The position numbers were made by a program, and so were the translations under genes. From the IMG/VR virus record IMGVR_UViG_3300042445_000153, positions 1 to 26,039 of that record: a DNA stretch of 26,039 nt. One strand, given 5' to 3'. The notes beneath the pieces were generated by a model that saw only the letters and a list, made by a program, of their open reading frames with translations, did not search any database and had not been told where the DNA came from. Position 1 is the first letter of the stretch; every line of letters begins with the position of its first letter. Source of the stretch: a virus. Below are positions 1 through 26,039 of the stretch, piece by piece.

Positions 1-956
1 TCCGTGTATTCAATAGAACCGCCGTTAGTTGTTATGTCAAATGTTCCGCCGTCCGCATACGTCCAAAGTCTATTATTTGAAATTAAAGGAAATCTAACAT
101 CGTAATCGGTTGCCGTGTCAGTAATTCTATTTTGTACGTTTGTAGCATTATAGGTAAATCCTAAGCCACTTAAATCTAACTGATTAATCTTTGTTTCTTT
201 GAAGATATCTTTAAGGCTTGTAAGCTGTCCAAAAAAGCTAATTGAGTAATTATCAACTAAGCCGTTTTTCATATTCGCCTTTTCCAAAGAAATTACTCCT
301 TGTCTAAATGGGATAAAATCAATCTCAATAAAAGCAGGTCGCTTTAAATTATGGTCTATAGTTCCGTCAACATCATTTTGGTAAAAGTGTTCAAAGATTT
401 TATTATTTACATTGCTTCCCGGTACTGTAAAACTTTGGCTAAAATCGGTAAACGTTTTTGAAATATCACTAAGGTTTTGAACGTTCAACGTTATGTTTAT
501 TTTCTCATCGTCAAATAATTCAATTCGTTCGTATTTTAAATCCGTGCAAGGTCCTGTAACTAAATATTGAAGTTCTGCGCTTTCTCCGAAAACTTCCCAA
601 TCAGTTAAATAAGGGTAGTAAACATCACTTGAAGAAAAATAAGTATAAGTAACTCCGCCTATTGTAATTTCTATTATCCATTGAGTGCCATCCCAGTAAA
701 TATATATTGACGGGGTAAACACCGAACTTTCAGTTATTAAATAATCGCCGTCTTCCGTTGTTATGTAGTCCCCATCTTCTGTTATTATAAAATCACCTTC
801 CGTTAAATCTGCGTTATATAAATATTCAGGTCGGTCGTTAAAAAAATCAATTCTTGGAACGTTAATAGTTTGACTTTGCCCGTCAAGTGTAAACGTTACT
901 CGAATGCAATCTATGTCGGTTACTTCTCTTCCAACGTATATTTGAACGGTTCTCAT
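1..956 (-). CDS. Tail structural protein, N-terminal 318 residues (cut by window edge)
   Basis: The frame opens at ATG 956 and stays open to base 1, so only the N-terminal 318 residues are present. The start overlaps the stop of the upstream gene as TAATG, which indicates translational coupling. The protein is rich in beta-type residues, with no signal peptide or membrane segment. Residues about 52-78 hold an 8-residue tandem repeat (TEGDFII, TEDGDYIT, TEDGDYLI). The part around residues 170-260, with phrases such as FSQSFTVPGS and IDFIPFRQG, resembles large tail-associated proteins of Bacteroidetes phages. Its position after tail-completion genes supports a tail role. Baseplate or distal-tail protein is inferred; no catalytic motif is seen. 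Confidence 0.75.
   Translation of the reverse strand, partial: MRTVQIYVGREVTDIDCIRVTFTLDGQSQTINVPRIDFFNDRPEYLYNADLTEGDFIITEDGDYITTEDGDYLITESSVFTPSIYIYWDGTQWIIEITIGGVTYTYFSSSDVYYPYLTDWEVFGESAELQYLVTGPCTDLKYERIELFDDEKINITLNVQNLSDISKTFTDFSQSFTVPGSNVNNKIFEHFYQNDVDGTIDHNLKRPAFIEIDFIPFRQGVISLEKANMKNGLVDNYSISFFGQLTSLKDIFKETKINQLDLSGLGFTYNATNVQNRITDTATDYDVRFPLISNNRLWTYADGGTFDITTNGGSIEYT
723..803 (-). repeat. In-gene tandem repeat, three 8-codon units
   Basis: Three successive units encode TEGDFII-, TEDGDYIT and TEDGDYLI inside the left-edge tail protein. The codons differ between units (for example GATGGGGACTAC against GACGGCGATTAT), so the protein repeat is kept while the DNA has diverged. Confidence 0.7.
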
Positions 957-2023
957 TAGCTAATTGAGTTTATAATGTCGTAAGCCATTTCAAATTCCAT
1001 AGTGTAATTAATTGTTTTCGTGTTTATGGATTTTAATTTTTCGATTGACTTTGTTTTTAAATTAGCAGGAAACCCGTCAACACGTATCATTTCACTAAGT
1101 AACATTTCTTCAATTACTTGTTTATAGTTTTCATTAACCCACCCCGTATTAACTTTAAAAGTTCGCTTTCCGTTTGTGTTAAAAGTTTTATACTGAGGTT
1201 GAGTAGTACTGTAATCAGGAAAAGGAACGGGGTTAGACTTAAATTGATTATTTGTCATTTCAACATTTTCAGTTGAAGCCTTAAAGAACGCTTCCATTTG
1301 CCAAGCTCCCCACCTATTTACAAAATCAACTTGAACAGGTGTGTAACGGCATTCGCATTGTGGTACAAAATAAAACGTCCCTTGTATTGATTCAGACGGC
1401 CCAATTGTTTTAATTATTTCTAATTTATTTCCTACAGCATTCCAACCCGTGTAAACCCGTGCCACATCTATTACCATGTTATCAGTTAAGCTAACATTTT
1501 GAACTGCTGCAGTGTCTAAATTTGTATAACGTGCTATCCAGTTATTTATAATAGTTGCTTCCGTGTATATCGTAACAATTCCCGTAGCTCCGTCGCAATC
1601 GTAGTAATAAATATTTTCACCTAAATCGCTTAATAAAACGTTTTTACCTTGATAGTTATATTCGTTTTCGTAATACCCAAACCCGTCAAAGGCTTTATCT
1701 GTTACCGTGTCGATTAAAGTTTCAGTTCCGTCTAATGTGTAATATGTTTTATAAATTACATTACAATAAGCATAGTCGTTCGTGTTTGCGGTCATTCCTG
1801 TAGCTATTGGACTTGACTGCGTAAAATCAAAGAATTCACGAATAAACGGAGCTATGTTATAATACGTTGCGTTATTGTTTACGCTCGGAACTTTTTTACT
1901 TAGTGAATAAGTTGGAGCAGCAGGAGCAGCGCCCGTTCCGTTCCACAAAAATAATTCTAAACGTGTACTTTCTTGCGGCGTTTCATCAATCGTTATAATA
2001 AACGGGCTTCTTGCAAATATCAT
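956..2023 (-). CDS. Conserved Bacteroidetes phage tail-associated protein
   Basis: This 355-residue protein starts with ATG overlapping the upstream stop (ATGA) and ends in a TAATG overlap with the next gene, so it is tightly coupled on both sides. It is beta-rich, with no signal peptide, membrane helix or enzyme motif. It carries a CEC pair near residue 227 and a tryptophan/aromatic-rich patch (FVNRWGAWQMEAFF) typical of a conserved Bacteroidetes phage protein. Lying between the gp10-like/tail-terminator genes and a large tail protein, it is probably part of the tail tube end or baseplate. The exact role is not visible in the sequence. Confidence 0.75.
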   Translation of the reverse strand: MIFARSPFIITIDETPQESTRLELFLWNGTGAAPAAPTYSLSKKVPSVNNNATYYNIAPFIREFFDFTQSSPIATGMTANTNDYAYCNVIYKTYYTLDGTETLIDTVTDKAFDGFGYYENEYNYQGKNVLLSDLGENIYYYDCDGATGIVTIYTEATIINNWIARYTNLDTAAVQNVSLTDNMVIDVARVYTGWNAVGNKLEIIKTIGPSESIQGTFYFVPQCECRYTPVQVDFVNRWGAWQMEAFFKASTENVEMTNNQFKSNPVPFPDYSTTQPQYKTFNTNGKRTFKVNTGWVNENYKQVIEEMLLSEMIRVDGFPANLKTKSIEKLKSINTKTINYTMEFEMAYDIINSIS

Positions 2024-2529
2024 TTTTTAAATGTTTGGTTCATTATGTCATTAAATAAATCTTCTACTTCAAACCCGTAACCCTCTATTAAGTCATCAGG
2101 CAAGTTCTTAAAAGCTGCTTCAAATGGTTTAGTAAAAAATAAACTCGGTTTAATTCCTTTCTCAAATATGGAACGAGCAATAGCAAAATTTAAACCTTTA
2201 CGGCTTTGAAATTTACCACCTGCTCCTCTCGGTGCAATACCTCTTCTAATTGTCCATTTATCAAAAGCACTCGGAGGAGGCATTTTAGATTTATAACTAA
2301 ATGGTGTATTGTATTTTTTCTTAACACCTGAAACACCTTTATCCTGATAAAACCCGTATTCTTCCATGTCGAAATAAATACCGATTGAATTAGGAAACGC
2401 TTTTGCTTCACCTTTAATTGAGTTGTACAATTTCTTGGATGCGTTCTTTCCTGTAGTCGTTAAATTCTTTTTAGCTTGACTAACAATGTGCTTAATAAAA
2501 CGGTCTAAAACCTCTTGTCTGTTATCCAT
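2020..2529 (-). CDS. HK97 gp10-like head-tail joining / tail completion protein
   Basis: About 169 residues, starting MDNRQEVLDRFIKH. A GTG lies one codon upstream, but the ATG at 2529 is preferred. The start overlaps the end of the preceding gene. The N-terminal helix, the central GFYQDKGVSGVKK stretch and the basic Gly-rich part (RGAGGKFQSRKG) match the usual pattern of HK97 gp10-type neck proteins, which complete or connect tail and head. The neighbours fit: a tail-terminator-like gene upstream and a tail protein downstream. Assignment rests on size, pattern and order. Confidence 0.65.
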   Translation of the reverse strand: MDNRQEVLDRFIKHIVSQAKKNLTTTGKNASKKLYNSIKGEAKAFPNSIGIYFDMEEYGFYQDKGVSGVKKKYNTPFSYKSKMPPPSAFDKWTIRRGIAPRGAGGKFQSRKGLNFAIARSIFEKGIKPSLFFTKPFEAAFKNLPDDLIEGYGFEVEDLFNDIMNQTFKK

Positions 2530-2980
2530 CACAAACAGTCATTTCGTTGCCTATCAAATAATCAAATGTCATAGTCCAACCTGCTAAATTATTTTCGAAG
2601 CGTTCTATAAAAGGCTCACAAGTTGGGTTTCCGTCTATTATTCCTAAGTTGGTAAAATAGTCACCTCTTACAAGTTTGTCATAAACACGGTTTAACATTG
2701 TTATCTGAGTATTCAATACGTCTTGCTCGTTATCGTTGCCTATAAATAAATTCGTGGTTTCGTCTTTTGATATATCCACTACGTCCATAGCAATAATAGA
2801 AATATTATAACGAATAACATTACTTTCAAACGTTGCATTATTTACAATGATATGAGCCAAAGGAAATATAGTTTGTTTAGCTAAGTCAACTCTAAAAATA
2901 TCGCCTTGCGTAACCGTGTTTACTAAATTAGTTGCTTCTAACTCAGATTTTATAATATTTAATATTCCGTAATAACTCAT
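2522..2980 (-). CDS. Tail terminator-like protein
   Basis: A 152-residue protein with an N-terminal helix (YYGILNIIKSELEATNLVNTV) and an alternating beta core, including a segment reading HIIVNNATFESNVIRYNISIIAMD. Size, fold pattern and place between the gp10-like gene and the terminase block are as expected for a tail-terminator or minor tail protein of Bacteroidetes siphophages. No enzyme motif is seen. Its last codons overlap the start of the gp10-like gene. The start is ATG after an A-rich leader. Confidence 0.6.
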   Translation of the reverse strand: MSYYGILNIIKSELEATNLVNTVTQGDIFRVDLAKQTIFPLAHIIVNNATFESNVIRYNISIIAMDVVDISKDETTNLFIGNDNEQDVLNTQITMLNRVYDKLVRGDYFTNLGIIDGNPTCEPFIERFENNLAGWTMTFDYLIGNEMTVCDG

Positions 2981-3002
2981 AACCCTTTTTTAAATTGCCT
3001 GT

Positions 3003-3746
3003 TTAATTCACGTTGTTCAATTTCTGTTTTTTGCTTTTCGAAAGTAAGGAAGGTAAGTGCTGTTGTAAGTCGAAGTCTGGTAACTTCTTCAAACTTTGTG
3101 ACGTCTCCTTTAGCTGCTGCATAAATGCTTTGATACCAACCCCACTGTTTACTAAATTGAGTTCTTTCGCTAAAGTCTGAGAAATCTCCTTCTCCTTCAG
3201 TATCTCCGTCTCCAAATAAGATAGGGTAGCCCCTAATAATTCGTTCTCTAAATTGTAAAAAAAAACCTTTGCAGCTAAGGCTATATCTAAACTAATGCTT
3301 TCCATTATTTCGGAATAGTTAGCAGAACTTTCGTAAGGTTCAATCTTATACTTGTCTCCGTGTTTTTCTACAATAGGTCGATACATAACCGCCATTGCTT
3401 TATGAAACGTTCCTATATCGCTTATATTCGCTTCAAGGTCTATATATTCACCCCAGCTCATATTTTCTAAATTAGGAATAAACCCAAATTCTACTCCTGC
3501 AATTTTAAATCTGTTTTTAAATTCGCTTTTTTGTTGGAACATCGTAGCAAAATGCTCGCTTAGTGTTTCAACTTCTTTAAATGGAATCTTAACTACGTCT
3601 TTTAGTTCAATAGCACAAAAACATTGTATCATTTTTTCAGCTAAAAAAACTTCGTCATTCGTGTTTTTGGCAATACCTAAAAACTTTTGATAGTTCTTTA
3701 AAGGTATTTCACTAAGTTTTGTTGGAACGATTAATTCTAACTTCAT
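3003..3746 (-). CDS. Putative tail assembly chaperone / tail-associated protein
   Basis: 247 residues, mostly helical. Residues about 85-125 hold the phrase FGFIPNLENMSWGEYIDLE, then KAMAVMYRPI, a signature of proteins found after terminase in Bacteroidetes phages and sometimes annotated as tail assembly chaperones. The C-terminus (about 185-247) is a charged helix ending in a basic Lys-rich tail. The start lies 8 bases after an AACGTT hexamer shared with three other late genes, and the upstream 55-residue gene ends right at that motif. The chaperone role is inferred from context. I looked for no frameshift product beyond noting that this is a single intact frame. Confidence 0.55.
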   Translation of the reverse strand: MKLELIVPTKLSEIPLKNYQKFLGIAKNTNDEVFLAEKMIQCFCAIELKDVVKIPFKEVETLSEHFATMFQQKSEFKNRFKIAGVEFGFIPNLENMSWGEYIDLEANISDIGTFHKAMAVMYRPIVEKHGDKYKIEPYESSANYSEIMESISLDIALAAKVFFYNLENELLGATLSYLETEILKEKEISQTLAKELNLVNSGVGIKAFMQQLKETSQSLKKLPDFDLQQHLPSLLSKSKKQKLNNVN

Positions 3747-3760
3747 ATTATTTAAACGTT
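3747..3760 (-). promoter_or_regulatory. AACGTT-N8-ATG start signal (copy d)
   Basis: On the minus strand AACGTT (3760-3755) is followed by TAAATAAT and the ATG at 3746. The hexamer is palindromic and sits exactly 8 bases before the start codon, as in three other late genes. The upstream gene's TAA stop shares its last base with the first A of the hexamer. Confidence 0.5.
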
Positions 3761-3927
3761 TATTGTGGTTTTTTGTAGTTCACGGCTACCGCATACGCTT
3801 CGCCAAGTAAAATTAAATGCTTTCTTATATTTTGAGCGTCATTAAAAACTATCTTTACACGCTTGCCTGTTCGAATATACACATAATGCTCAACTTCTTT
3901 GGTTAATATCGGTGTCTCGTCTGTCAT
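3760..3927 (-). CDS. Small conserved protein after terminase (55 aa)
   Basis: A 55-residue frame beginning MTDETPILTKEVEHYVYIRT and ending YAVAVNYKKPQ. Its ATG overlaps the terminase stop as TAATG, which with full use of the gap to the next gene makes it a very likely real gene. It is basic, with an alternating beta start and one helix (DAQNIRKHLILLGEAYAVAV). No known domain is recognised. Position suggests a minor head or packaging accessory role, but this is only context. Confidence 0.7.
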   Translation of the reverse strand: MTDETPILTKEVEHYVYIRTGKRVKIVFNDAQNIRKHLILLGEAYAVAVNYKKPQ

Positions 3928-5087
3928 TAACGTATATTATATGTGCCGTAATTTCTTTTAAGTCCGAGTGTTTCCATTTCATGGTATCTTAAAGCGTCTA
4001 TTGCATGGTTATTTGTGTCAATAGGTTTGTTTAGCCTTGCTCCTGCTTTATCTACGTCCCAACAGTACGCTCGAAGTTCTTTGATTAAATTAACGCTGTT
4101 AGACGTAACTAAATATTCCTGCTGTTGTATTACATCAATTCCGTAATTAATTGAGTCCTTGCCTTTTGTAACGCCTTTAATTGTTATTCCGTAGCGTCTT
4201 ATTTCGTCTATTGATTTAGGTTCTGAGCTATCCGCATATATCGGAACGTTCTTTGGAAGTCTTTTAGCTATATCGCTGTTTAACATTCCTGTTTGGTATA
4301 CTAATTCATTTAGGATTCGTGTTCCGTTATAATTGTAAATCTCAATTGCTGAGGTTGGGTCGTTAGTGTAACCAAAGTCTAAACCAATACCCACTAACCG
4401 AGCATCACTCGGCAACTGATTAATCTGTTTCCAATTACTGAATATTACACCCTCAAGCATTCCTATTTCACCTAAACCATAAACACGCCACCAGTTACCC
4501 CAATATGCGCTTGTTTCTGCTTTTAAGCGGTTCTTTTCTATTTGTTCAACTATACTATTGTCTAAGGCTTCATTATCCTTGTAGGTAAGAATTATAAAGT
4601 CTGCATCGGGTTCGTCTTTTAGTTCGGTATGTACCCAAAATTCGTTAGCAGGATTGAAGTCTAAAAATACTTCTTTTTTAGTCCGTATAGCAAGTTCATT
4701 ATAAGATTCAAAGGTAACATTATTACACTCGTTAATATATAGAATATCACGGCGAGCACCACGTAACTTACTACTGTCATCCGCACTAAAAAATTCAAAA
4801 ACACTCCCATTTTTAAAATTATAGGTTAATAAAGATTTGTTGAATTGTTCATCGTTGTATCTATTAGTCCATTTAAGTATTTTAAGAAAGTCTTTTAACG
4901 CACCACGTCTAAGATGAGGTATTGACTCAGCTACTACGCTTATTTCTAAGTTAGGTTGTTGTATTGCTTTGTTTATTAAAACCGCTAAAATAGAATACGT
5001 TTTTGAAGCTGCCGTACCACCCTGAATTATTTTAGTTCGTCTTTTTAAAGCAAGAACCTTATTTGTTGCTGTCGTCCTCTTGAACAT
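3927..5087 (-). CDS. terL: Terminase large subunit (ATPase and nuclease)
   Basis: The packaging motor that translocates DNA into proheads and cuts the concatemer. This 386-residue protein has an N-terminal ATPase with a Walker A-like loop GGTAASKT (23-30, Ser where a second Gly is usual), Walker B with catalytic Glu ILYINE (115-120) and a coupling-type segment FLDFNP (141-146). The C-terminal RNase H-like nuclease has Asp in LDFGY (237), YADSSEP (286) and HAIDALRY (364). It resembles the PBSX/Terminase_3 family and has that family's usual length. It overlaps the small subunit by 29 bases and is followed by a TAATG-coupled small gene. Confidence 0.95.
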   Translation of the reverse strand: MFKRTTATNKVLALKRRTKIIQGGTAASKTYSILAVLINKAIQQPNLEISVVAESIPHLRRGALKDFLKILKWTNRYNDEQFNKSLLTYNFKNGSVFEFFSADDSSKLRGARRDILYINECNNVTFESYNELAIRTKKEVFLDFNPANEFWVHTELKDEPDADFIILTYKDNEALDNSIVEQIEKNRLKAETSAYWGNWWRVYGLGEIGMLEGVIFSNWKQINQLPSDARLVGIGLDFGYTNDPTSAIEIYNYNGTRILNELVYQTGMLNSDIAKRLPKNVPIYADSSEPKSIDEIRRYGITIKGVTKGKDSINYGIDVIQQQEYLVTSNSVNLIKELRAYCWDVDKAGARLNKPIDTNNHAIDALRYHEMETLGLKRNYGTYNIR

Positions 5088-5394
5088 CAGGAAATAATGG
5101 TTGTTCTAAAATCGTTTGTTCAATTTGTTGTAATGGCGCACCGTAACCGCTATCCATTAATGCTTTATACGCTGCTACATCTCCCTCACGTGCTTTTTTA
5201 ATTAGTGCCAAAGTCATTAAATCTTCCTGAGACATAGTTTCGTTTTCACCAGTTAAAGGGTTCTTTAGGTTTTGATTAACTTCTAACCATTGCCTTGCTA
5301 TTGTGCTTCTACCCCTTGCTCCTTTGGGTCTTCCGTTTGGGTTTCCGCTTTCGCCTTTTTCAAACTTTTTAAGGTTATCTAATTTGTTCGCCAT
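5059..5394 (-). CDS. Terminase small subunit-like protein
   Basis: A 111-residue protein with a basic N-terminus containing SGNPNGRPKGARGR (about residues 16-29), the hallmark of DUF5681-like proteins next to phage terminases. A helical middle follows (MTLALIKKAREGDVAAYKALMDSGYG, about 60-85), then an acidic C-terminus (VQEDDSNK). Presumed to bind DNA at packaging initiation and hand it to the large subunit. The direct overlap with terL supports this. It lacks an obvious classic small-terminase HTH, so the role rests mainly on context and the GRPKG motif. Confidence 0.75.
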   Translation of the reverse strand: MANKLDNLKKFEKGESGNPNGRPKGARGRSTIARQWLEVNQNLKNPLTGENETMSQEDLMTLALIKKAREGDVAAYKALMDSGYGAPLQQIEQTILEQPLFPDVQEDDSNK

Positions 5395-5418
5395 TATCTT
5401 TGTTATTTCACTGTTTAT

Positions 5419-6177
5419 TTAAACTCCTTTAATCGGAACATTTACTTTTTTTGCGTTTAGTAAATCAGTCATTTTTCTTGGTGGTATTCTATATTGAATT
5501 ATTTTTTTACCCCACTTTAACATTATCTGTTTACAATATTCTATTTCTTTTTCTTTACTTCTATAACTTACAATACCACCTTTATTATCTCCGTGTTCAC
5601 ATAAATAATGAAACTTGTTTAATCGTAACATTTTTTTGTATTTATGTAATTGTTGTAATGCCATATCGTAATCGTCTTTTGTTCCTACCCTGCTATCAAA
5701 TTTTAATTCGTGTTTTAAATGAGCTTGGAAAGGACCTAAAACAACATTTGTTAAATTAAAAGGTAAAAATTCTTTGTATATTCTATTATCTTCGTTTTGA
5801 GATAATCCCCACATTTTACATTCTAACTCTTCGCATAATAAAAAGTTATGTTTAAAAAAATTAATTAATTCGTGTTTGTCTAATTCTTTTTTTTTATGTT
5901 CTCCGTCATTTTCTCCCTTTCTATTTTCATAATAATTAATACTTGAAACATCATCATCAATCATTATTAAAGGAAATTCTATATTGTTTAAAATCCAATT
6001 GCGTTTTTTTACTATGTCTCCGTCTTCGCTATCAGGCAAAGTAATAACTCTGTCTTTTCCAACTGCTTCAATATATTCTTTTTCTTGACTTTCAGGAACG
6101 CAATATTTAGCCATAAAGAAATAATCTTTTCCTTTTAAATCTTGGCTGCGTTTATAAGATGGAATTATAATATTCAT
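5419..6177 (-). CDS. GT-A type glycosyltransferase, TET-associated (TAGT-like)
   Basis: 252 residues. It starts MNIIIPSYKR, a glycosyltransferase-like opening strand and loop. A DxD-type metal/nucleotide-sugar motif follows at MIDDDVS (DDD at 74-76), then an acidic KDDYDMALQQL segment (167-176) where a catalytic acidic residue is expected, and a late HYLCEHGDNKGG segment (about 190-201). This layout matches the TET-associated glycosyltransferase family, which phages use to glycosylate modified DNA bases. It overlaps the ParB-like gene (ATGA) and precedes terminase, so it is expressed with DNA-handling genes. No TET/JBP oxygenase or nucleotide hydroxymethylase is seen in this window, so the acceptor is unknown. 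DNA-base glycosylation is an inference; glycosylation of a protein remains possible. Confidence 0.7.
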   Translation of the reverse strand: MNIIIPSYKRSQDLKGKDYFFMAKYCVPESQEKEYIEAVGKDRVITLPDSEDGDIVKKRNWILNNIEFPLIMIDDDVSSINYYENRKGENDGEHKKKELDKHELINFFKHNFLLCEELECKMWGLSQNEDNRIYKEFLPFNLTNVVLGPFQAHLKHELKFDSRVGTKDDYDMALQQLHKYKKMLRLNKFHYLCEHGDNKGGIVSYRSKEKEIEYCKQIMLKWGKKIIQYRIPPRKMTDLLNAKKVNVPIKGV

Positions 6178-6773
6178 ATAAAATTTTTACCATTTAAAAC
6201 TCTTCCAATACCTATTTTTTGACTTCCTAAAGAACTTTCTTTACTTTTTACTTTATTTAATCCATACACTTCTTGAGCAACTTCCCAATCCATAGCATTA
6301 TTAAAATATAAAACAATGTAATTATGTTCTAAAAGTAATTCTTCGCTGAATTCAATTTCTCCTATATCTGGAATGTCTTTTGTTTCTTTAATTACATCTA
6401 AATCAATCGGTAAATCTAAACCCCAATTATCTAAACTTTCTACGTCCCATTCATTTGCTAAACTATCCCAGTCCCATTCTCCAAAACCTACATTATCTTT
6501 AATTAAGAATTCGTTTTTTTGTTCCTCAGTCCATTCGTCTGCTACTATAATCGGTATTTCTTTTATACCTATCTCTTTACAGGCTTTTAAACGCATATTA
6601 CCACCCAATACTACGTATTTATTATCTACATCAGTAAAAACGATTAGAGGGCGTTTATTTAGCATATCAGGAAATTCCTTTATTGAAGTCACTAACTTGT
6701 TAAACTTTACGTCTTTTATAATTCTTGGGTTCTTTGGGTTTGGTTTAACCTCATTTATGTTTACTAACTTCAT
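6174..6773 (-). CDS. ParB/Srx-fold nuclease-like DNA-binding protein
   Basis: 199 residues. The N-terminal ParBc domain (about 1-100) opens with VNINEVKPNPKNPRI and has the GGNMR box at 57-61 (the ParB GG-R motif that binds nucleotide), then IKEIPIIVADEWTEEQKNEFLIKDN. A Trp-rich stretch follows (GEWDWDSLANEWD, about 98-110). Such stand-alone ParB-like proteins are common beside terminase and DNA methyltransferase genes in phages, where some act as nucleases or partner modification enzymes. Here the partner is a glycosyltransferase, with an ATGA overlap. The C-terminal third (about 120-199) is not recognised. A plasmid-style partition role is unlikely because no ParA is present. Confidence 0.85.
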   Translation of the reverse strand: MKLVNINEVKPNPKNPRIIKDVKFNKLVTSIKEFPDMLNKRPLIVFTDVDNKYVVLGGNMRLKACKEIGIKEIPIIVADEWTEEQKNEFLIKDNVGFGEWDWDSLANEWDVESLDNWGLDLPIDLDVIKETKDIPDIGEIEFSEELLLEHNYIVLYFNNAMDWEVAQEVYGLNKVKSKESSLGSQKIGIGRVLNGKNFI

Positions 6774-6974
6774 TTAATTAGGGTTATATTTATATGTTTC
6801 AAATTCGAGTTTATCTACAGCGTGTAATTCTAAAGAGTAAATTTTAAAATCTATAAAGACGCAATACTTTACCTCAGCGATTTTCATAATTAATCTTAGA
6901 GCATTCCATTCTTGTTTATGTTTGGATGGGTTCATAAACACAATATAATAATCGCTACTTAATGTTAGACTCAC
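6774..6974 (-). CDS. Small hypothetical protein (66 aa, GTG start)
   Basis: A frame coding MSLTLSSDYYIVFMNPSKHK and on to ELHAVDKLEFETYKYNPN. A longer frame from a TTG at 7001 is possible, but the GTG at 6974 overlaps the TGA of the preceding 47-residue gene in a GTGA arrangement, the same coupling style as the ATGA overlaps elsewhere, so I prefer it. It has beta/alpha alternation, one Cys, no membrane segment and no recognised domain. It ends right against the ParB-like start. Confidence 0.55.
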   Translation of the reverse strand: MSLTLSSDYYIVFMNPSKHKQEWNALRLIMKIAEVKYCVFIDFKIYSLELHAVDKLEFETYKYNPN

Positions 6975-7114
6975 TTTTTTTCTTCGTAAGTTGTTGAACA
7001 AACGGCTAATCTTTGTTCCGTGTTTTCGTATTCACTTACCATTTTATCGTCAGACATACAACGTTGAATGAAGTCTTTTTTTTCTTCGTTAGGATTTGGT
7101 TCAGGTATCGGCAT
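6971..7114 (-). CDS. Small conserved phage protein (47 aa, MPIPEP... CM... AVC)
   Basis: A 47-residue frame starting MPIPEPNPNEEKKDFIQRCM, with a second Cys in the later QRLAVCSTTYEE. It overlaps the end of the upstream 135-residue gene by 14 bases and the next gene by GTGA. The pattern MP-P-P, acidic/basic linker, F--RCM, then QR-AVC recurs in very short phage proteins and as an N-terminal extension of some phage prohead proteases, which makes this a real gene despite its length. The two Cys could bind metal or form a disulphide. Function unknown. Confidence 0.7.
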   Translation of the reverse strand: MPIPEPNPNEEKKDFIQRCMSDDKMVSEYENTEQRLAVCSTTYEEKK

Positions 7115-7508
7115 TGTTTTCGTCTTTATATTCGTTAAATACTTTCTTTAAATCGTTTACTCGTTCTATAACGCAACTTGGACAGCTTGTAAGTTCGTTT
7201 CTTACTTGAAAGATTCTTGAATGAATATCAAATAACATCTTTTGTTCGCTTGGTTTTACTACGTCCGTGTTTTTGCTAAACCATTCTTTTAAATATTCGT
7301 GTTCTTGTTCTGTTAAACACAAAGGTGTTTTATATCTAAACATTTTATTTAAAGCTGCTTTGCGCTCATCACAACCGCAGTCTTCTCCTAATATCCATTT
7401 AGCTACCTTTGCTATTCCTGTAACTTCTAAGACCTTTTCTACTGTGTCTCCTAAACCTTCGCTTTGTGCTGCTAATATCTCAGCTTTCGTTCGTCTTTTT
7501 CTTGCCAT
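7101..7508 (-). CDS. Conserved phage protein with Cys pairs (135 aa)
   Basis: A basic N-terminus (MARKRRTKAEIL) is followed by a helix and then CGCDERKAALNKMF (Cys 44 and 46), Cys 64, and CPSC (109-112). The spacing of the Cys pairs suggests a metal site. The rest is helical (EHEYLKEWF, EQKMLFDIHSRIFQVRNEL). Proteins with this CGCDERK signature recur in Bacteroidetes phages, but I know no assigned function. It begins 6 bases after the sigma-factor stop, so the two are probably co-expressed. The basic N-terminus suggests DNA or RNA contact, which is inference. Confidence 0.65.
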   Translation of the reverse strand: MARKRRTKAEILAAQSEGLGDTVEKVLEVTGIAKVAKWILGEDCGCDERKAALNKMFRYKTPLCLTEQEHEYLKEWFSKNTDVVKPSEQKMLFDIHSRIFQVRNELTSCPSCVIERVNDLKKVFNEYKDENNADT

Positions 7509-7514
7509 TTTATT

Positions 7515-8042
7515 TTAAATTAATTCATAATCTTTATTTACGTAGTCCAAATAATCTTCACCTACATTTTCTTTTAAACGTTCTTTACAGTTTTTTATAG
7601 TACAAAAGATTGACCTAAGGCTAATTGTAGTTCCTTTTTGAAGCTCTCGCATTGTCATATTTTTGTCTCGGTATAAATCAAATAGCATTTTATCGTACCA
7701 CTCCCAACGTTTAGTCTCTTCATTTACTCTTTTAAGCAGTTCTCCGAAGGCTTCGTGTTCTTCTAAGGTATCTATTTGCTCCAACGTTAAAACCTCGCTT
7801 AAATCAACTTTTATAATTCTGCTCTTTTGTCGGTAAAAATCTACAAACAACGAGCGCAAAGTTAAATAAACATAATATTTATTTACTTGACCGTTAACAA
7901 TAACCGCTTTTTCTTTGTCTTTATTTAGAAATCTTATGTACATTTCTTGGACTAAATCCTCAGCATAAAAATCTTCACCAAAACTTTTAATCGTCCTTAT
8001 GTATTCTTTATGGTGCTTTGCTACTTGTTCAATCCAGTTCAT
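7515..8042 (-). CDS. Phage RNA polymerase sigma factor (ECF-like)
   Basis: 175 residues with the two-domain sigma-70 layout. Region 2 is about 26-75: YAEDLVQEMYIRFLNK for 2.1/2.2, and YVYLTLRSLFVDFYRQKSRI for 2.3/2.4. Region 4 is about 112-157, ending in an HTH (MTMRELQKGTTISLRSIFCTIKNCKERL). It would direct host core RNA polymerase to phage promoters, most plausibly the late genes, since it lies just before the packaging and tail block. It sits after a weak terminator-like hairpin. No anti-sigma gene is next to it. The cognate promoter was not found. Confidence 0.85.
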   Translation of the reverse strand: MNWIEQVAKHHKEYIRTIKSFGEDFYAEDLVQEMYIRFLNKDKEKAVIVNGQVNKYYVYLTLRSLFVDFYRQKSRIIKVDLSEVLTLEQIDTLEEHEAFGELLKRVNEETKRWEWYDKMLFDLYRDKNMTMRELQKGTTISLRSIFCTIKNCKERLKENVGEDYLDYVNKDYELI

Positions 8043-8066
8043 AAATAAATCTCAATAGCCCAACAT

Positions 8067-8117
8067 AAAAAAAAAATGCCTAAGACACCACTTTTTTTAT
8101 AAGCGATACCAAAGGCA
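8067..8117 (-). terminator. Weak terminator-like hairpin before the sigma gene
   Basis: In the minus-strand RNA a 5-bp stem TGCCT/AGGCA closes a 31-nt loop and is followed by ten U. The loop can pair further only with wobbles. The long U-run is good but the stem is weak, so partial read-through into the sigma gene is likely. Confidence 0.4.
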
Positions 8118-8139
8118 ATTTCATCCGTCTTTTTTAGTT

Positions 8140-8496
8140 TCACCCGACTAAGTTATGCAATTTTCTTTTATAATTCAACAAACGACCTAAAGCACGTGAA
8201 CAAGTGTCTAATCTATAAACGTATTTTTCACCTAATTCGTGTAACAAACCTTTCTTACAAGTCATTATCATATCTGAATGTAATCTCATTCGTGTTTGCA
8301 TCCCTTGTATCATATCTTCTATAATTCCCATACGGTCTTCAACCTCTTCTTTATCTATCGCTACTCCTTTACCATCGCACGACATACAAGTAAAGTCAAC
8401 AGGGTTTTGTTCATAAGGAATGTGCGTATCGTTTAAATCAATAGTTACATAACCGTCTCCACCGCATTCAGGGCAATTCATAAATAAATTTTTCAT
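8140..8496 (-). CDS. DnaJ-type zinc-finger protein (118 aa)
   Basis: Two CxxC pairs, CPECGGDG (Cys 8, 11) and CMSCDGKG (Cys 37, 40), form a DnaJ-like CxxCxGxG zinc finger. A long helical region follows (about 48-118) with two more Cys. The first ATG (8496) is preferred over the Met at residue 6 because it lies 23 bases after the -7 box of an early promoter, the same distance as in the other promoter copies. Such proteins are common in Bacteroidetes phages. A nucleic-acid or protein-binding role is likely, but no precise function is known. Confidence 0.7.
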   Translation of the reverse strand: MKNLFMNCPECGGDGYVTIDLNDTHIPYEQNPVDFTCMSCDGKGVAIDKEEVEDRMGIIEDMIQGMQTRMRLHSDMIMTCKKGLLHELGEKYVYRLDTCSRALGRLLNYKRKLHNLVG

Positions 8497-8549
8497 AATA
8501 AATAGTTTTAATTGTTGAACAAATATAATTATATTTTTTAATATAACAA
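8497..8549 (-). promoter_or_regulatory. Early promoter module P2
   Basis: Minus strand: TTG (8549-8547), 19-base spacer, TATATTTG (8527-8520), then leader to ATG 8496. The spacer holds TATATTAAAAAATATA, a perfect 6-bp-arm inverted repeat. The -7 box runs into a dyad TTGTTCAACAA and AATTAAAA. Matches the Bacteroidetes promoter consensus. Confidence 0.8.
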
Positions 8550-8560
8550 CAAAAAGAATA

Positions 8561-8594
8561 AAAAAAAGCGGAATTTTTTACGTTTCGCCTTCCG
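8561..8594 (-). terminator. Weak terminator after the HTH gene
   Basis: A 5-bp stem CGGAA/TTCCG with a 16-nt loop is followed within two bases by seven U in the minus-strand RNA. It lies between the HTH gene stop and promoter P2, where a terminator makes sense. The stem is short, and the A-tract may instead be an upstream element of P2. Confidence 0.35.
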
Positions 8595-8656
8595 ACCGTG
8601 TTACCACAATCCAAAAATGATTCAGCAAGTGTTCTAATGGTAACTATCTGAATACG

Positions 8657-8860
8657 TTATTTACTGAAGAACTCCCCGAGTCGTTCTATTGACTTACTCG
8701 ATAGGTTACTTCCGTTTAAAAACTTATGAAGATTAGGTTGTCTTATATCTACTAACTTAGAAAAAGCGTTAAGGCTGATTTCGTGTTTTTGTAGGTAGTG
8801 TTTAACCATTGCCCGTGTTACTTCATTCGCTTCGCTTAATACTTGTGCTGCGTAATTCAT
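8657..8860 (-). CDS. Small XRE-like HTH protein (67 aa)
   Basis: The segment about 20-52 reads as a Cro/C1-type helix-turn-helix: helix KHYLQKHE, helix ISLNAFSKLVDI, turn, then recognition helix RQPNLHKFLNGS. The C-terminal helix is SSKSIERLGEFF. The protein is little more than this DNA-binding domain. It overlaps the previous gene (ATGA) at the end of the recombination operon, so it is made early. It is a natural candidate to bind the shared early-promoter operator, but nothing in the sequence proves the target. No integrase or second repressor is nearby, so a lysogeny switch is not supported. Confidence 0.75.
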   Translation of the reverse strand: MNYAAQVLSEANEVTRAMVKHYLQKHEISLNAFSKLVDIRQPNLHKFLNGSNLSSKSIERLGEFFSK

Positions 8861-9108
8861 AAGTTACCTAAAAAATCGTCAAAGTCTTTATTGCCGTAAC
8901 TTGGTTTTCCGCTTATTGGCTTCGCTTGTTCACCTTGCTGCTTAGGTTTGAATTCATTAATTACTATTTTATAGTCAGGGTGGTTATCCTGTTTTTTATA
9001 ATTATTAACCCACATTGAATATTTAACATTGTTAATAGTGAAGTTAATTACTTCGCCTTTTTGAGTCTGCTTTTTCCAAGCACCCGTACTCCATTCTTTG
9101 TTTTCCAT
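8857..9108 (-). CDS. DUF736-like small protein, possible ssDNA-binding accessory
   Basis: 83 residues with a beta-rich core: WKKQTQKGEVINFTINNVKYSMWVNNYKK, then HPDYKIVINE. This resembles small DUF736-like phage proteins that code for a single OB-like sheet. A flexible Gln/Pro/Lys linker (about 53-72) leads to an acidic, hydrophobic tip DFDDFLGNL, reminiscent of the C-terminal interaction tail of single-strand binding proteins. Together with adjacent exonuclease and annealing genes this suggests a role in recombination or replication. The similarity is by eye and the function is inferred. Confidence 0.6.
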   Translation of the reverse strand: MENKEWSTGAWKKQTQKGEVINFTINNVKYSMWVNNYKKQDNHPDYKIVINEFKPKQQGEQAKPISGKPSYGNKDFDDFLGNL

Positions 9109-9110
9109 TT

Positions 9111-9302
9111 TTACTTTGTTTTAATATATAACCTTTTAAATCTTTCAACTGAACAACAAAACTCCGTTATAGGATTTGTTTCATATTGTCTTATAGTTTC
9201 GTACCAAAGTTTGTCTTTTTTAAAGTCTTTGATTTGTACGATTTGCTCTCGGGTCGTGTTTTTGTAGTAACCCATTACTTTTAATTCATTTTTCATTTTC
9301 AT
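9111..9302 (-). CDS. Small hypothetical protein (63 aa)
   Basis: A basic protein starting MKMKNELKVMGYYKNTTREQ with a Cys pair in EFCCSVERF. It overlaps the upstream coiled-coil gene by 17 bases and ends 2 bases before the DUF736-like gene, so it is part of the recombination operon. Met 3 is a possible alternative start. No domain recognised. Confidence 0.55.
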   Translation of the reverse strand: MKMKNELKVMGYYKNTTREQIVQIKDFKKDKLWYETIRQYETNPITEFCCSVERFKRLYIKTK

Positions 9303-9501
9303 TTATTTTTTTACAATATTCATATTCACTTATTGTTTCATTTAATAGTTGAATTTCAGCTTTTGCGCTTGTTAATTTAGTTTCTAAAACTTGAATTTTA
9401 CTTTCTAAAGATTCGTATTTTAATTTATATTCAATCATTTTAGCTTTTGATTCTCCGTATTTATCAATAATGCTTTCAAAAAATTCTGCTAAATCTATCA
9501 T
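9286..9501 (-). CDS. Small coiled-coil protein (71 aa)
   Basis: Nearly the whole protein (about 8-65) is a predicted coiled coil with heptad-like Leu/Ile/Lys/Glu spacing (YKLKYESLESKIQVLETKL, then SAKAEIQLLNETISEYEY). Its ATG overlaps the exonuclease stop (ATGA). It may be a structural or oligomerising partner of the recombination proteins. No family recognised. Confidence 0.6.
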   Translation of the reverse strand: MIDLAEFFESIIDKYGESKAKMIEYKLKYESLESKIQVLETKLTSAKAEIQLLNETISEYEYCKKINENEK

Positions 9502-10169
9502 AATTCATTTATTAAATTGTTATAATACTCACGTGCTAACTCTATTCGTTCTTTAATTTGTTCAATTACGCTTTCGTCTTTTGCTATTTTAAAGACTTTC
9601 ACGCGCTTTTCTTTTGGTATATGGTCAAAGTTATGCTTCGCTTGTACAAAGTCTCTTAAATCTAAACTTTCATCAATTAGGTTTTGCTTCCAATGTTCTC
9701 GCCTTACTTCGTCTTCAACTATCTGAAATGGTGTATTAATTAGGCAATAACAAAGTAATGATTCGTCTTTTCCTGTTAGCCACATATAACCCTGTAATTG
9801 GTAGTAATAATCTTTGTTTGGTATTTCAGTTTCAAACCATGGAAAAGTTGTTGCGTCCCAGCTTGATTTAACATCCAAAAGAATTTCTTTTGTATTTACA
9901 TCAGGTTTACCAGTTATCCATTCGTTTGTTATTCTTTCATCGTTTTTAAAAATACCTTTTAAATTTAAAACATTTTTAACAAGTTTAATTGATTCTGGCT
10001 CAACCTCATTCCCTTTGTCGGTGTATCTACTCCAAAACTCTTTGCGTATTCCGTATTTTTCTTCGATTACAAGTTCCTGAATATAGCTTTTACAAGTCTT
10101 AGATAAAACCTCACCTTTTGTTTTAGATGAGGTCATTATTTTTCCTATTTGTGAAGCTCGTATTTTCAT
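9498..10169 (-). CDS. YqaJ/lambda-Exo type recombination exonuclease
   Basis: 223 residues with the PD-(D/E)xK nuclease core. An N-terminal RASQIGKIMTSS segment is followed by the helix motif DKGNEVEPESI (Glu 55), GKPDV (Asp 90), LLDVKSSW (Asp 99, Lys 101), and the conserved QLQGYMWLTG (124-133). It is a 5'-3' double-strand exonuclease that makes 3' tails for annealing. It overlaps the ERF gene (ATGA), the standard two-gene phage recombination module. Length is typical of YqaJ proteins. Confidence 0.9.
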   Translation of the reverse strand: MKIRASQIGKIMTSSKTKGEVLSKTCKSYIQELVIEEKYGIRKEFWSRYTDKGNEVEPESIKLVKNVLNLKGIFKNDERITNEWITGKPDVNTKEILLDVKSSWDATTFPWFETEIPNKDYYYQLQGYMWLTGKDESLLCYCLINTPFQIVEDEVRREHWKQNLIDESLDLRDFVQAKHNFDHIPKEKRVKVFKIAKDESVIEQIKERIELAREYYNNLINEL

Positions 10170-10678
10170 ATCAGTAACAATGCTTTTTGTTGTAATTCAG
10201 TTAATTCAAACTTCGCTTGTAGCTGTTCAATACTAAATTCTCCGTTACGTATTGCTTCAACAGCTTTTTCAAAACGTTCACTATCTATTTTTTCCGCTTT
10301 CTTGTTGTTTTTTGAATCAGGGTCGCTTTCAGTTTCATCAATTAAGAATAAACCATTCAATGCGTATTTACGAGCGTAACTTGAAGCGGTGCCAGTACAT
10401 TGTTCACTTGACATTCCTTTGTGTTCACCAAGCTCTGCCCATCCACTTACTGAAATACAATCATTATCAATACTTAATGTAGCATTTGCTTTTAGAAATA
10501 ACTTATTACCTACTTGAACAATGTCATCAGTTAACCTTAAAACCGCTTCGTGTTTATGTAACAATGGTTTAACCGATTCTAAAATTTGTTCAGCACTACG
10601 ATACTTGTAATTACCGAACTTGTTTAAACTTCCTTTTGGGCATTTTAATTCTGCCTGAATTTCTAATAACTTTTTCAT
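10166..10678 (-). CDS. erf: ERF-family single-strand annealing protein
   Basis: 170 residues. The N-terminal domain carries NYKYRSAEQILESVKPLL, and the ERF signature GMSSEQCTGTASSYARKYAL at about 88-107 runs into NGLFLID. A charged linker (about 115-135) and a helical tail follow. It anneals complementary single strands produced by the neighbouring exonuclease during phage recombination and concatemer formation. It is the first gene after early promoter P3, with its ATG 22 bases from the -7 box. Confidence 0.92.
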   Translation of the reverse strand: MKKLLEIQAELKCPKGSLNKFGNYKYRSAEQILESVKPLLHKHEAVLRLTDDIVQVGNKLFLKANATLSIDNDCISVSGWAELGEHKGMSSEQCTGTASSYARKYALNGLFLIDETESDPDSKNNKKAEKIDSERFEKAVEAIRNGEFSIEQLQAKFELTELQQKALLLI

Positions 10679-10730
10679 AATATAAATTTTAATTGTTTGA
10701 CAAATATAACTATTCTTTTTAATATAACAA
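10679..10730 (-). promoter_or_regulatory. Early promoter module P3
   Basis: Minus strand: TTG (10730-10728), 19-base spacer containing TATATTAAAAAGAATA (10726-10711), TATATTTG (10708-10701), then TTGTCAAACAA dyad and AATTAAAA leader to the erf ATG. It is the best consensus copy of the four. It drives the recombination operon. Confidence 0.85.
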
Positions 10731-10748
10731 TAGGTAAATTAAAATAAT

Positions 10749-11111
10749 TTATAAAAATTTCCTAAGACCTTGCGCACATCGTTCAATGCTGTTTGCTCGT
10801 TCTTGAAGGCTTTGTATTTGGTCTTGGATAGTTTGCTTACAATCGCTTGTAAAATAGCCGTGTGAGTTAGCTATCAGCGGTATTATGCCGTTTGTACGTA
10901 TATAGTTAACCATTTTGCGTAAACGAACGCCAGTCATTTTAGTTTTATAACCTTTCGTGTTTAGGTATTTGTTCATTCGGGTTACTATTAATTCGCTTTT
11001 AATTGGGTTCGCCTTTTTGTAGTTTCGGAATCCGTGAACAACGATAGGTAAAATCTCCATTTCTTCGCTTGTAAGTTCGTGTGTGAACTCTTCAAAATTA
11101 GTTACGCTCAT
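10749..11111 (-). CDS. Winged-helix-like early protein (120 aa)
   Basis: Residues about 35-88 read NPIKSELIVTRMNKYLNTKG, then TGVRLRKMVNYIRTNGIIPLI followed by ANSHGYFTS. The helix, helix, short turn and beta wing (GYFTS) is the look of a winged-helix domain found in small proteins of many phages. The C-terminus (about 90-120) is a short coiled coil. It is the only gene between promoters P4 and P3, so it is expressed early and alone. A DNA-binding or replication accessory role is likely; no exact function is known. Confidence 0.65.
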   Translation of the reverse strand: MSVTNFEEFTHELTSEEMEILPIVVHGFRNYKKANPIKSELIVTRMNKYLNTKGYKTKMTGVRLRKMVNYIRTNGIIPLIANSHGYFTSDCKQTIQDQIQSLQERANSIERCAQGLRKFL

Positions 11112-11159
11112 AATTTAAGTTTTAATTGTTTGTCAAAAATAGTTATTCTTTTTAATATA
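11112..11159 (-). promoter_or_regulatory. Early promoter module P4, overlapping the ninG stop
   Basis: Minus strand: TATATTAAAAAGAATA (11159-11144) identical to P3, then -7 box TATTTTTG (11141-11134), then ACAAACAATTAAAA leader to ATG 11111. There is no TTG at -33. The TAA stop of ninG lies inside the 16-base element. Confidence 0.7.
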
Positions 11160-11676
11160 GCTCTAATTGTTTAATCTTTAATTTATAGATGTTAATTATT
11201 TCTTTTAGCTCGTCCTTTGTGAACTTCCGTGTTTGCTTAGCTTCCAGCTCCAAAAGTGTTAATTGTTCCTCTCCTATCTTGTTAATTAATCCTTTGCGAT
11301 ATTCAATCAGATTGCCTGAAAGATACGTGTTGCAATGTTCACATTGAAGATGAACATTCAATTCATTAAAGCGAACGTTCCAATGATTGTTAGCGTTGAA
11401 GTAGTGGCCTGCGTTTTCTTTTAATGGTTTCTTTTGGCAACTTATGCAAACTTGACCTTTATCTCGTAATCTGATATATTTGTTAAATATTATTTGAGTA
11501 GCTTTTATTAGTTCTTGAACTGTCTCTAAGTCGCTTTTCATTTTGGCTTTCGTCTTTTTCCAGGTCTTTGCCTTTTCGGATTCTACCCAAACACGGACGC
11601 ATTCAGGTTCTAAACAAAACTTTTGATTAAAGCGGATAGGCTCAAACTTATTTCTACAATGCTTACAGCGTGACAT
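11152..11676 (-). CDS. ninG: NinG/Rap recombination protein
   Basis: 174 residues. The N-terminal zinc ribbon has CKHC (4, 7) and Cys 21 and 26. A helical connector follows (about 30-75), then a second metal-binding HNH-like part with CISC (77-80), GHYF (90-93) and CEHC (112-115). The C-terminus is helical. This order matches lambda NinG (Rap), which acts with Holliday-junction processing in phage recombination. Its last codons (ELY-stop) overlap promoter P4. It overlaps the upstream coiled-coil gene by 14 bases. Confidence 0.9.
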   Translation of the reverse strand: MSRCKHCRNKFEPIRFNQKFCLEPECVRVWVESEKAKTWKKTKAKMKSDLETVQELIKATQIIFNKYIRLRDKGQVCISCQKKPLKENAGHYFNANNHWNVRFNELNVHLQCEHCNTYLSGNLIEYRKGLINKIGEEQLTLLELEAKQTRKFTKDELKEIINIYKLKIKQLELY

Positions 11677-11956
11677 CTTTCATTTTTAATTGTACTTCTA
11701 AATCCTTTACTTTAAACTTTTCCTCCATTAATAGCTTTTCAAGTCTAAAATTTTGCTGTAATGCTGCTCTTAGTTCCTTTTCCATAGCATCGTAGCTAAT
11801 TTTTACTTGTTGTAAGTCTGCTAAACTACGTTCCATTGAGTTAATTAAATCAGTTCTATTTTCGTGTTTTTCTTTAATATCCTCAAGGCTAATTTTAATC
11901 TTTAAATAGGTAGTGTCTAAGTTTACTTTGCCAGTTATAATTGTCAGTTCATCCAT
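11663..11956 (-). CDS. Coiled-coil protein upstream of ninG (97 aa)
   Basis: After a short beta start (MDELTIITGKVNLDTTYLKI) the protein is one long charged coiled coil (about 25-95), with heptad-like spacing in SMERSLADLQQVKISYDAM and EKLLMEEKFKVKDLEVQLKM. It is probably oligomeric. It lies between the repeat-rich intergenic region and ninG. No family recognised. The leader just before the ATG contains one copy of the CGTGTTT heptamer (reverse sense). Confidence 0.6.
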   Translation of the reverse strand: MDELTIITGKVNLDTTYLKIKISLEDIKEKHENRTDLINSMERSLADLQQVKISYDAMEKELRAALQQNFRLEKLLMEEKFKVKDLEVQLKMKDVTL

Positions 11957-12025
11957 TTATTCGTGTTTTTGCTTGTTATAATTTGCTTAATTTTGTTTTA
12001 GCTTATCAACCATTAATTGTAAGAG

Positions 12026-12055
12026 TTAAAAAAGTTCTATACTCATCTAACTTTG
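12026..12055 (+). promoter_or_regulatory. Possible plus-strand promoter for a small RNA
   Basis: TTA (12026-12028), 19-base spacer, TAACTTTG (12048-12055), matching TAnnTTTG at the right spacing with an imperfect -33 box. A second TAATTTTG stands at 11988-11995. It faces the terminator at 12080-12108. Confidence 0.35.
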
Positions 12056-12060
12056 TTTTG

Positions 12061-12108
12061 TGAGCTATAAAGGTTTTAGCCGTTGAACCCAAATCAACGG
12101 TTTTTTTT
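12061..12108 (+). ncRNA. Candidate small RNA on the plus strand
   Basis: If transcribed from the TAACTTTG box, a roughly 48-nt RNA would end at the strong terminator. There is no coding frame. It is the only place where the plus strand appears to carry its own transcript. It depends on a weak promoter, so treat it as a hypothesis. Confidence 0.35.
12080..12108 (+). terminator. Rho-independent terminator, plus strand
   Basis: A perfect 7-bp stem CCGTTGA/TCAACGG (12080-12086 and 12094-12100) with loop ACCCAAA is followed by eight T on the plus strand. On the minus strand it has no following U-run, so it is directional against all the genes in the window. Confidence 0.75.
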
Positions 12109-12211
12109 ATGTTTAAATTTTTTGTAAAAATCGACATTGTTTGTCATCATGTTTATTTAATCGACATTTATCCCGTTTTATCCCGCCTAACTTTTCAGAC
12201 CTTATAATTTT

Positions 12212-12247
12212 GTTAAGGTAGTTAAGGTTGTTAAGGTAGTTAAAACG
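12212..12247. repeat. 9-bp tandem repeat GTTAAGGTA x3 plus a partial unit
   Basis: GTTAAGGTA, GTTAAGGTT, GTTAAGGTA, then GTTAAAACG, which runs over the helicase stop codon. The middle unit differs by one base. Iteron-like or a slippage repeat. Confidence 0.75.
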
Positions 12248-13208
12248 GCACATCGCCTTTACTTTGTTTCATCTTTTCGCTAAACGAAAGTAATTCTTTT
12301 CCGTTTACTATATCGGGTTCAATCAAAGGTAGTTGTTTAGCTGGAAAACTATTTGAAATTGGTTTCGTGTTTCTGATTGGGTCAACTGAATTTATTTTAA
12401 ATCCTAAACCATTGTTAAATTCACACAATACAGGTTCATCTAATCTCGTATGCATTCCGCCGGTGTCCATGTCTTTAATCTTTTCTACGTTTACCATAGT
12501 GTAATACTTCATTGTTTCGTGTTTTATTAACCTATGAATTACAAACATATCATCACATCTATTTAAAAACGCCTTACCGCCCTCGACATGGTCTTTTAAC
12601 GGTGGTTTAAGGTGTCCTTTCCACATATGTCCATCTGCATATAAATTACCGCTCCTACCGCTTTCGCTATTTGGATGCGTGTTTATGTAAATTGTCATTC
12701 CTGATTCATTTACAAATTGCCGTGCCTGATTTAAAAATTGGTAATTACCTTCATAACTCATAGGTCGGTCAAGCCCTGTAAATGGGTCTATTAAACCAGC
12801 GTCGCAGTCGCTATCCTTAAACAGCTTTAAAATATCCGCAGGGGTATAAAGTTTGTCGTTAGGAATGAAGTTAAAATACTGTTCTAAGTAAGTTGCCGTG
12901 CTTAATATCTTTGAGTCTTCTATTTCGGTAAACTTTTGCCCTAAATACATTTGTATCATGTCACGTAAAATTTGTCCTTTTTGGTTTTCACCGCTCCAAA
13001 TACAAAAACGTAATTCGTGTTTTACTGCCAACGTCAAGAAGTACCAATTTATCCAATAGGTTTTACCTACGTTGTCATGACCTAAAATAATGTTTAGTTG
13101 TTTACGTTTAAACCTAAGGTGGTTATCCAAGTCGCAGTTAATGCCGTAACCCTTTTTTATTTTGCCGTGTTTATAGTCAAGCAAGTATTGAACCGCATCG
13201 CCTTTCAT
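12240..13208 (-). CDS. DnaB-like replicative helicase (RecA-fold ATPase)
   Basis: 322 residues. Walker A is GHDNVGKT at 43-50 after a beta strand (QLNIILG). A segment FCIWSGEN (68-75, Glu likely catalytic) follows, with Walker B DAGLIDPFTGLD at about 136-147, INTHPN (about 174-179) as a sensor-like strand, and DDMFVIHRL later. This is the RecA-type core of DnaB helicases without the N-terminal domain, as in many phage helicases. The C-terminus (about 265-322) is a linker ending in KGDVPF, perhaps a contact tail. It overlaps the replication protein gene (ATGA) and is followed by the candidate origin. Confidence 0.85.
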   Translation of the reverse strand: MKGDAVQYLLDYKHGKIKKGYGINCDLDNHLRFKRKQLNIILGHDNVGKTYWINWYFLTLAVKHELRFCIWSGENQKGQILRDMIQMYLGQKFTEIEDSKILSTATYLEQYFNFIPNDKLYTPADILKLFKDSDCDAGLIDPFTGLDRPMSYEGNYQFLNQARQFVNESGMTIYINTHPNSESGRSGNLYADGHMWKGHLKPPLKDHVEGGKAFLNRCDDMFVIHRLIKHETMKYYTMVNVEKIKDMDTGGMHTRLDEPVLCEFNNGLGFKINSVDPIRNTKPISNSFPAKQLPLIEPDIVNGKELLSFSEKMKQSKGDVPF

Positions 13209-13780
13209 AATCCTAATTGTTTGTTAACGTATTCTACTAAATGGTCGGTTTCTTCTTTTTTGTATTGTTTAGGGTTTCTACTAAACCACGTTCTTAACCT
13301 TTGAGAAATACCGAATGTTTTTTCTTTTTCAAATCTAAGTTTTTTATCATTCTCTCCGTGTTCAGTCCAATAGAAATAAAAATCGTTTAGCATATCCCTA
13401 CCATACTCATCTAAAAAAGGTTTAAGCGCATCAGCAAATTTTAATTTGCGTTCTTCTATATTTATTATTTTCTCTTTTACTTTCTCTTTCTCTTTTACTT
13501 GTATCGAAGGGTGTACTGAACCCCCTTGCCTACCCCCTTGCGTAGGGTCTTGGTTAGGGTTTAATAAAGTCTTTTTAGTTTTGTCTTCATATCCTTTAAC
13601 CTGCCTATCAATAGAATGCTTTTGAGATAAATAAGCAAACTTACTCATGCCTTCTAAATCCGTTTCAACTCCTGTAAATTGACGTTTCATTAAAGCATCG
13701 TAAAATGCTAATCTATCTTTGTCGTTTAATTCGTTTGCTACATCCCAGTAACTCCGATAAAAATTAAATCCTTCTCTCAT
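13205..13780 (-). CDS. Replication organiser / helicase-loader-like protein
   Basis: 191 residues. The N-terminal domain (about 1-65) begins EGFNFYRSYWDVANELNDKDRLAFYDALM, a pattern typical of DUF6291-like replication proteins. The middle is a low-complexity linker (Asn/Gln/Gly, then Lys/Glu, about 70-105). The C-terminal domain (about 115-191) carries LNDFYFYWTEHGENDKKLRFE and RLRTWFSRN, like the helicase-binding end of phage replisome organisers. It is coupled to the helicase gene. Transcription reaches it only past a terminator hairpin 17 bases upstream, so attenuation probably sets its level. Confidence 0.7.
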   Translation of the reverse strand: MREGFNFYRSYWDVANELNDKDRLAFYDALMKRQFTGVETDLEGMSKFAYLSQKHSIDRQVKGYEDKTKKTLLNPNQDPTQGGRQGGSVHPSIQVKEKEKVKEKIINIEERKLKFADALKPFLDEYGRDMLNDFYFYWTEHGENDKKLRFEKEKTFGISQRLRTWFSRNPKQYKKEETDHLVEYVNKQLGL

Positions 13781-13797
13781 TTGTTGTTGTATTAAAT

Positions 13798-13849
13798 AAA
13801 AAAACCCCTTGAAATCCTGTGCATCCTACCTCACATTCATTCAAAGGGT
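13798..13849 (-). terminator. Terminator/attenuator before the replication genes
   Basis: In the minus-strand RNA ACCCTTTGAA pairs with TTTCAAGGGGT (one wobble), closing a 26-nt loop that itself holds a TGTG/CACA inner stem. Seven U follow (13804-13798). The ATG of the replication gene is 17 bases later. It forms the 3' half of the two-hairpin RNA. Confidence 0.75.
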
Positions 13850-13890
13850 CAATAATACCTTATCGAGTTTATAATGTAGGATGAACTCGA
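13798..13890 (-). ncRNA. Two-hairpin RNA with 8-nt complementary loops (kissing-loop candidate)
   Basis: Hairpin A: stem TCGAGTT/AACTCGA (13890-13884 and 13869-13863), 14-nt loop containing CATCCTAC (13883-13876). Hairpin B: the terminator, whose inner TGTG/CACA stem presents GTAGGATG (13829-13822). The two loop octamers are perfect complements. A promoter box ends 3 bases before hairpin A, so the RNA would begin at or just before its stem and end in the U-run, giving about 93 nt. It could act as a stand-alone small RNA or as a leader controlling the replication operon. I do not recognise it as a named RNA family. Confidence 0.65.
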
Positions 13891-13893
13891 ATA

Positions 13894-13925
13894 CAAATAT
13901 AATAAATTTATTTAATCAAACTCAA
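13894..13925 (-). promoter_or_regulatory. Promoter of the two-hairpin RNA / replication operon
   Basis: Minus strand TATATTTG (13901-13894), with TTG at 13925-13923 (spacing 21). It lacks the 16-base spacer element of the early promoter family, so it is probably regulated differently. The -33 part overlaps the end of the 38-residue gene. Confidence 0.65.
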
Positions 13926-14028
13926 AATTTTTGTAAAAATTATTTGATATGTTAACACGGATTCTCCACCGCTTTATTTTACGATAGTCAATCTTTTGTT
14001 TAGGGTTGTACAATATAAGAACTCTCAT
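13912..14028 (-). CDS. Small basic protein (38 aa)
   Basis: Frame MRVLILYNPKQKIDYRKIKR, continuing WRIRVNISNNFYKNFEFD. Its ATG overlaps the stop of the 79-residue gene (ATGA), continuing the unbroken coupling of the early operon. It is strongly basic, with no Cys and no membrane helix. No family recognised. Real-gene status rests on the coupled start. Confidence 0.5.
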   Translation of the reverse strand: MRVLILYNPKQKIDYRKIKRWRIRVNISNNFYKNFEFD

Positions 14029-14264
14029 AGTTTTTCAATTTCGTGTTTAACATCCAAAAGCCATTGATGAGCAATACTATCCTCGTTAATATATAAACCG
14101 TTTCTAATATCAATCATTTCATTAACTGCTATTAAAGCACATATTTTCGCTGCTTCATTAGACATTCCGCATTCGTCGCAAAACAAATCTAAATTTAGAT
14201 TGTTATAATTATCCAAGTCTAAAAATTTATCTACTAAATTACTTGCTTTTTCTTTTGCACTCAT
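14025..14264 (-). CDS. Small early protein (79 aa), paralogue of the next gene upstream
   Basis: Starts MSAKEKASNLVDKFLDLDNY, has AAKICALIAVNEMIDIRN in the middle, and ends LLDVKHEIEKL. This belongs to a common Bacteroidetes phage family with a KxxAxxLVDKF start, a CALI/CAIF helix and an EIEKL/ELEKL end. The neighbouring 60-residue protein has the same plan, so the pair looks like a tandem duplication. It has an extra acidic, Cys-containing insert (LDLFCDECGMSNE). Coupled by ATGA. Function unknown. Confidence 0.65.
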   Translation of the reverse strand: MSAKEKASNLVDKFLDLDNYNNLNLDLFCDECGMSNEAAKICALIAVNEMIDIRNGLYINEDSIAHQWLLDVKHEIEKL

Positions 14265-14443
14265 AGCTTTTCTAATTCGGTTACTGCTTCTTTTAAAAAT
14301 TTAATTCGTGTTAATGTAAGCGTTTCTTGAATACGCTGGTGACAAGTAAATATAGCGCAGTTACGTGCTACTCTATAATCTTTTATTCCAAGTCCAATAT
14401 AAAACTTGTCTACTAATTCTACTGCAAATTCTTTAGGTGTCAT
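14261..14443 (-). CDS. Small early protein (60 aa), paralogue of the 79-aa protein
   Basis: MTPKEFAVELVDKFYIGLGI, then ARNCAIFTCHQRIQETL, ending LKEAVTELEKL. It shares the start, core and end pattern with the 79-residue protein just downstream. All-helical, with two Cys. ATGA overlaps on both sides. Function unknown. Confidence 0.65.
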   Translation of the reverse strand: MTPKEFAVELVDKFYIGLGIKDYRVARNCAIFTCHQRIQETLTLTRIKFLKEAVTELEKL

Positions 14444-14667
14444 ACTTTAGATTTAATTATTATTACGTCTTTATTTACTACAAAATTTCGTGTTTTTTTA
14501 TACTCTTGCATAAATTGAAGATAGCGTTTATTTTCGTTTTGGTCTTTAATCATATCCTCGAAATATTCTTTACCTTCCATTAACTCATGTTTTAAACGCT
14601 CAATCATTGTTTCTAAACAATTAAAGTTAGTGTATTCAAAGCTTACTGTTACTCTTTTAGCTTTCAT
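14440..14667 (-). CDS. Small hypothetical early protein (75 aa)
   Basis: A basic beginning (MKAKRVTVSFEYTNFNCLET), a helical charged middle (MIERLKHELMEGKEYFEDMI) and a Lys/Ile-rich end (NKDVIIIKSKV). ATGA overlaps on both sides place it in the early operon. No domain recognised. Confidence 0.55.
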   Translation of the reverse strand: MKAKRVTVSFEYTNFNCLETMIERLKHELMEGKEYFEDMIKDQNENKRYLQFMQEYKKTRNFVVNKDVIIIKSKV

Positions 14668-14915
14668 CGCTGAATAAATAAAATTACAATAATAGAACCA
14701 AATAAATAACCAAAAGCACTTGAGAAAGCCATTTTAATGCGTTCTAACCACGTTTTAGACTCTACTACATAACCAATGAAGGGTAAACCTAAAAACGGGC
14801 TTATAAAAGCAAAAAACATCATTCCGTAAATTTCACCCTCGGCTACAAACCGAATGTAAAAAGTCGAACATATTTCAATAATTAACGCAGACAATCCAAT
14901 TATTACGTATTTCAT
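14664..14915 (-). CDS. Small integral membrane protein (83 aa)
   Basis: Three hydrophobic segments at about 3-22, 31-51 and 64-81, with a charged loop (ESKTWLERIKM) between the second and third. The short polar ends suggest an inner-membrane protein. It is in the early operon rather than the lysis cassette, so a holin role is unlikely. Superinfection exclusion or membrane remodelling are possible but unsupported guesses. ATGA overlap downstream. Confidence 0.6.
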   Translation of the reverse strand: MKYVIIGLSALIIEICSTFYIRFVAEGEIYGMMFFAFISPFLGLPFIGYVVESKTWLERIKMAFSSAFGYLFGSIIVILFIQR

Positions 14916-14916
14916 T

Positions 14917-15312
14917 CTATTCTGATTTAAATGTTAATTCTTTACCAGTAAGTGCAAAGTAAAGATTTTGAAGTTGGTGAACATAGTTAATATCAATGTT
15001 TAACCAATGAGAAATTGAATTGCCTGTGTGCATAATCATTACTTTTTTTGTATGAATTGAATAAGTAAATCCACATAATGGCATTTTATCATAAGTTCCC
15101 ATTTTAACTCCAAAATCAATATATTCAATAAGCCCAAACTTCAAAAGCCATTCTTTTGTTAGTGGAATTGGTTGTAAATTAAATACATTGCTTTTAAAAT
15201 CTATTTTATCAAAAGATTGAGCTATAAATATATCATCATAATAACCAATTACCGTACATAAATCATTATAATGCATTACTAAATTTCCTATTCTTAATTC
15301 ATTTGCTTTCAT
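14917..15312 (-). CDS. Conserved Bacteroidetes phage early protein (131 aa)
   Basis: Starts MKANELRIGNLVMHYNDLCT, contains QPIPLTKEWLLKFGL in the middle and ends HQLQNLYFALTGKELTF. This combination is a recurrent family in phages and mobile elements of Bacteroidetes. The first third looks like a small beta barrel (RIGNLVMHYNDLCTVIGYYDDIFI), the last part a helix. No function is assigned that I know of. Coupled to the upstream gene by ATGA. Confidence 0.7.
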   Translation of the reverse strand: MKANELRIGNLVMHYNDLCTVIGYYDDIFIAQSFDKIDFKSNVFNLQPIPLTKEWLLKFGLIEYIDFGVKMGTYDKMPLCGFTYSIHTKKVMIMHTGNSISHWLNIDINYVHQLQNLYFALTGKELTFKSE

Positions 15313-15500
15313 TCTTCTGATTTAAAGGTTTCATTATAATAATCTTTTGCATAACCATAATCAATGCATCCAATCCCTGACTCGTGCGCCCACATTATCT
15401 GCTCTTTCTCCATTTCTTTGGCTTGTTCAATATCTGATTTATTAAACTTTCCTCGCTTATTAAATAATTGTTGCTCTAACCATTCTACTGCTGTTTTCAT
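15309..15500 (-). CDS. Conserved small early protein (63 aa, MKTAVEWLEQQL)
   Basis: Starts MKTAVEWLEQQLFNKRGKFN, has EQAKEMEKEQIMWAHESG and ends KDYYNETFKSEE, a recurrent family in Bacteroidetes phages. A longer start at 15512 adds MDKN, but the ATG at 15500 overlaps the preceding stop as ATGA and matches where this family usually begins, so I prefer it. All-helical and acidic. Function unknown. Confidence 0.65.
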   Translation of the reverse strand: MKTAVEWLEQQLFNKRGKFNKSDIEQAKEMEKEQIMWAHESGIGCIDYGYAKDYYNETFKSEE

Positions 15501-15670
15501 ATTCTTGTCCATGTTTTATTATCTTCATTCCACCTAACACTATACGCCTTAGCCTCACAAACTTTCATATAAAGCTGCATATTTAAACGTCCCGTGTTTT
15601 TTTTCTTTTGATCATGCCAGTAATTAATAATCTCTATTAAAGTTGGGTTCGTGTTTTTATTCGTTCTCAT
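15497..15670 (-). CDS. Small hypothetical early protein (57 aa)
   Basis: Frame MRTNKNTNPTLIEIINYWHD, then KKKNTGRLNMQLYMKVCEAK, ending NEDNKTWTRI. Its ATG overlaps the previous stop and its TGA overlaps the next ATG, so it sits in a coupled chain. Basic, with one Cys. Two copies of the heptamer motif (reverse of CGTGTTT) fall within its codons, both read as Asn-Thr. No domain recognised. Confidence 0.6.
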   Translation of the reverse strand: MRTNKNTNPTLIEIINYWHDQKKKNTGRLNMQLYMKVCEAKAYSVRWNEDNKTWTRI

Positions 15671-15813
15671 GGCATTAAAATAAAAAGTGATAGCAATACA
15701 CCAAACGTAGTTACAAACAGCGTTAAACCGAACGTAACGACCTTTAAAAACTCTTTGTGTTCTTCATTCGCTGGTGTAACTTGGTCTAATAAGTCTAAAA
15801 AGTAATTTTTCAT
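15667..15813 (-). CDS. Small membrane protein, first gene of early operon (48 aa)
   Basis: Frame MKNYFLDLLDQVTPANEEHK followed by a single hydrophobic helix (about 24-48: VVTFGLTLFVTTFGVLLSLFIL). It starts 23 bases after the -7 box of early promoter P1, the same distance as other P-module genes, and couples to the next gene by an ATGA overlap. A bitopic inner-membrane protein; function unknown. Confidence 0.6.
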   Translation of the reverse strand: MKNYFLDLLDQVTPANEEHKEFLKVVTFGLTLFVTTFGVLLSLFILMP

Positions 15814-15863
15814 AATGTTTTATTTAATTGTTTTGACAAATATACGTTATATTATTTAATATA
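15814..15863 (-). promoter_or_regulatory. Early promoter module P1
   Basis: Minus strand TATATTAAATAATATA (15863-15848), a perfect 7-bp-arm inverted repeat around AA. Then -7 box TATATTTG (15844-15837), dyad TTGTCAAAACAA and AATTAAA leader to ATG 15813. No TTG at -33. It drives the early operon. One extra base separates element and -7 box compared with the other copies. Confidence 0.75.
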
Positions 15864-15897
15864 GTTACATTTTTTTCAGATATTTTTTATTGAAACT

Positions 15898-15924
15898 AAA
15901 AAACCCCTACCGAAGTAAGGGTTT
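15898..15924 (-). terminator. Strong terminator with UUCG loop after the lysis cassette
   Basis: The minus-strand RNA AAACCCTTAC pairs with GTAGGGGTTT (one wobble) around a UUCG tetraloop closed by C-G, followed by six U. It ends transcription from the lysis genes before early promoter P1. Confidence 0.85.
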
Positions 15925-15959
15925 CCATTAACAATTAATCTTTCAATTATGAAATTATG
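15898..15959 (-). ncRNA. Candidate 60-nt small RNA ending in the UUCG terminator
   Basis: A promoter-like box at 15965-15993 would start an RNA near 15959. It would carry a short hairpin (TTTCA/TGAAA, 15954-15941), a 16-nt linker and the UUCG terminator. No coding frame. It may simply be the 3' end of the lysis transcript. Confidence 0.4.
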
Positions 15960-15964
15960 CGCTA

Positions 15965-15993
15965 CAAATATACTACTTTATTCTACGCAACAA
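15965..15993 (-). promoter_or_regulatory. Promoter-like TTG-N18-TATATTTG inside the end of the 73-aa gene
   Basis: Minus strand TTG (15993-15991), 18-base spacer, TATATTTG (15972-15965), a good Bacteroidetes match. It overlaps the final codons of the 73-residue gene and has no gene downstream before the terminator. Confidence 0.5.
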
Positions 15994-16194
15994 AACTTTT
16001 GAAAGTATTTTTCCTACTAATTTGAAAAAACCGCTTTGTGCGTCAACTTTCACCTCAACGTTGTCAGCGGTCTTCTCAACCTTTACATCTAAATTTTTAG
16101 AGTCGTAGTTAACTTTTACTTCTCCGTCTTTTCGTTCAACATTAACATCTATATTATCCGTGTCAATATTTACGTTTAAATTTTTCTTTGCCAT
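15973..16194 (-). CDS. Small repeat protein with cationic amphipathic C-terminus (73 aa)
   Basis: Residues about 5-52 alternate hydrophobic and charged residues (NIDVNVERKDGEVKVNYD, then NLDVKVEKTADNVEVKVDAQ), two imperfect 20-residue repeats likely forming beta hairpins. The end GFFKLVGKILSKVLLRRIK (about 55-73) is a cationic amphipathic helix. It lies one base after the endolysin gene, so it is probably a lysis accessory acting on membranes, though a structural role is possible. No family recognised. Confidence 0.6.
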   Translation of the reverse strand: MAKKNLNVNIDTDNIDVNVERKDGEVKVNYDSKNLDVKVEKTADNVEVKVDAQSGFFKLVGKILSKVLLRRIK

Positions 16195-16195
16195 T

Positions 16196-16714
16196 TTATG
16201 CTTCGTTTGTTGTTATTACTCCTTTTGCTTCTAATTTAACCTTTCGAACATTTGCAGGCTGTGCTATTTTCCATGCTGTTCTACGTGCCTGATTTAATCT
16301 ACTCTTTGCGATACGTGAAACGCTTACCGAGTTATTTTGATTACCGCCCAAAACGTGATAGTGTGTATCGTCTTCACCTACGTAAATTCCTACGTGTCCT
16401 CCGCCGTTTCTTTTGAATGTAAGAACATCTCCTAACATTGGTTCAGAAACACGATTACCGAACTTATTCCAGTTTAAAGCCCATAACGGACGTTCAACTA
16501 CTTCTAACCCTGCAGACTTTACGCAGTAAGCTATAAACAAACCGCACCATGGAATCTCATCGTTTGTGTAAACGTTTGAAAGTCCTAACTCTTTTGCCCA
16601 ACCTAAAATTATAGGGTTATGCTCTTTGCCTACAAACTCTTTAACTCCAAGTTGTTTAACGGCTTGCACTAATATTCGCGGTGACTTTTCGTCTTTTAGC
16701 CAGTCGTAACTCAT
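16196..16714 (-). CDS. Endolysin, TIGR02594-type NlpC/CHAP-like peptidase
   Basis: 172 residues. Helical start, then the catalytic Cys in EIPWCGLFIAYCV (Cys 57), followed by MLGDVLTF, the His motif GGGHVGIYVG (His 107), and VLGGNQNN (Asn 125) as third active-site element. This is the TIGR02594 family of phage cell-wall amidase/endopeptidases. No signal peptide, so release needs a holin; a small membrane protein is encoded just upstream and overlaps by 4 bases. The C-terminus (about 150-172) is a basic tail. Confidence 0.85.
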   Translation of the reverse strand: MSYDWLKDEKSPRILVQAVKQLGVKEFVGKEHNPIILGWAKELGLSNVYTNDEIPWCGLFIAYCVKSAGLEVVERPLWALNWNKFGNRVSEPMLGDVLTFKRNGGGHVGIYVGEDDTHYHVLGGNQNNSVSVSRIAKSRLNQARRTAWKIAQPANVRKVKLEAKGVITTNEA

Positions 16715-16926
16715 TCTTCGTTTATTTCGTCTTTTGGTATTACGGCGTATGTTTCAGTACCTTCAATTTCTTTAGTTAAAGACGAGCTTTTACCTTTTCC
16801 GTAACAGTCATAAAGACGGTGTTTAAGGTCTTGAACATCTGAATGCGTGTACCATAACCATAACGCAAGAACTCCCGTTGCTCCTTGCTTTTTAATAATA
16901 TCTAAGATTTGTGTAATTGGTAGCAT
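16711..16926 (-). CDS. Small membrane protein of lysis cassette, holin-like (71 aa)
   Basis: An N-terminal amphipathic helix (ITQILDIIKKQG) runs into a short hydrophobic stretch (ATGVLALWLWY, about 16-26), then a charged soluble tail with a Cys (HRLYDCYGKGKS). It overlaps the endolysin by an ATGA. Such short one-helix proteins before Bacteroidetes phage endolysins are the best holin candidates, but the hydrophobic part is short for a standard transmembrane helix. Confidence 0.55.
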   Translation of the reverse strand: MLPITQILDIIKKQGATGVLALWLWYTHSDVQDLKHRLYDCYGKGKSSSLTKEIEGTETYAVIPKDEINEE

Positions 16927-17226
16927 TTATTTATTTTTAATTTCTAATACTAAAGAATCTATTAAAGACTTATTTAATTCAGAATAAGCAACTTTAAAAT
17001 AGTCATCAGGATTGCTATTTATCCAATCAGCAAAATCAGCATTATAAATTGTTATCCTTGTGAATTCGTTTGAAGATTTATTGTCAATTGGTTTATTTGC
17101 ATAAACATTTTTAATAACTGCATTCAAAAATATCAAATTATCTGATTCAACAATTTTAGTTTCTATATCTGTAATTAATTGAGTTTGACCATAGCCAAAA
17201 ATCAATAGTGTATTATAGTTTTCCAT
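16927..17226 (-). CDS. Hypothetical protein between tail fibre and lysis genes (99 aa)
   Basis: An alpha/beta protein starting MENYNTLLIFGYGQTQLITD with EFTRITIYNADFADWINSNP in the second half. No membrane helix or Cys. It starts one base after the tail-fibre stop and ends one base before the holin-like gene, so it is co-transcribed with both. Possibly a tail-fibre accessory (chaperone) by position. No domain recognised. Confidence 0.55.
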   Translation of the reverse strand: MENYNTLLIFGYGQTQLITDIETKIVESDNLIFLNAVIKNVYANKPIDNKSSNEFTRITIYNADFADWINSNPDDYFKVAYSELNKSLIDSLVLEIKNK

Positions 17227-17227
17227 T

Positions 17228-19417
17228 TTAATAAATTACTTCCGTAGTTTGTATGTTAGCTACCCATTGAATATTAGTAGTTAATAGACCTGTGATTTGT
17301 ATTCTCAAACCGCCATTTGTTGTATCAGCACTTAAAACTGGAGTCCCAAATAATGGTATGTTAGACACCAATGTTACATTAGAAACTAATAACGTAGTAG
17401 CTGCAGCATTTGCACCCCTTACAAGCAACCCATCAATATCCCAAGCCGCTACATTTGTGCTTGCTGTTTGTTTAGCTATGATAGTTCCTTTAAATCTATA
17501 CGAGGAATTATTATTTAAAATTAATTGATTATTGGTAGCTGGGCCTGTTCCATCAATAGTAAAAGCCACAGGTATTAATCCTGTTGTTCTTTGAGCAAAT
17601 ATAAAAGTAGATGTTTGAGCATCACCAACAGCAGTATGCAATTTTCCATAAGCATTTCTACCAATTACACTATTAACATTTCCACCATAACCTAATGCTT
17701 GACTATAACTTGCATTTGCAATAGAATTAAATCCACCTGCTAATGAATAAGAACCACTTGCAGTATTACTTTGACCACCAAGTACTGTAGCATATTGACC
17801 ACTTGCAGTATTACTTTGACCACCTATATTAGATGCATAGTTGTTAGTTGAAACATTACCAAAACCACCTAACGAAGATGCAGCATAAGCTGTCGCAGTA
17901 TTACCTTGTCCACCACCTACGGTAGTTCTTGATGCACTTGCCGAATTAGAAATACCTCCTCCAACGGTTGCAAAATCAGATGAGGCTCCATTACTTTGAC
18001 CTCCTCCAACTCTTGATTGTGTACCTGATGCTGTGTTATCAATACCTCCACCAATTGAAGCATCAGTATTGGTTGCTTTATTTCTATAACCTCCAGAGAT
18101 AACACTATTATTTCCACTTGCTACCTCAGTATTTGTAAGCCTACTTAATTGCAAATCAACCGCTCCCGTACCTCTTTTATTTCCACCCGAAACTAAATTA
18201 TCAGGAATATCAGCTATAATTGCACCGTTCCCTTTTGGTATTATTGCAAAGTCGGCATTCGTCGCAGCACTAACCGCTGTTAAACTATCTACGGGAGTTG
18301 TTGCATTCGGAGCAGTTGTGTTTTGTGCTTCTGTAAAGTAAGTTAAACCAGCTGCATAAGTCGGTATATTCAAAGTTGAACCAACTAATGTTGACGCTCC
18401 GCTTGTTCCTGTTGTCGTTAATGTTATTGCATTTTGTTTGCCATTAAACGCGCTCCAGTCAGTTGTACTTAATGCACCCCTGTTTGTAGCCGAAGCTGTT
18501 GGTAAATTAAAAGTATGAGTTGAACCAGTTGAATTAATTCCGAAATCCGTTCCACTTGTTCCTACTGCTAAATTTTGAACTTGGTCAGTTAATCCATTCA
18601 ATGCAGTTAAACCCGTTGTGAATGTCGTAATTATTTGACTTAAATGGTTATCTTCAGTATGCATTGTAATTGTTCGTCCTGCCGTAGTTACATAAACTCG
18701 AATTGCTAATCTATCCGTTGCTAATAAAACAGTTTCAGGAACACTTAGGGCTGTAAAATAAGCATCTATTGAAGTGCCACTTGTTATGATTTCAGGATTT
18801 GTAGAATTTGAAGCGATTAACGTAAACGTAGTTCCATCGTATTTATAAAGTTCTACATAAAACGAAGGTGTGCTTCCACTACTTGAAGCAGAAAAATAAA
18901 ATTCTAAATTCCAATTTCCGCCCGGTATCTTTAATAAATTTGGGTCATTTGCATCAGTTAAGAATGAAGCGATGTAACCATTCCCCGCACCATTTGTTCG
19001 AATGAAATCCGTTCCAGCTCCTAATATAGGTGTCTTATTCATTTCGTAATAAGTAACACCACCAATTGTTCCTTGGTTTACCGAACCATTTAAATAATAA
19101 GATGTTGAAGCACCACCACCCGAAACGGAAGGGAAGTTAGCTAACGAACCATCACCCCTTACATATTGAGAAACAACTCCAGCACCCGTAACTGCTAAAG
19201 TTCCACTTGTTGTTATTGGATTACCTGTAACTGTGAATGCTGACGGCATAGTTAAATCAACGCTTGTTACTGTACCAGTTGAGTCAATTATTTCTTGCCC
19301 TGTAACAGACTTTGTAACGTATATACCTCCACCAGCGTCTTCTGCTATCGGAACTAAATCAGCGTTATCTAAATTAGCAGCCTTTGCTGTTAGTTGACTT
19401 ATCTTTATCTTTGCCAT
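17228..19417 (-). CDS. Tail fibre with YadA/Hep_Hag-like head repeats (729 aa)
   Basis: The N-terminus (1-100) has the Thr/Ser/Gly-rich pattern of phage fibre attachment regions. Residues about 110-260 form a beta domain (NWNLEFYFSAS, FYVELYKYDGTTF). Residues about 300-330 have the GALSTTDWSAFNGKQN segment usual in Bacteroidetes phage fibres. About ten repeats at 433-585 follow the trimeric-autotransporter head pattern (GGG-N-AS---ATV), implying a trimeric beta-roll shaft. The C-terminal 600-729 is another beta domain, likely the receptor-binding tip. No chaperone-of-endosialidase motif is seen. Its place between head connector and lysis genes, away from the other tail genes, is unusual. Confidence 0.8.
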   Translation of the reverse strand: MAKIKISQLTAKAANLDNADLVPIAEDAGGGIYVTKSVTGQEIIDSTGTVTSVDLTMPSAFTVTGNPITTSGTLAVTGAGVVSQYVRGDGSLANFPSVSGGGASTSYYLNGSVNQGTIGGVTYYEMNKTPILGAGTDFIRTNGAGNGYIASFLTDANDPNLLKIPGGNWNLEFYFSASSSGSTPSFYVELYKYDGTTFTLIASNSTNPEIITSGTSIDAYFTALSVPETVLLATDRLAIRVYVTTAGRTITMHTEDNHLSQIITTFTTGLTALNGLTDQVQNLAVGTSGTDFGINSTGSTHTFNLPTASATNRGALSTTDWSAFNGKQNAITLTTTGTSGASTLVGSTLNIPTYAAGLTYFTEAQNTTAPNATTPVDSLTAVSAATNADFAIIPKGNGAIIADIPDNLVSGGNKRGTGAVDLQLSRLTNTEVASGNNSVISGGYRNKATNTDASIGGGIDNTASGTQSRVGGGQSNGASSDFATVGGGISNSASASRTTVGGGQGNTATAYAASSLGGFGNVSTNNYASNIGGQSNTASGQYATVLGGQSNTASGSYSLAGGFNSIANASYSQALGYGGNVNSVIGRNAYGKLHTAVGDAQTSTFIFAQRTTGLIPVAFTIDGTGPATNNQLILNNNSSYRFKGTIIAKQTASTNVAAWDIDGLLVRGANAAATTLLVSNVTLVSNIPLFGTPVLSADTTNGGLRIQITGLLTTNIQWVANIQTTEVIY
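17663..18121 (-). repeat. Degenerate in-gene repeats encoding the fibre head motif
   Basis: About ten units of 13-16 codons encode GGG/GGQ-N-AS motifs (two exact LGGQSNTASG/IGGQSNTASG copies). The DNA is similar between units (repeated CCACCT and TATTACTTTGACC runs on the plus strand), so recombination between units could change fibre length. Confidence 0.75.
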
Positions 19418-19481
19418 CGAGCTTTTTTAAGTAAACGAGTAACTTGTTAATATTTTCCTTTTTTGGTTTGTATGTCTTCAT
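19374..19481 (-). CDS. Possible 35-aa peptide between connector and tail fibre
   Basis: Frame MKTYKPKKENINKLLVYLKK, ending STNSKGC. The ATG overlaps the connector stop (ATGA), the usual coupling here, but the frame then overlaps the tail-fibre start by 44 bases. It could be a real peptide or only a translational bridge to the fibre gene. Basic helical. Low confidence. Confidence 0.3.
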   Translation of the reverse strand: MKTYKPKKENINKLLVYLKKLDGKDKDKSTNSKGC

Positions 19482-19990
19482 AAAATCCAACCTCCGTAAT
19501 TTATGTTATCATTCGGATAAACGTCTCCTGGTTCATTTGCATCGTATTCAGGAAATAAAGCAGAATTGTTTATTATGTAATCTAAATAACGAGATGTATA
19601 TCTGTCCGCTAATGTCTTGTAATATTCTCGTAAATAGTCAACTTCGTTTTTTTCTACGTTTTCAGCATTCTCACTTGAATGTTTGTAAACACCTTTGTTT
19701 GCTATTGTATAAGCTGCGTTCGGCATATATTCGTACATCGCCCAATATATCAACATCCATTTAACGTGACCTTCTAATAAAAATTTATAGTCTTCGTTTC
19801 CTGCATCGTTTACCTCGTTATCTTCAATTAGTTGTTTTAATTTTTCAACTAATTTAGTTCCCAAATAATTCTCTATTTGAACGTCTTGAGCTATCTTAAT
19901 AAACTGAATAAATTTATCCGTGTCTACATTGCCGTTTAAAGCCGTATAACGAACTATGTCATCTCTGGTTATAAAAAGTACTTCAGCCAT
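19478..19990 (-). CDS. Head-tail connector protein (gp6-like)
   Basis: 170 residues, mostly helical: IKIAQDVQIENYLGTKLVEKLK near residues 26-47, and HVKWMLIYWAMYEYMPNAAY near 74-93, followed by a long charged helix with a YYKTLADRYTSRYLDYI segment. The shape and position straight after the portal gene match the small helical connector of Bacteroidetes phages (gp6-like adaptor). Its ATG shares a base with the portal stop. Confidence 0.7.
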   Translation of the reverse strand: MAEVLFITRDDIVRYTALNGNVDTDKFIQFIKIAQDVQIENYLGTKLVEKLKQLIEDNEVNDAGNEDYKFLLEGHVKWMLIYWAMYEYMPNAAYTIANKGVYKHSSENAENVEKNEVDYLREYYKTLADRYTSRYLDYIINNSALFPEYDANEPGDVYPNDNINYGGWIL

Positions 19991-21750
19991 TAATTAAATC
20001 TTTTATTCGTTGGTAAAAAGCCATTAAAAGGCATATCTTTTGGAAGCGTGCTAACTTTAGAATCGTTTTTAACTACGTACCCAAGTTTTTCAGCTTTGCG
20101 AACGGCTATTTGTTTAAGTTCTTTGCTGTTTACGTCTATTGCTTTACCGCTAAAAGTTGCATAAACTCGTTTATTCCAACGATGATGACAATTACCGCCA
20201 CCTTTGTAAAACCAAATTGAATAAATATCTTTGCCCTCTGGCCCCCAACCTTCGTTAACTACTTGTTTAGACATATTCATAATGTCTTCTTTTCGGTAAA
20301 TCTTTTTAGCCTGTATCATTCTTTTACAAAATTCACGGCTTTTAGATGTCGTTTCACCTGCATAAACATAACGAGTTATAAACTTAACTCCGTCTATTAC
20401 ATCGTCTTGCTTGCTTGTAATGTTTGGTCGTGCGTCACCCGTTGAAACTAAGTTAACTAATTTGCTTAATAAACTTTGTTTAGACTCTTTAGAAAGCGTT
20501 TCGTTCTCGCTATCGTCTGTTTCATAATCTACGCTAAACTCATCTATTAAAATAGCGTTTTCGGGTTCATCTTGGCCTAAATCAATTAATGCTTGTGCAA
20601 TTACAGAATCTTTACTTAACATTGTTCCCGTTTCTTCAGCTACTTGCTCTTCTGTTTGTGCGTTTTCTACGTCCGTAAATTCTAAAGGTTGTAACGTTCT
20701 AAAAGCCAATTTAAGCGATATTCCGTTAAAAGCTAATATTCTATCCAAAGAAGCTATTAAAAGGTCTTGAAACGGCTTAATAACCATATTATCGAATAAA
20801 ATACTTGAGTTTCTTAACTCGTCAGCATTCGAACTAAAACCATTACCCGAAGCAATCCCAAAAAGAAGAGGACTTGTTACGTTATGCCCTAACATAATTT
20901 TACGTAAACATTCCTCACTTAAGTAAGTGTAATGTTCTGGAGCGTCGTTTAAAGGTATATCTTCAACCGTAGTTGCGTTTTCTTTATTGTCGTTAAAGCT
21001 TACAATTACTTTTCGTCCTTTTGAACCCGTTAATTTTCCTAAAACTTGTTGACTAATTTCGTCCTGCATTTCGGGGGTCGGGACTCCATTAGAAAAATTC
21101 ACGATTTTCGTCCCTGAAAAAGAATTTTGCACCTCATTAATCAAATAATTCGACACTTCTTCTTCTAATAGCGCATAGCTTAAAGCACCTTGATAATCAA
21201 CATAGCTAAAATACTTCATTCCTAAGCTATAAGGCTGAATGTAAAGTATTTCTATTTCGTCTTTTGAAAAGCCAAAAGCACTGATTCTTTTAGGTGCATA
21301 CTTTTTTGTGTCTTCCCAATTATCTGAGTAATAATAGGCTTCTATTTCTCCGTCTTTATTGCACTTTTCAGGTGCTAACAATTGAACAGGAATGTGGTAA
21401 GTCTTTAAAACCTTTGTATGTGCTTTGTCATAATGAACTTGTAATGCACATTGCCCTAACGCCTTTAATTCAAAACTTAACTTTCTTAAACAATCCTGAT
21501 TGAATAAAGTCATCATTTGAGCGTACTCGTTAGGCTTTCTATTTGCGTCAATAGCAAATAACCCACGACCGTAAATTAAACGGCTTATATTGTTTATAAT
21601 TGCGTTATTGGTAGTACTGTTTTTGTATCTATCTATAAGAAAAGTAAAATAAGAATTTGATTCCCCGTAAGTAACCCAATCTTCTCTTTTGGATTCTACT
21701 ACTTGAGGCGGTTCGTATTTTGCTAAATTTATTACGTGAAAATTATTCAT
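19990..21750 (-). CDS. Portal protein with C-terminal head-morphogenesis-like extension
   Basis: 586 residues. Residues about 1-360 are portal-like: ISRLIYGRGLFA (55-66), LSFELKALGQCALQVHYDK (91-109), KIMLGHNVTSPLLFGI (284-299), then SSNADELRNSSILFDNMVIKPFQ, the usual portal crown and clip pattern. A linker (about 360-450) leads to a second module (about 455-535) with RYVYAGETTSKSREFCKRM, YRKEDIMNMS and GGGNCHHRWNKRVY, a Cys/His-bearing domain like those fused to portals or MuF-type head proteins in Bacteroidetes phages. It forms the dodecameric DNA entry ring. The start overlaps the upstream gene by 8 bases. Confidence 0.88.
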   Translation of the reverse strand: MNNFHVINLAKYEPPQVVESKREDWVTYGESNSYFTFLIDRYKNSTTNNAIINNISRLIYGRGLFAIDANRKPNEYAQMMTLFNQDCLRKLSFELKALGQCALQVHYDKAHTKVLKTYHIPVQLLAPEKCNKDGEIEAYYYSDNWEDTKKYAPKRISAFGFSKDEIEILYIQPYSLGMKYFSYVDYQGALSYALLEEEVSNYLINEVQNSFSGTKIVNFSNGVPTPEMQDEISQQVLGKLTGSKGRKVIVSFNDNKENATTVEDIPLNDAPEHYTYLSEECLRKIMLGHNVTSPLLFGIASGNGFSSNADELRNSSILFDNMVIKPFQDLLIASLDRILAFNGISLKLAFRTLQPLEFTDVENAQTEEQVAEETGTMLSKDSVIAQALIDLGQDEPENAILIDEFSVDYETDDSENETLSKESKQSLLSKLVNLVSTGDARPNITSKQDDVIDGVKFITRYVYAGETTSKSREFCKRMIQAKKIYRKEDIMNMSKQVVNEGWGPEGKDIYSIWFYKGGGNCHHRWNKRVYATFSGKAIDVNSKELKQIAVRKAEKLGYVVKNDSKVSTLPKDMPFNGFLPTNKRFN

Positions 21751-22075
21751 AAACTATAAACTGATTTGTTGTTGAATTACTAACATACTTCCCGTTATTA
21801 ACCGAAAAACTTACTATTGGTTGGTCGGTGCAAAACACTTTACCTCTAAAAATTAAATCTCCCTCGTTAAATAATTCCACATTGTAAAACCTATTTTCTA
21901 TTAATTCACAAAGAACGTTTAAGATTTGGTAATAGCTTTTATCTTCTACGCTGTTAATTGTAATTTCTATAGGAACGTTTGTGCTATCATCCGTAAATAT
22001 AAGCTCATCAAACGTAGTAGAACGAGGAACGATAACCAAAGGTTGAGAGTCGGTAGTTGTTGTTAATACGTTCAT
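21743..22075 (-). CDS. Conserved structural or connector-associated protein (110 aa)
   Basis: A beta-rich protein of a type recurrent in Bacteroidetes phages: FYNVELFNEGDLIFRGKVFC, then SVNNGKYVSN and a final NQFIVYE. No enzyme motif. It precedes the portal gene and overlaps it. Its start has the AACGTT-N8-ATG signal and follows the terminator at 22116-22145. Likely a minor virion part; exact role unknown. Confidence 0.6.
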   Translation of the reverse strand: MNVLTTTTDSQPLVIVPRSTTFDELIFTDDSTNVPIEITINSVEDKSYYQILNVLCELIENRFYNVELFNEGDLIFRGKVFCTDQPIVSFSVNNGKYVSNSTTNQFIVYE

Positions 22076-22089
22076 ATTTAATAAACGTT
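22076..22089 (-). promoter_or_regulatory. AACGTT-N8-ATG start signal (copy c)
   Basis: AACGTT (22089-22084), then TATTAAAT, then ATG 22075. Same spacing as three other late genes. It comes right after a terminator. Confidence 0.5.
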
Positions 22090-22115
22090 TGTTTTGTGTT
22101 CTTGTTTCTAAACAT

Positions 22116-22145
22116 AAAAAAACCCCACCGATTAAGGCAGGGTTT
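22116..22145 (-). terminator. Rho-independent terminator after the 189-aa structural gene
   Basis: The minus-strand RNA AAACCCTGCC pairs with GGTGGGGTTT (two wobbles) around a 6-nt loop, followed by U-rich sequence (seven U counting those in the stem end). Confidence 0.8.
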
Positions 22146-22169
22146 AAACCTATGGAGAAACAGAAAGTT

Positions 22170-22739
22170 TTAGTTTGTTACTACAGACGCACCGTCTAAA
22201 ACAACGCTTAATAAATCCGCTTCGCTTGAACAATCCAAGAAATTTGCAGGTACATTTTCCATTCCTGTAAATGTCAATCCGTAACCATTAAAGTCACCCA
22301 TTGCAGTCCCTGAAGATACAGTGCCTGCAGTTACGTCACAACCTCTTTGTAAACCTGCTATAAAAAATTGGTTTGCTTTTGTTCTAACAATAATGTTAGG
22401 ACGTCCGTAAGCTAATAATTTAACAGTTTTGTGCGTAACAACGTCTTGCTTTTTTAATTGGATAGTTAACGCCTGCTCAAAGAAAGTAGTTCCATTGTCA
22501 CGGCTTGTTTGGATAGTTTGCTCAAAAGAGTTAGCACCTTTCAATTCAAACTTGTAAACAGTAGTAACGCTTCTAATTTGTGTAATTAAATCAGTGTAAG
22601 TACCGTCGTAAGTAACATCCCCACCTAACGCAGTTGAATCAGGGTTATATGTCCCGTAGTTAATAATATAGATAGCGTCTAACCCACTAACTGAGTCTTT
22701 ACACGCTTCTAATCTTCCGTTTGCTATATCGCAGCTCAT
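22170..22739 (-). CDS. Structural protein next to capsid, possible major tail protein
   Basis: 189 residues starting MSCDIANGRLEACKDSVSGL, a recurrent start in Bacteroidetes phages, followed by a beta-rich body with TVYKFELKGANSFEQTIQTS and GDFNGYGLTFTGMENVPANF. The fold pattern and size suit a tail-tube or decoration protein. It is flanked on both sides by strong terminators, as if made as a separate high-level unit, which fits a major virion protein. The choice between tail tube and head decoration is open. Confidence 0.6.
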   Translation of the reverse strand: MSCDIANGRLEACKDSVSGLDAIYIINYGTYNPDSTALGGDVTYDGTYTDLITQIRSVTTVYKFELKGANSFEQTIQTSRDNGTTFFEQALTIQLKKQDVVTHKTVKLLAYGRPNIIVRTKANQFFIAGLQRGCDVTAGTVSSGTAMGDFNGYGLTFTGMENVPANFLDCSSEADLLSVVLDGASVVTN

Positions 22740-22760
22740 GTCTTTTTAGTTTTTTTAGTT

Positions 22761-22793
22761 AAAAAAAAAGGGTGGTGTATATTTCACCACCCT
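22761..22793 (-). terminator. Strong terminator after the major capsid gene
   Basis: A perfect 9-bp stem AGGGTGGTG/CACCACCCT (minus-strand RNA) with a 7-nt loop and eight or more U. It sits between the capsid stop and the next start. Confidence 0.9.
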
Positions 22794-22811
22794 AAATTAT
22801 TTTGTTATTAA

Positions 22812-23747
22812 TTAGATTCCGTAAGTAACAACGTCTTGAGCAAAACCGTATTTAGCATCTGCAGTAAATCGCATAACAACACGAACGTTTTGAGAACCAT
22901 CGTTTTCTGCCATGTCAATTACACGAACTTCGTTCAAGTCACTCATTAAACCTGTCGCGAAGAACAAGTTAGAAGTTTGAGCAAGTAAAGCTGTGTTAGT
23001 TGCAAGACCCGGAGCCAAGAATACTTTAACACCATCAAAATAGATATCATTCAATACTTGGTTAGTTCCTTTGTTATCGTAACCGTTAGCACCTACACCG
23101 TTAGCAGCAAAACCACCCAATGCACGAACGTAAGCTCTATAGATGTTTGAAGAAACATAAAGTGTTAAATCCTCTTTTCCATACAATGCAGCAGGCAAAG
23201 CGTCAATCATTAAACCTAATTGAGTAACAACGTTAGAAGCGTCTACAGTTGTACCTGCGATTTTTTGACCTGCAGGCAAAGCAGCGTCTACGTCTAATTG
23301 TCTCATGATTCCTGAAAATTCACCAGCAGAAGCGTTGTTACCGTCCCAAATAACTAATTCCATTTGTTGAGCAACTTTCTCAGCAGCGTGTGCGATTAAG
23401 AAATCAGCAAAAGACTTAGGCAATACGTCAAACGCAGAATAACCCATTTGAATAGCATCCCAATCTGAACGGAAATCTGTTTTACACAATTGTAAGTTAA
23501 CTTGGAAAGTTTCAGGTTGCAAAACTCTTTCAGTCAAAGTAACTGTTGACGTTGGGTCAAAGTCACAAGTTCCGTTTTTAATGATTCCGTCAGTAGCTAC
23601 CTTTTTAATAACTTGTTTGTACTTAACGTTAGGCATGATAGTGATTCCGCCTTTTTCTAAAGTTGGACAGCTTAAAAGTGCTGCCGCAATGTACTTACCT
23701 GCGAACTCGCCAGCGTAAGTTGTTGTAATTGAAGTTGTTGTTGGCAT
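22812..23747 (-). CDS. Major capsid protein
   Basis: 311 residues. N-terminal GEFAGKYIAAALLSCPTLEK, a central AEKVAQQMELVIWDGNNASA (119-138) typical of the spine helix region, then LTLYVSSNIYRAYVRALGG and YDNKGTNQVLNDIYFDGVKV, and a C-terminal beta part VRVVMRFTADAKYGFAQDVV. The pattern and its place after protease and scaffold genes mark it as the HK97-fold capsid protein of Bacteroidetes phages. Codon use (many GCA/GCT, GTT, AAC) looks tuned for high expression, and a strong terminator follows. No obvious N-terminal delta domain, so scaffolding is presumably the separate upstream protein. Confidence 0.85.
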   Translation of the reverse strand: MPTTTSITTTYAGEFAGKYIAAALLSCPTLEKGGITIMPNVKYKQVIKKVATDGIIKNGTCDFDPTSTVTLTERVLQPETFQVNLQLCKTDFRSDWDAIQMGYSAFDVLPKSFADFLIAHAAEKVAQQMELVIWDGNNASAGEFSGIMRQLDVDAALPAGQKIAGTTVDASNVVTQLGLMIDALPAALYGKEDLTLYVSSNIYRAYVRALGGFAANGVGANGYDNKGTNQVLNDIYFDGVKVFLAPGLATNTALLAQTSNLFFATGLMSDLNEVRVIDMAENDGSQNVRVVMRFTADAKYGFAQDVVTYGI

Positions 23748-23773
23748 TTTTTATTTATTTAAAAATTTATATA

Positions 23774-24346
23774 TTACTTATTTATTTTTTCTAAAACTGT
23801 GTCCATTATTGAACGTGGTCTTTTAGAAGCAATTTTTACTCTTTCAATTGGGTTCGTGTTTTCAGGATTAAATGAAATAGGCTTCGGCTCTTCGCTTAAT
23901 TCTACTTCCTCAACTTTGTTTATTTTAGATAATTCAGCTTTTAAAGTTTCGTTTTCAGTTTTCAATGCTTCGATTTCTGAGAAGAAAGTTTCTTTAACTA
24001 CGCTTTCAATAGTTTTTTTAGCTGCTGTTGGTTTAGCTGCTTCCGCTTCTACTTCTACCTCTACCGTTGGCTCTTCTTCCATTACTGGCTCCTCTTCCAT
24101 TTTCTCTTTCACTTCTTTAACGATGCCTTCGTTTTCGATAACTAAAATACGTCCGTCTTCCATTTCGTACTCCCCAACTGGCAAAGGTATTTTTTGCTCA
24201 TCTTCCGTAACTACGAAAACTTCCATATCGGGTTCGAATGATTCAGCTTCTAAAACTGTTACTCCGTCCATTAATTTCATTTGTTCTAACTTTACTTCCA
24301 TTCCTAAAAGTGTTCGAACTTTGTTTAAGATTTGATTTGTATTCAT
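23774..24346 (-). CDS. Putative scaffold / head assembly protein (190 aa)
   Basis: N-terminal helix MNTNQILNKVRTLLGMEVKL and a small beta part (VTVLEAESFEPDMEVFVVTE). Then a strongly acidic stretch (Glu/Val-rich, about 80-110), a coiled coil (EIEALKTENETLKAELSKI, about 123-141) and a basic tail (KIASKRPRSIMDTVLEK). Acidic coiled-coil protein between protease and capsid genes is the classic position of a scaffold. Assignment by context and composition. Confidence 0.65.
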   Translation of the reverse strand: MNTNQILNKVRTLLGMEVKLEQMKLMDGVTVLEAESFEPDMEVFVVTEDEQKIPLPVGEYEMEDGRILVIENEGIVKEVKEKMEEEPVMEEEPTVEVEVEAEAAKPTAAKKTIESVVKETFFSEIEALKTENETLKAELSKINKVEEVELSEEPKPISFNPENTNPIERVKIASKRPRSIMDTVLEKINK

Positions 24347-24355
24347 TTTCCGTGT

Positions 24356-24748
24356 TTATAAGTTTTTAATGTTAGCATCAATAGCATTTGATAATTTAAA
24401 CAATGCAGTAGCTTTTGTTTTTATTCCTTTTGCAAAGCTTGGTAAATTAGTAACGGACGCTGGGGCTTGTAAACCTAACGCTTTAGCTTCTGTGATTGTA
24501 CTATTTGCATCCTTAATAAAAGCATCAGCAAGTACATTCAAAGATTTTCCTAAATTATTTAAACCCATTTTAGCATCATTTATGGCTTTTACATATTTTG
24601 ATGCTTCATTTGATTTAGCTAATAAGTCGGCATATTGTTTTTCAATTTCTTGAACTGATTTAAACATTGCCAATTCAACTTCTTGAGTTGATAATTCAGT
24701 TGTTTGATTTAAAAACAACTTGTTATAAACTGTCTTTCTTGTGTTCAT
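24356..24748 (-). CDS. Helical head-region protein (130 aa)
   Basis: Almost all-helical: ELAMFKSVQEIEKQYADLLA near residues 25-44 and LNVLADAFIKDANSTITEAK near 70-90, with Ala/Lys/Leu spacing and no Cys. It starts 8 bases after AACGTT and lies between protease and scaffold genes. A head assembly accessory or internal virion protein is plausible; no family recognised. Confidence 0.55.
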   Translation of the reverse strand: MNTRKTVYNKLFLNQTTELSTQEVELAMFKSVQEIEKQYADLLAKSNEASKYVKAINDAKMGLNNLGKSLNVLADAFIKDANSTITEAKALGLQAPASVTNLPSFAKGIKTKATALFKLSNAIDANIKNL

Positions 24749-24762
24749 AATTCTTAAACGTT
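24749..24762 (-). promoter_or_regulatory. AACGTT-N8-ATG start signal (copy b)
   Basis: AACGTT (24762-24757), then TAAGAATT, then ATG 24748. Same hexamer and spacing as copies a, c and d. Confidence 0.5.
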
Positions 24763-24786
24763 TTAAATTATTATTCTGTTACCTTT

Positions 24787-24987
24787 TTATCCGTTTTGAC
24801 GTGTTGTAACTCTAACCCCGTCTACTTCCGTTGCCGTTACATTTTGAGGTGGTACACTCGCTGTTTTACCAATTCCTTGAGCGTGTAAAGTTCCGTCACA
24901 ACATTTTTTTTTGTAAGTGTTGTCTTCACATAAACAACCCCTACGACCACCTTTTGGGCTTGCTTTGCTAACTGTTCTTTCTGCCAT
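24787..24987 (-). CDS. Small Cys-rich conserved phage protein (66 aa)
   Basis: A basic Gly/Arg start (RTVSKASPKGGRRG) precedes CLCEDNTYKKKCCDG (Cys 18, 20, 29, 30), then LHAQGIGKTA. The CLC-DN-Y--KCCDG--AQGIG pattern recurs in Bacteroidetes phages next to head genes. The four Cys likely bind a metal. It starts one base after the protease stop. Role unknown, possibly a minor head protein. Confidence 0.65.
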   Translation of the reverse strand: MAERTVSKASPKGGRRGCLCEDNTYKKKCCDGTLHAQGIGKTASVPPQNVTATEVDGVRVTTRQNG

Positions 24988-24988
24988 A

Positions 24989-25879
24989 TTATTTATTTCT
25001 GATTTGTTCTAATTTTCTTTGCGCCCATTCAATACCAGCATCACCACCCCAAGCTAACCACATTAATCGTCCGCATCCGTCCCCAAGTTCTCTTTGTGAG
25101 TTTTCTTTGTGACGTGCAAAACTTGCCATTCGTGCAATAGTTTCTTCGCTTATATTTTCTCCGTTTGCTAATTGATTTGCTCGGGCTTTTCCTACTGGTG
25201 TTCCACAATCACCCCATCCGTTTTCTTCTGCGTATCTTAAAGCTATCTTTGCGTTTTCACTTGCTTCTTTCGGATAGTCGTTATAGGTTTCTAATTTAGT
25301 GTCAAGTATTTCTTTTAAAAAAGCTATTGTTTCTTCTCGTTCGTTTTTTTCTTGGCTCATTTCGTATCTATCGGCAAAATATCCCTCTATTGAAAAACCT
25401 TTTACTTTTCCGTCTTTTACGTCTTTCCAAACATCCTCGTTATTTACCTTCATTGAAATCATCCAAGTTCCTTTCGGTAAATTAAACCCGTACTTTACAG
25501 ATTTGTCGTGAACCTCATCTTCGATTAACCAACTTTCAACTACACTCATACCTTTTAACTTTTGGTTATGTTCGTAGGTAGCGTTATTTTGATTAGAGCG
25601 CATTAAGAATAATTCAGAAGCCTTTTTAACAGTATCTTCGCTGAAATATATGTAATAAGCCTTTCCGTCTTTGTCAGCCCTTAAAATTTGTTTATTAGGA
25701 ACTAACGCCGCACCCATTAAGATTTTCTTTTCAGCGTCAATCTCTTTAAGTTCTATTTCGTGTTTTGAAAGGGCTATAAAGTTCTCTTCAATTGCAGGAG
25801 AATGAACCACACTAACCGCATGGATTCCTGTTTGTAAATCGTTTTCGTCAATAATTAACTCGATTATTTTCTTATCCAT
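24989..25879 (-). CDS. XkdF-type prohead protease with C-terminal extension
   Basis: 296 residues. The N-terminal 1-175 matches the XkdF/S78-like serine protease pattern: VSVVHSPAIEENFIALS (22-38), MGAALVPNKQILRAD (55-69), His in YEHNQ (104) and Ser in GFSIEGYF (163) as likely catalytic residues. The C-terminal 205-296 module (NAKIALRYAEENGWGDCGTP, ANGENISEETIARMASFARH, then MWLAWGGDAGIEWAQRKLEQ) is a small helical domain found on many Bacteroidetes phage head proteins. It matures the prohead by cleaving scaffold and capsid. It is the first gene of the head cluster. Confidence 0.85.
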   Translation of the reverse strand: MDKKIIELIIDENDLQTGIHAVSVVHSPAIEENFIALSKHEIELKEIDAEKKILMGAALVPNKQILRADKDGKAYYIYFSEDTVKKASELFLMRSNQNNATYEHNQKLKGMSVVESWLIEDEVHDKSVKYGFNLPKGTWMISMKVNNEDVWKDVKDGKVKGFSIEGYFADRYEMSQEKNEREETIAFLKEILDTKLETYNDYPKEASENAKIALRYAEENGWGDCGTPVGKARANQLANGENISEETIARMASFARHKENSQRELGDGCGRLMWLAWGGDAGIEWAQRKLEQIRNK

Positions 25880-25893
25880 AATTTTTAAACGTT
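25880..25893 (-). promoter_or_regulatory. AACGTT-N8-ATG start signal (copy a)
   Basis: AACGTT (25893-25888), then TAAAAATT, then ATG 25879. The TAA stop of the upstream gene overlaps the first two bases of the hexamer. Confidence 0.5.
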
Positions 25894-26039
25894 ATAAAGT
25901 TGCATTTTGTAACCTATTTCTCTCAAGACTTAAGCCATTTGCTACGTCTCCACTTACTACATACGCCCTTGTAGGTTGCTGTTGGATTTGTGCTAATTGA
26001 TTAACTCCCGAACTTCCTATTACATTAAAGTTAGGTGCT
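25892..26039 (-). CDS. C-terminus of a structural (probably tail) protein, partial
   Basis: The last 49 residues of a gene that starts beyond the window: NFNVIGSSGVNQLAQIQQQP, then TRAYVVSGDVANGLSLERNR and a final LQNATL. This FNV-G-SG-NQLA ... AYVVSGDV ... SL-RN--QNATL ending is recurrent at the C-terminus of large tail proteins (including tape-measure-like ones) in Bacteroidetes phages. Presumed tail protein; only the end is visible. Confidence 0.6.
   Translation of the reverse strand, partial: APNFNVIGSSGVNQLAQIQQQPTRAYVVSGDVANGLSLERNRLQNATL

Follow-up and report, generated by a model that had tools for sequence, protein, structure and literature searches.

Layout of the leader region

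The window, by which we mean the whole 26,039-nt stretch of virus record IMGVR_UViG_3300042445_000153 that was analysed, carries a gene for a DUF6291 protein on its minus strand (13205..13780, ATG at 13780), after which comes a helicase-like gene (12240-13208). The DUF6291 gene is the first gene behind a structured leader, for which the original prediction had described a promoter box, two hairpins (A and B), a run of seven U and then the ATG, and we found all of these parts in that order on the minus strand. The -7 promoter box TATATTTG is at 13894..13901 (-) and is of the Bacteroidota type TAnnTTTG, with a TTTG ~24 nt upstream of it (~13926-13923, -). Initiation had been predicted near 13888; the box itself occupies 13901-13894, and 13888 is better read as an approximate start site, which this promoter type would place at or just before hairpin A.

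Hairpin A (13863..13890, -) would thus form the 5' end of the transcript. Its 7-bp stem, with arms at 13890-13884 and 13869-13863 (-), encloses a loop holding the octamer X, CATCCTAC (13876..13883, -). An A/U-rich linker (13851..13862, -) joins it to hairpin B (13803..13850, -), which consists of the outer stem of a terminator (5' arm at 13850-13840 (-), the partner arm ending at the U-run), a UGAA/GGAU internal loop, and a 4-bp inner stem whose apical loop presents the octamer Y, GTAGGATG (13822..13829, -). The U-run (U7) of this intrinsic terminator is at ~13798..13804 (-). As had been predicted, Y is the exact complement of X and both lie in hairpin loops; exact occurrences of CATCCTAC in the window were confined to the X and Y sites. 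From promoter to terminator the predicted RNA is roughly 95 nt long with a hairpin at each end, and its computed fold (-24.4 kcal/mol, z -2.5), in which both hairpins are present, was equalled by 3 of 200 shuffles. A 38-aa ORF (MRVLILYNPKQKIDYRKIKRWRIRVNISNNFYKNFEFD; window 13912-14028, -), which is below the 50-aa threshold of the ORF listing, overlaps with its end the region upstream of the leader promoter, and a similar ORF also precedes the leader in two relatives (L004 and L007).

The minus strand of the window has no TAnnTTTG box in the interval from 13894 to 13780, and since the terminator stands between the promoter and the ATG, the order of parts implies that the DUF6291 gene would be reached by read-through alone. 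At two other operons of the window (10708 and 8527) the promoter is followed by the ATG with no terminator between them, and at another the terminator (~15934) comes first, followed by the promoter (15844-15837) and the ATG (~15812). Because these ordinary operons lack a terminator between promoter and ATG, the arrangement at the leader does not appear accidental.

Three similar promoters (TTGTTATATTAAAAA...TATATTTGTyAAACAATTAAAA) are found in the window at ~10730, 8553 and 15860 (-), the last being a looser match; each lies directly before an ATG and contains an inverted TTGTT/AACAA repeat that looks like a shared operator. Elsewhere in the window, the region 7515-8042 (-) weakly matched families of phage RNA polymerase sigma factors and possibly encodes a late sigma factor.

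Relatives, loop pairs and covariation

A search of viral contigs with the DUF6291 protein gave 31 loci. Most of those whose match reached the start of the protein had a leader upstream, with loop letters that differed from those of the window and were again complementary to each other (e.g., CCTTCGAC/GTCGAAGG, GAGTCTCA/TGAGACTC, GCTCTCAC/GTGAGAGC, and GGGCAG/CTGCCC). Pattern scans, which demanded a T-run and so would pass over terminator-less forms, found at least ~120 viral loci at which a promoter box is accompanied by complementary loops among the matches listed. These matches comprised ~45 loop pair types, this number being what remains of a list of 50 once a few chance hits and length variants are set aside. 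The original prediction had recognised no known RNA family in the leader, and Rfam release 15 bore this out, with no match at the leader of the window even at E<=5 and none reaching the gathering threshold in 10 relatives.

Hairpin B occurs in two forms. Class I has UGAA, a 4-bp stem, an 8-nt contact and GGAU, and class II has GAGUA opposite GAAA, a 3-bp stem and a 7-nt contact. The GAGUA/GAAA letters are kept by all members of the class II alignment and are what we take to be the sarcin-ricin / loop E internal loop motif, although here the motif would lie inside a terminator stem and class I has UGAA/GGAU instead. In some relatives (L241 and L242) the core is of class II but hairpin A is of the class I kind, and due to this mixture we consider that the two classes belong together. 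Also seen were class II terminator cores whose loops are not complementary (L153 at 6134, L240, L159, L175, and L259), with both loops of L153 and of L240 bearing an identical, not a complementary, sequence; none of these five cores has a start codon directly behind it, and for this reason they seem to represent a different use of the core.

In alignments of 21 class I (A1) and 19 class II (A2) sequences, which were selected partly for complementary loops, 85.0% and 91.3% of the cells of the named structure were paired. Shuffles reached 62.6% and 68.8%, respectively, and a one-column displacement of the partner lowered pairing to 39–54%. The outer and inner stems of hairpin B both covary. Stem A also shows compensatory changes but is less well aligned: its class I form is paired in 56.3% of A1 cells, owing at least in part to a shift of the alignment at this point, and the stem is visible in individual sequences. 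Pairing in the loop-loop helix reached 98.8% of cells in class I and 87.3% in class II, with double changes at 7 of 8 and 6 of 7 pairs, respectively, and in class I this was the best-kept helix (164 Watson-Crick pairs, 1 G-U and 2 mismatches). The compensatory changes to be looked for in the stems and loop octamers of relatives were therefore found, in both stems and in the loop-loop helix.

For an unbiased test we used two patterns that fixed the backbone of hairpin B alone, with the loop given as N and hairpin A unspecified. A perfect upstream Watson-Crick partner for the entire loop accompanied every distinct element recovered (61/61, with 11 loop types). Judged by such comparisons, the complementarity is far above chance, since loops with different letters remain complementary in relatives. 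Of 42 class I contexts, 38 had a loop helix of exactly 8 bp, and of 38 class II contexts, 28 had one of 7 bp; in neither class does the helix often extend into the stems. Nothing would keep an antiterminator helix out of the stems, whereas a helix confined to the loops is what would be expected of a kissing contact. Pairing that is preserved by compensatory changes and ends at the loop edges agrees with the kissing-loop geometry first proposed for the leader, and argues for kissing, rather than alternating, pairing of X and Y.

X and Y are also inverted repeats adjoining a promoter, and could instead be operator half-sites for a DNA-binding protein, with no RNA structure involved; operator halves would change together too. 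We regard this as very improbable, however, because X and Y coincide precisely with the loops of stems which themselves covary, the outer stem of B includes G-U pairs (21 and 32 cells), the X-to-Y distance varies (43–57 bp) and shows no helical phasing, and conservation extends to the structured internal loops, which take two alternative forms.

Genes behind the leader and its distribution

In essentially every relative a co-directional ATG lies 3–44 nt behind the U-run (an offset of 0, given for some relatives, is probably not the true start), and the promoter box ends 10 nt (median; interquartile 10–10) before the loop octamer. The succession expected of an attenuator leader, namely promoter, structured leader, intrinsic terminator and gene with no intervening promoter, is thus present in the window and in its relatives. 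The tie to a replication operon that was originally drawn holds for the DUF6291 and helicase-like genes of the window, but does not extend to the family as a whole: along with DUF6291 and other putative replication proteins, the genes behind the leader encode NUMOD4-HNH endonucleases, GIY-YIG-like proteins (named by eye, with no Pfam match), ParB-like proteins and small unknown proteins. At L059, L168, L201, L219, L226, L317, and L318 the leader accompanies a free-standing gene for an HNH (NUMOD4) or GIY-YIG-like endonuclease, and it may thus move together with homing endonucleases. Another conserved 5'UTR motif, AGTTATnGGTnATCTTAAAACCnTT, was seen between the leader and the ATG, just before the latter, in L213, L172, L156, L261, L383 and L390 (phi10:1 and phi19:1), and L384 (morran9-1); it often precedes a protein of 70–80 aa with the motif LDKxTAIKFxKxLRREI.

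Diverged leaders were identified in several named phages, these being Cellulophaga phi10:1 and phi19:1 (loops GTACGAC/GTCGTAC, model E 1e-5), Flavobacterium 11b (CGGGCAGG/CCTGCCCG, 1.5e-4), Flavobacterium phage morran9-1 (GTGAGAAG/CTTCTCAC, 0.004), and Cellulophaga phi19:3 (CTCTCACAA/TTGTGAGAG, 0.004). As the search models did not include the loop pairing, the complementarity of the loops in these phages is independent evidence. A candidate leader in Nekkels_1 (ATTGGAA/TTCCAAT) was seen by eye only, and no leader was found in the remaining named phages searched. Direct DNA similarity to named phages gave chance-level matches alone because the family is too diverged, and protein neighbours served instead.

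Searches of 84,980 bacterial and archaeal species genomes returned 0 matches to the strict class II pattern and 3 to the class I pattern (two in Brevibacillus and one in Flavihumibacter), with a few expected by chance. There is no convincing copy of the leader in these ~85,000 genomes, an absence that is approximate since the patterns were strict. The many copies in viral contigs relative to next to none in bacteria and archaea point to virus genomes that are not commonly integrated in sequenced hosts.

Viral records (n=49) mostly contain one copy of the leader. Seven have two distinct copies, ~1.7–10 kb apart, and their loops differ wherever both are readable (one loop of record G042 could not be resolved), which is not significant alone because the family has many loop types. 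One gene lineage keeps its loop type, along with hairpin A and the linker, across gene identities of 80–99%, and phages with 96% identical genes can bear different leaders. Since loop, hairpin A and linker stay together while near-identical genes can have another leader, leaders are exchanged as units. Fast point-by-point diversification of the loop was ruled out, the loop being swapped with its own hairpin A and linker.

A candidate attenuator and its rivals

The leader is probably a real RNA switch that controls how often the following gene is read, and of the explanations we considered, the one we favour, with some confidence, is that it is a cis-acting attenuator with a kissing contact between the 5' hairpin and the terminator hairpin. 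A host-type promoter would start the RNA at or adjoining hairpin A, and Y, on emerging, would pair with X before the 3' arm of hairpin B exists. Once this arm has been made, hairpin B would form and most polymerases would be released at the U-run, with those passing the terminator going on to read the gene that starts 3–44 nt downstream. The terminator likely has to close around or against the early X-Y pairing, and in such a kinetic race the X-Y contact would set, and perhaps regulate, how often the terminator forms in time. Under a nested equilibrium folding model, in which the kissing state cannot be scored, nascent prefixes whose 3' end falls after Y but before the 3' arm of B had a median probability of X-Y pairing of 0.93–0.99, largely because X and Y are complementary anyway; in the full RNA this probability was 0–0.01, with stems A and B winning. 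No conserved ligand or protein partner of the leader was identified.

The original prediction had left two options, a 5' attenuator or a stand-alone small RNA, and it is the first that gains from the start codon found closely behind the terminator in essentially all relatives. Were the leader a stand-alone or dual-use small RNA, the ~95-nt terminated product would accumulate and act in trans, and downstream expression would be leakage. The compact promoter-to-terminator RNA with both ends in hairpins fits this idea, as does a U-run resembling that of small RNAs. We nevertheless consider it unlikely, as the X and Y loops are consumed by pairing with each other, a gene practically always starts directly behind the leader (at most 44 nt away), and loop-complementary octamer sites elsewhere in the phage DNA show no excess (1+2 compared with 2.6+2.6 expected), so that no region pairing with targets elsewhere was apparent within the phage DNA.

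The put RNA of phage HK022 attaches to RNA polymerase at the beta' zinc-binding domain and suppresses terminators further downstream in its operon. It is phage-encoded and cis-acting after an early promoter, and has two stem-loops in ~70 nt (PMC9378689). By analogy, the folded leader might stay on RNA polymerase, which would then ignore the leader's own terminator and later ones. The leader resembles put in being phage-encoded, in its cis position, and in having two hairpins directly after a promoter, presumably an early one, that heads a phage operon; putL is similar in place and size (PMC9378689). However, the second hairpin of the leader is an intrinsic terminator ending in a U-run, a feature absent from the description of put, and its loops pair mutually, kissing having 0 mentions in the put paper (PMC9378689). 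The promoter is of the Bacteroidota type, and a simple scan of the minus strand from 13798 to 6100 found no terminator-like site to pass. A put-type antiterminator therefore seems quite doubtful to us, and both it and a trans-acting small RNA are less supported than the attenuator.

There is also a slim chance that the leader is a self-specific dosage sensor, the loops of different leader molecules pairing with one another when many genome copies are transcribed and thereby changing termination. Such a sensor would be in keeping with near-identical phages exchanging whole leader alleles that differ in their loops, and with the different loops where one phage has two copies; if true, each phage would measure its own copy number or resist relatives with the same loop.

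The cis-acting attenuator that we favour has the same succession of promoter, leader, terminator and start codon as premature-terminator attenuators, and likewise needs read-through. It differs from them in that no leader peptide, tRNA or metabolite pocket was recognised, in that the control contact would be an 8- or 7-bp loop-loop helix joining the 5'-end hairpin to the terminator hairpin, and in that the family has many loop specificities. Specificity that resides in complementary hairpin loops and differs between relatives is also a feature of plasmid kissing-loop control RNAs, such as ColE1 RNAI/RNAII and the antisense attenuation of pT181/pIP501, whereas in the phage leader, which is not known to involve an antisense RNA, both loops are in one sense transcript. 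A search of the open-access literature found no description of such an RNA, and the family is apparently undescribed; going by the sequences, what would be new is the loop-loop design and the diversity of its specificities, the function itself appearing attenuator-like.

The leader family is frequent in viruses of Bacteroidota, and in its members the 5'-terminal hairpin would pair with the terminator hairpin through the latter's loop. The family provides ~45 natural loop pairs, many of them set in backbones that hardly vary, and the cultured Cellulophaga and Flavobacterium phages allow direct tests of the mechanism. It also bears on the timing of replication genes, about which little is known for Bacteroidota phages.
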